Below, one piece after another: positions 1 through 64,000 of a stretch of DNA of 64,000 bases. This DNA is from an uncultured Gemmatimonadota bacterium. Its GTDB lineage: Bacteria > Gemmatimonadota > Gemmatimonadetes > Gemmatimonadales > Gemmatimonadaceae. Position numbers and translations under genes: made by a program. Positions within the stretch are counted from its first letter, which is position 1, and every line of letters begins with the position of its first letter. The stretch covers positions 1 through 64,000 of the forward strand of contig CAIVZZ010000010.1 of the NCBI GenBank assembly GCA_903910555.1, in the 5' to 3' direction. The notes below the pieces were generated by a model, which made no database searches, was not told the DNA's origin, and saw nothing but the letters and a program-made list of their open reading frames with translations.

Positions 1-52
1 CGACCTTGGCCTTGAACGCCGGGGCGTGGTTCCTGCGATTCCGTTTCGACAT
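1..52 (-). CDS. IS3-family transposase OrfA, N-terminal fragment cut by the window edge
   Basis: Translation from the ATG at 52 on the minus strand gives MSKRNRRNHAPAFKAKV before the window ends. The pattern of basic residues, then RNHxPxFKAKV, is the standard start of IS3-family OrfA proteins, whose N-terminal helix-turn-helix binds the terminal repeats. A GAG-rich stretch (CAGGAGCTCGTG) just before the start can serve as ribosome binding site. Only 17 codons are visible, so the subgroup and whether the element is intact cannot be judged. Confidence 0.8.
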   Translation of the reverse strand, partial: MSKRNRRNHAPAFKAKV

Positions 53-144
53 CACGAGCTCCTGGGTAGTGGACGAAAGGTTCGTCCGGAGAGCCCGCTT
101 GTCCACTCATCCTAGCTGTTCAGAAAACCGAGGCCACTTCTCCA
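1..144 (-). mobile_element. IS3-family insertion sequence, one end only (rest lies left of the window)
   Basis: The minus strand carries the first codons of an IS3-type OrfA, preceded by a non-coding leader and a terminal sequence. Read outward-in on the minus strand, the element appears to begin at 144 with TGGAGAAGTGGCC, followed by CGGTTTTCTGAACAGC. That has the TG start and the GTGGCC/CGGTTTTCTG wording typical of IS3-family terminal repeats. The boundary is also where the neighbouring S10 peptidase stops resembling its family. The other terminal repeat and the target duplication lie outside the window, so the exact end is uncertain by a few bases. Confidence 0.75.
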
Positions 145-1525
145 TGTCGTAGTATCCCATCGCGACGTAGAGCTTCATGTACGGATTCTTCGCAAACGCG
201 CGCTCGAGACTTGGGACGACGTTCGCGTATTTCCCTTCGTCGTAGCGCCAGCGGCCGATCCCGCCGCCGAGGACATAGTAGATGTCGTCATCTTTGTAGC
301 CGAGTTCGCGGCGGATGTAGTCGTTCACCACCGGAGTAAAAGAATTTCGAATGCTCGCGTCGCTCGGATCAAACGCGGTGCGGCCCGAGGTGGGATCGCC
401 GTTGATCGAGGTGAAGCGGCTGTCGAGGCGGCCGGTGTTCAGTCCTTTGCCATGAAGGAGTTCCGCGCTGAACGGTGCGAGATCGATCCGAAGATCGCAG
501 TCGGCTATGAATCGCACCGAGGTGCCGGTGAAGCGCGCGGTCTTGGCGATGATCGCGGTGCGTTCCGCGGGAGTCATCGCGGCGCCTTTCAACAGCGCGG
601 TCGCGTACTCACCGGTGGTGAACGCTTCGACCTGCTTCGCGAATTCTTCGATCGAAAGGTTCTGCAGCTCTGGCACGAGCTTCTTGTGGTAGTACGCGGT
701 CATGGCGAACGACGGAAAAAATCCGACGTAGCCGATATCGTTTCCTTTGTCCGGCCGCGAATTCTCAAAGTTCAAAACGGAACTGAGCAGGATCACGCCA
801 TTCAGAGCGATGCCGTTGTCGGTCAGATATCCGGACAGATGCGCCGCGCGCGTCGTGCCGTAACTCTCGCCGCCAATGAATCGCGGGCTCGCCCACCGCT
901 CGCTGCGCGTGAGATACAGCCGGATGAACTCTGCAACAGACCGCATGTCTTCATCGAGTCCCCAAAAACGCGGACCATTTTGCGGCCCGTTCGCGCGGCT
1001 ATATCCGGTGCCGACTGGATCGAGAAAGACCATGTCGGTTTGATCGAGCAGAGTGTTCTGGTTTTCCTCGAACGAATACGGCGGCGGCGGATTAGAGCCG
1101 TCGGCGTTGAGATGGATTTTCTTGGGGCCGAATGCACCGAGGTGCAGCCAGAGCGTCGCGGAGCCTGGGCCGCCATTGAACAGAAATGAGATGGGGCGCG
1201 TGGCGGGGTCGGTCACGCCGTCCTTCGTATACGCTACGTAGAAAATATTTCCTTCAGTATCGCCGGTCTGCTCGTTGCGCTGTGGGAGCATTCCGGTGGT
1301 CGCCGTATAGTGGATCGTCGTGCCGTTGATGGTTACTTGGTGGTGCGTGATGGAGATGGAATCGCCGTTGACGGAGCGGCGGGTGTTGAGCTGGGCGAGG
1401 ACGCGGGATTGGAGCGAAGTGTCTACGGGTGGCGCTGTTCCGGCGCCGCGCCCGCCGCGGCCCGCGCCCTGAGCTGAGAGTACGAGGGGAGCGAGGCACA
1501 GTGCGGCAATTGCAGTCGGGCGCAT
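107..1525 (-). pseudogene. S10 serine carboxypeptidase truncated by an IS3 insertion
   Basis: The start of the protein is a Sec signal peptide (residues 1-20, ending LSAQG). The S10 fold follows: GGPGS at 118-122 (oxyanion region) and the nucleophile motif GESYG with Ser221. The family normally continues past a GYYD motif (Asp460 here, the likely catalytic Asp) for about 40 more residues to the catalytic His in GHMMY. Here, after GYYD, the frame runs straight into the insertion sequence, and 12 IS-encoded residues precede a TGA at 107-109. The catalytic His is therefore missing and the product should be inactive. The gene diverges from the M20 hydrolase, with a 95-bp gap at 1526-1620. Confidence 0.85.
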
Positions 1526-1620
1526 TGTCGATTTCCGGTTGGTGGTCGCCGAATCACATTGTCGGCGCGTACTATTCTATGTAGTCGCGCTCCGGGCGCG
1601 AGGGGATTCAAGGAGTATTC

Positions 1621-2934
1621 ATGCAACGGCGTGAGTTTGCGGGGACAATTTTGGCGCTCGGCGCAGTCGCGGTGCTGCCACGCGGCCTGCGTGGGCTCGG
1701 TGCCGCAGCCGCGCCGCGAACGGTGAACGGCGCGAGACTGAACGCGCACCTCGCAGCACTCTCCGAGTTCGGCAAGAATCCGCAGGGCGGAGTTTCGCGC
1801 GTGGCGTACAGCGATGCCGACAAAGCCTCGCGCCCGTACATCATGCAGCTCATGCGCGACGCGAAGCTCGACGTTTCCGTCGACGCGGCCGGAAATATCA
1901 TGGGGCGCCGCGCGGGATCCGACGCATCGCTCAAGCCAATCCTCTTCGGTTCGCATACCGACTCCGTTCCCGAAGGCGGGATGTACGACGGCGATGTCGG
2001 CTCAATGGGCGCGATCGAAGTCGCGCAGTCGCTGGCCGAACAGAACATCACCACCCGACATCCGCTGATTGTCGTTGTGTGGCAGAACGAAGAGGGCGGC
2101 CTATGGGGGACGCACGCGGCGACAGCGGAACTCACGCCAGCCGAACTTGCGACGGTGAGCCGCAGCGGAAAAACCATTCGCGAAGGAATCGCGTTCCTCG
2201 GCGGCGACCCTGATCATCTCGAGCGCACGCGCCTCACCAAAGGCAGCCTTGCTGCATACCTCGAGCTGCACATCGAGCAGGGCGGCACGCTCGAAAAAGA
2301 AAAACTCGATATCGGCGTCGTAGAGGGGATCGTCGGGATCCATCAGTGGAACGTCACGATCGACGGATTCCAGAATCATGCCGGCACGACCGCGATGAAC
2401 GACCGGCACGATGCGATGCTCTCGGCCGCCCGATTCATCGAAGCGGTGAATCGCGTGGTCACGAGCGAACCAGGGCGCCAGGTCGGGACGGTCGGGCGGA
2501 TCAACGCACTCCCGGGCACCGTGAATGTGATTCCCGGGAAAGTCGAATGCACGCTCGAAATTCGTGATCTGGATGCAAAGAAAATCGATTCGCTTTTCGC
2601 GAAAGTCGAAGCGGAAGCGAAGAAGATCGGCGCGATGAACGGGACTACGTTCACCTTCGCGCAGTTTACGAACAACATTCCGGCGCCGACTTCTCCCGCG
2701 ATCCGCGCGATGGTTGCCGCGTCCGCCAAGGAGCTCGGCCTGACATACAAGACCATGCCGAGTGGCGCCGGTCACGACGCGCAGGACGTTGCGCAGATCT
2801 GTCCGGTGGGGATGATCTTTGTCCCGAGTGTCGGCGGCATCAGTCATGCGCCGAAGGAATTCTCGAAGCCACAGGACATCACGAACGGAGCGAACGTCCT
2901 GTTGAACACGCTGCTCAAGCTGGACGCCGCATGA
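1621..2934 (+). CDS. M20-family Zn-dependent amidohydrolase (N-carbamoyl-amino acid hydrolase / allantoate amidohydrolase type)
   Basis: 437 residues. The N-terminus has a twin-arginine signal (MQRREFAGTI, then a hydrophobic stretch), so export to the periplasm is likely. The metal ligands of the hydantoinase/carbamoylase branch are visible: GSHTDSVPEGG (His112), DGDVG (Asp123 or Asp125), NEEGG (Glu157/Glu158), HIEQGG (His217) and a C-terminal His in GGISHAP. The dimerisation/lid domain lies between them. Such enzymes cleave N-carbamoyl or ureido groups; the substrate cannot be read from sequence. The start is supported by an AAGGAG sequence at 1609-1614. The stop overlaps the next start by 4 bp, making this the first gene of a long operon. 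Confidence 0.88.
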   Translation: MQRREFAGTILALGAVAVLPRGLRGLGAAAAPRTVNGARLNAHLAALSEFGKNPQGGVSRVAYSDADKASRPYIMQLMRDAKLDVSVDAAGNIMGRRAGSDASLKPILFGSHTDSVPEGGMYDGDVGSMGAIEVAQSLAEQNITTRHPLIVVVWQNEEGGLWGTHAATAELTPAELATVSRSGKTIREGIAFLGGDPDHLERTRLTKGSLAAYLELHIEQGGTLEKEKLDIGVVEGIVGIHQWNVTIDGFQNHAGTTAMNDRHDAMLSAARFIEAVNRVVTSEPGRQVGTVGRINALPGTVNVIPGKVECTLEIRDLDAKKIDSLFAKVEAEAKKIGAMNGTTFTFAQFTNNIPAPTSPAIRAMVAASAKELGLTYKTMPSGAGHDAQDVAQICPVGMIFVPSVGGISHAPKEFSKPQDITNGANVLLNTLLKLDAA

Positions 2935-3899
2935 TGGTGCGCCGAATTTCACATCGCATGTGCGCCGCCCTCTTTGCGGGCGTCGCGCTCGCGCAGCGGA
3001 GCCCTGCGCAGGTCGTGCAGCCTGCGCCGGCCGCACAGGCGCCGCAGAGCGTGGAGCGCTCGCTGACGGTAGATGAACGCGCGCGCACTTATCATCTCCA
3101 TGTTCCGGCAAAGCACCGCTCGCCCGCGCCACTCGTATTTGTGTTCCACGGCGGCGGCGGCCAGGGGACGGGAATCGAATCGACGTCTGGATTCGACGCG
3201 ATTTCAGACCGCGAGGGTTTTATCGTCGTCTATCCTGATGGGATTGATCGCGGGTGGAACGACGGCCGCACGGACAATCCCAAGCAGGGAGCGCTCCGAA
3301 AAAATGTCGACGATATCGCGTTCGTGCGCGCGATGATCGCAGATATCGAAACCGTTTCGCCGATTGACGCGCGACGTATTTTCGCGACCGGAATGTCGAA
3401 CGGCGGAATCTTCTCGCAGTACGTCGCCGCGAAACTCTCTGATAAGTTCGCTGCGATCGCGCCGGTGGCGGGCGGAATCGCGGACCCGTTTTACAAAGAG
3501 TTCGCGCCGACAAGCCCCGTGAGTGTGTTTGCGATGAATGGCACACGCGATCCACTGGTGCCCTTTGCCGGCGGGAACGTCGCACGGATCGGGCGCGGAA
3601 AGGTGATTCCGGTCGACGAGGCGATGCAGCTCTGGGTCGTCCGCGACGGAACCAAGTCGGAGCCCAAGACGGGAATGCTTCCTGATACGGATCCCACCGA
3701 TGGCTGCCGCGTCACCTGGAAGAAGTGGTCCGGTGGCCGAGACGGGACCGAGGTGTGGCTGTACGCAGAGGAAGGAGCGGGTCACACCTGGCCCGGTGGA
3801 CCGCAGAATCTGCCAGTTGCGCGGGTGGGGAGCGTGTGCCGCGATTTCGATGCGAGTGAGGCGGCGTGGAGCTTTTTCAAGGCGCATCCGAAACCGTAA
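2931..3899 (+). CDS. Secreted PHB-depolymerase/feruloyl-esterase-like alpha/beta hydrolase (CE1, LpqC type)
   Basis: 322 residues with an N-terminal signal peptide (about 1-21, ending ALAQR). Alpha/beta-hydrolase features: the oxyanion stretch HGGGGQ at 73-78, the nucleophile elbow GMSNGG with Ser156, and a C-terminal GHTWPGG supplying the catalytic His, which is characteristic of the PHB-depolymerase/feruloyl-esterase family. The probable role is hydrolysis of an ester in the periplasm, for example acyl or aryl decorations on plant saccharides, which would fit the downstream sugar oxidation genes. The ATG overlaps the stop of the M20 gene (ATGATG junction), so translation is probably coupled. 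The polymer or ester substrate is unknown. Confidence 0.85.
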   Translation: MMVRRISHRMCAALFAGVALAQRSPAQVVQPAPAAQAPQSVERSLTVDERARTYHLHVPAKHRSPAPLVFVFHGGGGQGTGIESTSGFDAISDREGFIVVYPDGIDRGWNDGRTDNPKQGALRKNVDDIAFVRAMIADIETVSPIDARRIFATGMSNGGIFSQYVAAKLSDKFAAIAPVAGGIADPFYKEFAPTSPVSVFAMNGTRDPLVPFAGGNVARIGRGKVIPVDEAMQLWVVRDGTKSEPKTGMLPDTDPTDGCRVTWKKWSGGRDGTEVWLYAEEGAGHTWPGGPQNLPVARVGSVCRDFDASEAAWSFFKAHPKP

Positions 3900-3982
3900 C
3901 AGATCGACGCAGGACGCAGGAGAGGAATTTGGACGCGAGAGCACCATTGCGCACCGCGCTCCAGAGCGCGAAACTCTCTCTA

Positions 3983-4825
3983 ATGACTTCCCGCCGCACA
4001 TTCTTACAGACGCTCGGCGTGGCTTCTGCCGCCGCTGCGCTGCCGCGCGATCTTTTCGCCGGCATTCGGAACGCAAAACTCGACGCCGTTGGGCTTCAGC
4101 TCTACACGACCCGGTCACTGATGGCGAAAGACGTCGAGGGCACCCTCGCGATTGTCGCCGGAATTGGATACCGCGAAGTCGAGTTTGCCGGCTATTTCAA
4201 TCGAGATCCCGCCGCACTGCGCGCGACGCTCGACCAACTCAAGCTCACGTCGCCGTCCTGTCATGTCGGGCTCGATGCCGTTGAAGGTGGGTTTGACGCC
4301 ACTGCCGCCGCTGCGAAAACGCTCGGACACAAATGGGTCGTTGTTGCTTCGGTCCCCGGCAGATTTTTTCAAACGACTGATTCGCTGAAGGAACTCGCGC
4401 AGCGCTTCAATGCCATCGGCAAGCGCGCGAAGGACGCCGGGCTCCGCTACGGCTACCACAATCACAACGTCGAATTCAAAGCGGTCGGCGGAACGATCCC
4501 GCTCGAGTTGCTGCTCAACGAAACTGATCCGGCGCTCGTCGATTTTGAGATGGACGTCTACTGGGTCACGCAGGGCGGCGGCGATCCGCTCGCGCTGATC
4601 AACAAGTTTCCGGGCCGCTTCAAGCTGCTTCATGCCAAGGACGCGAGCGGTCCGCCGGATCAGAAAATGCGCGATGTCGGCTCCGGCGTGATCGACTGGA
4701 AAAAGATCTTCGCCGAGCGAAAGAGGGCAGGCGTCGAACATGTCTTTGTCGAACGCGACGACGCGCCCGATCCCGTCGCGAGCATCACTGCCAGCTACAA
4801 CTTTCTTCACAACCTTTCTTTCTAG
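3983..4825 (+). CDS. Tat-exported sugar isomerase/epimerase-like TIM-barrel protein
   Basis: 280 residues from the ATG at 3983. Upstream in-frame ATG codons exist but overlap the preceding gene, whereas this start gives a clean Tat signal (SRRTFLQTLG plus an alanine-rich hydrophobic run). The remainder is an AP-endonuclease-2/xylose-isomerase-type TIM barrel, with YHNHNVEF, a metal-site EMDVYW and HAKD near the C-terminus. Relatives act on keto-sugars or inositols, and in Bacteroidetes and Proteobacteria they occur with 3-keto-glycoside enzymes. The 83-bp gap before it contains no obvious signal. The following GMC gene starts 5 bp after the stop. Confidence 0.85.
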   Translation: MTSRRTFLQTLGVASAAAALPRDLFAGIRNAKLDAVGLQLYTTRSLMAKDVEGTLAIVAGIGYREVEFAGYFNRDPAALRATLDQLKLTSPSCHVGLDAVEGGFDATAAAAKTLGHKWVVVASVPGRFFQTTDSLKELAQRFNAIGKRAKDAGLRYGYHNHNVEFKAVGGTIPLELLLNETDPALVDFEMDVYWVTQGGGDPLALINKFPGRFKLLHAKDASGPPDQKMRDVGSGVIDWKKIFAERKRAGVEHVFVERDDAPDPVASITASYNFLHNLSF

Positions 4826-4830
4826 GGCCG

Positions 4831-6522
4831 ATGATCGCACCCAAACGTCTCATCCACGACGTCGTCATAGTCGGGTCCGGCGCAGGCGGCGGCATGGCCG
4901 CGCACGTGCTCACGAAAGCCGGTGCGAACGTGCTCCTGCTCGAAGCCGGCGGACCGTGGGACAACACGAAAGATTCGGCCATGATGAAGTGGCCATATCA
5001 GTCGCCACGTCGCGGCGCGAGCACGAAAGAACGCCCCTTTGGCGAATTCGACGCGTGCATCGGCGGCTGGGAACTCGACGGCGAGCCCTACACAAAAGCC
5101 GAAGGCACGAAGTTCGATTGGTGGCGCGCGCGTATGCTTGGCGGCCGGACGAATCACTGGGGCCGCATCTCACTCCGCTTTGGTCCAGACGATTTCAAAG
5201 CCAAGAGTCACGACGGACTCGGCGACGACTGGCCCATTTCATACGATGACATCGCGCCCTACTACGACAAAGTCGACAAATACATCGGAATCTTTGGATC
5301 GAAGGAAGGGCTGCGCAACCATCCAGACGGCGAATTTCTTCCCGCGCCGCGCCCGCGCTGCCGCGAACTGCTGGTCAAGGACGCAGCGGACAAACTCAAT
5401 ATCACCTGCATTCCGTCGCGGCTTTCGATCATCACGAAGCCGGTCAATGGTCGCGCCGCGTGCCACTATTGCGGGCAGTGCAATCGCGGCTGCGCGTCGA
5501 ATTCGAACTTCACGTCGCCAAACGTCCTGATTTATCCCGCGATGAAAACGGGGAAGCTCACCATCATGACGAACGCGATGGTGCGCGAGGTGACGACGAA
5601 CGATGCGGGATTGGCGACCGGTGTGAGCTACGTCGACAAGCACACCGGTGAAGACCGGCATGTTGATGCGAAGGTCGTCGTGCTCGCCGCGAGCGCGTGC
5701 GAAACGGCGCGCATCATGCTCAACTCGAAGTCAAAGGCGCACCCCAACGGACTCTCCAACTCCAGCGGCGTGATCGGCCGCTACATCACCGATACGACCG
5801 GGACGAGCGTCGGCGGGTTCATTCCGAAAATGGTCGACCAGCCCGCGCACAACTGCGACGGCGTCGGCGGCCTGCATGTGTACATGCCGTGGTGGATCGA
5901 CAACAAGAAGCTCGATTTCCCGCGCGGGTATCACATCGAGGTGTGGGGCGGACGCGGCGTGCCGAGCAACGGCTTCATGGGCGGGATCCAGCGCCTGCCG
6001 GGTGGCGGCGGATACGGGAAGGATTTGAAGAAGGACTATCGCCACTACTACGGCACGTCGATCGGGTTTGACGGGCGCGGCGAGATGATCCCAAACGAGA
6101 AATCATATTGCGAGATCGATCCGGAGAAGAAGGATCGCTATGGCATCCCCGTGCTGCGTTTTCATTGGGAGTGGAGCGATCACGAGATCAATCAGGTGAA
6201 GCACATGCAGGAGACGTTTCGTTCACTGATCGTGCAAATGGGCGGGACACCGAACGGAACCATGCCGACGAAGGAGCGCGGCTACGGCATCTCCAACGGC
6301 GGCTCGATCATTCATGAAGTCGGCGGAGTGAAGATGGGCGACGATCCGAAAAGTTCCGCGCTCAATTCCGACTGCCAGGCGCACGAGTGCAAAAATCTGT
6401 TCGTGACGGACGGCGCACCGTTTGTGGGTCAGGCCGACAAGAATCCGACCTGGACGATTCTCGCGCTCGCGTGGCGGACGTCTGAGGGAATTGCGCGGAA
6501 GATGAAGGAGGGGAGTCTATGA
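4831..6522 (+). CDS. GMC-family FAD dehydrogenase, large subunit (glucoside 3-dehydrogenase-like)
   Basis: 563 residues. An FAD-binding GSGAGGG at 15-21 opens the Rossmann fold. The C-terminal GMC_oxred_C block has HEVGGVKMG, then NPTWTILALAWR. A four-cysteine cluster, CHYCGQCNRGC (Cys211, 214, 217, 221), is not part of ordinary GMC oxidases and resembles the site where membrane FAD dehydrogenases hold an iron-sulfur cluster. There is no signal peptide of its own, while the next gene, a Gluconate_2-dh3 subunit, has a Tat signal; this is the usual partner arrangement. The best guess is oxidation of a sugar or glycoside at C3 with electrons passed to a cytochrome. No cytochrome gene is adjacent. 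Confidence 0.88.
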   Translation: MIAPKRLIHDVVIVGSGAGGGMAAHVLTKAGANVLLLEAGGPWDNTKDSAMMKWPYQSPRRGASTKERPFGEFDACIGGWELDGEPYTKAEGTKFDWWRARMLGGRTNHWGRISLRFGPDDFKAKSHDGLGDDWPISYDDIAPYYDKVDKYIGIFGSKEGLRNHPDGEFLPAPRPRCRELLVKDAADKLNITCIPSRLSIITKPVNGRAACHYCGQCNRGCASNSNFTSPNVLIYPAMKTGKLTIMTNAMVREVTTNDAGLATGVSYVDKHTGEDRHVDAKVVVLAASACETARIMLNSKSKAHPNGLSNSSGVIGRYITDTTGTSVGGFIPKMVDQPAHNCDGVGGLHVYMPWWIDNKKLDFPRGYHIEVWGGRGVPSNGFMGGIQRLPGGGGYGKDLKKDYRHYYGTSIGFDGRGEMIPNEKSYCEIDPEKKDRYGIPVLRFHWEWSDHEINQVKHMQETFRSLIVQMGGTPNGTMPTKERGYGISNGGSIIHEVGGVKMGDDPKSSALNSDCQAHECKNLFVTDGAPFVGQADKNPTWTILALAWRTSEGIARKMKEGSL

Positions 6523-7169
6523 AGACGGCAGACGACGGACGGCAGGGGACGGCTGGGACGACGGACGGCGGTCTGATTTCGCGGCGGGACATTCTCAAGG
6601 CGGCAGTCGTAGCGCCGCTGGCGTTCATTCCGTTCGCGGATGCAGACGCGGAGTTCGCTGCGCATCACGCGATGGCGGCGCTGCAGGGACAAGCCGCGGG
6701 CGTCGCGTATGTGCCGAAGTATTTTCACGCCGACGAGTGGAAACAGGTACGCGTGCTCGTCGATCTGATCATTCCAAAGGACGAGCACTCCGGCAGTGCA
6801 ACGGATGCGGGCGTGCCGGAGTTCATGGATTTTATTTGCGTCGAATATCCGAACTACCAGACGTGGGTGCGCGACGGCCTTCGCTGGCTCGATGCGCTTG
6901 CGTTCGATACACACCATAAGAACTTCGTGAACTGCTCCGATGCCGAGCGCCGCGCGATGCTCGATCAGATCGCGTGGCCGGCGAAGGCCGCGCCCGAAAT
7001 GCGGGCGGGGGTGCAGTTCTTCAACAGCTTCCGCGATTTCACGGCGAGCGGATTCTACTCGAGCCAAATGGGCGTGAAGGACATCGGCTATATGGGAAAT
7101 ACGGCGCTGGCCGAATGGCACGGCTGTCCGAAGCCGGCGCTGGATCATCTTGGAGTGAAGTACACATGA
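6519..7169 (+). CDS. Gluconate 2-dehydrogenase subunit 3-family protein with Tat signal (small subunit of the GMC dehydrogenase)
   Basis: 216 residues. A Tat motif SRRDILKAA at 21-29 is followed by a hydrophobic stretch ending near residue 40. The mature part, with YFHADEWKQVRVLVDLIIPKD and the conserved GVPEFMDF, matches the Gluconate_2-dh3 family, which pairs with GMC flavoproteins (LacC- and fructose-dehydrogenase-type small subunits). It probably chaperones and co-exports the folded large subunit. ATGA overlap with both neighbours implies translational coupling. The region coding residues 2-18 consists of repeats of GACGACGGACGGC and looks like inserted repeat DNA. The start at 6519 follows GGAGGGGAG, a strong ribosome binding site. 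Confidence 0.87.
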   Translation: MKTADDGRQGTAGTTDGGLISRRDILKAAVVAPLAFIPFADADAEFAAHHAMAALQGQAAGVAYVPKYFHADEWKQVRVLVDLIIPKDEHSGSATDAGVPEFMDFICVEYPNYQTWVRDGLRWLDALAFDTHHKNFVNCSDAERRAMLDQIAWPAKAAPEMRAGVQFFNSFRDFTASGFYSSQMGVKDIGYMGNTALAEWHGCPKPALDHLGVKYT

Positions 7170-8584
7170 AGTACAAACTGCTTGTTGCAGCGTGCCTTGC
7201 GTGTGCCGCGACTGCATCGGCCCAGCGTCCAACGTTCGCCGCCGGCGCGCGGGCATTTGTCAGCGTGGATACCGCGATCGTCGCGCTGACCCACGCACGC
7301 GTAATCGACGGCACCGGTGCCGCACCCAAAGAGAACCAAACGCTGATCATTCGCGACGGAGCGATCGCCGCACTCGGCGACGACGGCAAAGTTGCGATCC
7401 CGGCCGGTGCGCAAACGATCGATCTTACCGGCAAATCGCTGATCCCCGGCATGGTGCAGGTCCACGAGCACCTGTTCTATCCCACCGGCCCGGGCATGTA
7501 CGGCAATCTCGCGGTGAGCTTCACGCGACTCTATCTCGCCGGCGGCGTGACCTCGATGCGCACCGGCGGCAATATGAACGGCTACGGCGACATCGCGATC
7601 AAACGCGCGATCGACGCCGGAACCGTTGCCGGTCCGTGGATTGATGCCACCGCGCCCTACCTCGAAGGCCCCGGACTCGGACTCATTCAGGTCCGCGAGC
7701 TGAAGGACGCCGCCGACGCGACGCGCGAAGTGAACTTCTGGGCCGACGAAGGCGCGACGTCCTTCAAGACCTACATGCACATCACGCGCGCCGAACTTGC
7801 CGCCGTGATCGCAGCCGCGCACAAACGCGGCTTCAAAGTCACCGGCCATCTCTGCTCGGTCACCTTTCGCGAGGCCGCCGAGCTCGGCATCGACAATCTC
7901 GAGCACGGATTTTTTCCTGCGACCGATTTTGTCGCCGGGAAGAAAGAGGATGAATGCCCGGGCCAGCGCGAGGGGCAGGCATCGATCGCCGCGCTCGATC
8001 CGAACAGCGATGCGGTAAAGTCGCTGATCGCGGAACTCGTGAAGAAGCACGTGGCGCTCACGTCGACGCTCACCGTGTTCGAGACGAGCGTCCCCGGCCA
8101 GCCGCTGCCGAAGGGGCTCGAGCTGCTCGATCCTTCATTGAAAGAGCAGTTCGAACAGCGCTATGCGGCGGGGCAGCGCAACACGACGTCGCTCAGTGCG
8201 ACACTTTTTCCAAAAGCGCGCGCGCTCGAAGTCGCGTTCGTGAGAGCGGGCGGAACGCTCCTCGCCGGCACCGATCCAACCGGCAGCGGCGGGCTGATTC
8301 CCGGCTTCTCCGATCAGCGCGAACTCGAGCTGCTCGTCGAGAGCGGCCTCTCTCCGCTCGAAGCGATTAAGATCGGGACCATGAATGGCGCGACATTTCT
8401 CGGTCGCGCTGCGAAAGTCGGCTCGATCGCCGTCGGCAAGCAGGCCGATCTCGTCGTGCTCAACGGAAATCCCGCCGCGCGAATCAATGATCTCGAAAAT
8501 GTCGAGATGGTGTTCAAACAGGGAGTCGGATACGATCCGGCCAAGTTGATCGCGTCGGTCAAGGGAAAAGTCGGGCTCTTCTAA
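7166..8584 (+). CDS. Secreted metal-dependent amidohydrolase (imidazolonepropionase/prolidase-like)
   Basis: 472 residues from the ATG at 7166, which overlaps the preceding stop (ATGA). A Sec signal peptide ends around ATASAQ (residue 19). The chain follows the amidohydrolase plan: a small beta domain (ALTHARVIDGTGA), the metal motif VHEHLF on strand 1, SFKTYMH where the bridging Lys is expected, GHLC and LEHGFF for the later metal His residues, and AGTDPTGSG with the catalytic Asp near 370. The terminal GKQADLVVLNGNP is typical. Relatives hydrolyse Xaa-Pro peptides, lactams or other cyclic amides, and the substrate here is open. Confidence 0.85.
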   Translation: MKYKLLVAACLACAATASAQRPTFAAGARAFVSVDTAIVALTHARVIDGTGAAPKENQTLIIRDGAIAALGDDGKVAIPAGAQTIDLTGKSLIPGMVQVHEHLFYPTGPGMYGNLAVSFTRLYLAGGVTSMRTGGNMNGYGDIAIKRAIDAGTVAGPWIDATAPYLEGPGLGLIQVRELKDAADATREVNFWADEGATSFKTYMHITRAELAAVIAAAHKRGFKVTGHLCSVTFREAAELGIDNLEHGFFPATDFVAGKKEDECPGQREGQASIAALDPNSDAVKSLIAELVKKHVALTSTLTVFETSVPGQPLPKGLELLDPSLKEQFEQRYAAGQRNTTSLSATLFPKARALEVAFVRAGGTLLAGTDPTGSGGLIPGFSDQRELELLVESGLSPLEAIKIGTMNGATFLGRAAKVGSIAVGKQADLVVLNGNPAARINDLENVEMVFKQGVGYDPAKLIASVKGKVGLF

Positions 8585-8592
8585 ATCAATAA

Positions 8593-9828
8593 ATGTCCAA
8601 ACGACTTGGCGTAGGATTCATCGGCTCCGGCTTCAACACACGGTTTCACATTCAGGGCTGGCGCGGCGTGCGCGATGCGGACGTGCTTGGCGTCTGGAGC
8701 CCTAACGCAAAGAACGCCGCATCCGCGGCTAAACTCGCGCGTGACATCGGCGTGGGTGACGCGAAAGCATATCGCTCGATTGGCGAGATGGTCGCGGATC
8801 CGAACATCGACGCCATTTGGGTCTGCGGCGCCAACCACGCGCGCATTTCGAACTTCGAGGAAATCGTCGCGGCGGTGAAGAGCGGGAAGGGGACGCTCAA
8901 AGGAATTGCCTGCGAGAAACCGCTCGGGCGGACGGTTGCCGACGCGAAGCAGATCATCAAGCTCGTGAAGAGCATCGGCGTGCCAACCGGCTATTTGGAA
9001 AATCAGCTCTTCGCGCCGCACATCGAGGCGGGGAAGAAGCTGCTCTGGGCACGCGGCGTTGCCACGACCGGCCGGCCCTATCTCGCGCGCGCGGCCGAAG
9101 AGCACAGTGGCCCGCATGCTCCGTGGTTCTGGAATGGCGTGCTTCAGGGCGGCGGCGTGCTCAACGACATGCTCTGCCACTCGGCGCTCGTGGTGCGGTA
9201 TCTCCTCACCCAGCCAGGCGAGCCGCTCAGCACCGTGAAGCCCGTGCGCATTACCGGACACATCGCGTCGCTCAAATGGTCGCGCCCGGCGTACGTGAAG
9301 AAACTCAAGAGCACGATGCAGGCCGACTACTCCAAGGCGCCGTCAGAAGATTTCGCGAGCGCGATGATCGAGTTCGAAACGCCCGGCGGCACGATCGCGA
9401 TCGGTGAGGCCACCACCAGCTGGAGTTTTGTAGGCGCCGGTCTGCGACTCTCAGCCGAACTGCTCGGCCCCGAGTATTCAATGAAGTGGAACTCGCTCGA
9501 TAGCGGGCTCCAGCTCTTCTTCAGCCGCGAAGTCACGGGGCGCGCTGGCGAAGATCTCGTTGAGAAGCAAAATGCCGAACAGGGCGTGATGCCGGTGGTG
9601 CCGGAGGAGTACCTCGCGTACGGTTATACGAACGAAGACCGGCATTTTGTGCGCGCCTTTCTCGGTGAAGAAAAGGCGCTGCTGGATTTCGACGATGGAC
9701 TCGAGGTTGTGAAGATCCTGATGGCCGCGTATCAGAGTGCAGAGCAGGGCAAGACGCTCGCATTCCCGCCAAAGGGGCTGGATACGTTCGTGCCGCAGGT
9801 CGCAAAGGGCACTTGGAGACCGAAATAA
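8593..9828 (+). CDS. Gfo/Idh/MocA-family NAD(P)-dependent sugar oxidoreductase
   Basis: 411 residues. The Rossmann fold starts at GVGFIGSGFNTRFH. The family motif CEKPLGRT sits near 111-118, and LNDMLCHSAL around 193 fits the substrate-binding HxxD/H region. There is no signal peptide, so it should act in the cytoplasm, unlike the exported isomerase, dehydrogenase subunit and amidohydrolase upstream. In 3-keto-glycoside pathways such proteins reduce or oxidise C3 of the sugar, which fits this operon. The start is 8 bp after the amidohydrolase stop, and the stop abuts the next start (TAAATG). Confidence 0.88.
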   Translation: MSKRLGVGFIGSGFNTRFHIQGWRGVRDADVLGVWSPNAKNAASAAKLARDIGVGDAKAYRSIGEMVADPNIDAIWVCGANHARISNFEEIVAAVKSGKGTLKGIACEKPLGRTVADAKQIIKLVKSIGVPTGYLENQLFAPHIEAGKKLLWARGVATTGRPYLARAAEEHSGPHAPWFWNGVLQGGGVLNDMLCHSALVVRYLLTQPGEPLSTVKPVRITGHIASLKWSRPAYVKKLKSTMQADYSKAPSEDFASAMIEFETPGGTIAIGEATTSWSFVGAGLRLSAELLGPEYSMKWNSLDSGLQLFFSREVTGRAGEDLVEKQNAEQGVMPVVPEEYLAYGYTNEDRHFVRAFLGEEKALLDFDDGLEVVKILMAAYQSAEQGKTLAFPPKGLDTFVPQVAKGTWRPK

Positions 9829-10758
9829 ATGAGCATCGGACGCAAACTTCTTCTCGCCGCCGCAAAGAGCGAGTTCCTCGCCAAGCAGGCGACCACCCGC
9901 TCGTTCTCGAAGAAAGCGGTGAAGAAATTCATGCCGGGCGAGGCGCCTGAAGACGCGCTGAACGCAGCGGCTGAACTTTCGCGTGAAGGGCGGGGAACGA
10001 TCTTCACGAAGCTCGGCGAGAATCTCACGCGCCTGGATGAAGCCGAAGCCGTACGCGATCACTACATGTGGATGTTCGACCAAATCCGTGAGCGCGGGAT
10101 TCCCGGGCATGTTTCCGTGAAGCCGACGCAGCTCGGGCTCGATCTCTCGCGCGATGCGTGCGAGGGCCATCTGCGTAAGCTCGCTGCGAAAGCCGAGTCG
10201 ACGAACACGATTTTGTGGATCGACATGGAGGATTCGAGCTACGTCGATCGCACGCTGCAACTGTATGAAGAGCTGAAGGCGGTGTATCCGAGCATGGGGA
10301 TCGCGATTCAGGCGTATCTGAAGCGGACGCCGAACGATATCGCGCGACTGATGCCGCTCAAGCCGATCATCCGGTTGGTGAAGGGCGCCTACATGGAGCC
10401 GCCGCATATCGCCTTCGCCGCGAAGCGCGATACGGATTTCGCCTATTTTGATCTCTCAGTGCGAATGCTCGAAGCGGCTGCGAAGGGGGACTGTCTGCCG
10501 ATTTTCGGGACGCACGATATTCCGATGGTCGACCGGCTCGTCGCGCGCGCGAAAGAGATCGGCGTGGCCGACGGGAAATACGAGATTCACATGTTGTACG
10601 GGATTCGCGACGCGGATCAGCGGAGACTGCGCACCGAGGGGCGCGTGGTGAAGACGCTGATCAGTTATGGCAGCTCGTGGTACAAGTGGTATATGCGGCG
10701 GTTGGCTGAGCGGCCGGCGAATGTTTGGTTTGTGGTGCGGTCGATGCTGCCGGGATAA
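9829..10758 (+). CDS. Monofunctional proline dehydrogenase
   Basis: 309 residues, the usual size of a single-domain PRODH. Conserved barrel motifs appear in order: WIDMEDSSYVDRTL, QAYLKRTP, IRLVKGAYMEPP, GTHD and YGIRDADQRR (the Arg pair that binds the proline carboxylate). It uses FAD to oxidise L-proline to pyrroline-5-carboxylate and feeds electrons to the quinone pool at the inner membrane. It is the last gene of the operon, with no gap to the Gfo/Idh/MocA gene. Proline oxidation has no obvious link to the sugar genes, although an upstream Xaa-Pro-like amidohydrolase could supply proline (speculative). Confidence 0.92.
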   Translation: MSIGRKLLLAAAKSEFLAKQATTRSFSKKAVKKFMPGEAPEDALNAAAELSREGRGTIFTKLGENLTRLDEAEAVRDHYMWMFDQIRERGIPGHVSVKPTQLGLDLSRDACEGHLRKLAAKAESTNTILWIDMEDSSYVDRTLQLYEELKAVYPSMGIAIQAYLKRTPNDIARLMPLKPIIRLVKGAYMEPPHIAFAAKRDTDFAYFDLSVRMLEAAAKGDCLPIFGTHDIPMVDRLVARAKEIGVADGKYEIHMLYGIRDADQRRLRTEGRVVKTLISYGSSWYKWYMRRLAERPANVWFVVRSMLPG

Positions 10759-10820
10759 AGACAAACGGCATCGACGTCAGACGACAGCTCTTAGTGGACA
10801 GCTGCCAGACAACGGCGACG

Positions 10821-11468
10821 TTACCGATCTGTTCCGGCGACGGAGGTGGCGAGGCCTTGAAACGCGCGGCCGTGAACGGTGCGGACTCCCGTCTTTTGCA
10901 CCAGCTCGGCCGCGTTGGCTTTCGTGATCGAACCGCCGGCGATAATCCCGATACGATCGCCGGCGCGCTCCACCAGCTGCTTGAGCTGCTTCGCGCCCGC
11001 CATCGCCGTGTCTGCTCCACCGCTGGTGAGGATATGATCGACCTGGAGCGAGACCAGCAGCTCCAGTGCCTCGTCCTGATCGCGCACCTGATCGAACGCG
11101 CGATGGAACCCAACGCGCATCGGGCTCGCGCTCGCGATAAGCTCGGCCATGTGCGCGGCGTCGATTTCCCGCTCGGGCGTTAGCGCACCGAATACCACGC
11201 CGTCCACACCAAACTCCTTCGCCACGGCGATGTCCTTCGCCATGATGATCATCTCGTCTTCCGAATAGACGAAGTTGCCGGCGCGCGGGCGGATCAAGAC
11301 GTGAACGGAAACGAGCAGCTCGTCCGAGCAACGCGCGATCAATCCGGCGCTCGGCGTCGTCCCGCCGTCATGCAGCGGACCGCACAACTCGATGCGATGC
11401 GCTCCCTCGGCTTGAGCCGAGAGCGCGCCCGCGAATGTGTCGACGGCCGCTTCGACCAGAACGGTCAC
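10821..11468 (-). CDS. cutC: CutC-family protein (copper homeostasis-like TIM barrel)
   Basis: 215 residues, somewhat shorter than the usual 240-250. Family motifs: [53 protein letters not shown] and [10 protein letters not shown]. CutC proteins were named for copper tolerance in Escherichia coli, but a direct copper role is disputed and many sit in sugar catabolic clusters, as here. It is the last gene of a three-gene minus-strand operon and its ATG overlaps the MFS stop by 4 bp. The gap to proline dehydrogenase (10759-10820, convergent) holds imperfect repeats of GACAGCT and no clear terminator. Confidence 0.88.
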
Positions 11469-12664
11469 GTCTTGACTGCCGCCGGGCGGAAGAGGAAAAA
11501 GAACAGCACGAACACTGCCAGCGCGCCGACCGCCGGGACCATCCAGATTGACGGCCAGTTGTGCGTCACGGCGCCGCCGGCTGCGGTAGTCGTGTAGCGA
11601 TCGACAACGAGGCCGGAGACGATCGCGCCGGCGAAATATCCAACGCCGTTCGTGACGAAGTTGATCAGCCCCTGGGCGGCCGCCTGAATTTTTGGTCCAG
11701 CGAGCTGGTCAGTGTAAATCTGCCCGCCCACAAAGAAGAAATCGTAGCAGACGCCGTGCAGCAGGATTCCGGCGTAGATCATCCACATTCCAGAGCCGGC
11801 GTCGCCATGGCCAAATGCGAAGTATCGCAGTGCCCACGCGATCATACCGGTCAGCATGATTACCCGAATCCCAAATCGCCGCAGCACGAACGGCAGTGCG
11901 AGCATGAAGCCGAACTCCGACATCTGGCCGAAGGTCTGAATGAACGCCGGATCCGGCGCCTTGATCTCGTTCAGAAATGGATTCGCAAACGAGTAGTAGA
12001 ACTGGAGTGGGATGCAGAGCAGGAACGACCCGAGCACAAAAATCGTGAAGTCGCGATTCGCGAACAGGTGCAGCGCGTCGAGGCCGAGCGCGTCGCGGAC
12101 CTGGAACTTCGTCCCTGCCGCCTTGGGCGGTGTATGCGGCAGCGCGAGCGAATACAGGCCAAGAACGATCGAGCCGCCTGCCGCGATCTGCATGGGAATC
12201 GCGAGCGCGTCCGCATGGAGAACTTTTCCAACGATGATTCCGGCGACGATCCAGCCGATGGTGCCAAGCACACGAATGAACGGAAAATCGCGCGCCGCAT
12301 TCTCGACATGGTAAAACGAGATCGAGTTCGAGAGCGACAGCGTCGGCATGTAGCAGAGCGCGTACAGAATCAACAGCGGATAAAAGGTCGCGAATGTCGT
12401 TTGCTGCGCGACAAACCACATCACCACACCGCCGGCGATATGCAGCACCGCCATCAGCTTCTCGCTCGAATACAGCCGGTCTGCGACGATGCCAATAAAG
12501 AATGGCGAGACGATGGCCGCGATCGCTGTCGCGCCGTACGCCGCCGCGACCTGCGACCCGGTGAAGTGCAGCGTCGCGCCGAGGTATGTCCCCATCGTCA
12601 CGAACCAAACCCCCCAGACGAAATACTGGAGGAACATCATCACGGAGAGTCGGGTCTTGATCAC
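11465..12664 (-). CDS. Nucleoside:H+ symporter-like MFS transporter
   Basis: 399 residues with about 12 hydrophobic segments. The N-terminus ([24 protein letters not shown]) and [15 protein letters not shown] are typical of the Nuc_H_symport (NupG) family. Members found beside DUF1080, Gfo/Idh/MocA and TIM-barrel isomerase genes are thought to import modified sugars rather than nucleosides, and the context here favours that reading. Both ends overlap neighbours by 4 bp (ATGA), so DUF1080, transporter and CutC are made from one coupled message. Confidence 0.85.
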
Positions 12665-13356
12665 TTGAGTTCCCGGATGCGGATGTTGCGGAAGGCGAGC
12701 GTGCCGGTGTGGTCACCCTGCAATCCGATGTGGCCAGCTTTCGCGAGTCCATAGTTCGGCCACGCATTGAACTTGCTCTTCTTCACGCGGTCCAACCAAT
12801 CGGGGCTGCCGAACTCGTATTCGAGAAGTTTGAAGCCGTTGAGCCAGTGCTCGACGTGCGATCCCTTCACGACGATGCGTGTCGAGTTCCAGTCGCCGAC
12901 CGCCTTGAGGTGCCCCTCGGGCGACGGATAAATCCCATACGCCGCGCCCGCGCAGGTGAAGCGCGTCTTGTTGTCTTCTGCTTTGATGTCGTCGAGCAGC
13001 TGATACTCCGGGCCGCTCCAGTAGATGTGGTTGTACTCTTCGGAGCCGCGGTAAAAAATTCCGCTGTTGCCCGCCTCTCCGATTTTCCACTCGATCTCCA
13101 ACTCGAAATCGGAGAACTCATCTTTCGTGACGATGTCTGCGACGGGGACATCCTTCGCGAGCGTGTTCCCCGTGATGTGCCAGCCGGCCGGAATCGGCTT
13201 CCCCTGATAGCCGCGCCACGCATCCAGAGATGAGCCGTCGAAGAGGGTGCGCCAGGGGCCGGCCCCCGATTTCGTGCCTGCGACGGCCGGGCCATTGTGG
13301 CAGCTCACAAGGACGGCAACGAGAGCGAAAGCGGGTGCGAATCGGATCAGGCGCAT
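12661..13356 (-). CDS. DUF1080 lipoprotein (3-keto-disaccharide hydrolase family)
   Basis: 231 residues. The lipobox LVSC (Cys19) marks a lipoprotein. The mature part is one DUF1080 jelly-roll domain: [53 protein letters not shown] and [22 protein letters not shown]. Characterised members cleave 3-keto-glycosides or are lectin-like modules of such enzymes, which fits the GMC dehydrogenase on the opposite strand. It is the first gene of the minus-strand operon, with a GGAG ribosome site just before the start. The 112-bp gap to the VOC gene is the probable promoter region. Confidence 0.88.
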
Positions 13357-13468
13357 CGGGGCTCCACGCGTTTTTGGACGGCTCGAATCAAGGGGCGAAT
13401 CGGGGGCAAAAACTGCTCAGGGCTAAGATGTGCCTTGCCCACACGATGCGAAAGGCAATCTTTACAGT

Positions 13469-13837
13469 ATGGCCACTCCCTATTTCGCCCGCGGTATCCC
13501 GCTTCTGCTCGTCGCCAACGTCCGGGCCTCAATCGAGTTCTACGTCGACGTGCTCGATTTCAAGATGGGATTCAACGCCGGGGAGTACGGCGGAGTCCGG
13601 CGCGACGCCATCGAGATTCATTTTTGGCGGACCGACGATCTCAACCTGCCGAAGGTGTCGAGCTGCAGGATCGAGGTGACGGAGATCAGGCAGCTGTACA
13701 GTCACTGCCGGGATCGGGGGATCGTGGACCCGGCAGGGGATATAGCGGCACAGACTTGGGGGACGACCGAGTTTGTCGCGCTCGACCCGGATGGAAATCG
13801 GCTGACATTTGTTGAGGTGTTCGGGCTCGGATCGTAA
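13469..13837 (+). CDS. VOC-superfamily (glyoxalase/bleomycin-resistance-like) protein
   Basis: 122 residues from the ATG at 13469. A longer frame begins at 13430, but those residues do not look like VOC sequence. One VOC module is visible: IPLLLVANVRASIEFYVDVLDFK, the metal-ligand region IEIHFWRTDD, and WGTTEFVALDPDGNRLTFVEV at the end. Such proteins bind hydrophobic antibiotics or act as small metal-dependent enzymes; which applies here is unknown. It is a single gene, convergent with the aquaporin, and a large palindrome fills the gap and may end both transcripts. Confidence 0.82.
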   Translation: MATPYFARGIPLLLVANVRASIEFYVDVLDFKMGFNAGEYGGVRRDAIEIHFWRTDDLNLPKVSSCRIEVTEIRQLYSHCRDRGIVDPAGDIAAQTWGTTEFVALDPDGNRLTFVEVFGLGS

Positions 13838-13849
13838 ACAACCCTACGA

Positions 13850-13996
13850 CGAGTGAACTGTTAACTACTAACTGTTGGTCGGTGTTCTGTTAGAAAATCA
13901 GTCCGGGCCACGAACCGCTTCGACGAGGTTCGTGGCCCGGACTGAGTATTACACCTTGGTTAACCGACCAACAGTTAGTGGTTAACAGTTCACTCG
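13850..13996. repeat. Two-tier palindromic element, copy 1 of a three-copy family
   Basis: Outer arms at 13850-13883 and 13963-13996 pair over 34 bases with one mismatch (a G-U in RNA). They read CGAGTGAACTGTTAACTA followed by CTAACTGTTGGTCGGT. Inside them, 13898-13916 and 13927-13945 form a perfect 19-bp GC-rich stem (TCAGTCCGGGCCACGAACC) with a 10-nt loop. The unpaired 3' side contains ACACCTTGG. A run of eight T follows at 14004-14011. The element lies between convergent genes. The outer arm is shared with the copy at 32323, and the core plus ACACCTTGG with the copy at 29229. Confidence 0.93.
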
Positions 13997-14010
13997 CCGT
14001 ATGTTTTTTT

Positions 14011-14745
<735 letters not shown>

Positions 14746-14841
14746 TCACCGACAATGCCGCTGGCGAAATAGGCGTCCGCACCTGAATCTTTCCGGAGGG
14801 AGGCGGTTACTCACACCTTGAGCAACACCGGAGTTTTTCGC

Positions 14842-15288
14842 ATGGGCAAGTCGATCTTTCAGGCCGCGGCCAGAGCGGAGCTTCAGCAGCGGCTCTCGCG
14901 GCTCAAGCCGGACAGCGCGCCGCAATGGGGCAAAATGAACGCACCAAAAATGGTCGCCCATCTCGCCGATTCATCGAAAATGGCGCTCGGCGATCTGCCG
15001 GTCAGGTCGAGAAAAGTCTTTATCCGCTTTCCAGTCATCAAGCATCTCATCATCTACGTGATGCCCTGGCCGAAGAGCACTCCCACTGCGCCAGAGCTCA
15101 TTTCGCGCGCGCCCGCCGCATGGAATGGTGAAGTCGTCACGCTAAGCGCGCAGATCGAACGCTTCGGCACACGGTCGGTGCACGACAAGTGGCCGCCGCA
15201 TCCTGCGTTCGGCGCGATGAGCGGCCGTCTGTGGGGCGCGCTCGTCTATCGGCACTTCGACCATCACTTCACCCAATTCGGCGTTTAA
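14842..15288 (+). CDS. DUF1569 domain protein (DinB-like fold)
   Basis: 148 residues from the ATG at 14842; a TTG at 14818 in the same frame is possible. The sequence KSIFQAAARAELQQRL, then PQWGKMNAPKMVAHLADSSKMALGDLP and PWPKSTPTAPEL, is diagnostic of DUF1569, a small four-helix family related to DinB-like proteins. HLAD near residue 41 and HFDHHFTQFGV at the end supply the His residues seen in DinB metal sites. The function is unknown. It precedes lspA by 21 bp and probably shares its transcript. Confidence 0.83.
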   Translation: MGKSIFQAAARAELQQRLSRLKPDSAPQWGKMNAPKMVAHLADSSKMALGDLPVRSRKVFIRFPVIKHLIIYVMPWPKSTPTAPELISRAPAAWNGEVVTLSAQIERFGTRSVHDKWPPHPAFGAMSGRLWGALVYRHFDHHFTQFGV

Positions 15289-15309
15289 CAACTCTTGAGT
15301 TCTCAAGCC

Positions 15310-15813
15310 ATGTCGCATCGCGCGAAAATATTCTGGCCGCTCTTTGGCGGATGGGTCGTTGCCGATTTCATTTCGAAACGGCTCGTGGAGAGCCGGCTCA
15401 CGCCGCATATCCCGACGCGGATCATCGGCGACTGGCTGCGTTTCACCCTCAACTACAATGTCGGCGCGGCGATGAACATCTCGCTCGGCGGCGCGTCACG
15501 CGTTGTGTTCACTGTGCTCGCACTTGTGATGATCGGCGTGATCATCGCGATGTACTTCAAGACGGAAGTGAACGAAACGCTTCAGCCGCTCGCGCTGGCG
15601 CTGATCGCAGGCGGTGCGCTCGGGAATCTTCTCGACCGTCTCCGCTCGGCCAAGGGCGTCGTCGATTTTATCGATGTTGGAATCGGCGACTCACGATTCT
15701 GGACGTTCAACGTCGCGGACTCCGGTGTGACCTGCGGAGCGATCCTGCTTATGCTCGTGCTCTGGTCGAAGCCGGAGGATGCGCCGCTGCGTCCAGCCCC
15801 GCCATCATCCTGA
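15310..15813 (+). CDS. lspA: Lipoprotein signal peptidase II
   Basis: 167 residues, four hydrophobic segments. It cleaves the signal peptide of diacylglyceryl-modified prolipoproteins in the inner membrane. Family motifs: NYNVGAAMN (NxGAAF-like), GGALGNLLDRL, and the two catalytic aspartates in GVVDFID (Asp119) and FNVADS (Asp137). Several lipoproteins in this window are potential substrates. The ATG at 15310 gives the usual length; an in-frame TTG lies 15 bp upstream. The last 65 bp of the gene are antisense to the 3' end of the ABC ATPase gene, an unusual convergent overlap. Confidence 0.93.
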   Translation: MSHRAKIFWPLFGGWVVADFISKRLVESRLTPHIPTRIIGDWLRFTLNYNVGAAMNISLGGASRVVFTVLALVMIGVIIAMYFKTEVNETLQPLALALIAGGALGNLLDRLRSAKGVVDFIDVGIGDSRFWTFNVADSGVTCGAILLMLVLWSKPEDAPLRPAPPSS

Positions 15814-17278
15814 GCAGACTCTCCTGATCGGCTGATTCGCGCGCCACTTCACCGGCAACGCGACCCTGCCGCAGCACGATGATGCGCGTCGCGAGATGCA
15901 GCAGCTCCGGCAGTTCGCTCGATATCAGCAGGATCGCGTGCCCCTCTGAGGCGAGCTGGTCTATCCACGCATGCAGCTCGGCTTTCGCGCCGACGTCCAC
16001 TCCGCGAGTGGGTTCGTTGAGGATGAGAATCTTGCTCCCCGCCGCGATCCACCGCGCGAGCACGAGCTTCTGTTGATTGCCGCCCGATAGTCCGGACGCC
16101 GGTGCGTCTGCGCTCGCGACTTTCACGCGCAGCCGCTCGAAATATTTCTGCGCGACGGCGCGTTCTTCACTGCTGCGGATCCATGACCGCGTCGAAACGC
16201 GATCGAGCACGGGGAGTGTCACGTTCTCCCGCCCGCTCATCGAGAGCACGAGCCCCTCGACTTTGCGATCCTCGGGCACCAGGCCGATTCCAAGACGCAT
16301 CGCGTCGCGCGCTGAGCGGATCTGCACCGGTTTTCCGTCGAGGCGGAGTTGACCGGTGACATTCGGATCCAAGCCGAACAGCGCCTTCGCAATTTCCGAG
16401 CGTCCCGCGCCGATCAGTCCGGCGAGGCCGAGTACCTCGCCTGCGCGCAGCGAAAAGGAAATGTCGTAAAATTTCCCCGGAGAGCTGAGGCCGCGCACGC
16501 TGAGCAGCTCTTCGCGCGGCGCTGCGCCGACGTGTGACGGAAAATATTGATCGAGTTTACGCCCGATCATCAGCTGAACGAGTTCGCTCTCGTCGAGCTC
16601 GGTTGTCGCACGCGTTGCGACATGTTCACCGTCGCGCAGGACGGTGACGTGGTCGGACAGCCGGAATATCTCCGGCATGCGGTGCGACACATAAATCAGT
16701 GTTGTGCCGCGGGCAGTGAGGCGGCGGACGAGTGCGTAGAGGCGGGCGGCCTCGCCCTCACTCAGACTGCTGGTCGGCTCGTCGAACACAATGATGCGCG
16801 CGCCGCTGCCAACCGCCGACGCAATTTGCACGAGCTGCTGTTCCGCCACGCTGAGCGTCGACATCGGCTTCGTGACATCGATCTCACTGCCGATATCAAC
16901 GAGCAGTTCAATCGCCCGCGCACGCATTGCAGCGCGATCGACAAAGGTCCAGCGCGATGGCATCGCGCCGAGGCAGAGATTTTCGGCCACTGAAAGATTG
17001 GCACAACTCGCAAGTTCCTGATGCACCATCGCGACGCCGGCGGTGAGCGCTTCGGCCGGACTCGCAAAGCGGACCGGGCGCCCGTCGATTTCGATCGCGC
17101 CCCCGTCAGGGCGATCGATTCCCGAGAGTAGTTTTCCTAGCGTACTCTTGCCGGCGCCATTCTCGCCGCACACGGCGTGGCAGCTCGCCGCGGCCACTTC
17201 AAACGATACGCCGTTCAGCGCAACGACGCCTGGATAGCGCTTCGTTACTCCGCTGAACCGAACGGCGGGCGACGCCAC
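15749..17278 (-). CDS. Ribose-type sugar ABC importer, two-domain ATP-binding protein
   Basis: 509 residues with two tandem ABC domains, as in RbsA/AraG/XylG. The first has Walker A GENGAGKST and signature LSVAEQQ, with FDEPTSSLS as Walker B. The second has the degenerate Walker A GLIGAGRSE expected for this family, signature LSGGNQQK and LNEPTRGVDVGAK. It powers import of a monosaccharide with the binding protein and permease encoded upstream. The start is 4 bp from the binding-protein stop. Its 3' end overlaps lspA by 65 bp on the opposite strand. Confidence 0.93.
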   Translation of the reverse strand: MASPAVRFSGVTKRYPGVVALNGVSFEVAAASCHAVCGENGAGKSTLGKLLSGIDRPDGGAIEIDGRPVRFASPAEALTAGVAMVHQELASCANLSVAENLCLGAMPSRWTFVDRAAMRARAIELLVDIGSEIDVTKPMSTLSVAEQQLVQIASAVGSGARIIVFDEPTSSLSEGEAARLYALVRRLTARGTTLIYVSHRMPEIFRLSDHVTVLRDGEHVATRATTELDESELVQLMIGRKLDQYFPSHVGAAPREELLSVRGLSSPGKFYDISFSLRAGEVLGLAGLIGAGRSEIAKALFGLDPNVTGQLRLDGKPVQIRSARDAMRLGIGLVPEDRKVEGLVLSMSGRENVTLPVLDRVSTRSWIRSSEERAVAQKYFERLRVKVASADAPASGLSGGNQQKLVLARWIAAGSKILILNEPTRGVDVGAKAELHAWIDQLASEGHAILLISSELPELLHLATRIIVLRQGRVAGEVARESADQESLLRMMAGLDAAAHPPASTRARA

Positions 17279-17281
17279 GAG

Positions 17282-18313
17282 TTATTTCGGAAGCGCGAGG
17301 TATTTCGCGTCGACATCGGTGAAACCCCAGTCGCGGAGCTGTCGGGCCCACGTGCCGAGGTTGTCCTTGCTCACGCGAACGAGCTCCATGTTTACGTGCG
17401 CGGGAACCTCTTTCTTCGAGTAGACGTGGTCGACGATTGTCTTCACCGACACATATCCCCACATGTAGCACGGCTGCGCGAGGAGTACGGGCGCGAGTCC
17501 GATCTCGACGTACGGCAGTTCGGCGGGGAGCCCGTCGACGGAGACGATTTTCACCTTTGCCGGATTCAGATCCGTGAGCAGCGCTTTGGTGAACAGCGCC
17601 CACCCTCCGATCATCGCCCATCCCTGAATGTCCGGATACGCGTTCTGCGCGCGCAGCACCTCTGCGGCGGCGTCCTGCGGCGTCTCGGCGTGATAGAAGG
17701 TGTTGAGAATCGTGATGCCGGGATATTTCGCCGCTTCTTCTTTCACGCCCTTCACACGATTCTGAAGGTTCGGCGCGTTCTGATTGCCGGCGAGGATCGC
17801 GATTTTTCCTTTGCCGCCCATCTGTACTGCGAGTTCGGCCATTACCTGATGGCCCATCGCGACGTCGTCGCCGCCGTAGAACGAGAAACGCTTGGAATTC
17901 GGCGCGTCGCTATCGAACATCATCACCGGCACGCCTCGCGCGACGGCTTCGTCGATCGCGCCGGTCGTCTTGCCGGCATCGCTCGTCGAGACGAGCAGCG
18001 CTTGCACGCCATCGTTCACTGCTTCGGCGATGCGCTGCGCCTGAATCGTTCCGTCTTCACTCGGCGGCGTGCGCCAGTCGATTTTCACGTTGATTCCGAG
18101 TTGCTTCGACAATTCTGTCGCTGCGGCCTCGGCGCCGGTGCGCGCGGAGAGGAAGACCGGATTCGTTGAGCTCTTCGCGATCATCGTGATCACGAACGGT
18201 TTTCCCGATGGTGCGGCGTCGCCCGATGCGGCGGGTTTGTCCTTGGTGGCGCTGCACGCTGCGAGAAGCGCGACGGCGAACAGCGGGGCGGTGGACGAAA
18301 GGTTGATGCGCAT
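17282..18313 (-). CDS. Ribose/arabinose-type periplasmic sugar-binding lipoprotein
   Basis: 343 residues from the ATG at 18313, chosen because it gives a lipobox LAAC (Cys20) and overlaps the permease stop by one base (TGATG). The sequence is a family 4 periplasmic binding protein: ITMIAKSSTNPVFLSARTGAEAAA at the start of lobe 1, DGVQALLVSTSDAG, VMMFDSDAPNSKR, and a second lobe with KIAILAGNQNAPNLQNRVKG. It captures a pentose or hexose and delivers it to the permease. The adjacent FucI-like isomerase, ribulokinase and AraD suggest L-arabinose or a related sugar. Confidence 0.92.
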   Translation of the reverse strand: MRINLSSTAPLFAVALLAACSATKDKPAASGDAAPSGKPFVITMIAKSSTNPVFLSARTGAEAAATELSKQLGINVKIDWRTPPSEDGTIQAQRIAEAVNDGVQALLVSTSDAGKTTGAIDEAVARGVPVMMFDSDAPNSKRFSFYGGDDVAMGHQVMAELAVQMGGKGKIAILAGNQNAPNLQNRVKGVKEEAAKYPGITILNTFYHAETPQDAAAEVLRAQNAYPDIQGWAMIGGWALFTKALLTDLNPAKVKIVSVDGLPAELPYVEIGLAPVLLAQPCYMWGYVSVKTIVDHVYSKKEVPAHVNMELVRVSKDNLGTWARQLRDWGFTDVDAKYLALPK

Positions 18314-19380
18314 CACTTGGACTCCGGTGCGGGGGGCATAGACGAAGTAGGGTTGCGGCCTGCTGCGGCCGCAACGCGGCGTGCGACGAGTTTTGTGCCG
18401 CCCTGGTCGAGTACAACGGCGACGATCATCGCGCCGCCGATGATGATCCATTCGTAGTTCTGATCGAGATGCAGCGTCCGGATCGCCTGACGAATCAACA
18501 CGATCAGCATCGCGCCGAGCATCGCGCTGACGGCGCTCCCTTTTCCGCCGGTGAGGCTCGCGCCGCCGACAACCGCTGATGCTATCACGTAGAGCTCGTA
18601 GCCATTGGCGTCAGATGATGTTGCCGACCCGTAAAAACTTGCGCCGAGAAATGCCGCGGCGCCCGCAGTAAGTCCGGAGAGCACGAACACGCCGAGGCGG
18701 ATACGCTGCACGGGGAGCCCCGCAAAGCGGCTCGCTTCCGCGTTGCCGCCGACCGCGAAGATGTGCCGGCCCATCACGGTGCGCGTGAGATAAATGGATC
18801 CCAGCGTTCCAACGCCGAGCATCGCGAGCAAGGGAACCGGCGACAGCGTCGGATTCAGCCCGAGCGATGCTTTCGCGACGTGTGTGAGTGCCGGCGGAAC
18901 CAGAATGCTCTCGGCGTGGCTCGCGACAAACGCGATGCCGCGCACGATCCACATCGTGCCGAGCGTAATGATGAAGGGGTGGACTTGCAGTCCGACGACC
19001 ATCACGCCGTTTGCGATGCCGCACGCGAGGCTGACCACGATGCAGGTGCCGAGGCCGAGCGCGACTGTGAGCACAGGATCCAGCGGTCCGACGGCGCGGA
19101 GTACCATCGCCATGACGACGCCCGCCAACGCGTAGACCGCGCCGGCGGATAAATCGATGCCGCCGGAAATGATGACGATCGTCGCGCCGACGGCCATGAT
19201 CGCGAAGCCGCTCGCGTCGGTGGCCATCTGGAATAGCGTGTGGGCGTTCAGGAAATTGTTGACGTTGTTGCCGGTAGCGGGATCGACATGAGATCCGGCG
19301 GTGAGCGCCAGCCCAATGGCCGCGATGAGAATGACCAGCGAAAGGCCGGCTTGCGGCGAGCGGAGGAGGCGCGAGATCAC
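18313..19380 (-). CDS. Ribose-type sugar ABC transporter permease (leaderless GTG start)
   Basis: 355 residues, many hydrophobic segments, BPD_transp_2 fold; VIISGGIDLSAGAVYALAGVVMAM and GGASLTGGKGS are hallmarks of RbsC-like permeases. I place the start at the GTG at 19380. TATTCT sits exactly 6 nt before it, and an upstream ATG frame (from 19455) would read through a palindrome and add a non-hydrophobic tail. It is the first gene of the permease, binding protein, ATPase operon, divergent from the isomerase. The dense palindrome between them may be the operator. Confidence 0.85.
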   Translation of the reverse strand: MISRLLRSPQAGLSLVILIAAIGLALTAGSHVDPATGNNVNNFLNAHTLFQMATDASGFAIMAVGATIVIISGGIDLSAGAVYALAGVVMAMVLRAVGPLDPVLTVALGLGTCIVVSLACGIANGVMVVGLQVHPFIITLGTMWIVRGIAFVASHAESILVPPALTHVAKASLGLNPTLSPVPLLAMLGVGTLGSIYLTRTVMGRHIFAVGGNAEASRFAGLPVQRIRLGVFVLSGLTAGAAAFLGASFYGSATSSDANGYELYVIASAVVGGASLTGGKGSAVSAMLGAMLIVLIRQAIRTLHLDQNYEWIIIGGAMIVAVVLDQGGTKLVARRVAAAAGRNPTSSMPPAPESK

Positions 19381-19392
19381 GTCACAAGAATA
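19381..19392 (-). promoter_or_regulatory. Likely leaderless promoter -10 element of the sugar ABC operon
   Basis: On the minus strand TATTCT (19392-19387) is followed by six nucleotides and the GTG start at 19380. There is no Shine-Dalgarno sequence in between, so transcription would begin at or next to the start codon. The matching -35 region (about 19410-19415) falls inside the first GATGGGAGATCAG repeat, which suggests that a protein binding there would block the promoter. Confidence 0.6.
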
Positions 19393-19408
19393 CGAGTGAG
19401 AGGGGCGA

Positions 19409-19490
19409 GATGGGAGATCAGTCACCAGATGGGAGATCAGACTCGAGGGGCTCACCCCGTGTACTCGCCCCTCGAGTCTACCCTCCCATC
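19409..19490. repeat. Palindrome plus direct repeat between divergent sugar operons
   Basis: A perfect 13-bp inverted repeat, AGACTCGAGGGGC at 19439-19451 and its complement at 19467-19479, is flanked by GATGGGAG (19428-19435) and CTCCCATC (19483-19490). GATGGGAGATCAG also occurs twice in direct orientation, at 19409-19421 and 19428-19440. The set lies between the two leaderless promoters, so it could be a regulator binding array. It could equally be one of the dispersed intergenic palindromes of this genome. Confidence 0.85.
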
Positions 19491-19540
19491 TCGTGTCTGC
19501 TCTCTCATCTCCCGCACTTCCGTCGCTGAGGAACGGCTCG

Positions 19541-19552
19541 TATCGTCATTCC
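19541..19552 (+). promoter_or_regulatory. Likely leaderless promoter -10 element of the isomerase/ribulokinase operon
   Basis: TATCGT at 19541-19546 fits the TANNNT consensus, lies 6 nt before the ATG at 19553, and no ribosome binding site intervenes. It mirrors the promoter of the divergent permease gene. Confidence 0.5.
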
Positions 19553-21043
19553 ATGTCTCTCCATCAAATCCAATCCAAATCCGCCGCCAAAGCCGCGAAG
19601 TTGAAACGGGCGAAACCGGCCTCGCCGCGCGGCCCCCGTGAACGCCTCACTCTCGCGCTCCTCGTCGGCAGCCGCGGATTTTTCCCGGGACATCTCGCCA
19701 ACTCCGGCCGCGAGGAGATGACCGCGCGCCTCGAGAAAGCCGGCTACGACGTAATTGTTCTCGGCCCCGGTGACACGACCCACGGCGCAGTCCAAACTCG
19801 CGCCGACGCCAAGAAGTGCGCGGCATTGTTCAAAGCGAATCGCGACAAAATCGCCGGCGTGATCGTCACGCTCCCGAACTTCGGCGACGAAGCGGCGATC
19901 GGCGACACGCTGCGCCTGGCCGGACTCAACGTCCCCGTACTCGTCCACGCCTGGGGCGACGAGACGAAGAAGATGGGGATCGCGCACCGCCGCGACTCGT
20001 TCTGTGGCAAGATGTCGGCGTGCAACGTGCTCACGCAGTATGGAATCCCGTACTCACTGACATCGCTGCACACCGAACACCCCGCGTCGCCTGCATTCGC
20101 GCGAGATCTTGAGTGGTTCGCCGGTGTTTGTCGCGTCGTCCGCGGCCTTCGTACCGCGCGCATCGGCGCGATCGGCGCCCGGCCCGCCGCGTTCAAGACG
20201 GTCCGCTACAGCGAAAAAATTCTCGAGGCGAACGGAATCGCTGTCGAACCGATCGACCTATCGGAAATTCTTGGCCGTGTTGATCGCCTGAAAGACACCG
20301 ATGTGACGACCAAACGAAAACTCGAGCAGATGCTCGAGTACGTGCCAACCGACGGAATCCCCGACGCCGCACTGCTCAAAATGGCGAAACTCGGTGCCGT
20401 GATCGACGGCTGGATGGTCGAGGCCGACGTTACCATCAGCGCGGTGCAGTGCTGGACCTCGCTCGAAGAGTTCTTCGGCGTGGTGCCGTGCACGATCATG
20501 TCGATGATGAGCAACGAATTGCTGCCGAGCGCGTGCGAAGTCGATGTGTGCGGTACGGTCAGCATGTACGCACTCACGCTCGCCACCGAATCACCGAGCG
20601 CGCTGCTCGACTGGAACAACAACTACGGCGAAGACGAGAACAAGGCGGTCTGTTTCCACTGCAGCAATCTGCCGAAAGCGTTCTTCAACGACGTGAAGAT
20701 GGACTATCAGGAGATCATCGCGGGCACCGTAGGGAAGGAGAATACGTTCGGCACGATGGTTGGCCGGGTGAAAGCGGGCGCGATGAGTTTCGCGCGATTC
20801 TCAACCGACGATCGCACCGGACGAATTCGCGGCTACGTGGGCGAGGGAAAATTCACGAACGACCCGCTCACGACGTTCGGCGGCGCAGGCGTTGTCGAAA
20901 TTCCGCGACTGCAGGAACTGCTGCACCACATCTGCGCAAACGGATTCGAACATCACGTCGCGGGTACTTTCGGCTCGGCCGCCGACGCGGTGCATGAGGC
21001 GACGACGCGTTATCTCGGCTGGGACATTCTGCGCCATCGTTGA
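19553..21043 (+). CDS. L-fucose/L-arabinose isomerase-family protein
   Basis: 496 residues from the ATG at 19553. The sequence belongs to the FucI/AraA-like fold: GSRGFFPGHLANSGREEM at the start, MSACNVLTQYGIPYS, VRYSEKILEANGIAVEP, TISAVQCWTSLEEFFGVVPCTIMSMMSNELLPSACEVDVCG spanning the expected substrate and metal-site Glu and Asp residues, and GTFGSAADAVHEAT at the end. It probably interconverts an aldose and ketose in the cytoplasm with a divalent metal. The next gene is a ribulokinase, so L-arabinose to L-ribulose is the natural guess, making it a non-orthologous stand-in for AraA. A lysine-rich N-terminal stretch of about 40 residues is unusual. Confidence 0.83.
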   Translation: MSLHQIQSKSAAKAAKLKRAKPASPRGPRERLTLALLVGSRGFFPGHLANSGREEMTARLEKAGYDVIVLGPGDTTHGAVQTRADAKKCAALFKANRDKIAGVIVTLPNFGDEAAIGDTLRLAGLNVPVLVHAWGDETKKMGIAHRRDSFCGKMSACNVLTQYGIPYSLTSLHTEHPASPAFARDLEWFAGVCRVVRGLRTARIGAIGARPAAFKTVRYSEKILEANGIAVEPIDLSEILGRVDRLKDTDVTTKRKLEQMLEYVPTDGIPDAALLKMAKLGAVIDGWMVEADVTISAVQCWTSLEEFFGVVPCTIMSMMSNELLPSACEVDVCGTVSMYALTLATESPSALLDWNNNYGEDENKAVCFHCSNLPKAFFNDVKMDYQEIIAGTVGKENTFGTMVGRVKAGAMSFARFSTDDRTGRIRGYVGEGKFTNDPLTTFGGAGVVEIPRLQELLHHICANGFEHHVAGTFGSAADAVHEATTRYLGWDILRHR

Positions 21044-21056
21044 ACGAAAAATAGAA

Positions 21057-22625
21057 ATGGCAATCGTTGCTGGAGTAGACTTCGGGACGCAGAGCGTGCG
21101 CGTGTCGATCGTCGACAGCGGGCGCGGCTCGCTCGGCTGGGGCGTTTCCGAATATCCGGTGAAGCGCGATCAGCGCGATCCCGATTTTGCGACGCAGTCG
21201 CATGAAGCGCACATGAACGCGCTCGTCGCGGCGACGAAAACCGCACTCGAAGTTGCCAATGTCGCGGGGCAGGCCATCGAAGCGATTGCGCTCGATACCA
21301 CGGGCTCGACCGTGATCCCGGTCGGGAAGGGACTCGTTCCGCTCGATGACTACTACCTGTGGTGCGATCATCGGGCGCATGATGAGGCGGCGCTGATTAC
21401 GCGGGTTGCCCGCGCTCAATGTCTTGATGCCATCGAGGCGTGTGGTGGCGTCTACTCATCCGAGTGGGGCTTTGCGAAGCTGCTCCATTGGTTGCGGCAC
21501 AATCCCGACACGCGCGATTCCCTCGTCGCCGCGCTCGAGCACTGCGATATGGTCGCGGCGGTCCTCTGCGGTATTACGGATGCCGACGAAGTTCCGCGCA
21601 GCATTTGCGCGATGGGCCACAAATGGCTCTGGGACGGCGATCTGCCGTCAAAAGAATTCCTCGCGAAAGTCGACCCGCTGCTCGCGAATGCTCGCGACGC
21701 ATTGCGCGGCAGATATCTGACATCGGAACGCATCGCCGGAACGCTGTCCGCGGAGTGGGCGAAGAAGCTCGGACTGCGCGAGGGGATTCCGATTCCTGTT
21801 GGCGCGTTCGACGCGCACTGGGACGCGATCGGTGCCGGCATCGCAGAGGGTGATGTCGTGAACGTCGTCGGCACCGCGACGTGCATCATGGCAATCGCAA
21901 AGGAAGCCGGTCGTATCCCCGGCCTGTGCGGCGTAGTGAAGGGGTCGATCCATCCCGATTACGTTGGCATCGAAGCCGGTCTCTCCGCGACCGGATATCT
22001 GTTCGAGGCGCTCGCCGCGCGAAGCGGGCAGAGTGTCGCCGAGCTGTCGAAAGGGATGGAGAGCTTCCGCGCGGGCCAGACGGGGCTTCTCCATGTCTCG
22101 TGGGACAATGGCGATCGCACGGTCCTCGTGAATCCCAATCTCGGCGGCGTCACGCTCGGGTGGAATCTCAATCACACCGCGCAAGATCATCTGTTCGCGG
22201 CGATCGAAGGCACTGCGTTTCACACGCGCGTGATTCTCGAACGCATGGCCGAGTACGGTGTGCCGATCAAGCGCGTCATCCACGGCGGCGGCATTCCGCA
22301 GAAAAACGAAATACTGAACCAGGTTTACGCGAATGTGCTCGGCGTGCCTGTGCTGGTGCCGGAGCGTTCGATCACAAGTTTGGGTTCGGCGATTTTCGCG
22401 TTTCTCGCGGCGGGAACGTTCAAGACGATCGAGGAGGCGCAGAAGGCGCTGTGCCCGCCGTACCGCACAGTAGCGCCGGATCCCGCGGTGAAGGCGCGAT
22501 ACGACAGGCTATTCGCGCACTGGCGATCGCTTTACTTCTCGCTTGGCGCGCCTGGATCAGATCCGGTTGCGATTGGAAACATTCTTCCGGAACTGCGCGC
22601 CATTGCGGCTGAGGCGCGACGGTAA
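21057..22625 (+). CDS. araB: Ribulokinase (FGGY-family carbohydrate kinase)
   Basis: 522 residues from the ATG at 21057; an earlier in-frame start would overlap the isomerase by over 150 bp. FGGY features: VDFGTQSVRVSIVD (phosphate 1), LDTTGSTVIPV, YYLWCDHRAHDEA, GAFDAHWDAIGAG with the catalytic Asp, and the adenosine loop HGGGIPQKNEILNQVYANVLGVPV. The WCDHRA motif and overall pattern fit ribulokinases better than xylulokinases. It phosphorylates L-ribulose with ATP. It starts 13 bp after the isomerase stop and makes the substrate of AraD, encoded on the opposite strand. Confidence 0.9.
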   Translation: MAIVAGVDFGTQSVRVSIVDSGRGSLGWGVSEYPVKRDQRDPDFATQSHEAHMNALVAATKTALEVANVAGQAIEAIALDTTGSTVIPVGKGLVPLDDYYLWCDHRAHDEAALITRVARAQCLDAIEACGGVYSSEWGFAKLLHWLRHNPDTRDSLVAALEHCDMVAAVLCGITDADEVPRSICAMGHKWLWDGDLPSKEFLAKVDPLLANARDALRGRYLTSERIAGTLSAEWAKKLGLREGIPIPVGAFDAHWDAIGAGIAEGDVVNVVGTATCIMAIAKEAGRIPGLCGVVKGSIHPDYVGIEAGLSATGYLFEALAARSGQSVAELSKGMESFRAGQTGLLHVSWDNGDRTVLVNPNLGGVTLGWNLNHTAQDHLFAAIEGTAFHTRVILERMAEYGVPIKRVIHGGGIPQKNEILNQVYANVLGVPVLVPERSITSLGSAIFAFLAAGTFKTIEEAQKALCPPYRTVAPDPAVKARYDRLFAHWRSLYFSLGAPGSDPVAIGNILPELRAIAAEARR

Positions 22626-22688
22626 GTCTCAAAATAATTTCCCACGGATTTCGCAGAATTCGCGGATCAAACAACAAAACCTCGGGGG

Positions 22689-22715
22689 AACAGCAACGGC
22701 CACGCAGTTGCTGTT
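22689..22715. terminator. Bidirectional terminator-like hairpin between araB and araD
   Basis: AACAGCAAC at 22689-22697 pairs perfectly with GTTGCTGTT at 22707-22715, with a 9-nt loop. It lies between convergent genes and touches the araD stop codon. There is no long T tract on either side, so termination strength is uncertain. The gap upstream (22626-22688) contains CCACGGATTTCGCAGAATTCGCGGAT-like wording, a loose palindrome. Confidence 0.6.
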
Positions 22716-23403
22716 ATTTCTGCCCGTACGTCGCCTTCGCCCCGTGCTTTCGCAGGAAATGCTTGTCGAGCAGCGCATCGCTGATCTGCTCCCCACCCGG
22801 ATCGAGCGTGAGCGCGTGATACGCCATGCGCGCGACTTCCTCAAGAATATCCGCGGTCTCAACCGCAGCGCTCACCGTCGGGCCCCACACGAAGCTCGCG
22901 TGGCTTGCCACTAGAACAGCCGGGATCTCCATCGGATTGAGATCGTGGAATCGCCGCACGATCGCGAGCCCGGTATTCCGTTCGTACTGTGACGCGATCT
23001 CTTCATCGGTGAGCGTCTCGGTCAGCGGCACCGCGCCGTGGAAATAATCTGCGTGCGTCGTGCCGAGGCAGGGAATCTCGTGGAGCGACTGCGCCCACGC
23101 GGTGGCGAAGTGCGAGTGGGTGTGCACCACGCCGCCGATGTCCCTGAACGCGCGGTACAGCTCGATGTGCGTTGCGAGATCCGATGACGGGCGCAGCGTT
23201 CCTTCGACGATCTTGCCGTCGAGATCCGTGATGACCATGTCACTCGCGGTCATCGCGTGGTACGGCACGCCGCTCGGCTTGATGACCACGTGACCCGTCG
23301 CGCGATCGATCGCGCTCGCATTTCCGAACGTGTGCTTCGCCAGCCCGCGCCGCGAAAGCTCGACGTTGGCGGTTAAGACTTCGTCGCGAAGGTCGAGATG
23401 CAT
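22714..23403 (-). CDS. araD: L-ribulose-5-phosphate 4-epimerase
   Basis: 229 residues, full length for AraD. The class II aldolase/adducin fold shows KHTFGNASAIDR, VIKPSGVPY, GTLRPSSDLATHIELYRAF, the zinc pair in VVHTHSHFATAWAQ and a further His in HADYFHGAVPLTETL. It converts L-ribulose 5-phosphate to D-xylulose 5-phosphate, which enters the pentose phosphate pathway; the transaldolase gene is at 33687. It is read from the opposite strand to araB, in one operon with the upstream exported hydrolase-like gene (8-bp gap). The split orientation suggests it could be regulated apart from the isomerase and kinase. Confidence 0.93.
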   Translation of the reverse strand: MHLDLRDEVLTANVELSRRGLAKHTFGNASAIDRATGHVVIKPSGVPYHAMTASDMVITDLDGKIVEGTLRPSSDLATHIELYRAFRDIGGVVHTHSHFATAWAQSLHEIPCLGTTHADYFHGAVPLTETLTDEEIASQYERNTGLAIVRRFHDLNPMEIPAVLVASHASFVWGPTVSAAVETADILEEVARMAYHALTLDPGGEQISDALLDKHFLRKHGAKATYGQK

Positions 23404-23411
23404 ATGGTCTT

Positions 23412-25196
23412 TTAGATCCCCGCGCGCTCGCGCGCTTTCTTGATCACCGCCGCAGCCGTCTCACGCTGCTTGTCGAACGTGTCATCGACAAACTGGAGCG
23501 TTGGAATTGAACCCGCATTCAGCTGAAGCGTCTCGTTGTTGAATCGCCCGAATCCCGACTCGTGCACACCCGAACTTCCGCGACCCGGCGCGGGCGTGCT
23601 CAGATGCGAGAAGAACTTTGCGTGCCGCTGGATATAGTCGCGTGAATATTTGCCGCCACCGCCTGAGTGATACAGCGGAATGAACTCGAGCATCGCGTCG
23701 TAATGCATCTCGCCGCAGCAGAGCACCTGCGGATGTTTCGTATGGAGTTCCGTCACCATCTGCTTCATCCCTGCGTGCATGTCGGCTTTGGTGTCGTTGA
23801 TATGGCCGCCGGCAATATCGAGGAAGTACGCGTCGACTCCGTACTTCGTGATCATCTCGTCAATGCGTCCCTGCAAATGATTGCGCCATGACGGCACGCC
23901 GAGGTTCATGTAGCCGAGCCACCCTTCCTGGTGGCGATCGTTGTCCCAGTCGACCCAGTTGAGATCGACTTCATCTCCGTCGACTTTGTGCGTGACGGCG
24001 TCGGCGATGCGCGCCCAGCCCGGCTGTTTCTTGTTCGCGGTGTTCATGCCGAACATCGGCATCATGTGAAAGCCCATCTTCTGCCCTTCGGTGATCAGCG
24101 TGCGGAAGCCCGCGTCGCCGCCCATGCGATCGTTCACTTTGTAGTTCGGATAGTCCCAGTAGTAGCGGCCGTCCCACGATGACATGAACGCGAGTACGCG
24201 TTTGCCCGGGATCTGCGTGTTCACCCAGCGCAGAATCTCGAGCTGCTTGGCGTAATCGTTGAAGATGTAGCCCGTGTAGTGCTGGCCATGCAGCGTCAGC
24301 ACGAGCGCCGTCTCATGCAGCCATGCCGGAACGTCGGGGCGCGTCGCGAAATCGGGGAAGTGATACGCCGTGCGGATGTGCTCGTAGTGCGGCGCGTATG
24401 CGGCTTCAGCGGTCTTCGTGCGCGCGAGGCGCCACGTGGGTACGCGAATCTTTTTCTGGTCGAGCCATCCCTCGCCTTCGTGAATCAGCTCGGCTTTGTA
24501 TCCGTTTTCGCCGGGCGCGAGATAAATACGCTTCGTGCGGACTCTGTCGTCGAGCGACGACATCGTGAAATACGCGTCGTCTGCGCTCTGAATCACTGCC
24601 ACGGGCGTCGTGAGTCCGCCCGCGAGCATGAGATCGCCGCCGCCGAACGGATAGCCGAGCAGCATCTCGTTGTCGCGCACATCGGCAAAATCGCCGCCTG
24701 AGCTGGAAAGTTTTCCGCGCGGGATTCCACGAACGATCGACGTCACGGTTTTGATCGGCTGATCCATGGACGCCGTGATGTCGATATCCACGCCGTCCGC
24801 GGTTTTCTTCAGCGTCGCGACGAGCGTTCCGTCGTGTTTCTCCTGGCCGCCGGCCCAGGTGAAGCCTTTGCAGCTGATGCGCATCCCGGCCGGCGTCACT
24901 GTCGCTTCCATGCCGTGCGGATCCATCGCGTACGCGTTGTCGCGGCCGAAGACGATGAAGCCGAACCGGAGATTATCGAAAGCAACCGACGGCTCCGGAA
25001 AATCGAAGCTGAACTTATTGAATCCGCGGCCGCGCGGCGGCACGAACACTTCGCTCGTAGACGACAGCGGAAGTATCTCGGCGCGAGGGAGCTCAGCCGG
25101 TGCCGCGGCGCCCGCGGCGTTCGTCGCGAGGACAGATCCAGCGCTCGCGGCGCCTACGATTTTCATCCAGTCGCGTCGGGAAAGGTCGTCAGTCAT
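23412..25196 (-). CDS. Tat-exported TIM-barrel glycoside-hydrolase-like protein
   Basis: 594 residues from the ATG at 25196, chosen because it places the Tat motif LSRRDWMKIVG at the very start; a longer frame starts at 25232. An N-terminal beta-rich domain (about 60-260) is followed by a barrel-like region with VLAFMSSWDGRYYWDYP, DLNWVDWDN, GVDAYFLDIAGG and VLCCGEMHYDA. The Asp and Glu in those strands are candidate catalytic residues, as in GH families that use aspartate or glutamate on barrel strands. I do not recognise the family with certainty. Its place ahead of araD suggests release of arabinose-type sugars in the periplasm (inference). Confidence 0.65.
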   Translation of the reverse strand: MTDDLSRRDWMKIVGAASAGSVLATNAAGAAAPAELPRAEILPLSSTSEVFVPPRGRGFNKFSFDFPEPSVAFDNLRFGFIVFGRDNAYAMDPHGMEATVTPAGMRISCKGFTWAGGQEKHDGTLVATLKKTADGVDIDITASMDQPIKTVTSIVRGIPRGKLSSSGGDFADVRDNEMLLGYPFGGGDLMLAGGLTTPVAVIQSADDAYFTMSSLDDRVRTKRIYLAPGENGYKAELIHEGEGWLDQKKIRVPTWRLARTKTAEAAYAPHYEHIRTAYHFPDFATRPDVPAWLHETALVLTLHGQHYTGYIFNDYAKQLEILRWVNTQIPGKRVLAFMSSWDGRYYWDYPNYKVNDRMGGDAGFRTLITEGQKMGFHMMPMFGMNTANKKQPGWARIADAVTHKVDGDEVDLNWVDWDNDRHQEGWLGYMNLGVPSWRNHLQGRIDEMITKYGVDAYFLDIAGGHINDTKADMHAGMKQMVTELHTKHPQVLCCGEMHYDAMLEFIPLYHSGGGGKYSRDYIQRHAKFFSHLSTPAPGRGSSGVHESGFGRFNNETLQLNAGSIPTLQFVDDTFDKQRETAAAVIKKARERAGI

Positions 25197-25297
25197 TGAT
25201 GCGTGTTGGGTCGGCCGTGAGCTTGCGTGCATCCTGCCTATGCGGAGGTGCAGTTACATGAATACCTTACAGCGTCACCTTCATTGAGGCCACCCGC

Positions 25298-25990
25298 ATG
25301 ACCGCCGACGAGCAGAATCCCAGCCGCCGCAAGTTCATCGCCAACGTCGCCGGAAGTGCATCGGCGCTCGCCGCGGTGGGATTCAGTGCGGGTGAGCTCC
25401 TTGCACAGGGTACGCCCGCCGCGCCGCAGGGTTCGTGGGACATGTCGTGGGTGGACCGTCTCGCGCGAGCGAAGCACAAGATGGTGTTCGACGCGCCGTG
25501 GATGGCAGAGGGCATGGCGCTCAGCAACGCGGTCACGTGGCTCAACGGCTACAGTGAGGTTTACAAGACGACGGACGCGGAGATGGGCGCCGTGCTGGTG
25601 TTCCGTCACAAGGGACTGCCGCTCATTCTCAACGACGAAATGTGGTCGTTACTGACATACGGCGAAGACGAAAAGATCACCGATCCTGCCACGGGTGCCA
25701 CAACCAAACGGAATCCGTTCTTGAAGGCCGCGGGCGGTCGCGGCGGGGTCTCGCTCTTTCCCAACGGCGACGTCGAGTCGCTGATCGCGCGCGGTGCAAC
25801 GGTGATTGCGTGCAATCAGGCGCTGATGCGGCATGTGGGTCCGCTCGCGAAGGCTGCGAATATCTCGCGCGACGAGGCGCAGCAGAAACTCATTGCGTCG
25901 GTCGTGCCAGGGGTGATCAGGATGCCGTCGGGCGTGTTTGCGACTTCGCGGGCCGAAGAAGCGGGGTGTCAGTTCCTGCGGTCGAGTTGA
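25298..25990 (+). CDS. Tat-signal DsrE-like protein of unknown function
   Basis: 230 residues. Tat motif SRRKFIANVAG at 9-19 with a hydrophobic run and the likely cleavage site around LLAQG. The mature part has NAVTWLNGYSEVYKTTDAEMGAVLVFRHKGLPLILNDEMW, a CNQALM segment and a conserved end VPGVIRMPSGVFATSRAEEAGCQFL. That layout resembles exported proteins loosely related to DsrE (sulfur relay), but the two cysteines do not prove a sulfur function. A GAGG sequence lies upstream of the ATG at 25298. It appears to be transcribed alone, divergent from the hydrolase-like gene. Confidence 0.65.
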   Translation: MTADEQNPSRRKFIANVAGSASALAAVGFSAGELLAQGTPAAPQGSWDMSWVDRLARAKHKMVFDAPWMAEGMALSNAVTWLNGYSEVYKTTDAEMGAVLVFRHKGLPLILNDEMWSLLTYGEDEKITDPATGATTKRNPFLKAAGGRGGVSLFPNGDVESLIARGATVIACNQALMRHVGPLAKAANISRDEAQQKLIASVVPGVIRMPSGVFATSRAEEAGCQFLRSS

Positions 25991-26057
25991 GTTTTGAACG
26001 GCGACTGATGTTTTCAGACGCTAGACCTAAAGATTCTAGACGCTTGATCGAGCTCTG

Positions 26058-26657
26058 ATGAAGAAATACGATCGCGAATACTTCGATCGGTGGTATCGCG
26101 ATCCGAAGAATCGAGTGGCGACGGCGGAATCGGTTGCGCGCAAAGTGCATCTTGTTGTGTCGATCGCGGAATCGCTGCTGCTGCGCCGCGTGCGCTCCGT
26201 GCTCGACATTGGCTGCGGTGAGGGGAGCTGGCGGGCGCCGCTGAGAAAACTGCGGCCGGGGATTCGATACGCGGGCGTGGATTCGAGCGAGTACGTGATT
26301 TCGCGCTACGGGAAGCGCCGCGGAATTCGTCTCGGGACGTTCGGTGGACTCGGTGAGATCGAGAGCAAGCTCCGTGGGCCGTTCGATGTGATCGTCTGCT
26401 GCGATATGCTGCAGTACATCCCGGCCGGCGAACTGCGAGCGGGACTCAAGTCGGTCGCCGCACTGCTCGGCGGCGTGGCGTATCTCGAGGCGTACACAAG
26501 CGGCGATTCTATCGAAGGCGACAAGCGCGCGTGGCATCATCGGACAGCCGCGGAGTATCGGCGCGCGTTTGGCGGCGCGGGGCTGACCTCGGTCGGAATG
26601 CATTGCTGGGTCGGGGGCGAGCTCAAGCCCACTACCGCGGAGTTAGAGCGCGCTTGA
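26058..26657 (+). CDS. Class I SAM-dependent methyltransferase
   Basis: 199 residues. Motif I VLDIGCGEGSW, motif II YAGVDSSEYV and the post-II stretch FDVIVCCDMLQYIPAGEL indicate a Rossmann-like methyltransferase of the Methyltransf_11/25 type. The substrate is unknown. The N-terminal YDREYFDRWYRDPKNRV is shared with many small bacterial methyltransferases. It lies 41 bp ahead of the ArsR-methyltransferase/ahcY pair, so three genes of methyl-transfer metabolism are adjacent. The upstream spacer holds AGACGCT twice around a TCTAGA. Confidence 0.82.
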   Translation: MKKYDREYFDRWYRDPKNRVATAESVARKVHLVVSIAESLLLRRVRSVLDIGCGEGSWRAPLRKLRPGIRYAGVDSSEYVISRYGKRRGIRLGTFGGLGEIESKLRGPFDVIVCCDMLQYIPAGELRAGLKSVAALLGGVAYLEAYTSGDSIEGDKRAWHHRTAAEYRRAFGGAGLTSVGMHCWVGGELKPTTAELERA

Positions 26658-26680
26658 CATTAGGGTCGAGCTAGATAACC

Positions 26681-26704
26681 TTTCATCCGGATCAACGGAT
26701 GAAA
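26681..26704. promoter_or_regulatory. Palindromic operator candidate over the start of the ArsR-methyltransferase gene
   Basis: A perfect 9-bp inverted repeat, TTTCATCCG and CGGATGAAA, separated by GATCAA. The right half contains the ATG start codon (26699-26701). ArsR-family proteins bind palindromes of this size near their own promoters, and upstream TAGATA at about 26672 could be the -10. Autoregulation in response to S-adenosylhomocysteine, as known for SahR-type ArsR proteins, is the natural hypothesis. Confidence 0.6.
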
Positions 26705-27637
26705 CAAAACCCAATCTTCGACCGACTCACCGCCCTCGCCGACCCCATTCGCGCGAGGCTTTTGCTCGTGCTCGAACGGCACGAGCTCACGGTGAGCGAA
26801 CTGCGGTCGGCGTTGCAGCTCCCACAGAGCACGGTGAGCCGCCATTTGCGTGCGCTCGCGGATGCAGGCTGGGTGGCGTCGCGCGAAGACGGAACGTCCA
26901 ATCGCTATCGAATGTCCGCACGCGATCTCGACGCCGGCGCACGCAAACTCTGGCAGTCGGTGCGCGACGAAGTCGGCGCGATGGCGACCGCCGCGCGTGA
27001 TGCTGAACGCGTGCGCAGCGTGATGGCCGCGCGACATTCAACGTCGCAGCAGTTCTTTGCGTCGAGTGCCGCGCAGTGGGATAAACTCCGTGCCGAATTG
27101 TTCGGATCGCGCACTGAACTCCTCGCGCTCCTCGGGCTATTGGACGCGCGCTGGACCGTCGGCGATCTCGGCTGCGGGACCGGTCAACTTTCGGAGTCGA
27201 TGGCGCCGTTTGTAAAGCGTGTGATCGCGGTCGACGAATCGCCTGCCATGCTCCGTGCTTCGCGCGCGCGCCTCGCCTCCCGCGAGAACGTCGAAGTGCG
27301 CGAAGGGACGCTCGAGGCGCTGCCGATCGAGGCGAGTGAGCTCGACGTGGCGATACTCTCTCTTGTGCTGCACTACGTCACCGATCCCGCGCTCGCGCTT
27401 GCCGGTATCCATCGCGCGCTCAAGAAGGATGCGCGCGTGCTGATCGTCGACATGATGCCGCACGATCGCGCCGAGTATCGCCAGACGATGGGACATGTTT
27501 GGCTGGGCTTCGGGGAAGATCAGCTGACCAAGTGGAGCGACGACGCCGGTTTCAAATCGTGCCGCCTCTCGCCGCCCGCCTCACCGGCACACTCGAAAGG
27601 ACCAACGCTTTTTTCAGCAGTCTTGCACAAACAATAA
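26699..27637 (+). CDS. ArsR-family regulator fused to a SAM methyltransferase domain
   Basis: 312 residues. The N-terminal 100 residues are a winged helix of ArsR type: [25 protein letters not shown], then the recognition region [19 protein letters not shown]. No CxC metal-sensing motif is visible. A linker leads to a methyltransferase domain with [25 protein letters not shown] and [11 protein letters not shown]. Fusions of this type adjoin ahcY or metH in several phyla and may sense SAM or S-adenosylhomocysteine. ahcY begins 34 bp downstream. The start codon lies in a 24-bp palindrome that may be its own operator. Confidence 0.88.
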
Positions 27638-27671
27638 GCACTCCCTTCACACCAACCACGAAACCAGTCCG

Positions 27672-29171
27672 ATGGCCACAACCGCCGCAGCAGCAAAAAC
27701 AGCATATCCGTTCGACGCCGCCCGCGCCGCCAAGCGCGAGCCGTTCAAGGTGAAGGATCTCTCGCTCGCCGATTTCGGCCGCAAGGAGATTCGTCTCGCC
27801 GAGTATGAAATGCCGGGCCTGATGGCGCTGCGCGCTGAGTACAAAGGGCAGAATCCGCTCGCGGGCGCAAAGATCATGGGCTCGCTGCACATGACCGTTC
27901 AAACAGCGGTGCTCATCGAGACGCTCGTCGAGCTCGGCGCCGACGTGCGCTGGGTGAGCTGCAATATTTTCTCGACGCAGGATCACGCGGCCGCAGCGGT
28001 CGCCGTCGGCAAGACGGGAACGGTGTCCGCGCCGCGCGGCACGCCGGTCTTCGCGTGGAAGGGTGAGTCGCTCGAGGAATACTGGTGGTGCACGGAGCAG
28101 GCGCTGATGTGGCCTGACGGCACCGGCCCGAACCTGCTGCTCGACGATGGCGGTGATGCCACGCTGCTCGTGCACCGCGGCGTCGAGTGTGAAAAGACGG
28201 GGAAAGTCCCCGCGCACAATCCGGTGAGCGACAGCGAGGAATACGGCGTGATCCTCGATCTGCTGCGCACCGAACTCAAGGCGCATCCGAATCGCTGGAC
28301 CGCGGTCGCCGCCGATCTTCGCGGTGTGTCCGAAGAAACAACGACGGGTGTGCATCGCCTCTACGAGATGATGCAGGCCGGCACGCTGCTCTTCCCGGCG
28401 ATCAACGTCAACGATTCGGTCACGAAATCGAAGTTCGACAATCTCTACGGCTGCCGTCATTCGCTCACCGACGGAATCCTCCGCGCAAGCGACGTGATGC
28501 TCGCCGGCAAAGTCGCCGTCGTCCTCGGCTATGGCGACGTCGGCAAGGGATGCGCGCAGGCGCTGAAGGGGCAGGGCGCCCGGGTTGTCATTGCAGAAAT
28601 AGACCCGATCTGTGCGCTTCAGGCCGCGATGGAGGGGTATCAGGTCACCACGCTCACGCACGTCGTCGCCACCGCCGACATTTTCATCACGGCGACAGGC
28701 AACAAGGGAATCATCACCGTTGACGACATGGCGCGCATGAAGGACAAGGCGATCGTCGGCAACATCGGTCACTTCGACAATGAAATCGACATGGCCGGGC
28801 TCAAGTCGTATCCCGGCATCGAACGCATCAACATCAAACCGCAATACGACGAGTTCGTATTCCCCGACGGCCACAGCGTTCTCATCCTCGCCGAAGGCCG
28901 CCTGCTCAACCTCGGCTGCGCAACGGGCCACCCGAGCTTCGTGATGTCCGCATCATTCACCAATCAGGTGATGGCGCAGATCGAGCTCCACACGAACAAC
29001 GCGAGCTATGAGCGGAAGGTGTACACGCTGCCGAAGCGGCTCGATGAGAAGGTCGCGCGACTGCACCTCGATAAGCTCGGAGTGAAGCTGACTCAGCTTT
29101 CAGCGGAGCAGGCGGCGTACATCGGGGTGAGCGTGGATGGACCGTACAAGTCCGATCATTACCGATATTAA
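27672..29171 (+). CDS. ahcY: S-adenosylhomocysteine hydrolase
   Basis: 499 residues, slightly longer than the usual 430-470 because of an alanine-rich N-terminal extension. It reversibly splits S-adenosylhomocysteine to adenosine and homocysteine, removing the product inhibitor of methyltransferases. Visible motifs: [28 protein letters not shown], the NAD-binding [43 protein letters not shown] and the conserved C-terminus YKSDHYRY with the NAD-contacting Lys and Tyr. It is probably co-transcribed with the ArsR-methyltransferase fusion 34 bp upstream. The transcript may end in the palindrome at 29229. Confidence 0.96.
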
Positions 29172-29228
29172 CAACGTTTACGAGCGCGGCCGAAGCGAAC
29201 AACGGACATTTTCGCCACCTGCAGTTTG

Positions 29229-29347
29229 CTGTTTTCTGTTGGTCGGTTAAGTAATGTTAAACAATCAGCCCGGACTTCTTACCGCGTCGAGCGGCTCGGA
29301 GTCCGGGCTGATTTTCACACCTTGGTTAACCGACCAACAGAAAACAG
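29229..29347. repeat. Two-tier palindromic element, copy 2
   Basis: Outer arms at 29229-29250 and 29326-29347 are perfectly complementary over 22 bases around CTGTTGGTCGGTTAA. An inner stem, AATCAGCCCGGACT at 29263-29276 with 29300-29313, is also perfect over 14. The 3' side carries ACACCTTGGTTAACCGACC, identical to copy 1 at 13951-13969. The two copies thus share the outer core, the spacer and the ATCAG-x-CCGG style of inner stem, while the outer arm ends differ. It sits between convergent genes. Confidence 0.92.
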
Positions 29348-29403
29348 TTAACTCGTCCGTAACCGCGAGTCTCGAAGTCAATCCGCGGTGCCGCTCGTGA
29401 CAT

Positions 29404-30432
29404 CTACGTCCTAAGCCACACCACCACATAGTAAGGCCCGACGCTGAACGACCCCGGCACCTGAACCCGCCTGCACCCCGAGTTTCTCAGGTATCGCGTC
29501 ACCGATCCCGACAGTTCCGTTCCCGGCGGGTAGAGCTCGACGAACTCCACGTCTTCCGTCCTGTAGCTCTCGAGCGAGGATGGCCCGACGGTGTTTTTCC
29601 CGTTGAGCAACACACACACATTCGTACCGGCTGCGTTGAGATCGGACGATTCCAGTGATCCGGTTGGCGTGCGCTTGATGGCCTGGCCGAGCGGGTAGTC
29701 GTCGTATGCCGCGAGTTCTTCACGCGGGACGACGATCGCGCGCAAGCCGCGCATCGCGAGGCGCTGTTGTGTCTCAGCCCAGACGAACGCATTGCCGTTG
29801 CCAAATCCGCTTGCGTCCTCGAGCTTCGAGCCCGAGAGATTGAAATCGAGCGGATCGAGATGAATCACGAGCCCGCGCCAGTCCTCAAGGCGCAGACTCG
29901 TCGTTGTTGCGGCGAAGCCGAGCTTACGTGCGCGCACGAGCACCGTCCCGCTTTTCACAGCGGTGAAGGTGAACCATCCGCTCGAGTCAGTCGTGGTCGA
30001 CAGCGATGCGCCGCTCAGCATATCGATGGTCGCGCCGGGGATCGGCCGGTCCTTGTGATCGACCACCACGCCGGCGAGCACGTTCACCGATGCAATCACG
30101 CGCACCGTATCGAGGCGCGGCGGTGTCGGGAGCATCTCAACTTCAATCGGTTCGGTCGTCGGCACTTTTGCCTCCGCTTTTGTCGGCAGGTAGCCGAGCA
30201 GGCGGAAAAGCAGAATCTGCGGGCCCTTCGGCGCGTTGATAAACGCGAACCTTCCCGCTCCGTCGGAGCGGGTGATGAATCGCGAACCGTCGATCCGAAC
30301 TTCGACTCCTGCAATCGGATTGCCTGCGACCGACTTCACCAAGCCGCGGAGATTGAGCGAGTCTTGCGCGCCGGCGGCGGCAATCGCGACAGTCGAGCCG
30401 CAGGCCAGGGCGAGGAGGTTTCTCAGGGGCAT
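29404..30432 (-). CDS. Exported protein with two carboxypeptidase-regulatory-like domains
   Basis: 342 residues from the ATG at 30432; the adjacent ATG at 30435 would add one Met. A signal peptide ends near AAAGAQ. Two CarboxypepD_reg-like beta sandwiches follow (about 27-95, LRGLVKSVAGNPIAGVEVRIDG, and 120-195, LAGVVVDHKDRPIPGATIDML). The rest resembles the plug-like segment seen in TonB-linked outer membrane proteins (GLRAIVVPREELAAYDDYPL, VCVLLNGKN). It is much too short for a TonB receptor barrel. TAAGTT lies 6 nt before the 30432 ATG, a possible leaderless -10. The function is unknown, perhaps surface binding. Confidence 0.75.
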   Translation of the reverse strand: MPLRNLLALACGSTVAIAAAGAQDSLNLRGLVKSVAGNPIAGVEVRIDGSRFITRSDGAGRFAFINAPKGPQILLFRLLGYLPTKAEAKVPTTEPIEVEMLPTPPRLDTVRVIASVNVLAGVVVDHKDRPIPGATIDMLSGASLSTTTDSSGWFTFTAVKSGTVLVRARKLGFAATTTSLRLEDWRGLVIHLDPLDFNLSGSKLEDASGFGNGNAFVWAETQQRLAMRGLRAIVVPREELAAYDDYPLGQAIKRTPTGSLESSDLNAAGTNVCVLLNGKNTVGPSSLESYRTEDVEFVELYPPGTELSGSVTRYLRNSGCRRVQVPGSFSVGPYYVVVWLRT

Positions 30433-30537
30433 CATAGGAACTTATACCCGCCACGATCAAAAGGGGTCACGGCAGCCGGACACAGCCAGACAGAGCCGGA
30501 CGCTATCGCCGACCCCGGAAAAATGCGAGAATGGGTG

Positions 30538-31821
30538 ATGCGAATCACTCATCTGTTTTGCCTCGCCCTCGTTGCGTCCGCCGTGCCGCTTGTTGCACAG
30601 GCGCCAGCCAAGCCGCTCACCGGTGAAGCCGCGCTGGCCCACGCGCGAGAGCTGCTCGCAAGCACGCCGCTCATCGACGGCCACAACGATCTGCCGTGGG
30701 CGATCCGCGAGAACAAAGCCGCTCCGCGTGACGTCGAGGCCTACGACCTTCGCAAGCACACCGCGCATCAAACCGATATCGCACGCATGCGCGCCGGCAA
30801 ACTCGGCGGGCAGTTCTGGTCGGTGTACATCCCCGGCGAGATTCGCGACTCGGGATACGCGCGCGTTCAGCTTGAGCAGATCGATATCGCACGCCGGATG
30901 ATCGCGAAGTATCCCGAGACGCTCGTCAGTGCATCAACCGCTGCGGATGTCCGGTCGGCGTTCGCGGCTGGAAAAATCGGCTCGCTGATGGGAATGGAAG
31001 GCGGACATGCGATCGAGAACTCGCTCGGCGCGCTTCGCGACTACTACGCGCTCGGCGTGCGGTACATGACGCTCACGCACAACGTCACGCTCGACTGGGC
31101 TGACGCTGCACTCGATACCGCAAAGCACGGCGGACTCACGAATTTCGGCCGCGAAGTTGTGCGCGAGATGAATCGTCTCGGCATGCTCGTCGATCTCTCG
31201 CACGTCTCGCCCGGTGTCATGAGCAACGCGCTCGATGTCAGCGAGGCGCCGGTGATTTTTTCGCATTCGTCGGCGCGCGCGATTGTCGATCACCCGCGCA
31301 ATGTTCCGGATTCGATCCTGCGCAGGCTGCCGAAAAACGGCGGCGTCGTGATGGTGACGTTCGTTCCCGGCTTTGATTCGCCGAAAGTGCGCGCGCGGTC
31401 GGTCGCGCGTGCGAAAATTGAGAGCGACTTGAAGGCCGCGGGGCGGGATTCAACGGCGAGGATGCGCGAACTAAAAGTATGGGACGCCGCGCATCCCGAG
31501 CCGAAGGCAACGCTGAAAGACGTCGCGGATATGGTCGACTATGTGAAGAAAACCGCGGGCGCGGATCACGTCGGAATCGGCAGCGACTTCGATGGTGTCG
31601 ACGACGATCTCCCGATTGGGCTCGAGGATCAGTCGAAGTATCCGATGCTCTTCGCGGAGTTGATCACGCGCGGCTGGAGCGACGCCGATCTCAAGAAACT
31701 CGCCGGCGAAAACGTGCTGCGCGCGCTCGCGAAGGCCGAGGAAGTTGCGAAGCGCCTTCAGAAAACCAGGCCGCCGTCCACCAAAACAATTCAGGAGATG
31801 GACGGCAAGCCGAAGATGTAG
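30538..31821 (+). CDS. Secreted membrane dipeptidase (M19 family)
   Basis: 427 residues from the ATG at 30538; a long upstream reading frame is not M19-like and lies antisense to the neighbouring gene. Signal peptide MRITHLFCLALVASAVPLVAQA. M19 metal and active-site motifs: DGHNDLPW, GMEGGHAIENSLGALRDYYALGVRYMTLTH (bridging Glu), VDLSHVSPG, FSHSSARAI and GIGSDFDG. It hydrolyses dipeptides, including those with a D-residue, in the periplasm. The leader 30465-30505 contains CAGCCGGAC-like repeats. It is convergent with an uncharacterised gene 21 bp downstream. Confidence 0.92.
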   Translation: MRITHLFCLALVASAVPLVAQAPAKPLTGEAALAHARELLASTPLIDGHNDLPWAIRENKAAPRDVEAYDLRKHTAHQTDIARMRAGKLGGQFWSVYIPGEIRDSGYARVQLEQIDIARRMIAKYPETLVSASTAADVRSAFAAGKIGSLMGMEGGHAIENSLGALRDYYALGVRYMTLTHNVTLDWADAALDTAKHGGLTNFGREVVREMNRLGMLVDLSHVSPGVMSNALDVSEAPVIFSHSSARAIVDHPRNVPDSILRRLPKNGGVVMVTFVPGFDSPKVRARSVARAKIESDLKAAGRDSTARMRELKVWDAAHPEPKATLKDVADMVDYVKKTAGADHVGIGSDFDGVDDDLPIGLEDQSKYPMLFAELITRGWSDADLKKLAGENVLRALAKAEEVAKRLQKTRPPSTKTIQEMDGKPKM

Positions 31822-31842
31822 CCGTCGTTTCCGGCAGCGTTC

Positions 31843-32271
31843 CTACTTGGCGGCGAGCATCGTTTCGATTCGCGTGCGGTACAGCGGCATGAGTTCCTTG
31901 CCGAAGTCCGTGTTTTCTGCGACCCACTGCGCGTTCAAGTAGAGGCGCGGGCTGCGCGTCTTGCGCAGTTCGTCCACGTAGCGCTCCACGCGCGCGTAAA
32001 ACCAGAGCCCCTCGCCGCTGTTTTCCATGAGGAACTCGGGGTGAATGACGCCGTGCCGGGCCATCCCGAATACCATGTCCCAGTAGCCTGAAACCTGCCG
32101 GAACGCCGCGTTGTCGGGATGGTCAGGACTCATGATCTTCATGAAATCTTCCTGCGATTTCGGAATCCATGCGTTAATCGCTTTGCGCGCCTCGCGCAGG
32201 ACGGGCTCGCGGCGGAGCTCGTACAGCTTGATGACGAGTTCGGCGTCGTGGTGGTCGGGGTAGTCTTTCAT
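31843..32271 (-). CDS. Uncharacterised small protein
   Basis: 142 residues from the ATG at 32271 (MKDYPDHHDAELVIKLYELRRE). An upstream in-frame start at 32313 would add a Pro-rich tail that I think is non-coding. It is highly charged, mostly helical in appearance, with no signal peptide, membrane segment or cysteine. Blocks such as SGYWDMVFGMARHGVIHPEFLMENSGEGLWFYARVERYV look conserved-protein-like, and NPAVs or nuclease motifs are absent. I do not recognise the family. Upstream (32323-32418) lies palindrome copy 3, so its promoter region overlaps a repeat. Confidence 0.7.
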   Translation of the reverse strand: MKDYPDHHDAELVIKLYELRREPVLREARKAINAWIPKSQEDFMKIMSPDHPDNAAFRQVSGYWDMVFGMARHGVIHPEFLMENSGEGLWFYARVERYVDELRKTRSPRLYLNAQWVAENTDFGKELMPLYRTRIETMLAAK

Positions 32272-32322
32272 CATGGTCGGATGGGGTGTGGCGTTCGGTT
32301 TCGGTGGTGTCACAACATACGG

Positions 32323-32418
32323 CGAGTGAACTGTTAACTACTAACTGTTGGTCGGTGTTCTGTTGACGAATTGGTACACTGAAAACCGACCAACAGTTAG
32401 TAGTTAACGGTTCACTTG
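32323..32418. repeat. Palindromic element, copy 3 (single-tier form)
   Basis: Left arm 32323-32356 is identical over all 34 bases to the left arm of copy 1 and stays identical for eight more (GTTCTGTT). Right arm 32385-32418 pairs with two mismatches. The GC-rich inner stem is missing and is replaced by a 28-nt loop. It lies between divergent genes, so it is unlikely to be only a terminator. Confidence 0.93.
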
Positions 32419-32505
32419 CGGTGGCCGTTCTTGCCATTCCGGAGTGCGTTCCCGCCGCGCCCGCGATAACTTTAGCGCGTCGCGAATACCACCTCCGGAG
32501 TCGCT

Positions 32506-33684
32506 ATGAAAACCGCCATCATCCGCACCCTCGCCCTCTTCGCACTGCCTGTCGCGCTCAGCGCGCAGACCCGCGTGTTCATTACGAGACTCGGCAGTGA
32601 TACAATCGCCATCGAGCGCATCGAGAAGGCCGGTAACAAAGTGACCGGTGTCGTTGCCCGGCATTTCCCGGCGACGAACGTGGTCAAGTATTCGCTCACG
32701 CTCGCAAAAGACGGGCACGTCGAGAACTTCGAACAGGGTACATACCGCGGCGACGGCACGCCGGCGCCCGCAAATGCACAGACCGGCGCGGCATCGACCG
32801 GACTGAAGATGACGTTCGTTGGCGACACGGTCATTCGCGAAGTGCCGACAAACGGCCAGCCTGTCGTTCGTCGCACCGCCGTTCCGAAAGGGACGCAGCC
32901 GACAATCGGCGGGTCGTGGCTTTCCACCGAGATGCAGGTTGATGCTGCGCGAAAGGACGGCAAGGTGAACGTGATTGGCTTTGCCGCCAACGCGAACGCC
33001 GCAACGAGCCCGGACATCCGCATGGCTGGCAATGACTCCGCCGAAATCGTGAATCAGGGTTTCCGCATCGGAGTGAAGACCGACAAGAACGGTCATCTGC
33101 TGCACGGCGACCAGTCGCTGACGACGCAGAAATACGACATCACGCCGCTGCCGAAGGATGTCGACGTCCTGGCGATCGCTGCAGCGTGGGGCTCGAAAGA
33201 AGTCGCCGGCGCAACAGCCGCGCCGACCAACACGCCTGACAGCGTCATCGCAACCGTTGGCAATGCGCACGTGAGAATTCTGTACTCGCGTCCTGCGCGC
33301 CGCGGCCGTGAGCTCTGGGGCAAACTCGTTCCGTATGACACCACCTGGCGTCTTGGTGCAGACTTCGCAACGCAGCTCAAGACCGACGCCGATATCACCA
33401 TCGGCGGTACGAAGGTCGCGGCCGGCACCTACACGCTTTGGCTGCTCCCATCACAGGGTGAGTCATTTCTCATCGTGAATACAAAACTGCAGGATCCGCG
33501 TGATCCGACGCGCCGCCTCTGGGGCACGCAGTGGGATCCCGCGAACGACATCGCGAAAATTTCGGTGCAGAAACACATGAGCCTGCCAACCGAAGAAGAG
33601 CGCTTTCACATCTTCATCGAGAATGGAATGTTGATGATGCATTGGGGCAATGGCGGCTACGGCGTTTCAATCAAGGGCAACTGA
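32506..33684 (+). CDS. Exported DUF2911 protein
   Basis: 392 residues with a Sec signal (cleavage near ALSAQ). The C-terminal third is a clear DUF2911 domain: VRILYSRPARRGRELWGKLVPYDTTWRLGADFATQL, then IGGTKVAAGTYTLWLLPSQGESFLIVN. The N-terminal two thirds resemble a beta-rich domain found with DUF2911 in Gemmatimonadota and Bacteroidota. The function is unknown. GGAG precedes the ATG at 32506. The transaldolase starts 2 bp after its stop, so the exported protein shares a message with central metabolism. Confidence 0.85.
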   Translation: MKTAIIRTLALFALPVALSAQTRVFITRLGSDTIAIERIEKAGNKVTGVVARHFPATNVVKYSLTLAKDGHVENFEQGTYRGDGTPAPANAQTGAASTGLKMTFVGDTVIREVPTNGQPVVRRTAVPKGTQPTIGGSWLSTEMQVDAARKDGKVNVIGFAANANAATSPDIRMAGNDSAEIVNQGFRIGVKTDKNGHLLHGDQSLTTQKYDITPLPKDVDVLAIAAAWGSKEVAGATAAPTNTPDSVIATVGNAHVRILYSRPARRGRELWGKLVPYDTTWRLGADFATQLKTDADITIGGTKVAAGTYTLWLLPSQGESFLIVNTKLQDPRDPTRRLWGTQWDPANDIAKISVQKHMSLPTEEERFHIFIENGMLMMHWGNGGYGVSIKGN

Positions 33685-33686
33685 CC

Positions 33687-34826
33687 ATGGCGAATCCGCT
33701 CGAGCAACTGCACGCCGCCGGCCAGTCGATCTGGCTCGACTATATCGATCGCACAATGCTCCACAACGGTGAACTCGCGCGCCGCATTCAGAGCGACGTC
33801 CTCACCGGCATGACGTCGAACCCGACAATCTTCGAGAAGGCGCTCGCGCAGGGCACGGCCTACGATGCGCAGCTGAAGGACGCGGCGGGCGATCGCACGG
33901 CGTGGGAAATGTTCGAACTCGTCGAGACCGACGATGTCCGCGCGGCATGCGACATTTTCCGTCCTGTGTACGATGCAGCCAAGGGGCGCGATGGTTTTGT
34001 GTCGATCGAAGTGTCGCCGGGTTCCGCGCACGATGCCGAGGCGACCATCACCGAAGCACATCGTCTCTGGAAAACCGTCGCGCGTCCGAACGTGATGATC
34101 AAAGTGCCGGGCACGCCTGAGGGGGCCGTCGCGGTGCGCCGGTTGATTGCCGATGGCATCAACGTGAATATCACGCTGCTCTTTTCGATCGACGCGCACA
34201 AGCGCGTGATCGATGCGTATCTCGATGGTCTCGAGGATCGCGTGAAAGCCGGCGGCGCGATCAGCGGCGTTGCGAGTGTGGCGAGCTTTTTTGTGAGCCG
34301 CGTCGACACCGAAGTTGAGAAGCGCCTGGACGCGCTAGTGAAGGCCGGGTCGTGCGACGCGAACCATGCCGACGCACTGCGCGGAAAAGCTGCGATCTCA
34401 AACGCAAAGCTGGCGTATCGTCTCTTTCGTGAGTGCTTCGCCGGGCCGCGATGGGACGCGCTCGCCGCAAAGGGGGCGCAGCTGCAGCGTCCGCTCTGGG
34501 CGAGCACCAGCACAAAAAATCCTGCGTATCGTGACGTCATTTATGTGGAGCAGCTGATCGGCCCCGACACCGTGAACACGATGCCGCCGGCCACAATCGA
34601 GGCGTTCCGCGATCATGGTGTGACCGCGCAAACTGTCGACGCCGATCTCGACACCGCGGAGCGCGTGATTTCCGATCTGGCCGCCGCGGGAATTCCGCTC
34701 AAGGGAGTGACCGACCAGCTGCTCACCGACGGCCTCGCGAGTTTCCAGAAATCTTTCGAGACGTTGATCGCCGGCCTCGAGTCCAAGGCGAAACAGCTCG
34801 GCCGCACGCTCGTCGCCAGCCGCTAG
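33687..34826 (+). CDS. tal: Transaldolase
   Basis: 379 residues, the long transaldolase form. The ATG at 33687 is used because it yields MANPLEQLHAAGQSIWLDYIDR, the standard N-terminus; an upstream frame overlaps DUF2911. TSNPTIFEKAL (43-53) and the Schiff-base Lys139 in NVMIKVPGTPEG are present, with FFVSRVDTEVEKRLD further on. It moves dihydroxyacetone units between sugar phosphates in the pentose phosphate pathway and so connects arabinose catabolism to glycolysis; pyruvate kinase follows 24 bp downstream. Confidence 0.95.
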   Translation: MANPLEQLHAAGQSIWLDYIDRTMLHNGELARRIQSDVLTGMTSNPTIFEKALAQGTAYDAQLKDAAGDRTAWEMFELVETDDVRAACDIFRPVYDAAKGRDGFVSIEVSPGSAHDAEATITEAHRLWKTVARPNVMIKVPGTPEGAVAVRRLIADGINVNITLLFSIDAHKRVIDAYLDGLEDRVKAGGAISGVASVASFFVSRVDTEVEKRLDALVKAGSCDANHADALRGKAAISNAKLAYRLFRECFAGPRWDALAAKGAQLQRPLWASTSTKNPAYRDVIYVEQLIGPDTVNTMPPATIEAFRDHGVTAQTVDADLDTAERVISDLAAAGIPLKGVTDQLLTDGLASFQKSFETLIAGLESKAKQLGRTLVASR

Positions 34827-34850
34827 TACACAGCTAGCAACCGACAATCC

Positions 34851-36254
34851 GTGATTAAAGCCCGCACCAAGATCGTCTGCACGCTCGGCCCTGCATCGGC
34901 GACTCCGGAAGCCATCCGGTCGCTGATTGAAGCCGGGCTCGATGTCGCGCGAATTAATTTTTCGCACGGCACGTACCCCGAGCATGCGCGCACAATTGCC
35001 ACGATTCGCGCGCTTGCCACCGAGCTGAAGCGTCCGGTCGCGATCATGGGCGACTTGCAGGGTCCGCGGATTCGCATCGGCGATCTCTCCGCGCCGATTC
35101 CTGTGACCGACGGTCAGGAATTGGTCTTTACACACGAACCGCACGCCCAGCCAGGTGATGTGCCGGTGACATACGACGATCTCGCGGAAGACGTGAAGAT
35201 CGGCGGCCGCATCCTGGTAAATGACGGGCTGCTCGAGTTCGAAGTGCTGTCGATCGATGGCAAGCGCGTGAAAGTGCGCACGATTCACGGCGGCCCGATC
35301 AAATCGCACAAGGGGATGAATCTCCCGGGTATCGATGTGTCCGCGCCGTCGCTCACGGAGAAAGACCGCGCAGATATCGTGTTCGCGGTGGAACACGACC
35401 TCGATTACATCGCGCTGAGTTTCGTGCGTCGCGCCGACGATATCCGCGCGCTGAAGGCGCTGCTGCCGAAAGGCATCCTGGTGATCGCGAAGATCGAAAA
35501 AGACAGCGCGCTCCGCCGACTCGAGGAAATTCTTCAGGCGAGCGATGCCGTGATGGTCGCGCGCGGAGATCTCGGTGTTGAACTGCCCTTTGAAGAAGTG
35601 CCGCTCGCGCAGAAGCGCATCATCGGCCTCGCGAATCGATTTGGCCGTCCGGTGATCACGGCGACGCAGATGCTCGAGTCGATGATCGAGCACCCGCGTC
35701 CGACACGCGCCGAGGCGAACGATGTGGCGAACGCGGTGCTCGACGGCACCGATGCCGTGATGCTTTCCGCGGAAACCGCAGCGGGCGCGTTTCCGACGCT
35801 CGCGGTCGAGGCCATGCGGCGCATCGTGATCGCTGCCGAGACTCTTCCTGTTGCTCGTGGAATTGGTATCGATCGTCTCGAGCCGGGCACGGCGACTACT
35901 GAAGAAACAATTGCATCAGCCTCGGTCACTGCGGTCCGCCTGCTCGGCGCGCCGTCCGTGATCGTGTTCACCAAGAGTGGATTCAGCGCGCGCGTCGTCG
36001 CGGCGAGGCGCCCGGGCGTGCCGATCGTTGTTCTGACGGATCAGGCGCGAACGTATCGCCAGCTCGCGCTTGTCTGGGGCGTCGTCCCATTCCTTGTGCC
36101 GCACGCGGATACGTATGAGCAGATGGCCGCGATCGCACGGCAGCTGCTGCTTGCAGAGGGAATCGCCAAGTCCGGTGACCGCGTCGTCGTCACCGCCGGC
36201 GTGCCGTTCGACGTGCCGGGTACGACAAACAACCTGAAAGTCGAGACGGTGTGA
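34851..36254 (+). CDS. pyk: Pyruvate kinase
   Basis: 467 residues, GTG start at 34851. It converts phosphoenolpyruvate and ADP to pyruvate and ATP. Motifs: TKIVCTLGPAS at the N-terminus, RINFSHG, MGDLQGPRIRIG, KIEKDSALRRLEEI, and the active-site run VMVARGDLGVELP with ITATQMLESM and GTDAVMLSAETAAG. The C-terminal allosteric domain is complete and ends with PFDVPGTTNNLKV. The stop overlaps the next GTG start (GTGTGA). The gene sits in a run of carbon-metabolism genes. Confidence 0.96.
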   Translation: MIKARTKIVCTLGPASATPEAIRSLIEAGLDVARINFSHGTYPEHARTIATIRALATELKRPVAIMGDLQGPRIRIGDLSAPIPVTDGQELVFTHEPHAQPGDVPVTYDDLAEDVKIGGRILVNDGLLEFEVLSIDGKRVKVRTIHGGPIKSHKGMNLPGIDVSAPSLTEKDRADIVFAVEHDLDYIALSFVRRADDIRALKALLPKGILVIAKIEKDSALRRLEEILQASDAVMVARGDLGVELPFEEVPLAQKRIIGLANRFGRPVITATQMLESMIEHPRPTRAEANDVANAVLDGTDAVMLSAETAAGAFPTLAVEAMRRIVIAAETLPVARGIGIDRLEPGTATTEETIASASVTAVRLLGAPSVIVFTKSGFSARVVAARRPGVPIVVLTDQARTYRQLALVWGVVPFLVPHADTYEQMAAIARQLLLAEGIAKSGDRVVVTAGVPFDVPGTTNNLKVETV

Positions 36255-37027
36255 AGCTCACCTTTCTCGGCACCGGAACCAGTTTCGGTGTGCCGCAGAT
36301 CGGATGCGAGTGCAGCGTGTGCCGGTCAACCGACCCGCGCGATAAACGCACGCGCGTCGGAGCGGTGGTGGAGTCCGATGGCACCGCACTGTTGATCGAC
36401 ACGCCGCCCGAACTTCGCCTCCAGCTGATTTCAACGGGCATACAGAGCGTCGACGCCGTGCTCTTCACGCACGATCATGCCGATCACACGCATGGCCTCG
36501 ACGACATCCGGGCGATATCGGTGCTGCGCGGTTCGCCGCTTCCATTTTATGGTCCCCCGGAAACGCTCGCCAGCCTGCGGCAGAAGTTTCCATACGTGTT
36601 CGACGATTCAATCCAGCCGCTCCCCGGTACGAGCAAGCCGGAGGGAAGCGCGCATCCTCTCGAGCCCGGCGTCAGCGCGCGCATCGGCAATCTCGATGTG
36701 ATCCCGCTTGCGGTGCCGCATGGGCGAATCCGCGTGTTCGGCTATCGCATCGGACCGATCGGCTATGTGACCGACGCGAAAACGATTCCGGACGACGCCT
36801 GCGCGCTGCTGGCTGGGGTGAAAGTGCTCGTGCTGAACGCACTCTTTCACGAGTCGCACCCAACACACCTCAGTTTCGACGAGGCCGTCGCCATTTCGCG
36901 CCGGATCGGCGTGGAGCGCACGTTCCTGACGCACCTGACCCACCACGATGCGCATGCGGACCTCGAAGCCGGGCTTCCCGCAGGCGTTTACCCGGCCTTT
37001 GACGGCCTGCAAGTCGTCGTAGACTGA
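36251..37027 (+). CDS. MBL-fold hydrolase, PhnP-like (cyclic phosphate phosphodiesterase family)
   Basis: 258 residues from a GTG overlapping the pyruvate kinase stop. It has LGTGTSFGVPQIGCECSVC, a PhnP-type N-terminus with three Cys, then the metallo-beta-lactamase motif THDHADHTHGLDD. The later ligand set is VPHGRIRVFGYRIG, GYVTDAKTIP and NALFHESHPTHLS. Members hydrolyse cyclic phosphodiesters or lipoyl-type esters, and many are unassigned. No phosphonate genes are nearby, so PhnP itself is unlikely to be the role. Confidence 0.87.
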   Translation: MKLTFLGTGTSFGVPQIGCECSVCRSTDPRDKRTRVGAVVESDGTALLIDTPPELRLQLISTGIQSVDAVLFTHDHADHTHGLDDIRAISVLRGSPLPFYGPPETLASLRQKFPYVFDDSIQPLPGTSKPEGSAHPLEPGVSARIGNLDVIPLAVPHGRIRVFGYRIGPIGYVTDAKTIPDDACALLAGVKVLVLNALFHESHPTHLSFDEAVAISRRIGVERTFLTHLTHHDAHADLEAGLPAGVYPAFDGLQVVVD

Positions 37028-37033
37028 GAGTTT

Positions 37034-37066
37034 CCAAGGTTTCTGAAAGGTTTTTGAAAGGTTTTT
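37034..37066 (+). repeat. Three 11-bp direct repeats upstream of the aldolase gene
   Basis: CCAAGGTTTCT, GAAAGGTTTTT and GAAAGGTTTTT follow each other without gaps, and CTGAAAGG recurs at about 37094. The 11-bp period is close to one helical turn, so the units lie on one face of the DNA. They lie 48 bp before the aldolase start. Confidence 0.85.
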
Positions 37067-37113
37067 GAAGCCCGTGCCGTTGATTCGGCCCCTCTGAAAG
37101 GCCAAATTTGAAT

Positions 37114-38532
37114 ATGACCGCCAGCCCCGACCTGATTCGCATTCTCGCGCCCATCGCCTCGATCGAGGGCGGCGCGCTCCGCATCACAAATGAATCCGCG
37201 CTTGCCTCGGCGCAGATGGACCAACTCGTGCGGGTCGCGGTGTTCGGCGCCGAGTCGGATCGCCACTGGGCGCGTTGGGCGATCTGGGAGCTTGGCCAGG
37301 CGGTTGGTGTCCGCTCGACGTCGATCCACTCGCTGTATCTCGCGCGTGGCCGCGGTGAGATCAAAGGGTTCACCGTCCCCGCGATCAATGTTCGCGGTCG
37401 CGCATACAACACGGCACGCGCGATTTTCCGCACGGCGATCAAACTGGAAGCGGGCGCATTCATCCTTGAAATCGCGCGCTCGGAAATTGCGTATACCGAT
37501 CAGCGCCCGTCAGAGTATGTCGCGGTGATGCTCGCGGCTGCGATGCGCGAGGGTTTCCGTGGCCCCGTGTTCATTCAGGGCGATCACTTCCAGGTGAACG
37601 CCAAGAAGTATGCTGTCGATGCGGCCAAAGAAGTCGGCGACGTGAAGCACCTCGCGACCGAGGCGATCCACGCGGGCTTCTTCAATATCGATATCGATAC
37701 GTCGACGCTCGTCGATCTTTCCAAGAGCACGCTCGACGAACAGCAGCGCCTCAACTACGAAGTTGGCGTCGACATCACGCGCCACGTGCGTTCGCTCCAG
37801 CCCAAGGGCGTCGATATTTCCCTCGGCGGTGAGATCGGCGAGGTCGGCACGGAGAACTCGACCGTGCCCGAGCTCCGCGCGTACATGGACGGATACAATA
37901 GGACGCTCGCGGCTCAGGCGCCGGGTACCGAAGGGCTCGCAAAGATTTCAGTGCAGAGCGGCACGTCGCATGGCGGCGTTGTTCTTGCCGATGGATCCAT
38001 TGCTGACGTCGCGCTGGACTTCAATACGTTGCAGGCACTTGGTGAAGAAGCGCGCAAAGACTATGGGCTCGCCGGCGCCGTGCAGCATGGCGCGTCGACC
38101 CTCCCGGAAACTGCGTTCCATAATTTCCCGCGCGTCGAGACGGCAGAGATCCATCTCGCGACGGGATTTCAGAACATGCTGTACGATCTGATCCCGGCTG
38201 CGCTGCGCGACGAGATCTACGCATGGCTGCGTGTGAACGCCGTCGAAGAAAAGAAGGCTGGTGATTCGGACGAGCAGTTCATCTACAAGACGCGGAAAAA
38301 AGCGCTCGGACCGTTCAAGGAGAAACTTTGGGCGATCGGCGGCGCTGACGCAGCCGCGCTCGATCGTGCTTTCGATCAGAAGTTCGAATTCCTGTTCACA
38401 CAGCTCGGCGCGCGCGGCACAGCTGCGTACGTCGCGCGTTTCGTCACCACGGCGCCGATGCATCGCGCGGCGCCAACCGACGGTAAGGCCGGCATCGCTG
38501 CGGCCCCCGATGATCTAGACGCCGGCGAGTAG
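37114..38532 (+). CDS. Class II aldolase, fructose-bisphosphate aldolase-like, long form
   Basis: 472 residues from the ATG at 37114; a TTG two codons earlier is possible. Class II features: FIQGDHFQVNAKKYA, HAGFFNIDIDTSTLVDLS, LGGEIGEVGTENST, SVQSGTSHGGVVLADGS and VQHGASTLPETAFHNFP. These would cleave a ketose bisphosphate using zinc. The protein is more than 100 residues longer than textbook FbaA, with extra N-terminal (about 100 residues) and C-terminal (about 80) regions, so substrate identity is less certain. It sits in the pyruvate kinase gene run, which favours a glycolytic role. Phased direct repeats flank it on both sides. Confidence 0.8.
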   Translation: MTASPDLIRILAPIASIEGGALRITNESALASAQMDQLVRVAVFGAESDRHWARWAIWELGQAVGVRSTSIHSLYLARGRGEIKGFTVPAINVRGRAYNTARAIFRTAIKLEAGAFILEIARSEIAYTDQRPSEYVAVMLAAAMREGFRGPVFIQGDHFQVNAKKYAVDAAKEVGDVKHLATEAIHAGFFNIDIDTSTLVDLSKSTLDEQQRLNYEVGVDITRHVRSLQPKGVDISLGGEIGEVGTENSTVPELRAYMDGYNRTLAAQAPGTEGLAKISVQSGTSHGGVVLADGSIADVALDFNTLQALGEEARKDYGLAGAVQHGASTLPETAFHNFPRVETAEIHLATGFQNMLYDLIPAALRDEIYAWLRVNAVEEKKAGDSDEQFIYKTRKKALGPFKEKLWAIGGADAAALDRAFDQKFEFLFTQLGARGTAAYVARFVTTAPMHRAAPTDGKAGIAAAPDDLDAGE

Positions 38533-38559
38533 CAGGTTGTAGCAGGTTCTAGCAGGTCA
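38530..38559 (+). repeat. Three 10-bp direct repeats at the aldolase stop codon
   Basis: TAGCAGGTTG, TAGCAGGTTC and TAGCAGGTCA occur back to back. The first TAG is the stop codon of the aldolase gene, so the array starts within it. As at 37034, the period is near one helical turn. Confidence 0.85.
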
Positions 38560-38607
38560 ATGCACGCTGATAACCGGCGCGCCCTTTACCGATATGGAGC
38601 TTCCCAG

Positions 38608-39510
38608 ATGAAGAAATTGTTTATGCTCACGGCGGTGTTGCTGGTTGCCGCATGCGACAAGTCGAAGCCCGAACTCGACAAGACGATCGTCCAGATGCAG
38701 CAGATCTCGGCAGAAAAGGACTCGCTGCTGAAGGACGTGATGCAGACGTCGCAGTTCATCGCCGATGTGAACACCCAGCTCGCCACGGTGAAGAGCCGCA
38801 ACGCCGGCAAGCCGGTGAAGGGCGCCGCGGGCGCTCCGGAGACGAGCCTGACGCCGGCGCAGCAGCGCGATGCGATCAAGGACAAGATCAAAGAGCTGAC
38901 GGACCGGTTGAATGAGGCCGAGTCACGGCTCGGCGCGAGCCGCAACCGCGTGAAGGAACTCACGGCGAACAACGCGGCGCTGACATCGCAGCTCGCGTCG
39001 TACGATTCGACGATCGCCGCGTTCAAGACGATCATCGACAACCAGAAGACCGAGATCACCTCGCTCACGGATCAGCTCGCCGCGCTCCAGACTGAGAATG
39101 CGGGGCTTCGCGCGGACAAGGCGCAGCTGACAACCGACAAGACCGCGCTCACCGCGGAAAAGTCGAACCTCACGAGTGAGCGGAACACCGTGTTCTATGT
39201 GATCGGCACCAAGGACGAGCTGCTCAAGAAGAAGATCATCGAGCAGGCGGGCGGCGCGCTGGGGATCGGCAAAACGCAGGTTCCGGCACGCGATCTCAAT
39301 CCATCGGACTTTACGGCGATCGACAAAACGCAGGTCACGCAGATTGCGTTTCCGAAAGCCGACAAGACGTACAAAGTGATCACGCGGCAGGATATCGCGT
39401 CGCTTGAGACGGCTCCGGACAAGAACGGCCGCATCAAGGGCGGACTCAAGATTATCAACGCCGACAAGTTCTGGGCGGCATCGAAGTTCCTGATCATTCT
39501 CGAGCAGTAG
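38608..39510 (+). CDS. Coiled-coil lipoprotein
   Basis: 300 residues from the ATG at 38608. The lipobox LVAAC gives Cys16, followed by Asp17; Asp at that position retains lipoproteins in the inner membrane in Escherichia coli. Residues about 20-200 are a long coiled coil (KIKELTDRLNEAESRLG, LTDQLAALQTENAGLRADKAQL), then a compact C-terminal domain (NTVFYVIGTKDELLKKKIIEQAGG). It may be a periplasmic spacer or sensor. There are no similar genes nearby. YihY starts 10 bp after its stop. Confidence 0.82.
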   Translation: MKKLFMLTAVLLVAACDKSKPELDKTIVQMQQISAEKDSLLKDVMQTSQFIADVNTQLATVKSRNAGKPVKGAAGAPETSLTPAQQRDAIKDKIKELTDRLNEAESRLGASRNRVKELTANNAALTSQLASYDSTIAAFKTIIDNQKTEITSLTDQLAALQTENAGLRADKAQLTTDKTALTAEKSNLTSERNTVFYVIGTKDELLKKKIIEQAGGALGIGKTQVPARDLNPSDFTAIDKTQVTQIAFPKADKTYKVITRQDIASLETAPDKNGRIKGGLKIINADKFWAASKFLIILEQ

Positions 39511-39520
39511 GCGCGCCTTC

Positions 39521-40453
39521 TTGGCCGCAGGAATACCTGGCATAGACCTGTCGGCGCACGGTGAGCGGACCGCGAGTCCGCTCACCGTCGTCGGCGAGTA
39601 TGCGCAGGCGATGTGGCACAAGATGGGGAAGGACGATCTCTTTTTTCTTGCCGGCGGTGTGGCGTTCAGCATTCTCCTCGCCGGCGTCCCGTTTTTTCTT
39701 CTCCTCGCGTCGGGACTTGGATACGCGCTGAACCAGACCGCTGACGCATCGTCGGGCGCGGCGGTCGACTTCATTCAAAATCTCTTTCCCGCGATGTGGA
39801 GCGGGTCCGGCTCGCTTGTCGATCCGATCATGCACGACGTGGTGCGCACGCGCGGCACCGCGGGCATATTCGGCGCCGTCGCGTTCATCTGGTTCTCGAC
39901 GCGGCTGTTTGGATCGATGCGCTCGGTGCTGCTCCATGTGTACGAAGTGCCGCACGGCCACGGCATGGTGTGGGGCAAGCTGTTCGACGCCGTGCTGACA
40001 CTCGGGACCACCGTGTTGATCGTGGTGTGGGTCGCGGTCAGCACCTATATCGCGCTCGCACGTTCGAGCGGTGTGGCGTTGCTGAACAGATGGGGCCTTC
40101 ATGCCGAGCAGGTGATGCTTCCGCTGACCTATCTCGCGGGGCGCGTCATCGCATTCGCGCTGCTCGTGGGGCTGTTCACGACGCTGTACAAGCTGCTGCC
40201 GAACCGTCCGGTGCGCTGGAATCAGGCGGCCGTCGGCGGTCTGACGAGCGCGCTCCTCTTCGAAATCGCACGAAGTGTTTTTTCGTTTGTCGTGCACCAT
40301 TACGATCCCGCGTCGTGGTACACGGGGACGCTGGCGGCGGTGATCGTCGTGATGTTCTGGGTCTATTATGCCGCGCTGATTTTCGTGATCGGCGGCGAGT
40401 TCTCGCAGGTGTACGAGCACCGGTACCTGGAGCGAGCGGTGAAGCGAACATGA
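39521..40453 (+). CDS. YihY/BrkB-family inner membrane protein
   Basis: 310 residues, probably from a TTG at 39521 because no ATG fits ahead of the conserved AMWHKMGKDDLFFLAGGVAFSILLAGVPF. About six membrane segments. Conserved family stretches include GTAGIFGAVAFIWFSTRLFGSMRSVL, the segment RPVRWNQAAVGGLTSALLFEIAR, and WYTGTLAAVIVVMFWVYYAALIFVIGGEF. The family was once called RNase BN in error; its role in membrane or lipid homeostasis is unsettled. The stop overlaps the threonine aldolase start (ATGA). Confidence 0.9.
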   Translation: MAAGIPGIDLSAHGERTASPLTVVGEYAQAMWHKMGKDDLFFLAGGVAFSILLAGVPFFLLLASGLGYALNQTADASSGAAVDFIQNLFPAMWSGSGSLVDPIMHDVVRTRGTAGIFGAVAFIWFSTRLFGSMRSVLLHVYEVPHGHGMVWGKLFDAVLTLGTTVLIVVWVAVSTYIALARSSGVALLNRWGLHAEQVMLPLTYLAGRVIAFALLVGLFTTLYKLLPNRPVRWNQAAVGGLTSALLFEIARSVFSFVVHHYDPASWYTGTLAAVIVVMFWVYYAALIFVIGGEFSQVYEHRYLERAVKRT

Positions 40454-41475
40454 CGAATCCGATGATCGATCTGCGCAGCGACACCGTCACGAAGCCGTCG
40501 CCGGCAATGCGTCGCGCGATTGCGGACGCCGAAGTCGGCGACGACGTGCTCGACGGCGACCCGACGACACGCAAGCTCGAAGAGCGCACCGCCGAGATAC
40601 TCGGCCAGGAGCGCGCGATCTTTTTCCCGTCGGGCTCGATGGCGAATCAGGCCGCGATCTGGGCACTCGGCGAGCGCGGCACGGAGATGTACGTGCACGA
40701 AGATTCGCACATCGTGAATCTCGAAATGGGCGGCGCGTCGGCGCTGGCCGGAATGCAGCTGCGAATGATTCGTGGCGCGCCGCGCATCACGCGCGAAACG
40801 CTGAGTGCGGTGATACGCTCGCCCGGGCGCGATTTTCCGCGCGCGACGCTGCTCTGCATTGAGAACACGCACAATGGATCAGGCGGGATGGTGACACCGC
40901 TGCCCGAGCTGAGCGCGCTCGCGGCAGTGGGCCGGTCGATGGGATGCAAGATTCTTCTGGATGGCGCGAGGCTTTGGAATGCGAGCGCTGCGACGGGAAC
41001 GTCGCCCGCAGATTTTGCAGCGACGGCCGACGCAACGATGGTTTCGTTTTCAAAAGGACTCGGCGCTCCAGTCGGCGCTGCACTCGCTGGTTCGGCGGAC
41101 GTTATCAAAGCCGCGGGCGAGGCGCGGAAGCGATATGGCGGCGGGATGAGACAGTCGGGAATTATTGCTGCCGGCGCGCTGTACGGCCTTGAGAATAATC
41201 TTGCGCGGCTCGGTGAAGATCACGCGAACGCCAGACGATTCGCCGAAATCGTCGCCGAGGAAAAAAATGCGACCGTCGTGCCACCCGAGAGCAACATCGT
41301 GATGATCGATCTGCCGCCGGGCACGGACTCGATGACGTTCGGTAAGGAAGCGATGGCGCGCGGTGTGCGCGTTTCTGTCTGGACCGCGTCGCGCGTGCGC
41401 ACCGTGATGCACCTCGATGTGACGCTCGCAGAAATCGAGCGCGCCGCGATGACGTTGCGCGATATGCTAAGCTGA
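40450..41475 (+). CDS. ltaE: Low-specificity L-threonine aldolase
   Basis: 341 residues. A PLP enzyme of fold type I that splits threonine or allo-threonine to glycine and acetaldehyde. It starts MIDLRSDTVTKPSPAMRRAIADAEVGDDVLDGDPT, a hallmark of the family. The PLP Lys is Lys202 in MVSFSKGLGAPVG, the cofactor-binding Asp lies in LLDGARLWNA, and HEDSHIVNLEMGG holds the ring-stacking His. The start overlaps the YihY stop by 4 bp. Confidence 0.94.
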   Translation: MTNPMIDLRSDTVTKPSPAMRRAIADAEVGDDVLDGDPTTRKLEERTAEILGQERAIFFPSGSMANQAAIWALGERGTEMYVHEDSHIVNLEMGGASALAGMQLRMIRGAPRITRETLSAVIRSPGRDFPRATLLCIENTHNGSGGMVTPLPELSALAAVGRSMGCKILLDGARLWNASAATGTSPADFAATADATMVSFSKGLGAPVGAALAGSADVIKAAGEARKRYGGGMRQSGIIAAGALYGLENNLARLGEDHANARRFAEIVAEEKNATVVPPESNIVMIDLPPGTDSMTFGKEAMARGVRVSVWTASRVRTVMHLDVTLAEIERAAMTLRDMLS

Positions 41476-41499
41476 ACGCTGAACCAACCGGAGAGAACC

Positions 41500-41874
41500 A
41501 TGGCGCATCAACATTCTGAAGCATTTCTCGCGATCGTCAACGATTCGAAATCGCGAGTCAAGGAAGTGAACGTCGCCGACACGCTCGCGCGGCTCAAGGC
41601 GAATCCGACGGCGGTACTGATCGATGTCCGCGAGGACAACGAATGGACGGCTGGGCACGCGGCCGTCGCGAAGCATTTGGGGAAGGGAATCATCGAGCGC
41701 GACATCGATGCGGCGGTGCCTGATAAATCGACGGAACTGATTTTGTATTGTGGCGGGGGATTCCGCTCGGCGCTCGCGGGCGATGCGCTGCAAAAGATGG
41801 GATATACGAACGTGTGGTCGATGGCCGGCGGCTGGCGCGCGTGGAACGAAGCTGGCGCACCGACTGCCAAGTGA
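41500..41874 (+). CDS. Single-domain rhodanese-like sulfurtransferase
   Basis: 124 residues. One rhodanese domain, with VLIDVREDNEWTAGH and the active-site loop CGGGFRS containing Cys84. It would transfer sulfur from a persulfide; the donor and acceptor are unknown. The GHA and SMAGGWRAWNEAGAP segments are typical for the C-terminal end. A strong ribosome site GGAGAG precedes the ATG. Threonine aldolase lies 24 bp upstream and a Tat aminotransferase 33 bp downstream. Confidence 0.93.
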   Translation: MAHQHSEAFLAIVNDSKSRVKEVNVADTLARLKANPTAVLIDVREDNEWTAGHAAVAKHLGKGIIERDIDAAVPDKSTELILYCGGGFRSALAGDALQKMGYTNVWSMAGGWRAWNEAGAPTAK

Positions 41875-41907
41875 AATAGGTTAGACCGTATCCCCACTGG
41901 AGCTGCT

Positions 41908-43089
41908 ATGACTCTCTCCCGCAGAAATTTTCTGACCACCGCCGCGGCAAGCAGCGCTGGCATTGCGATGTATCCAATGATGAGCGCCCGCGGACGCGAA
42001 GCGCTCATGGCACAGGGCGTCGGTCAGCAGCCGGTCAACCCGATGGCGCAGCGCCGCGCCGATCGCGCGCTCTCATCGGCGCCCGGCATGATCCGCATCG
42101 ACTCGAACGAAAATCCGAACGGCCCCGGCGCACGAGCGTTCGAAGCGATGCGCGCGAACTTCGATATCGCCAATCGCTATCCGGTTACGCTCGAGGATGA
42201 TCTCACCACGGAAATCGCACGCTATCTCGGCGTGAAGCCGGAGAACATCATGCTCGGCTGCGGCTCCGGCGAAGTGCTGCGCAGCGCGGTGCAGGCATTT
42301 ACGTCGCCGACGCGCGCGCTCGTTTCGCCGATGCCGTCGTTCGAACTCGCCGCCGACTATGCGCGGTTTATTGGATCGCCGGTGAAGTCTCCGAGAGTCG
42401 ATGCGAAATTACACCTCGATCTCGATGCGATGGCGGACGCCGCGAAAGGCGCCGGTCTCGTGTACCTGTGCAATCCGAACAATCCAACTGCGACTGTCCA
42501 CGGCAAGGCGTCGATTGCCGATTACATCGAAAAGGTCGGCAAGAGCTCGCCTCAGACGATCGTGCTCGTCGACGAAGCGTATCATGAGTACGTCGAGGAT
42601 CCGAACTATTCCACCGCCATCCCGCTCGCGATCGACAACCCGCGCATGTTCGTCGCGCGGACGTTCTCGAAAGTATTCGGCATGGCGGGAATGCGTGTGG
42701 GGTACGCCGTCGGCCGGCCGGAAACAATCGCGCGCATGAAAGGCTGGATGCTCGGCTCGAATATCAGCCAGCTTTCACTCGCTGCGGCGAAAGTCACCGT
42801 CGGTGATGTCGCGCGGATCGCGGAAGAGAAAAAGAAAAATCACGACGCAAAAGTTTTCACCGCCAAAGCGTTCACCGGCATGGGATACGAAGTCGTCCCC
42901 TCTGACGCGAACTTCATGATGGTCGACATCAAGCGCGACGTAAAAGTGTTCAAGGCGGAGTGCATCAAGCGCGGGGTGGCGGTTGGCCGCCAGTTCCCGC
43001 CGCTGAATACGCACTTGCGCGTTTCGGTCGGTACCATGGCCGAGATGCAGAAGGCGGTGGAAGTGTTCCGGACGACCTTGGCCGGGTGA
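41908..43089 (+). CDS. Tat-signal HisC-like PLP aminotransferase
   Basis: 393 residues. The N-terminus is a Tat signal (LSRRNFLTTAAASSAGIAMYP). Fold type I aminotransferase of histidinol-phosphate subgroup: IRIDSNENPNGP, LGCGSGEVLRSAV, CNPNNPTATVHG, VDEAYHEYVEDP and the PLP Lys255 in RTFSKVFGMAGMRVGYA. Aminotransferases are normally cytoplasmic, so an exported version is unusual; if exported, it must fold with PLP first, as Tat allows. The in vivo substrate cannot be told from sequence. The promoter of the SRP RNA overlaps the 3' end of the gene. Confidence 0.88.
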   Translation: MTLSRRNFLTTAAASSAGIAMYPMMSARGREALMAQGVGQQPVNPMAQRRADRALSSAPGMIRIDSNENPNGPGARAFEAMRANFDIANRYPVTLEDDLTTEIARYLGVKPENIMLGCGSGEVLRSAVQAFTSPTRALVSPMPSFELAADYARFIGSPVKSPRVDAKLHLDLDAMADAAKGAGLVYLCNPNNPTATVHGKASIADYIEKVGKSSPQTIVLVDEAYHEYVEDPNYSTAIPLAIDNPRMFVARTFSKVFGMAGMRVGYAVGRPETIARMKGWMLGSNISQLSLAAAKVTVGDVARIAEEKKKNHDAKVFTAKAFTGMGYEVVPSDANFMMVDIKRDVKVFKAECIKRGVAVGRQFPPLNTHLRVSVGTMAEMQKAVEVFRTTLAG

Positions 43090-43106
43090 GCACCGGGGTT
43101 TATATT
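43078..43106 (+). promoter_or_regulatory. Sigma-70-type promoter of the SRP RNA gene
   Basis: TTGGCC at 43078-43083 and TATATT at 43101-43106, 17-bp spacing, resemble TTGACA and TATAAT. Transcription would start near 43112, where the RNA helix begins. The -35 overlaps the last codons of the aminotransferase gene. Confidence 0.7.
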
Positions 43107-43110
43107 TAAG

Positions 43111-43212
43111 GCGCTCCAGGTCCCAAAGGGCGCGAGCCCGCCAACTCCGCCAGGGCCGAAAGGCAGCAACGGTACGTGGTGTCTTACGTCGCTTTGTCAG
43201 GCCTGGAGTATC
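43111..43212 (+). ncRNA. ffs: Signal recognition particle RNA, small bacterial type
   Basis: GCGCTCCAGG near 43111-43120 pairs with CCTGGAGT at about 43202-43209. Inside is the Ffh-binding region CAGGGCCGAAAGGCAGCAACGG at 43151-43172, close to the universal SRP signature (GGAAGCAGC-type asymmetric loop and GNRA-like tetraloop). The length of about 100 nt fits the small SRP RNA without an Alu domain. It pairs with Ffh to deliver nascent membrane and secreted proteins to FtsY. It lies between a promoter and a strong terminator, upstream of dnaX, a location seen in many bacteria. Confidence 0.93.
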
Positions 43213-43256
43213 CGCGCGGGGATCATCGCACAACGATGACCCCGCGCGTTTTTTTT
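43213..43256 (+). terminator. Rho-independent terminator of the SRP RNA
   Basis: CGCGCGGGGATCATCG (43213-43228) pairs with CGATGACCCCGCGCG (43234-43248), with one bulged A, and is followed by eight T (43249-43256). Confidence 0.93.
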
Positions 43257-43260
43257 ATTA

Positions 43261-43402
43261 GCTCAGAGTTCAAGCTCAAAGTTCGCCGGCTCCCAGCTTG
43301 GCCTTGTCATGGCTCAAGCTCAGAGCGCCCACAGCTGCAGTCAGCTGGAGCTATGACACTGCCAAGCTGGGAGCTGGCGACCTCTGAGCTTGAACGTTGA
43401 GC
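43261..43402. repeat. Giant intergenic palindrome, 55-bp arms
   Basis: Arms 43261-43315 and 43348-43402 are complementary at 47 of 55 positions, with a 32-nt loop that itself contains CAGCTG-N4-CAGCTG. The central part is GGCTCCCAGCTTGGC. It lies between the SRP RNA terminator and the dnaX promoter, so it is not needed to terminate ffs. It does not share sequence with the palindromes at 13850, 29229 and 32323. Confidence 0.93.
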
Positions 43403-43441
43403 TTCCGCCAACTTGCACTAACCGTCATGCGTCCGCGCGAC

Positions 43442-43454
43442 TAAATTTGGCCCC
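43442..43454 (+). promoter_or_regulatory. Likely leaderless promoter -10 element of dnaX
   Basis: TAAATT at 43442-43447 is followed by TGGCCCC and the ATG at 43455. There is no Shine-Dalgarno sequence in the gap and no strong -35 at the usual distance. Confidence 0.5.
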
Positions 43455-45191
43455 ATGTCGCTCGCCCTCGCCCGCAAATACCGCCCTCGCCGTTTCGCGG
43501 ATGTCGCGGTGCAGTCACATGTGGCAACGACCCTCAAAAACGCGATCGCCAACGATCGCATCGCGCACGCCTATCTCTTCTGCGGCCCGCGCGGCACCGG
43601 CAAAACCACCCTCGCGCGCGTGCTCGCAATGGCGCTCAACTGCGAGAACAAACAGGCCGATCACGAACCCTGCGGCACCTGTGCCAGCTGCACCCGCATC
43701 TGGGCCGGGTCCGCGTCGCTCGATGTCGTCGAGATCGACGCCGCATCGAATCGCGGCGTAGATGACGCGCGCGACCTGCGCGAGCGCGCGATGTACGCGC
43801 CGTCGGGTCCGGATCGCTACAAAGTTTATATCATCGACGAAGCGCACATGCTCACGCGCGAAGCGTGGAACGCGCTCCTCAAGATTCTCGAGGAACCGCC
43901 GCCGCGCGTCGTGTTCGTATTCGCCACAACCGAGCCGCAGAAAATCGCGCAGGCCGCGGCACCGGTTCTCTCTCGCGTGCAGCGCTTCGATCTCAAGCGT
44001 ATCGGTCCTGCTGACGTTCGCGTCCGGCTCGGCGCGGTGCTCAAAGAAGAGAAAGTCGGCATCGAACCAGACGCGCTCGGCATGCTCGCGCGCGCAGCGG
44101 ATGGCTCGATGCGCGACGCGCTTTCGCTCGCCGATCAGGTCCTCTCACTCGGCACCGGCGACATCACCGCAACACGCGTGCGCGAAGCCCTCGGCCTCGT
44201 TCACGAAGACGAGTACGTCGCGCTGCTCGATGTCATCGCCGACCATCGCGCTGGTGATATTTTCGCCTCGGTCGGGCGCCTCGCCGATTTTGGAATCGAC
44301 TTCGGCCTGCTGCTGAGCGGTCTCGCCGATACGCTGCGCGCGCAGCTCGCGATCGTACTCGGCGGCGCGGTTCCCGAACTCTCCGATCATCTGCGCGAGG
44401 CGCTCGAGGCACGCAAAGAGCGGTTCGGCTCCGGCGATCTGCTTCGCATGCTGACGATGCTCGTCGAGATCGAGCCGCATTTTCGCCGCAGCGGGCAGCA
44501 GCAGCTCCTATTCGAAACGCTGCTCGTTCGGTTCGCGCTGCTCGATCGCACGATCGGCCTCGAGGAAATCCTCCGCGGCTTGGACGGCGCGGGTTCGACA
44601 GGCGGCGGCGGTCAGTCGCGTCGCGAAACTCCGGCCGTCGCCCCGCGTCTTGCCTCGCCGCCGATGATGAGCGATTCGAAGCGAATTTCCGAGCCCGCTG
44701 CGCCGCCGCGCGCTGTCGCAAAAGAGGTCTCGAAATCGCCCGAACCGCGCGCGGCCTCGAACGCTCCTGCGATCGCGGATCAGCCGCCAAGCGCGCGAAA
44801 GAAACAGCCGCTCGACCTCAACCGTTTGGCCGAGCACTGGGACGACGTCGCCGAGCATATCCGAGCGAGCGGCCGCAACGTGGTTGCCTCGGCGCTGAAC
44901 GAGGCCACCCCGACTGCCGTCACCGCCGGCGGGGTGGTGACAATCAGCGTGACGAGCGATGCCCTCGCCGAGGCGCTGCAGAGCGGCAGCGAGTCGATCC
45001 TCGCCGCGCTGCGCGGGATTTTCGACGGCGTTGAGAAAGTCGCGGTGAAGGGAATGACCGAGGGGCAGTCGGCGGCGCGTCCGCGGCTGACGGCCGAAAA
45101 TGTCATTGCCGACCGGGTCGCAACGCTCCGGAAACGCGATCCGCAACTGAATGCCGCGATCGACGCCCTCGACCTGCGTTTGATCGAGTAG
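43455..45191 (+). CDS. dnaX: DNA polymerase III subunits gamma/tau
   Basis: 578 residues. Clamp-loader ATPase: Walker A GPRGTGKT at 44-51, zinc-binding Cys63, 73, 76 and 79 (LNCENKQADHEPCGTCASC), Walker B IIDEAHML, and sensor FATTEPQKIAQ. Domain III follows to about 360, then a low-complexity linker (Pro, Ala, Ser) and a C-terminal tau-like domain (DLNRLAEHWDDVAEHIRASG). An A-rich slippage site for a short gamma form was not evident. It has a likely leaderless start. recR follows after 103 bp, and the usual ybaB gene between them is absent. Confidence 0.95.
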   Translation: MSLALARKYRPRRFADVAVQSHVATTLKNAIANDRIAHAYLFCGPRGTGKTTLARVLAMALNCENKQADHEPCGTCASCTRIWAGSASLDVVEIDAASNRGVDDARDLRERAMYAPSGPDRYKVYIIDEAHMLTREAWNALLKILEEPPPRVVFVFATTEPQKIAQAAAPVLSRVQRFDLKRIGPADVRVRLGAVLKEEKVGIEPDALGMLARAADGSMRDALSLADQVLSLGTGDITATRVREALGLVHEDEYVALLDVIADHRAGDIFASVGRLADFGIDFGLLLSGLADTLRAQLAIVLGGAVPELSDHLREALEARKERFGSGDLLRMLTMLVEIEPHFRRSGQQQLLFETLLVRFALLDRTIGLEEILRGLDGAGSTGGGGQSRRETPAVAPRLASPPMMSDSKRISEPAAPPRAVAKEVSKSPEPRAASNAPAIADQPPSARKKQPLDLNRLAEHWDDVAEHIRASGRNVVASALNEATPTAVTAGGVVTISVTSDALAEALQSGSESILAALRGIFDGVEKVAVKGMTEGQSAARPRLTAENVIADRVATLRKRDPQLNAAIDALDLRLIE

Positions 45192-45294
45192 CTGGGAGCC
45201 GCTGTGAGCCCGTTCGCCGTGCCTTGCGGCATGTCTCGACCGCGGTCTAACTTATTCAACCTGTTATACTTGGCTTAGTTGTGGCGGAGACCGC

Positions 45295-45885
45295 GTGTCG
45301 GCAATTGAAGATCTCGTAACCGAGTTATCGCGGCTGCCGACGATTGGGAAGAAATCGGCGCTGCGGCTAACGTATCACCTGCTCAAACAGCCGCCCGAAC
45401 AGAGCCGGCGGTTGGCGCAGGTGCTCGGCACGCTCACTGAACGGGTGCGCCTCTGCGAGCGCTGCTTCAACCTGACCGAAGAGCAGCCCTGCACGATTTG
45501 CAAGGATCCCCGCCGCGACGCCGCGACGATCTGTGTGGTGGAAGAGGCAAGCGATATTGCCGCCGTCGAGCGGACGGGCGAGTATCGCGGGGTATATCAT
45601 GTGCTGGGCGGCCGACTCTCGCCGCTCGACGGCATTGGACCTGACGAACTGACGGTGACGGCGCTGGTTCAGCGCGTGGGCGCCGGCGGCATTCGTGAAG
45701 TAATCGTGGCGACCAACCCGAAACTCGAAGGGGAGGCCACCGCGCTGTATGTTCAGGAGCAGTTATCGTCGCTCGGCGTGCTGGTCTCGCGCATTGCGCT
45801 CGGGATGCCCGTCGGCGGCGATCTGGAATACGCCGATGGAGTAACAATTGCGCAGGCGATTGCCTCGCGGCGGCAAATGCGATGA
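45295..45885 (+). CDS. recR: Recombination mediator RecR
   Basis: 196 residues, GTG start at 45295. The helix-hairpin-helix region LSRLPTIGKKSALRLTYHLL precedes a zinc finger with Cys54, 57, 66 and 69 (CERCFNLTEEQPCTIC). The Toprim domain has CVVEEASDIAAVERTGEYRGVYHVLGG, and a Walker-like C-terminal part ends DLEYADGVTIAQAI. It loads RecA at gaps with RecO. A TATACT at 45265-45270 could be the -10 of a promoter for recR and the following GTPase genes. mglB-like starts 25 bp later. Confidence 0.95.
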   Translation: MSAIEDLVTELSRLPTIGKKSALRLTYHLLKQPPEQSRRLAQVLGTLTERVRLCERCFNLTEEQPCTICKDPRRDAATICVVEEASDIAAVERTGEYRGVYHVLGGRLSPLDGIGPDELTVTALVQRVGAGGIREVIVATNPKLEGEATALYVQEQLSSLGVLVSRIALGMPVGGDLEYADGVTIAQAIASRRQMR

Positions 45886-45910
45886 AGCTTCCCTCAACGA
45901 CCCTCGATTT

Positions 45911-46399
45911 ATGTCCGTAGGCTCCGCCAGCTGGTCATTCACCGAAGACGACTTTGCCGCGATTACGACGTCGCTGCAAAAGTTTCTCTTCGAGAGCAAC
46001 GCACGCTGTGCGCTGCTCGTGGACCGCTCGGGGCAACTCGTGGCGACGGTCGGTGAGCAGCCCCACTTCGATCCGACTGCGTTCGCGACGCTGACCGCCG
46101 CTGACTTCAGCGCAAACGATCAGCTCGCAAAGCTGATTGGTGAGACGGATTTCAACTCGCTCTTCCATCAGGGCGAGAAGGAATCGATGTACCTGGCAGA
46201 TGTCGCCAGGCGCGTGATCCTGGTAGTGCTTTTCGACACGCGCACGACCCTCGGGCTGGTGCGCCTCAAAATGAAGGAAACCGTGGGCGAGCTTACCAAG
46301 CTGTTTGAGCAGGTGTTTTCGCGCGGGAACGACGGCTCGGTGCAGCCGGAGGGCCTTCTGCACGGCGCGGAAGACGAAATCGACAAGCTGTTCGGTTAA
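45911..46399 (+). CDS. Roadblock/LC7 domain protein, MglB-like GTPase partner
   Basis: 162 residues from the ATG at 45911; a longer frame would overlap recR. The Roadblock fold runs from FTEDDFAAITTSLQKFLFESNARCALLVDRSGQLVATVG to about residue 115 (RVILVVLFDTRTTLGLVRLKM), followed by a helical tail. Such proteins act as GTPase-activating partners of MglA in cell polarity and gliding systems. The small GTPase gene follows 12 bp downstream, so a complex is likely. A GAP residue equivalent was not identified by eye. Confidence 0.87.
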   Translation: MSVGSASWSFTEDDFAAITTSLQKFLFESNARCALLVDRSGQLVATVGEQPHFDPTAFATLTAADFSANDQLAKLIGETDFNSLFHQGEKESMYLADVARRVILVVLFDTRTTLGLVRLKMKETVGELTKLFEQVFSRGNDGSVQPEGLLHGAEDEIDKLFG

Positions 46400-46411
46400 G
46401 GAGAAGCAGCC

Positions 46412-47089
46412 ATGTCGATGATCAACTACGCGTCACGCGAGATCAACTGCAAAATCGTCTACTACGGCCCCGGACTCGGCGGCAAGACGACGAATCTCGA
46501 GCACGTGTACGGCAAAGTGAAGCCGGACACCCGCGGCAAACTCATTTCGCTCGCGACGGAAACAGAGCGCACACTGTTCTTCGATTTCCTGCCTGTCGAC
46601 CTCGGCACGATTCGCGGATTCAAGACGCGCTTCCATCTCTATACCGTGCCGGGACAGGTCTACTACAACGCATCGCGCAAACTGATTTTGAAAGGCGTCG
46701 ACGGCATCGTGTTCGTTGCCGACTCGCAGATCGAGCGCATGGAAGCGAATCAGGAGGCCATGCAGAATCTGTACGACAACATGGCCGAATACGGATACGA
46801 TCTCACCAAGATGCCGTTCGTGATTCAGTACAATAAGCGCGATCTTCCGAACGCTTCGCCGCTCAGCGAACTGCAGGGTGCGCTGAATCCGGGGTGGGAA
46901 GTTCAGGACGCCGCAAAACAGCGCCTCACGCCGGATCCATACCACGCCGGCGAAAATCTCGTCGAGCAGGTGAGCACCGGTGAGTGGATCGAGCGCGCGA
47001 CGTACTTCGAAGCCGTCGCGGTGACGGGCGATGGCGTGTTCGACACGCTGAAGGCGGTCAGCAAGCTGGTGCTGAAGACGCTCGCGTGA
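46412..47089 (+). CDS. mglA: MglA-like small Ras-family GTPase
   Basis: 225 residues. G1 [10 protein letters not shown] with Lys25, preceded by the MglA-typical [15 protein letters not shown]. The G3 region is [28 protein letters not shown], with PGQ in place of the DxxG Asp, as seen in MglA proteins. G4 is NKRD. It is a GTP switch that recruits motility or polarity machinery at cell poles in myxobacteria; here the target is unknown. A strong AAGGAG site lies before the ATG. Its partner MglB-like protein is encoded 12 bp upstream. Confidence 0.93.
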
Positions 47090-47144
47090 CGCAAAGATGA
47101 ACACTGTGCGCGGTGCGGGCGCGACGGTGCCGGGAGGGCAATTG

Positions 47145-47834
47145 ATGAACCTCCCGAATGCCATTTCTGCGGCGCGTATCGCTGTTTCACCGTTGATTGC
47201 GCTGCTGCCGCTGCTCCCGTCACCGCTTTGGCGCGGTGTGGGATTCGTGCTGTATGTCGTGAGCGCCGTCTCCGATTATTTCGACGGCTGGTTCGCGCGC
47301 ACCCGCGGCATGGTGACGGATCTGGGCAAGGCGCTCGACCCGCTCGCAGACAAACTGCTGCTCGTCGCGACATTCATCCCGATGATGGTGCTGCAGGGAA
47401 AGAGCAGCGATCCCGTTGCCGCGTTCATGGCTGGCGCGCTGCACATCTCGCCGGCGAGCGCGTTTCTCTTTCCGTTCATCACCTGGTTCGGGACCTTCTC
47501 GCTCCCCTGGTGGGTCGTTGCGCTGGTCCTCGGCCGCGAAGTTGCAATGACGTTGTTCCGGCAGATGGCGCAAATGAAAGGCGTCGTGATTGCCGCAAAC
47601 AATCCGGCAAAATTGAAAACGATCATGCAGTACATCTGGGTCGGCGCCGCCTATTTCTGGTTCGGCGCACAGACGCTTTCCGCGGGTGGCAGCTGGGGCG
47701 GGCAGTCCACGTGGGATTTCTTTCAGCCGATCGTCGGCGCGATTGGCGTGGTGACGATGTGGGCCGCGGTCGCGTTGACCATCGCATCGTTCGCGATTTA
47801 CCTCCGGCGATACGGCGCGCTCTTCACGCGCTGA
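47145..47834 (+). CDS. pgsA: CDP-diacylglycerol-glycerol-3-phosphate 3-phosphatidyltransferase
   Basis: 229 residues from the ATG at 47145, chosen because GGGAGG lies 8 nt upstream and MNLPNAISAARIAVSPLIALL is the usual N-terminus; an earlier ATG is at 47097. The CDP-alcohol phosphotransferase signature is complete: SDYFDGWFARTRGMVTDLGKALDPLADK fits DGxxAR-x8-Gx3Dx3D. Five or six membrane segments. It makes phosphatidylglycerol phosphate. Compared with typical enzymes (about 180-190 residues) there is an insertion around residues 90-115. Confidence 0.9.
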   Translation: MNLPNAISAARIAVSPLIALLPLLPSPLWRGVGFVLYVVSAVSDYFDGWFARTRGMVTDLGKALDPLADKLLLVATFIPMMVLQGKSSDPVAAFMAGALHISPASAFLFPFITWFGTFSLPWWVVALVLGREVAMTLFRQMAQMKGVVIAANNPAKLKTIMQYIWVGAAYFWFGAQTLSAGGSWGGQSTWDFFQPIVGAIGVVTMWAAVALTIASFAIYLRRYGALFTR

Positions 47835-47850
47835 GAATTAGAGAGAGCGC

Positions 47851-49104
47851 ATGAACGTCGAAGTCGTCACCATCGGCGATGAACTGCTGCTCGGATTCAC
47901 CGTCGACACGAACGCCGCGCATCTCGCGCGTGAACTTGCCGCGGCGGGAATCGGCATCGTGCGGCGGTCGACCTGCGGCGATGCGCCCGATCAGATCGCA
48001 GCGGCTGTGAAAGAGGCGCTCGATCGGACCGGTGCCGTGATCACCACCGGCGGTCTCGGCCCCACATCGGACGATCTCACGAAGCCGTCCATAGCGGCGA
48101 TCTTCGGGCGCGCGATGAAGTTCGACGACGCGATCTGGGAAGAGCTGAAAATCCGCTGGAAGTCTTACAAGTGGCCGGGTGGGATTCCGGAATCGAATAA
48201 GACGCAGGCGATGATTCCCGAGGGCGCGGTGATTTTGAAAAATCGCCACGGCTCGGCGCCGGGGATCTGGCTTGAGGATGACCGCGGGCGCTGGGTCGCG
48301 ATGCTACCGGGTGTTCCGCGCGAGATGCGCGGGATGCTTGCCGATGAGCTGCTGCCGCGGGTTCGCGCGCGGGCGACAGGCACTCCTGTTGTCGTTGCGT
48401 CGCTCACTCTTCGGACCATTGGAATCGGCGAATCTGCTCTGGCAGATTTACTCGGCCCTCTCGCGAAAGGTCCGCCCGGCTTGCCCCTCGCCTACCTGCC
48501 GTCCGTTGAAGGAACCGACTTACGACTAACAACCCGCAACTCATCGTCTGACGTCGCGCTCGAAAAACTCAGAGCCGGCGCCGCCCAGCTCCGCGCGGTG
48601 ATCGGCGAGTTCGTCTACGGCGAAGAGAAAACCGATCTCGCCGCGGTTGTTCTCGATCTGCTGCGCTCGCGCGGAATGAAGATCGCCGTCGCAGAGAGCT
48701 GCACCGGCGGCCTGCTCGGCGCGCGCCTCACCGCGATCGCCGGTTCCAGCGATGTCGTCGTCGGCGGCGTGATCGCGTACGCCAACGAAGTGAAGGAATC
48801 AAAGCTCGGTGTTCGCTCCGAAACGCTGCGCGACTTTGGCGCGGTGAGCGAGGAAACTGCCCGCGAGATGGCGGCCGGCGTGTGTGAGCGTTTTGGGGTG
48901 GCCGTGGGAGCCGCCATCACCGGAATCGCCGGACCGGGTGGCGGGACGCCCGAAAAGCCGGTCGGCACCGTCTGCATCGCCATCTCGGCGGCCGGCGCGA
49001 TCAAGTCCACCAAAGTGCAGATGATTGGCGATCGTGACGAAATCCGCCGCCGGAGCGCCCAGGCGGCCCTGAATCTCGTCCGCCGCGCCCTCGCCTCGTC
49101 CTGA
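47851..49104 (+). CDS. cinA: CinA-family protein (nicotinamide-nucleotide amidohydrolase / competence-damage protein)
   Basis: 417 residues with both domains. The N-terminal MoaB/MogA-like COG1058 domain (about 1-170) begins VEVVTIGDELLLGFTVDTNAAHLA and carries TTGGLGPTSDDLTKP. The C-terminal CinA deamidase domain (about 260-417) contains AVAESCTGGLLGARLT, GGVIAYANEVKESKLGV and AAITGIAGPGGGTPEKPVGTV. It recycles pyridine nucleotides by deamidating NMN, and is often near pgsA and recA. It starts 16 bp after pgsA. Confidence 0.94.
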   Translation: MNVEVVTIGDELLLGFTVDTNAAHLARELAAAGIGIVRRSTCGDAPDQIAAAVKEALDRTGAVITTGGLGPTSDDLTKPSIAAIFGRAMKFDDAIWEELKIRWKSYKWPGGIPESNKTQAMIPEGAVILKNRHGSAPGIWLEDDRGRWVAMLPGVPREMRGMLADELLPRVRARATGTPVVVASLTLRTIGIGESALADLLGPLAKGPPGLPLAYLPSVEGTDLRLTTRNSSSDVALEKLRAGAAQLRAVIGEFVYGEEKTDLAAVVLDLLRSRGMKIAVAESCTGGLLGARLTAIAGSSDVVVGGVIAYANEVKESKLGVRSETLRDFGAVSEETAREMAAGVCERFGVAVGAAITGIAGPGGGTPEKPVGTVCIAISAAGAIKSTKVQMIGDRDEIRRRSAQAALNLVRRALASS

Positions 49105-49134
49105 CCGAAACGCAATCTGGCTTGCCATCGTAGT

Positions 49135-49146
49135 TAGTTTACAGAC
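49135..49146 (+). promoter_or_regulatory. Likely leaderless promoter -10 element of grpE
   Basis: TAGTTT at 49135-49140, then ACAGAC and the ATG at 49147. No Shine-Dalgarno and no CIRCE (HrcA) palindrome is seen in the 42-bp gap. Confidence 0.5.
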
Positions 49147-49725
49147 ATGATCGACGACACCACACCACCGGGTTCCAACCCGTTCGACGACGTCCTTTTT
49201 CAGGCCGATTCCGATGCCGTGCCTTCAACTGAGGCGCAGCTTGCGGCCGTTGAGGCGCAGCTTGGGATCACCGCAGCTCAGCTCGCGGAACAGAAAGACA
49301 AACTGCTCCGTCTTGCGGCGGAGTTCGACAACTTTCGGAAACGTTCCGTGCGCGAGCGGCAGGAAGCTGAAGCACGCGGCATGTCGAATCTCGTCCGCGG
49401 AATCCTCGATGAGATCGACGATCTCGGCCGCTTCGCGCATGTCGATCCTGCGAAGACCGATTCGCTGACACTCCAGCAGGGCGTCGAGATGATCGAGAGA
49501 AAACTTTTGAAATCACTCGCCGGTCACGGTCTCGAGATTGTGAACCCGGTCGGTATGCCGTTTGATCCGGTGTCGCAGGAGGCCGTAACGACTGCACCGG
49601 CGGAGAGCCCGGATCAGGATCATCTCGTCGCGCAGGTTTTTCAGGTCGGCTACGTATTCAATGGGCAGCTGCTTCGTCCGGCGCGCGTGGTCGTGAAGCA
49701 GTGGAAGGACGCGAGCGAGAGCTAA
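49147..49725 (+). CDS. grpE: Nucleotide exchange factor GrpE
   Basis: 192 residues. An acidic N-terminus leads into a coiled coil (TEAQLAAVEAQLGITAAQLAEQKDKLLRLAAEFDNFRKRSVRER), then the beta domain with the signature GMPFDPVSQEAV and VAQVFQVGYVFNGQLLRPARVVV. It ejects ADP from DnaK. dnaJ starts 10 bp after its stop, and dnaK is not in the window. Confidence 0.95.
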   Translation: MIDDTTPPGSNPFDDVLFQADSDAVPSTEAQLAAVEAQLGITAAQLAEQKDKLLRLAAEFDNFRKRSVRERQEAEARGMSNLVRGILDEIDDLGRFAHVDPAKTDSLTLQQGVEMIERKLLKSLAGHGLEIVNPVGMPFDPVSQEAVTTAPAESPDQDHLVAQVFQVGYVFNGQLLRPARVVVKQWKDASES

Positions 49726-49735
49726 GCCCACTTTC

Positions 49736-50860
49736 ATGGCGCAAAAAGACTTTTATAACGTCCTCGGAGTTTCCGAGAAGGCGACTGGCGACGAAATCAA
49801 AAAGCAGTACCGCCGCCTCGCGAAGCAGCATCACCCGGATTCCAACAAGGGCGATGCAAAATCCGCTGAGCGCTTCAAGGAAATTTCTGAAGCGTATCAG
49901 GTGCTGAGCGACGACAAAAAACGTCAGCAATACGATGAGATGCGCCGACTCGGCGCGTTCGACTCGATGTCGTCGCGCGCGCAGCCTCGCGGCGCTCGAC
50001 AGGGCGGCGCGCCGCGTGGTGGCTCGGCGGGCACGACTCAGGATTTTGACATCGGCGGATTCGGCGGCGGCTTCGGCGACATTTTCAGCTCGATGTTCGG
50101 TGGCGGAACCGGGAGAACGCAGAGGCCGAGCGGCCCGGAGCAGGGGCAGAGCGTTGAGACGACGCTCGACATTCCGTTCGAGACGGCGGCCCTTGGTGGA
50201 AAAGTTGCGATCGAGCTCGAACTGAACGAAGAGTGCATCACGTGTCACGGCAGCGGTGCCGCGAAGGGCGCGAAGATTCAGACGTGCCCGGAATGCGGCG
50301 GCCGCGGGACGATTTCATTTGGTCAGGGCGGGTTCGCCGTGAACCGTCCGTGCCCGATGTGTCTCGGAAAAGGCACTGTGCCGTCTGAGAAATGTCCGAC
50401 GTGCGGCGGGACCGGTGAGACGCGCAGCCGGAAGAAAGTGAACATCAGCGTGCCATCGGGCGTTGATACCGGATCGAAGATTCGCTTGAAGGGGCAGGGC
50501 GGCCGCGGCGTTCGAGGCGGCGCGCCCGGTGACATTTTGATCACGTTCAACGTGAAGCCCGATCCGAAGTGGACGCGCGAGGGACTTGATCTCGTTGTCG
50601 TCGCGCCGGCGAGCATCGCGCAGGCGACGCTCGGGTCGAAGGTGACCGTCGAGACGCTCGACGACAAAGCCGTGTCGATCAAGATTCCCGCAGGGACGCA
50701 GGCAGGAAAGCGTTTTCGGATTCGCGGGCAGGGAATCGCGAAGGACGGCAAGCGCGGCGATCTGATCGTCGAGCTCTTGGTGACGATTCCCGAGAAGCTG
50801 AGCGAGAAGCAGGCGCAGCTGATGAAGGAATTCGCCGAGGCCGCGGGGCTCGCGCTGTAG
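49736..50860 (+). CDS. dnaJ: Molecular chaperone DnaJ, type I
   Basis: 374 residues, full length. The J domain has His33-Pro34-Asp35 in KQHHPDSNKG. A Gly-rich linker (about 75-130) is followed by four zinc motifs: CITCHGSG, CPECGGRG, CPMCLGKG and CPTCGGTG. The C-terminal domains contain VPSGVDTGSKIRLKGQGG and VSIKIPAGTQAGKRFRIRGQG. It brings substrates to DnaK and stimulates its ATPase. It follows grpE in the same transcript; two unusual zinc-ribbon paralogs follow 27 bp downstream. Confidence 0.96.
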   Translation: MAQKDFYNVLGVSEKATGDEIKKQYRRLAKQHHPDSNKGDAKSAERFKEISEAYQVLSDDKKRQQYDEMRRLGAFDSMSSRAQPRGARQGGAPRGGSAGTTQDFDIGGFGGGFGDIFSSMFGGGTGRTQRPSGPEQGQSVETTLDIPFETAALGGKVAIELELNEECITCHGSGAAKGAKIQTCPECGGRGTISFGQGGFAVNRPCPMCLGKGTVPSEKCPTCGGTGETRSRKKVNISVPSGVDTGSKIRLKGQGGRGVRGGAPGDILITFNVKPDPKWTREGLDLVVVAPASIAQATLGSKVTVETLDDKAVSIKIPAGTQAGKRFRIRGQGIAKDGKRGDLIVELLVTIPEKLSEKQAQLMKEFAEAAGLAL

Positions 50861-50887
50861 CGGCGAGCCATGCGCCGCGAATAGCGG

Positions 50888-51910
50888 TTGTACTCGACCT
50901 GCATTTTCTGTCACGCCGGCCTCGGGAAGAACGAGGCGATCGAACATTTCCCCGTGGGCCGTCGTTTGGCATTCGACGCGGCGAAGGGGCGGCTGTGGGC
51001 GGTGTGCCGCTCGTGTGAACGCTGGAACCTGTCGCCGATCGACGAGCGCTGGGAAGCAATCGAAGAGTGCGAGAAGTTATTTCGCGACACGAAGCTTCGG
51101 GTGTCCACGGACAACATCGGCCTCGCGCGCCTGAAAGAAGGAACGACGCTCGTGCGCGTCGGCGATCCGCAGCGGCCTGAGATGGCGGCGTGGCGCTATG
51201 GGGATCAGTTCAATCGGCGCCGAAAGAAGCACTACGCGATGGTCGCGGGCGGCGCTGTCGTACTCGGCGGCATCGCGATCGGCGGCGCGTCTGTCGGACT
51301 ATTCAGCGGCGTCGGATATCAAATAATAAATCAGCTGTATCAGTTGCCGAAGCATTTGACCGTCGCGCGCATTCCGCTGAACGGCGCGGTGCTGCGCGTG
51401 AGTCGTACGCATCTCGACAAGGCGACACTGCTTCCGGGCGAGAATGGCGGCATCGAAATCGAGTTCCGCCACAAGCCGCTCACCTCGGCCGCCTGGTTCA
51501 CCAAACAGAAGTCGACCGTCACAGTTTCTGGTGACGAAGCGATCCGCGTTGCGCGCCATTTATTGCCGCGGATCAATCGAGCCGGTGGCAAGGCGAACGA
51601 GGTGACCGAGGCCGTAAGAGTTCTCGAGGCCGCGACTGACAGCGAAGCGTTGTTCGGGCGCTTTGCGAGGATCGCCGGGAGAGACCGGAGCAACGATGTG
51701 ATGGCGCTTAAGGATTTGAGGGCGCCGGTCCGGCTTGCACTTGAAATGTCACTTCACGAGGAGGACGAGCGCCGCGCGCTCGAGGGCGAGCTTTCGATTC
51801 TCGAAGACCGCTGGCGCGAAGCCGAAGAAGTCGCGGCGATCTCTGACGACATGTTTGCGCCACCTGCAGTGACGGCAATGTTCAACCCGCTCAAAGGAAA
51901 TCGACAGTAG
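50888..51910 (+). CDS. Zinc-ribbon membrane protein of unknown function, paralog 1
   Basis: 340 residues, TTG start at 50888. The N-terminal 115 residues have a four-Cys site (Cys5, 8, 40, 43; CIFC and CRSC), then SPIDERWEAIEECEKLFRDTKL and RVGDPQRPEMAAWRYGDQF. One Gly/Ala-rich membrane segment follows (about 120-140). A less conserved central domain precedes a helical C-terminus (LALEMSLHEEDERRALEGELSILEDRWREAEEVAAISDDMF). The family is unknown to me. The neighbouring gene encodes a near-copy whose ends are almost the same and whose middle differs. Its place after dnaJ may hint at protein quality control (weak inference). Confidence 0.8.
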   Translation: MYSTCIFCHAGLGKNEAIEHFPVGRRLAFDAAKGRLWAVCRSCERWNLSPIDERWEAIEECEKLFRDTKLRVSTDNIGLARLKEGTTLVRVGDPQRPEMAAWRYGDQFNRRRKKHYAMVAGGAVVLGGIAIGGASVGLFSGVGYQIINQLYQLPKHLTVARIPLNGAVLRVSRTHLDKATLLPGENGGIEIEFRHKPLTSAAWFTKQKSTVTVSGDEAIRVARHLLPRINRAGGKANEVTEAVRVLEAATDSEALFGRFARIAGRDRSNDVMALKDLRAPVRLALEMSLHEEDERRALEGELSILEDRWREAEEVAAISDDMFAPPAVTAMFNPLKGNRQ

Positions 51911-51950
51911 CTGATGCGGCGACGGGCGGACGCGGATACGTTCTTGCACC

Positions 51951-52988
51951 GTGTATTCGACCTGCATCTTCTGTCATTCTGCGCTCGGCACGAACGAGGC
52001 CATTGAGCATTTCCCGGTCGGGCGACGCCTAGCCTTCGATGCCGCGAAGGGACGGCTATGGGCGGTGTGCAAATCGTGCGAGCGCTGGAATCTCTCGCCG
52101 ATTGACGAGCGCTGGGAAGCGATCGACGAGTGCGAGAAGTTATTTCGGGATACGAAGCTTCGAATTTCCACCGACAACATCGGCCTCGCGCGACTGAAGG
52201 AGGGGACGACGCTCGTTCGCGTCGGTGACCCGCAGCGACCGGAAATGGCTGCGTGGAGATACGGCGATCAGTTCCATCGGCGCAGAACCAAGCATGCCGC
52301 CATCGTCACAGTCAGCGTAGTTGCAGTCGCGGGACTCTACATTGCGCCGGTGTGGCTAGGCGTCGCGGGTATTGGGAGCGGGTTGGGCACCTTCGTTCAG
52401 GGTCGCTGGCTGAACCGGACGGTCGCGACCCTGCCGGCACGCGGAGAGCTTCTCAAACTGAATCGTTTTATGCTGGCGGAACTACGCCTGCACTCGAACG
52501 AAGCTCAAGGGTTCGCGCTGGAGGTGCCGCACTGGCCAGTGTTGCCGCGGCCGCCAAAATCACGACGCTGGCTTCGGCTGCCGAAGATGCATGCGGTCTC
52601 GAACTTTCCGACGGTGATGTTGCACGGCGACGACGCGCTGAGTGCGGCTCGCCATTTGTTGCCGCGACTCAACCGCGCAGGTGCAAAACAGCATGATGTT
52701 GCCGCCGCAGTCGGCGTGCTTGAGAATTCGCGGAGCCCAGAGCAGCTGTTTGGATTAACCGCGTTTGCGAGCCGAGGGAAGACAATCGGCCAGCTCGCGC
52801 CGGAGCTCCGCTTGGCCCTCGAGATGTCGTTACATGAGGACGACGAGCGGCGCGCGCTCGAAGGAGAGCTTTCGATTCTCGAAGATCGCTGGCGCGAAGC
52901 CGAGGAAGTTGCAGCGATCTCCGACGATATGTTTCTCCCGTCCGGCGTCAACGCGATGCTGAAGAAACTGAAGGGCGATCGCGCGTGA
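51951..52988 (+). CDS. Zinc-ribbon membrane protein of unknown function, paralog 2
   Basis: 345 residues, GTG start at 51951. The first 115 residues match paralog 1 with eight substitutions by my count, including the same four Cys (5, 8, 40, 43). The membrane segment (VTVSVVAVAGLYIAPVWLGVAGIG) and central domain are clearly different. The C-terminal helical region matches again (LALEMSLHEDDERRALEGELSILEDRWREAEEVAAISDDMF). Tandem duplication followed by selective divergence of the middle is the simplest reading. The stop overlaps the next GTG (GTGA). Confidence 0.8.
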   Translation: MYSTCIFCHSALGTNEAIEHFPVGRRLAFDAAKGRLWAVCKSCERWNLSPIDERWEAIDECEKLFRDTKLRISTDNIGLARLKEGTTLVRVGDPQRPEMAAWRYGDQFHRRRTKHAAIVTVSVVAVAGLYIAPVWLGVAGIGSGLGTFVQGRWLNRTVATLPARGELLKLNRFMLAELRLHSNEAQGFALEVPHWPVLPRPPKSRRWLRLPKMHAVSNFPTVMLHGDDALSAARHLLPRLNRAGAKQHDVAAAVGVLENSRSPEQLFGLTAFASRGKTIGQLAPELRLALEMSLHEDDERRALEGELSILEDRWREAEEVAAISDDMFLPSGVNAMLKKLKGDRA

Positions 52989-53197
52989 CCCCGGAACGTC
53001 CGTCGCGTCGCATCGTCGGCTTTCACGTCGACGATGACGGTCAATGGATCGCCGAACTCGAGTGCGGCCATACGCAGCACGTGCGGCACGATCCTCCCTG
53101 GCAGCTTCGGCCATGGACGCAGACGGCCGCCGGCCGTACCGCGCATATCGGCACTATGCTCGCGTGCGCGCTATGCGAGTCGTCCGGAGGATCATAA
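52985..53197 (+). CDS. DUF3565 small protein
   Basis: 70 residues, GTG start overlapping the preceding stop by 4 bp. RRIVGFHVDDDGQWIAELECGHTQHVRHDPPWQLRPW and a terminal CALCE match the DUF3565 family, a small zinc-site-like protein with Cys and His pairs (ECGH and CALC) whose role is unknown. The stop and the next start share a base (TAATG), so it is coupled to a further tiny gene. Confidence 0.88.
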   Translation: MTPERPSRRIVGFHVDDDGQWIAELECGHTQHVRHDPPWQLRPWTQTAAGRTAHIGTMLACALCESSGGS

Positions 53198-53334
53198 TGG
53201 CGAAGCCGTTGCGCCTCGGCGCACGTGATCTCAAACGCGTCGACTGTCCCGCTGGATGGATGTCGCCCGACGGCTACGCGCGGTATCTCAGGAAAACGCT
53301 GGCCGCGTTGCGGGGGCGGCGAATGGAACGATAG
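53197..53334 (+). CDS. Hypothetical 45-residue protein, translationally coupled
   Basis: MAKPLRLGARDLKRVDCPAG begins a 45-residue basic peptide that ends with YARYLRKTLAALRGRRMER. The ATG shares a base with the DUF3565 stop (TAATG). It is short and could be fortuitous, but the coupled start and a purposeful basic C-terminus favour real translation. No family is recognised. Confidence 0.55.
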   Translation: MAKPLRLGARDLKRVDCPAGWMSPDGYARYLRKTLAALRGRRMER

Positions 53335-53393
53335 AGCGCAACTTGTCGTTGATCGCCGATGGTTCCCGAAGTTGACATTTCGATTAGCCCATT

Positions 53394-53427
53394 CGGCACT
53401 TTTGGCAAGCGATTGGCAAAAGTGCCG
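53394..53427. terminator. Bidirectional terminator-like hairpin
   Basis: CGGCACTTTT at 53394-53403 pairs perfectly with AAAAGTGCCG at 53418-53427, with a 14-nt loop carrying GGC and GCC-like ends. It lies between convergent genes (the small basic peptide and mnmA) and could terminate both, although no long T tract flanks it. Confidence 0.7.
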
Positions 53428-53441
53428 GGAGTAACGAAGGT

Positions 53442-54545
53442 CTAAATCGTCGCCATCGGCAGCGGCGCTCGAGCGCGCCGCGATGCCTCGATAAATCCGC
53501 CGCCGAGCACACGATCGCCGTCGTACAGCACCAGCGACTGTCCCGGCGCGATCGCGCGCACCGGTGCGTCAAGCGCGAGCTCGATCTCATCACGTTCGAT
53601 CCGCACGATCTCGGCCGGGACGATCGGTGCGCGATGCCGCACGCGGACGCCGACATGATCGCCAACGCGCGGCGCAGGATCCACGAGCCAGTTCAGTCCG
53701 CGCGCAATCACACCGCGCCCCATCAGCTCTTCGCGCGGCCCGATCACAACCGTGCGGTCATTCGCGCGAATTTCCGTGACGAACATCGGCTCGTCATAGC
53801 CGCCCGGAACGCCGCGACGCTGGCCGATGGTGTAGTGCGCGAACCCAAGATGCTCGCCCACCACCGTGCCATCGCTCGTGACGATCGGGCCGGGCGAAAG
53901 CGATGGCGCATCGGCGCCGAGGTGCTCGGTGAGAATCTTTGCGTAGTTCCCTTCCGGCACAAAACAGATTTCCTGACTCTCCGGCTTCTCCGCGACGAGA
54001 TTCAACCCGAGCTCGTGTGCGAGCACCCGAACCTGCGGCTTGGTCATGTCGCCAACAGGGAGCAGCATCCGCGAGATGGCCGACCGCTCGATGCCCCAGA
54101 GGAAATAGGTCTGATCTTTCGCGTCGTCTGTTCCGCGGTTCAGCTCGCCATTCATGACGCGCGCGTAGTGACCAGTCGCCACAAACTCCGCGTCGACGGT
54201 ATCGGCCTTCTGGATCAGATCACGAAATTTCGTGAACGTATTGCAGCGCACGCAGGGAATCGGCGTGCGGCCGCGCGCATACTCCGAGACAAAATCGTCG
54301 AGCACGTCGCGCGTGAACGACTTCTCTAGATTCAACACGTAATGCGGAATGCCGATCCGCTCCGCGATCCGCCGCGCGTCGTTCACGCTGTCCAGCGAGC
54401 AGCACGGCTTGTCCGGGACCTCGGCGCCGTCGCTGTGCAGCTTCATCGTCGCGCCGATCACATCGTAGCCCTCGCGCACGAGCATCGCGGCGGCGACAGA
54501 CGAATCGACGCCGCCGGACATTGCGACAAGGACGCGAGCTTTCAC
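53442..54545 (-). CDS. mnmA: tRNA-specific 2-thiouridylase MnmA
   Basis: 367 residues. PP-loop SGGVDSS at 10-16, then the two functional cysteines Cys101 (PIPCVRCN) and Cys194 (ESQEICFVPEGNY). Family stretches include KLHSDGAEVPDKPCCSLDSVNDARRIAERIGIPHYVLN and HYTIGQRRGVPGG. It adds sulfur to U34 of tRNAs for Lys, Glu and Gln, using persulfide from a cysteine desulfurase. That partner is the upstream gene, 7 bp away, which points to a dedicated pair. Confidence 0.96.
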   Translation of the reverse strand: MKARVLVAMSGGVDSSVAAAMLVREGYDVIGATMKLHSDGAEVPDKPCCSLDSVNDARRIAERIGIPHYVLNLEKSFTRDVLDDFVSEYARGRTPIPCVRCNTFTKFRDLIQKADTVDAEFVATGHYARVMNGELNRGTDDAKDQTYFLWGIERSAISRMLLPVGDMTKPQVRVLAHELGLNLVAEKPESQEICFVPEGNYAKILTEHLGADAPSLSPGPIVTSDGTVVGEHLGFAHYTIGQRRGVPGGYDEPMFVTEIRANDRTVVIGPREELMGRGVIARGLNWLVDPAPRVGDHVGVRVRHRAPIVPAEIVRIERDEIELALDAPVRAIAPGQSLVLYDGDRVLGGGFIEASRRARAPLPMATI

Positions 54546-54552
54546 GAGCGAC

Positions 54553-55713
54553 TTACCCGACGCTCGCCAGCCCGCGCGCCTTCAGCGCGAGGGCGGGGAA
54601 CACTTCGGCAACGCGGTCGATGCATGCGTCCGTCGTGAGCGAGCCGAGGCTCATGCGGATTGCAGCGTTTGCGATTTCTGCGCTGAGGTCGAGCGAGTCG
54701 AGCACGTGCGACGCGCCGACGCTTCCGCTCTGGCACGCCGACCCGCCGGAGCAGGCAATGCCCTGTAGGTCGAGCGCCATCAACATGGATTCGCTGTCCG
54801 TGCCCGGCACAGAAATGCTGAGCACGTGTGGTGCACGCTTCGCCCCGCGTCCATGAACGATCGCGTCGGGAAGCTTCGCGAGGATCGCAGTTTCGAGGCG
54901 CTCGCGCAGCGCGGTGAGGCGCGCGCTCTCGCGCTCGTGCTCGGCGAGCGTCAGCTCAGCGGCGGTCGCAAGCGCGACAGCGTACGCGACATTCTCCGTG
55001 CCCGGGCGGCGCCCGCGATCCTGCGAGCCGCCGAAAAAGAGCGGCTCGAGTGGGGTGTTGCGGCGGATGTACATCGCGCCGATTCCTTTTGGTGCGCCAA
55101 TCTTGTGACCGCTGATCGCGAGGAAATCGAACGGCGTCTTACGAGCATCGATCTCAACTTTTCCGAACGCTTGCACAGCATCAGTATGAAAAATCGCGCC
55201 GCGCGACTTTGCGAGTGCTGCGAGTTCTTCGATCGGCTGGATCGTGCCGATCTCGTTGTTGATCCACATCACGGTACAGATTGCGGTGTCGTCGCGAATG
55301 AGTGCATCCGCTGACTGGAGCTGAACGGTGCCGGTTGAATCGACCGCGATGAACCGCTCTTCCGCACCTTCTTTGGTGGCCTGATGCACGGACTGGAGAA
55401 CGGCTTTGTGCTCGATCGGCGAGGTGACGATCGCGTTCCGTCCCTTCGGTTTGAGTACGCGCCAACCACCGAGGATCGCGATGTTGTCGCCTTCCGTGCC
55501 GCCGGACGTGAAGCAGACTTCGTCGGCGTTGGCGCCGAGGCACTTGGCGACGCGCTCGCGCGCGGCATCGAGCGCGGTGCGCGCCTCGCGCCCCCAGCGG
55601 TGCGTGCTCGAAGGGTTCCCGAAGCGCGGGCCGAAGAACGGCTGCATGGCTTCGAGGACTTCGGGGCGGACCGGGGTGGTGGCGGCGTGGTCGAGGTAGA
55701 TCGGGGCGGGCAT
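54553..55713 (-). CDS. Cysteine desulfurase (NifS/IscS family) paired with mnmA
   Basis: 386 residues. The PLP Lys is Lys204 in SGHKIGAPKG. The persulfide-forming Cys327 lies in a short loop, GIACSGGSACQSGSVGASHVL (NifS-type, group I), with Cys321 nearby. The N-terminus IYLDHAATTPVRPEVLEAM is standard. It removes sulfur from cysteine to supply MnmA downstream, and possibly iron-sulfur assembly, for which no scaffold genes are visible here. TATATT lies 6 nt before the ATG with no ribosome site, so a leaderless start is likely. Confidence 0.95.
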   Translation of the reverse strand: MPAPIYLDHAATTPVRPEVLEAMQPFFGPRFGNPSSTHRWGREARTALDAARERVAKCLGANADEVCFTSGGTEGDNIAILGGWRVLKPKGRNAIVTSPIEHKAVLQSVHQATKEGAEERFIAVDSTGTVQLQSADALIRDDTAICTVMWINNEIGTIQPIEELAALAKSRGAIFHTDAVQAFGKVEIDARKTPFDFLAISGHKIGAPKGIGAMYIRRNTPLEPLFFGGSQDRGRRPGTENVAYAVALATAAELTLAEHERESARLTALRERLETAILAKLPDAIVHGRGAKRAPHVLSISVPGTDSESMLMALDLQGIACSGGSACQSGSVGASHVLDSLDLSAEIANAAIRMSLGSLTTDACIDRVAEVFPALALKARGLASVG

Positions 55714-55725
55714 GGGCTAAATATA
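55714..55725 (-). promoter_or_regulatory. Likely leaderless promoter -10 element of the cysteine desulfurase/mnmA operon
   Basis: On the minus strand TATATT (55725-55720), then TAGCCC and the ATG at 55713. The expected -35 position falls inside the palindrome that starts near 55733, so a protein or hairpin there could affect the promoter. Confidence 0.6.
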
Positions 55726-55732
55726 ACAAAAA

Positions 55733-55865
55733 GGCGACGAGCGACTGGTAAATGGCGATCTGGCGCATGGCGACTCGCACGGGGCAAGTCGAACAAGCGT
55801 TGTTCCACTCACTCCGTGCCACTCACAATGCACCAGATCGCCATTTACGAGTCGCCAGTCGCCGC
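55733..55865. repeat. Large imperfect palindrome overlapping an Fpg/Nei stop codon
   Basis: The core GTAAATGGCGATCTGG (55748-55763) pairs perfectly over 16 bp with 55833-55848. Imperfect pairing extends on both sides, to GGCGAC and GTCGCC outside and to GCACGG and CCGTGC inside. The right arm contains the stop codon of the glycosylase gene (55845). It has no shared word with the other palindromes. Confidence 0.85.
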
Positions 55866-56759
55866 CGTTATGCGGTCGTCCATCTCATCCAGCGACTTCG
55901 GCCAGTCCTTCTTGAGCAACCGCGACATCCCCCTGTCAGCCAGCAGTTTCCCCCCTGTCTGGCAGGTGGCGCAGTAATCCGTCTCGTTGTCCGCGTATCG
56001 AATTCGCTGAACTGGCGACCCGCACACCGGGCAGGGCTCACGGAATTTCCCGTGCACCGCCATCTCCGGCCGGAACGCGGTGACTTTCTCCGGAAACTTC
56101 TCGCCCGTTTCTGCGCGCAGCCGTGCGATCCAATCCGTCATCGTGGAGATCGTGGCACTGTGCAATCGATCCGCCTGCTCATCACTCATTTTCGACGTGA
56201 GCAGCAGTGGCGAGAGCTTCGCCCGATGCAAAATCTCATCAGAGTACGCGTTGCCAATCCCGCTAAACAACCTCGGATCTGCGAGCGATCGTTTCAGCGT
56301 ATGATTCTCGGATCTCAGCCGCGCCGTGAAATCCGCGACCGACGAATCGAGGATCTCCATCCCGCCGCGATCAAACTCGCGCAGCGCGTCCTCTCCCCGC
56401 ACCAGATAAATCGACGCCCGTTTCTTAGTCCCCGCCTCGGTAAGAACGAGTGTCCCCGAATCGAATTCGATCGCCGCGAGCGCCAGTCGCCGGCTCAGCT
56501 TCGGCGTCTTGTCGTGCCACTTGAAGCGTCCCGCGACCATCAGGTGAATCACGAGGAAAAGTTCGTCGTCGAGCCCAAACACGATCCGCTTTCCGATCCG
56601 CCGCAGCTCGCGCACGGTCTTCCCGCCCACCTCGGAGATCGGCGGGTCCACCGACCTAAGCACGAACGGACTCACCAGCTGCACGCGCCACATCGCGTGC
56701 CCCACCACCCGGCGCTCAATGGCATCGAGATAGACGGTGATATCGGGAAGCTCAGGCAT
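55845..56759 (-). CDS. Fpg/Nei-family DNA glycosylase
   Basis: 304 residues. MPELPDI at the start carries the catalytic Pro2-Glu3 pair exposed after Met removal. HLMVAGRFKWHD and the H2TH helices (KRSLADPRLFSGIGNAYSDEILHRAKLSP) are clear, and the zinc finger CPVCGSPVQRIRYADNETDYCATC is complete. It removes oxidised bases such as 8-oxoguanine or ring-opened pyrimidines and nicks the site. The divergent kinase starts only 20 bp away. It has a likely leaderless start: TAATGT is 6 nt before the ATG. Confidence 0.9.
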   Translation of the reverse strand: MPELPDITVYLDAIERRVVGHAMWRVQLVSPFVLRSVDPPISEVGGKTVRELRRIGKRIVFGLDDELFLVIHLMVAGRFKWHDKTPKLSRRLALAAIEFDSGTLVLTEAGTKKRASIYLVRGEDALREFDRGGMEILDSSVADFTARLRSENHTLKRSLADPRLFSGIGNAYSDEILHRAKLSPLLLTSKMSDEQADRLHSATISTMTDWIARLRAETGEKFPEKVTAFRPEMAVHGKFREPCPVCGSPVQRIRYADNETDYCATCQTGGKLLADRGMSRLLKKDWPKSLDEMDDRITAATGDS

Positions 56760-56779
56760 GGAGCTACATTATCGCCCAC
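56760..56779. promoter_or_regulatory. 20-bp divergent gap with two overlapping -10 elements
   Basis: On the minus strand TAATGT (56771-56766) precedes the glycosylase ATG by 6 nt. On the plus strand TACATT (56765-56770) precedes the kinase ATG by 9 nt. The two hexamers use the same base pairs and no ribosome site fits in the gap, so both genes are probably leaderless or nearly so. Confidence 0.55.
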
Positions 56780-59701
56780 ATGACGCCAGACGCTACCGCT
56801 CCATCGGATAAGTCACCCGGCGATCTGTCTCCGGGCGCGACATTCGGTGCGTATCGCATCAACCGCCTGCTTGGGCGGGGCGGGATGGGCGCGGTGTATG
56901 AGGCGGTGCATCAGACCGACGGCCGCGTTGTCGCCCTCAAACTGCTCAGCGTCGATCTCGATCAGATGGACGCGAGGCAAAGATTTCTTCGGGAAGGGCA
57001 GACCGCCGCCGCGATCAACCATCCGAATGCGGTTTACATCTACGGCACCGAAGAGATCAACGGCACGCCCGTCATTTCGATGGAGCTGGTGCCCGGCGGC
57101 ACGCTCGAGGAAAAAGTCAAAGAGCGCGGACCGCTGCCGGTGGCCGATGCCGTTGAAGACATCATCCAGGTCATTGACGGACTCGACGCAGCGCTCGCCG
57201 CCGGCGTGCTCCACCGCGATGTCAAACCGGCAAACTGTTTTATAAATGCGGACGGAGTTGTAAAGATCGGCGACTTCGGACTCTCGAAGCCCGTCGACGG
57301 CGAAGAGCAGATGAAGCTCACGCGCACCGGAGTCTTTCTTGGCACGCCGGTCTTCTCGTCACCGGAACAGCTCCTCGGCGAGACGCTCGACGTGCGCAGC
57401 GACATCTACGCCGTTGGCGTGACGTTCTATTATTTGCTCACCGGGCAGTTGCCGTATTCGAGCGGCTCGATGATGCAGGTCGTCGCTGCTGTGCTGAATG
57501 GCGCACCAACGCCGCTGCATTCGCTGCGTGCCGATCTTCCACAGAACGTGGTCGATGTTGTCATGAAAGCGATCGCGCGAAAAACCGCGGACCGCTATCA
57601 GAGCTATGACGAGTTTCGCGCTGCTGTCGCCGGGCTGCGCGCACCGGAGATCACACCGGCCACGCTCTGGGATCGCTTCCGCGCGGGAGTTGTGGATGCC
57701 GTGGTCGTCGCGGCGATCGTCTGGGTCATGCTCACGCTTTCCGCGTCGATCACCGGGAACGTCATAGTTTCGAGCTCGCCGCTCGGACTCAAACTGAATT
57801 TGCTGCTCGGCTGCGTGATGACACTGATCATCATCGCGATTCCCGAAGGCCTTCGCGGCGCGTCAATCGGCAAGTGGCTGGTCGGAATCAGAGTCGCCGG
57901 ACTGGACGGCGAAATTCCCGGCCTTCCGCGCGCGGCGGCGCGGGTCCTGTTGCTGGAGTCGATCGCTGCGGCAGGAGTCGCCGCGCAACTGATGCCGACA
58001 ACCGCGACGACGCGCGCGCTGGCGGTGTTCTCCGCGAACGTCGGCTTGCGCGCGCTGCTGTTCGTTACGGTGCGGCGTGCGAACGGCTGGCGGATGCTGC
58101 AGGATTTTGCGACCGGAACGCGCGTGATCCGCCGTGCGCCGGACGCACTGAAGCGCCACGGCGAGATGCAGCGGAGAGAAGCACCGGCGCTCACCGGAAG
58201 CGAGCGGCATATGGGGCCATACGCGGTCGTCGGCGCGCTGCGCGAGGGGAGTGCGGTGCTGCTCGGCTGGGACGAGTCGATGCAGCGGTCCGTGTGGATC
58301 GTGCCGCAACGCGCCAACGCTCCGGAGATCGCGCAGGCGCGCCGCGATCTCGCGCGGTTGACGCGGTTGCGCTGGGTGGCTGGCCGCAGGTCGGGCGACG
58401 ACTGTTGGGACGCGTACGAATCGCCGTTTGGCGAACCGCTCTCCGCCAGGCTGCAGCGCGCCGTGCCATGGAGTGTGCAGCAGGAGTGGGTGCTCGATCT
58501 CACGAGCGAACTGATGGCCGCCGAACGCGACGGCACGCTGCCCGCGGCGCTCAGCGCGGACGCGCTTTGGGTGAATGCCGCGGACCGGATTGTCGTTCCG
58601 GAAAGTGCAGGCGCTGCTGTGGCCGGCTCGACAGCGGCGCCGCTTACGCTTGTCGCGCAGTTGTTGGAGCTGCTTCGCGCGGCCAACAAAGGACACGCTC
58701 CTCTGCCGCGGTACGCCATGCGCGCACTTGCCGCTGCGCACACGGCGGGGAGCGTCGACGAGATTCACGCGCTGTTCAAAGAGACAGTCGGGCGGCCCGT
58801 CGAAATTTCGCACGTGCGCCGGAGCGGCCTTATTGGCGCGACGATTTTCGTCGTGCTGGTCGTTCCTGTGTTGAGCATCGTGCCGATCCGCCAGCAGTCG
58901 AAATCCGATCCTGCGGGAAGAACACTTTCAGGTTTGCTGCAATTCATCGGCGACAGCGCGCACGCGCTCCCTGTTGCAGAACGACCGAAGACGCCGAAGA
59001 AACGCGGCAACTTGATGACGAGCTTGAACGGTGCGCTTCAGAAAGCGGGATGGTTCACGACGGACAGCGCGCTCGATAGACTCTCGCCGGAGGAGTACAA
59101 AGAGCAAAGCCATCTCGCGCAGGTTTACGTCGCTGCTGTGCTTGCCTCGCGCGTTCGCGACACGACGACGACATCGGTGTTCGGCCGCTCGCCGCCAGAG
59201 GCGAGACTGGCAAGGGATATTCTGAAGCTCTATCCGACGGTAGATTCGACGGAGCTCCGCGCGGCACGCGTGCTCGTGGATTCAACATGGCATGGCGACC
59301 CACCCGGCGCCGGTCTCGATCTGCTCGTGAAGGTGGTGGCGGCGATTTTGTTTGTGTTCCTGCCCTGGTTCTTCGCCGGATGCGCAATTGTGATCGCAGT
59401 GTTCGCGCGCCGCGGCCTGCTGATGCGTGGATTCCAGGTGGATATCGTCACGAAGGACGGCGAGCCCGCGGGCCGTGCGCGAATTTTCCTGCGCAACGTG
59501 GTCACCTGGCTGCCCGTCAGCGCGCCGATCGTGATGTATCTGGCCGTGGATGCTGCGCCGCCCGCAGCTGCAGCATTCGCGTTAATTGCGTCGGCCGCGG
59601 CGGTCGCCCTTCTCACCGCAACCGCGATTTGGATCGGTATTCGCACGCCGGCGCGCGGAATCGCCGATCGCGTCGCCGGCACGTATCTCGTGCCGGAGTA
59701 A
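56780..59701 (+). CDS. Large membrane Ser/Thr kinase with RDD domains and a degenerate second kinase-like domain
   Basis: 973 residues. Residues 24-290 are an active kinase: GRGGMG at 32-37, Lys54, the catalytic loop HRDVKPAN (Asp147) and DFG (Asp165). About 300-455 is an RDD-like membrane domain (LWDRFRAGVVDAVVVAAIVWVML, GASIGKWLVGIRVA). About 475-675 looks like a second, eroded kinase lobe pair (GPYAVVGALREGSAVLLGW, then AALSADALWVNAADRIVVPE at the catalytic loop position), with no catalytic Lys, HRD or DFG. A membrane segment near 685-705, a soluble part, and a final RDD-like pair (about 845-973) follow. The role is unknown; a membrane-held sensor kinase is likely. Confidence 0.87.
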   Translation: MTPDATAPSDKSPGDLSPGATFGAYRINRLLGRGGMGAVYEAVHQTDGRVVALKLLSVDLDQMDARQRFLREGQTAAAINHPNAVYIYGTEEINGTPVISMELVPGGTLEEKVKERGPLPVADAVEDIIQVIDGLDAALAAGVLHRDVKPANCFINADGVVKIGDFGLSKPVDGEEQMKLTRTGVFLGTPVFSSPEQLLGETLDVRSDIYAVGVTFYYLLTGQLPYSSGSMMQVVAAVLNGAPTPLHSLRADLPQNVVDVVMKAIARKTADRYQSYDEFRAAVAGLRAPEITPATLWDRFRAGVVDAVVVAAIVWVMLTLSASITGNVIVSSSPLGLKLNLLLGCVMTLIIIAIPEGLRGASIGKWLVGIRVAGLDGEIPGLPRAAARVLLLESIAAAGVAAQLMPTTATTRALAVFSANVGLRALLFVTVRRANGWRMLQDFATGTRVIRRAPDALKRHGEMQRREAPALTGSERHMGPYAVVGALREGSAVLLGWDESMQRSVWIVPQRANAPEIAQARRDLARLTRLRWVAGRRSGDDCWDAYESPFGEPLSARLQRAVPWSVQQEWVLDLTSELMAAERDGTLPAALSADALWVNAADRIVVPESAGAAVAGSTAAPLTLVAQLLELLRAANKGHAPLPRYAMRALAAAHTAGSVDEIHALFKETVGRPVEISHVRRSGLIGATIFVVLVVPVLSIVPIRQQSKSDPAGRTLSGLLQFIGDSAHALPVAERPKTPKKRGNLMTSLNGALQKAGWFTTDSALDRLSPEEYKEQSHLAQVYVAAVLASRVRDTTTTSVFGRSPPEARLARDILKLYPTVDSTELRAARVLVDSTWHGDPPGAGLDLLVKVVAAILFVFLPWFFAGCAIVIAVFARRGLLMRGFQVDIVTKDGEPAGRARIFLRNVVTWLPVSAPIVMYLAVDAAPPAAAAFALIASAAAVALLTATAIWIGIRTPARGIADRVAGTYLVPE

Positions 59702-59711
59702 CGCTGGCTGG

Positions 59712-60476
59712 CTACGGTCCGCCGTAGAATTTTGCGCGAATCGCCCACAGGTCCGGGAAAAATCGCTGGCTGATTGTTTTCTGGAGATACTTCGCGCCAA
59801 GTGTTCCGCCGGTGCCGCCTGTGCCCGGGCCGATGATGCGCTCGACGAGCTGCACATGCAGAAAGCGCCAGCGCGCAAATCCCTGTTCATATTCGAGCAG
59901 CTCTTCGGCGAGCAGCAAGAGCGTCGTGTGCTTCTCGCTCGTGTAGATCTGTTCGATCGTCACGCCGTGCTTTGTTAGAAGCGATTCGAACAGCGCTTGA
60001 AGTGTCGGCCGCTCGAGCGCGCGCTGCACGAGCGCCGGAATCGGGCCATGTTCGGCGAGCGCATGGAGAAAATGGGGCTCGCGCAAACCCGATACAGCTT
60101 CGATCGCGCGGAACTGAATGCTCTGCGACCCGCTCGATGATCCGAGGTAGCCGCGGAACTGCGCGAATCGCTGCGGCGGAAGCGTGTCGAGCGCAGAGAG
60201 CTGGTTCGTGACGATTCCAACGAGGCCGTTGATGCGTTTGATCGCCTGCAGCGAAGCTGGTGCATCGCCGCTCGCGAGACGCGTGATCAGCGCGTCGAAC
60301 TCGTGCAGGATGACTTTGAACCAGAGTTCGCTTGCCTGATGGACGATGATGAAAAGCAACTCGTCAGGATGCTCCGGCGTCGAACGCGGGCGCTGAAGCT
60401 CCAGCAGCTCTTCCAGCGCGAGATACGACCCGTAGTCAATGCCGCGCGGCTCACCGCCTGAATCATGCGCGCTCAA
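59712..60476 (-). CDS. kynA: Tryptophan 2,3-dioxygenase-family protein
   Basis: 254 residues. The family core is clear: GIDYGSYLALEELLELQRPRS, HPDELLFIIVHQASELWFKVILHEFD (with a His expected in substrate or heme contact), FRGYLGSSSGSQSIQFRAIE, YTSEKHTTLLLLAEELLEYEQGFARWRFLHVQLVERIIG and GTGGTLGAKYLQKTISQRFFPDLWAIR. It would open the tryptophan indole ring to N-formylkynurenine with O2. The start overlaps the BshB1 stop (ATGA), an odd pairing. No other kynurenine-pathway genes are in the window. Confidence 0.93.
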   Translation of the reverse strand: MSAHDSGGEPRGIDYGSYLALEELLELQRPRSTPEHPDELLFIIVHQASELWFKVILHEFDALITRLASGDAPASLQAIKRINGLVGIVTNQLSALDTLPPQRFAQFRGYLGSSSGSQSIQFRAIEAVSGLREPHFLHALAEHGPIPALVQRALERPTLQALFESLLTKHGVTIEQIYTSEKHTTLLLLAEELLEYEQGFARWRFLHVQLVERIIGPGTGGTGGTLGAKYLQKTISQRFFPDLWAIRAKFYGGP

Positions 60477-61192
60477 AACGACGCGACCTCAAGCGACATC
60501 AGATCGTCGACGCGCATTGTCTCGCTCGTATAGAAGGGCTCGCCGTACTTGCACCGGATCTGCGATCCATAGTGTGCGGCCTGATGACGGATGATGTCGT
60601 AGAGCGGCTCCCCATTCGGAAACACTTCGCCGCCCTGAATCGCGCCGTCGAACTGCGAGCCATAGCACTTGATCGCCTCGAGCTTCGTTTCGAATTCGTC
60701 GGAGACATTCACGATGAATGTCGGTTTTTCCTGATCCTCTCGAAACGAAAGCGCATGCAGGAGTTTGAGCGGGCGATGCGGAGGATGCTCCGGCGCGACC
60801 TTCGCGAGCCCGGCCACAAAGCACGCATCGCGCACGAGTTGCGCCGTCACGTGATGATCGGGATGACGGCCGCGCAGCGCGGGCGCAATAATCACGCGCG
60901 GCTTGAGCCGGCGAATTACGGCAGCGACAGCGGCACGAGTTTCCGGAGTGTTGGTGATCGCGGCATCCGGCAGCTCGAGGTTCTCGCGCACCGAAACGCC
61001 AAGAATTTTTGCAGCAGCAGCGGCTTCAGCCGCGCGTGTGGCCGCAGATCCGCGCGTGCCCATCTCGCCTTGCGTGAGATCGAGGATGCCGGTGCGGCTC
61101 CCCTGACGCGCAACTTTCGCGAGCGTTCCGCCCGCGTTCAGCTCGGCGTCGTCGCGGTGGGCAAAGATTGCCAGAACGTCGACAGTAGACAT
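60473..61192 (-). CDS. bshB1: PIG-L family deacetylase, BshB1 type (bacillithiol biosynthesis)
   Basis: 239 residues. The metal-site motif is AHRDDAELNAGG, with Arg where most PIG-L enzymes have Pro (HPDD). It continues with ILDLTQGEMGTRGSAATRAAEAAAAAKILGV, the very conserved BshB1 block, then HPDHH. It removes acetyl from GlcNAc-malate in bacillithiol synthesis. bshA and bshC are not in the window. TATCTT precedes the ATG by 5 nt, so a leaderless start is likely. The tryptophan dioxygenase gene overlaps its stop. Confidence 0.9.
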   Translation of the reverse strand: MSTVDVLAIFAHRDDAELNAGGTLAKVARQGSRTGILDLTQGEMGTRGSAATRAAEAAAAAKILGVSVRENLELPDAAITNTPETRAAVAAVIRRLKPRVIIAPALRGRHPDHHVTAQLVRDACFVAGLAKVAPEHPPHRPLKLLHALSFREDQEKPTFIVNVSDEFETKLEAIKCYGSQFDGAIQGGEVFPNGEPLYDIIRHQAAHYGSQIRCKYGEPFYTSETMRVDDLMSLEVASF

Positions 61193-61203
61193 TCTGGAAG
61201 ATA
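61193..61203 (-). promoter_or_regulatory. Likely leaderless promoter -10 element of bshB1
   Basis: On the minus strand TATCTT (61203-61198) is followed by CCAGA and the ATG at 61192. No ribosome binding site is visible. Confidence 0.55.
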
Positions 61204-61250
61204 GAGCGGGACGGCGCGCGGCGGGAGCAACCGGCGCCGCATCTGACTGG

Positions 61251-63671
61251 CTACGACCCGCGAATCGCCATCATCGGGTCAATGCGCGACGCGCGCCGCG
61301 CCGGGATGTAGCTGGCAAGAACGGCGGCGCCAGCCAGGATCAGAAGCATTCCCGCGAACGTGACGGGGTCGGTGGCGGTGACGCCGAACAGGAATCCACC
61401 GAGTGTCCGCGTGAGTGCCCACGATGCCACAGTCCCGATCACCATCCCGATACCCGCGAGCGCGAGAGTCTGCTGAATGATGCGCGCCTGGAGGTGTCCC
61501 GCCGTAGCGCCGAGTGCCATGCGCACGGCGATCTCCTGCGTGCGCTGCGTGACCGTGTATGAGATCACGCCGTAAATGCCAATGAGCGCGAGGCCGAGCG
61601 CGAACAGCGCGAATCCGGTGAGCATCAGCGTGAAGAAGCGGCGCGGCGAGACTGCCGAGTCGACAATCTGATCGAGCGTGCGGATTTGATTCGTTGCGAG
61701 TCCCGGTGCGATCGACCCGAGCGCCGTCCGAATGCTTCCGGCGAACGCCGCCGTCGATAGCGTCGTGCGCACGACGAGAAGTGTCGCCGAGTAATCTCCG
61801 GTCTGGCGCATCGGCATGTAGAACTCGTTGCCAGAGCCTTTCTCCAGCGCCGCATGGCGCACATCGCGCACGACGCCAACCACACGACGTTCCTCGTTGC
61901 CGTTTACGATGATCTTGTCGATCGGATCTTCGTCCGGCCAAAGAGTACGCGCGAACGTTTCATTCACGAGTGCAACGGGCTCACTGAGCGACCGGTCTTC
62001 CGCTGTGAAGTCCCGCCCTTTCACAATGCGAATCCCCATCGTCGCGGCGTAGCCGTCGGTCACGACACGGATGTACGTCTCGGGGCGCGTATTGGCTGCG
62101 TACACGTGACCCTTCGCTCCCATCGACCAGCTGCGGTCGCCGCTCAGCGGAAGCATGTCGGTGATCGCCGCGTTCGTCACGCCGGGAATTTGTTTGGTGC
62201 GCGCGAGGACATCGTCGTAGTACGCGTTGACGGCATCCGCTGACATGTTGCGGCGGTCCGCATCCACGCGAAGCGCCGTGACGCGTTCAGGTTTGAACCC
62301 GAGATCGACGTCGAGCACGTTCAGGAAACTTCTGCTCAGCAGTCCGGCGCCGACGAGCAGAACGCACGCGAGGGCTATTTCTGAGACGACGAGCGCGTTG
62401 CGCGTCCACTTGCGTGCGCCGCCATCGGTCGCGCTTCGCCCGGAAACGCGCAGCGAATCGTGAATCGCGGCGGCGGGAATCCGCAGCGCCGGTGCGAGGC
62501 CGAACAAGAGGCCGGCCGCGAGTGCGAGCGTCATCGCGAATGCGAGCGAGAGGGCGTCGATATGCACGGTCTGCAGGAGCGGCAATGTGATCGCGCTGAG
62601 GCCGGCGATCATCCGCGTTCCCGCATACGCAAGCGTGAGTCCGAGCAGCGCTCCCGCCGACGCGAGGATAAGGCTCTCCGTGAGCATCTGACGCATCTGC
62701 CGCGCGCGGCTCGCGCCGAGTGCGGCGCGAATCGCCACTTCCTGGTGACGCGTGGTGGCGCGCGCGAGGAGCAGGTTCGACAGATTCGCGCATACGATCA
62801 GCATCACGGCGCCGACGCCGAGCGCGAGCAGCAACATGGCCGCACGCAACGAGCCGCTCACATGCTGCCGCAGCGAAGAGAGCTGCGGTTTGAACGGATT
62901 GCGATCGGCGACGTGTTCGTCAGTGAGTCGCTTGCCGATCGCCGTGATTTCGGCCGTCGCTGCGCTCATTGATGCCTGCGGTTTCAGGCGCGCGACGATC
63001 GCGAGTGTGTTGCCATTGCGATTGGTGGCCTCGATCAACGGATACGCGTAGTACAGATCGATGTGGCTTCCCGGCGCGAAGATCGAGCCGAAGTCGAACG
63101 ATTCCGGAAGCACCCCGATGACCGTGACCGGTGCGTTGTTGATCGTGAGCGCCCGGCCGACGATTGTTGGATCCGACGCGAACCGCTCTGTCCAGAGGCT
63201 GTGACTGATGAGCGCGACGCGCGGACCGCTTCCCGACGTTTCCTCGGCGGTGAACGTTCTGCCGGCAACCGGTTGCACGCCGAGCGTATGAAAAAAGTTC
63301 TGCGTCACGCTCAAGCCGCTCAGGCGTACCGGGTCGCCGGCGCCCGTGAGATCGTTGTTGCCTGCGCTGAAGCCGCCGTAGTAGGCGCCGAGCTCGTCGA
63401 GCGTTGTGTTTTGTGCAGAGAGGTCGAGGAAGTGATTGACCTGCGTATTCCAGCTGGGGCCGTTGCTGATCCAAATGAGTCTGCTCGCATCGCGGAACGG
63501 GAGCGGCCGCAACAACATGGCGTTGGAGATGCTAAACACCGTGACGCTCGCGCCGATCCCCAGACCGACGATCAGGATGGCGAAGGTCGTGAGCCCCGCA
63601 TCGCGCCGCAGCGTGCGAAATGCGTAGCGAACATCCTGCAGGAAATCGTCGACGAGGGCGCTGAACTTCAT
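61251..63671 (-). CDS. ADOP-type ABC transporter permease (duplicated MacB/FtsX permease without ATPase)
   Basis: 806 residues from the ATG at 63671; 11 residues more are possible from 63704. Two MacB_PCD/FtsX repeats: an N-terminal membrane segment (TTFAILIVGLGIGASVTVFSISNAMLLRPLPF), a periplasmic domain with SGLSVTQNFFHTLGVQPVAGRTF, three segments, then a second set ending with YTVTQRTQEIAVRMALGATAGHLQARII and a final membrane run. This duplicated orphan permease family is abundant in Acidobacteria and Gemmatimonadota; its substrate is unknown. No ABC ATPase gene lies next to it, as is usual for the family. GGAGAG lies just before the start. Confidence 0.9.
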   Translation of the reverse strand: MKFSALVDDFLQDVRYAFRTLRRDAGLTTFAILIVGLGIGASVTVFSISNAMLLRPLPFRDASRLIWISNGPSWNTQVNHFLDLSAQNTTLDELGAYYGGFSAGNNDLTGAGDPVRLSGLSVTQNFFHTLGVQPVAGRTFTAEETSGSGPRVALISHSLWTERFASDPTIVGRALTINNAPVTVIGVLPESFDFGSIFAPGSHIDLYYAYPLIEATNRNGNTLAIVARLKPQASMSAATAEITAIGKRLTDEHVADRNPFKPQLSSLRQHVSGSLRAAMLLLALGVGAVMLIVCANLSNLLLARATTRHQEVAIRAALGASRARQMRQMLTESLILASAGALLGLTLAYAGTRMIAGLSAITLPLLQTVHIDALSLAFAMTLALAAGLLFGLAPALRIPAAAIHDSLRVSGRSATDGGARKWTRNALVVSEIALACVLLVGAGLLSRSFLNVLDVDLGFKPERVTALRVDADRRNMSADAVNAYYDDVLARTKQIPGVTNAAITDMLPLSGDRSWSMGAKGHVYAANTRPETYIRVVTDGYAATMGIRIVKGRDFTAEDRSLSEPVALVNETFARTLWPDEDPIDKIIVNGNEERRVVGVVRDVRHAALEKGSGNEFYMPMRQTGDYSATLLVVRTTLSTAAFAGSIRTALGSIAPGLATNQIRTLDQIVDSAVSPRRFFTLMLTGFALFALGLALIGIYGVISYTVTQRTQEIAVRMALGATAGHLQARIIQQTLALAGIGMVIGTVASWALTRTLGGFLFGVTATDPVTFAGMLLILAGAAVLASYIPARRASRIDPMMAIRGS

Positions 63672-63799
63672 GGATCTCTCCGAGTGGGGTGACCGGATCG
63701 TCAAACGGTAGACAGCAGGGCGGTTGGAACGGTTGCGCGGCCTGTTCCGCGCGGCAGATTCAGCGCAGACTCCTTACTTCACTCTCGCGAAAACACATC

Positions 63800-64000
63800 A
63801 TGAAATCGATCTCAGCACCCAAGGCACCGGCAGCGGGCGGCCACTATTCACACGCCATCGTACACAGCGGGCTCGCGTTCGTCTCAGGACAGTTGCCGAC
63901 AGTTCCGGGGAGCACCGATCGCACGGTTGGGACGATCGAAGAGCAGACTGAGCAGACGCTGCGCAACGTCGAGGCCGTGCTCGAGGCGGCGGGGAGCTCG
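63800..64000 (+). CDS. RidA/YjgF/YER057c-family protein, N-terminal part (cut by the window edge)
   Basis: The ATG at 63800 opens a frame that continues to the last base of the window (67 codons). It reads MKSISAPKAPAAGGHYSHA, then GLAFVSGQLPTVPGSTDRTVGTIEEQTEQTLRNVEAVLEAAGSS, which fits the RidA family (GGHYSHAIV, FVSGQLP, EQTEQTLRNVEAVLEAAG). The usual length is 125-130 residues, so about half is present. RidA proteins deaminate reactive enamine/imine intermediates from PLP enzymes. It diverges from the ADOP permease with a 128-bp gap at 63672-63799. Confidence 0.9.
   Translation, partial: MKSISAPKAPAAGGHYSHAIVHSGLAFVSGQLPTVPGSTDRTVGTIEEQTEQTLRNVEAVLEAAGSS

Follow-up and report, generated by a model that had tools for sequence, protein, structure and literature searches.

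Two protein genes, named from reading of their sequences as VOC-like and aquaporin-like (MIP), flank a near-palindromic element in the window, the stretch of 64,000 nucleotides analysed here. The window belongs to a 3.2-Mb Gemmatimonadota genome (G000), and the named contigs that match the host are Gemmatimonadetes MAGs. Gene calls were made with a simple codon model. The neighbors of the element are protein genes and not rRNA, and no PF05635 open reading frame, of the kind considered below, is present in this copy. The parts of the element, its flanking genes and its two further copies in the window are collected in Table 1.

Table 1. Features of the palindromic element, its flanks and its additional copies in the window
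Feature	Position	Strand	Basis or remark
Whole near-palindromic element	13846..14003	. (orientation arbitrary)	Arm geometry and RNA fold; covariance model R1 matches 13848-13998 on both strands
Left outer arm	13850..13883	+	Heptamers (CGAGTG) AACTGTT AACTACT AACTGTT GGTCGGT; heptads read by inspection, backed by period-7 statistics
Alternative module GTTCTGT, left arm	13884..13890	+	Comparison of copies
GC-rich core stem, left half	13898..13916	+	Stem pairing; covariation
GC-rich core stem, right half	13927..13945	+	Stem pairing
ACACCTTGG, part of alternative module ACCTTGGTTAA	13951..13959	+	Pairs in copies with TTAACCAAGGT on the left
Right outer arm	13963..13996	+	Pairs with left outer arm
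VOC-like flanking gene	13430..13837	+	Ends 12 bp before the element; name from reading of sequence
Aquaporin-like (MIP) flanking gene	14011..14655	-	Ends about 14 bp after the arm; name from reading of sequence
Second window copy	29219..29357 (approximate)	.	Short-arm variant, one heptamer missing
Third window copy	32321..32420 (approximate)	.	Short form without GC-rich core

The element is a two-tier palindrome, as the initial annotation had proposed. Its outer arms pair over 34 bp with one mismatch and enclose a perfect inner stem of 19 bp, and the predicted RNA fold of -107.7 kcal/mol (z -16.3) was equalled by none of 200 shuffled sequences. The outer stem was also correctly described as AT-rich relative to its surroundings, with 44% GC in the arms vs 62% in the window. 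By our own reading the arms are built of heptamers (AACTGTT, AACTACT, AACTGTT, GGTCGGT and TAACCAA); the ends of the arms carry CGAGT, the elements are about 150 bp long, and the short-arm variant (GTTTTCTGTTGG) has one heptamer less. Strict tandem-array scoring does not detect this family, because its heptamers have diverged. Next to the heptamers each arm carries one of two alternative modules, TTAACCAAGGT/ACCTTGGTTAA or GTTCTGT/ACAGAAC, and the window copy is mixed. The strand ACACCTTGG, which had been taken for a conserved unpaired segment, is paired in most copies with the complementary TTAACCAAGGT on the other arm; it is unpaired in the window copy because two alternative modules meet there. 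An Rfam scan of the window gave nothing above the gathering score except SRP RNA. Resemblance to an attC site was considered by eye and discarded, as the core words failed to match the R-box pattern.

Copies of the element are dispersed through the genome. The 12-mer CTGTTGGTCGGT was found 6 times in the window with at most one mismatch allowed, vs 0.16 expected by chance. In the genome it occurs 71 times vs once for its reversed control. Forty paired copies were assembled, 35 with the central stem and 5 as short forms, and single-arm (half) copies exist besides. A covariance model of 154 positions, built from 21 copies, gave 91 matches on the two strands, which correspond to about 46 places since a near-palindrome scores on both strands. 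Within the core, 8 of 13 pairs are changed on both sides, with 28 cells showing double changes vs 10.9 in shuffles. The initial annotation is therefore supported in part: the intergenic palindromic family that it proposed is present genome-wide, covaries in its stem, includes two more copies in the window and extends to three congeneric species, but the window element is one of many equal copies and not a "founder". On the sense strand no bias of G.U over A.C was found (60 to 48, P 0.29), and a selected RNA hairpin is accordingly not demonstrated. Among 26 copies with readable ends there was no target-site duplication, no offset or length performing better than permutation (smallest P 0.22); a TA duplication, hinted at by eye in a few copies, was ruled out in the same way.

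One copy of the family (L071, at G000:C11:20874-21490) has a gene between its two arms, which are exactly the arms of the window family. A profile search matches the encoded protein to PF05635 (S23p, the 23S rRNA intervening-sequence protein family) with 108 bits, and finds 11 PF05635 genes in G000 altogether. All 11 are flanked by inverted arms scoring 52-143 bits, each pair being a family of its own; the control maxima were 31.6 bits for 150 mispaired flanks and 30.0 bits for 300 random places, so that none of the 450 controls was as strong. Among relatives in the order, 20 of 28 PF05635 genes exceed the control maximum, while the 8 that fail include some shortened by contig ends. The gene-bearing copies encode PF05635 proteins only. 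Autocorrelation of the PF05635 flanks peaks at lags of 7, 14, 21 and 28, and the best flank period is 7 or 14 at 25 of 34 Gemmatimonadota loci and at 13 of 15 loci on plasmids (14 of the 15 belonging to phyla other than Gemmatimonadota) vs 54 of 400 controls, the period and random-place controls taking the composition of one genome. We know of no catalytic activity of S23p. It is a four-helix-bundle protein; the structures of its relatives 2gsc and 2rld each contain five chains, and a homopentameric ring has been described (PMC4990558). No earlier link between PF05635 and repeats was found in the literature, as covered by open-licence papers. Neither a Y1/HUH transposase (PF01797, in a search that was positive in 5 of 14 control genomes) nor a reverse transcriptase (PF00078) is matched by profile search in G000, which rules out readings of the system as RAYT or as a diversity-generating retroelement.

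At least three other arm families are likewise dispersed as gene-less palindromes. The arms of PF05635 locus L072 recur in roughly 20 palindromes of the genome, those of L076 in about ten. Palindromes of such other words also occur in the window. One of 147 bp at 43258-43403, with AGCTCAC-type words, belongs to the arm family of PF05635 locus L069 and lies directly after a small SRP RNA gene (43115-43210). Another of 130 bp at 55733-55864 is of the GGCGAATGGCGACTGG family, the arms of PF05635 locus L075, and a short palindrome at 25989-26041, flanked by two plus-strand genes, is of the GTCTAGAGTCT family (L072 arms). A fourth, of 105 bp at 19407-19511 with GGGAGATCAG-like words, is without an identified PF05635 partner.

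Comparison of species within the genus separates the history of the gene from that of its arms. The L071 ortholog is a single-copy gene located between pth and ychF (both named from sequence) in 12 genomes of the genus; it is vertically inherited and, with a dN/dS of 0.03-0.2, under purifying selection. The arms at pth-ychF differ between species, most with a terminal GCGAGT-like tag. Matches to the model of the window family number 48 in G002, 33 in G012 and 15 in G010, in addition to those in G000, and at most one in each of the other 14 congeners. L071 orthologs of at least 80% identity are restricted to G000, G002 and G012, and the association between presence of the ortholog and of family copies has a Fisher probability of 0.005, uncorrected for relatedness of the genomes. 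Several of the assemblies compared are fragmented. When the arms of seven species were searched against eight genomes, the own-genome share of the matches listed was 17 of 17 for G001, 9 of 9 for G005, 12 of 14 for G006, 5 of 5 for G011 and 3 of 4 for G009; these counts include the gene's own arms and are uncorrected for kinship among the genomes. The sites retrieved are mostly palindromes made of the same words. The scattered repeats of each species match its own S23p arms, and repeats and arms have diverged together. G010 is at odds with this pattern: it has copies of the window family without a detectable L071 ortholog, and for its abundant TTGGTCA family the assembly contains no matching S23p gene.

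Orthologous sites differ in occupancy. In G002 the site of the window copy is empty; in G010 it is taken by a palindrome built from other words, and the L020 site is empty there. Several other orthologous sites hold either a member of the same family (in G002 or G012) or a different heptamer palindrome. Since many copies are common to orthologous sites between species, their spread must be old or slow, and the mixture of empty, shared and replaced sites points to an old population with turnover. At intergenic sites of G010 (L175-L178), orthologous to sites of the window family, TTGGTCA-type heptamer palindromes take its place.

The best surviving alternative is that the elements are bidirectional terminators or 3'-end stabilizers maintained by the host and spread by recombination, and that S23p merely landed in one of them. 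The location of the copies is in keeping with such a role: a stop codon lies within 40 bp of 35 of the 40 copies, and the median distance is 11 bp to 3' ends vs 56 bp to 5' ends. Of 39 classified copies, 18 are between convergent genes, whereas of the adjacent gene pairs 7 of 55 are convergent (P 0.0007), but this excess is not significant against intergenic gaps longer than 60 bp (P 0.14). On each strand the core ends in a T-run, and a loose terminator scan accepts one of the two strands; the outer 34-bp arms and the short core-less copies are unlike an intrinsic terminator. Host terminators would also not account for the finding that every S23p gene of the genome lies in such a palindrome, each with its own family, for the half copies, or for the scattered copies that track the gene's arm sequence species by species among the matches listed. 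We regard this explanation as unlikely.

Still less probable is an origin without any protein, by replication slippage and quasi-palindrome templating at heptamer arrays that S23p tolerates or attracts for unrelated reasons. Short and long arms do differ by whole heptamers, and templated repair can correct cruciform-prone DNA to perfect palindromes. Such a process leaves unexplained the words shared, genome by genome, between arms and scattered copies, as well as the link to PF05635, seen in Gemmatimonadota and again in cyanobacteria and inside a 23S gene. That these are ordinary MITEs, moved by an arm-cutting DDE transposase with the S23p gene as passenger, would suit their inverted ends, intergenic position and gene-bearing and gene-less forms, but is very improbable given ends devoid of direct-repeat signal in the 26 readable copies, S23p as the only gene carried and a gene that stays in place while its arms vary between species.

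Outside Gemmatimonadota, 6 of 14 loci scored above the maximum of the mispaired control in the arm test. S23p genes of cyanobacterial plasmids are adjoined by inverted or repeated words (e.g., GGAGTCA, AGGTGAC, GGGAACA and AGCTTTT); in just 2 of 4 such stretches does the arm word form a further array away from the gene, and the evidence from these plasmids is modest. The Azospirillum locus among those examined outside the phylum is embedded in a 23S rRNA gene; RF02541 extends across the whole stretch, which identifies the locus as an intervening sequence with similar heptamer arms. Heptamer-armed S23p genes were also seen in other surroundings: in type I-D CRISPR loci of cyanobacterial plasmids, with cas6 and cas4 on either side (L152 and L161), beside Cas10/Cmr genes (L154), and, as a free gene, on plasmid pANA02 of Anabaena sp. 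90 (L202), which carries a diversity-generating retroelement (reverse transcriptase and Avd) as well.

We consider it probable, though by no means secure, that the window element is a scattered copy, lacking the gene, of a heptamer palindrome family whose gene-bearing copy is the vertically inherited, single-copy S23p gene at pth-ychF, and that the family spreads by an S23p mechanism. In favor of this reading stand the linkage of gene and arms, the sister families, the agreement of arms with scattered copies in each species, the location of copies just behind stop codons and the differences in occupancy at orthologous sites. The elements are best read as the REPIN-like, gene-less members of S23p-linked families; the evidence suggests that S23p runs families of mobile palindromes, and we infer that the protein itself drives their copying. 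The five chains of the 2gsc and 2rld entries and the described pentameric ring (PMC4990558) lead to the proposal that S23p reads heptamer arrays: the ring would read successive heptamers in single-stranded or hairpin arms (about five heptamers, or 35 nt, per arm) and, together with host replication and repair enzymes, might copy or insert new hairpins into structured 3' ends of genes. The GC-rich core, with its runs of A and T, probably acts in addition as a terminator for transcripts arriving from either side, in which case such insertions would be tolerable. More tentatively, and with slightly less than even confidence, S23p may be the core of widespread, transposase-independent replicating elements, a ring that maintains palindrome families across whole genomes, and these elements would include 23S intervening sequences with or without an ORF and the intergenic heptamer repeats of cyanobacteria. 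If S23p does own dispersed palindromes, the heptamer arms of each family would give its protein a substrate open to testing.

Several known systems share features with these elements. MITEs such as Correia, RUP and ERIC are short intergenic inverted-repeat elements of 100-160 bp, whereas for the elements described here neither a target duplication nor a transposase partner was found. The STRR repeats of cyanobacteria consist of seven-base words in intergenic tandem arrays. So do the TAACTGA repeats of Beggiatoaceae and cyanobacteria, which differ in being direct and mostly not inverted, in lying (in Beggiatoaceae) mainly before start codons, and in having no reported link to S23p (PMC4679880); for heptamer repeats of this kind the S23p reading, if true, would offer an explanation. 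The Avd protein of diversity-generating retroelements is structurally related to PF05635 (PMC10053308), but the genome has no reverse transcriptase, and no template or variable repeats were seen.

Closer parallels are found in REPINs with their RAYT protein (PMC8049555, PMC3116915, PMC8266576), where scattered palindromes accompany a single-copy, vertically inherited gene with the same flanking palindromes, and where populations are old and common to several species. The partner in Gemmatimonadota is a four-helix-bundle protein and not a Y1/HUH transposase, consistent with the lack of PF01797 in the genome, and each element is an array of heptamers some 150 bp long with terminal CGAGT, in contrast to REPs of 20-40 bp with a GTAG/GGAG tag. 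If the proposal is true, S23p and its palindromes would resemble REPINs with RAYT but without the HUH transposase, a second REPIN-like system in bacteria. The other parallel is the 23S rRNA intervening sequence with an S23p ORF in Leptospira and Coxiella, which shares PF05635, terminal inverted repeats and tandem heptamers beside the ORF (PMC4990558); in Coxiella the stem is an inverted repeat of 28 bp and the heptamers read GACAGAT. The likeness extends to a PF05635 ORF inside an inverted-repeat stem, as found in L071 and 10 other gene-bearing loci, while the elements described here differ in lying between protein genes, where intervening sequences sit in rRNA and are cut out by RNase III, and in making up families with tens of scattered copies that lack the gene. 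IVP genes have also been described from CPR bacteria, in insertions of the 16S and the 23S rRNA (PMC11270868), and the origin and role of 23S intervening sequences and of S23p have been called unclear (PMC4990558). They resemble what members of S23p-linked families would be once inserted in rRNA; if S23p indeed owns the dispersed palindromes, the intervening sequences would be the version of a general element that resides in rRNA.
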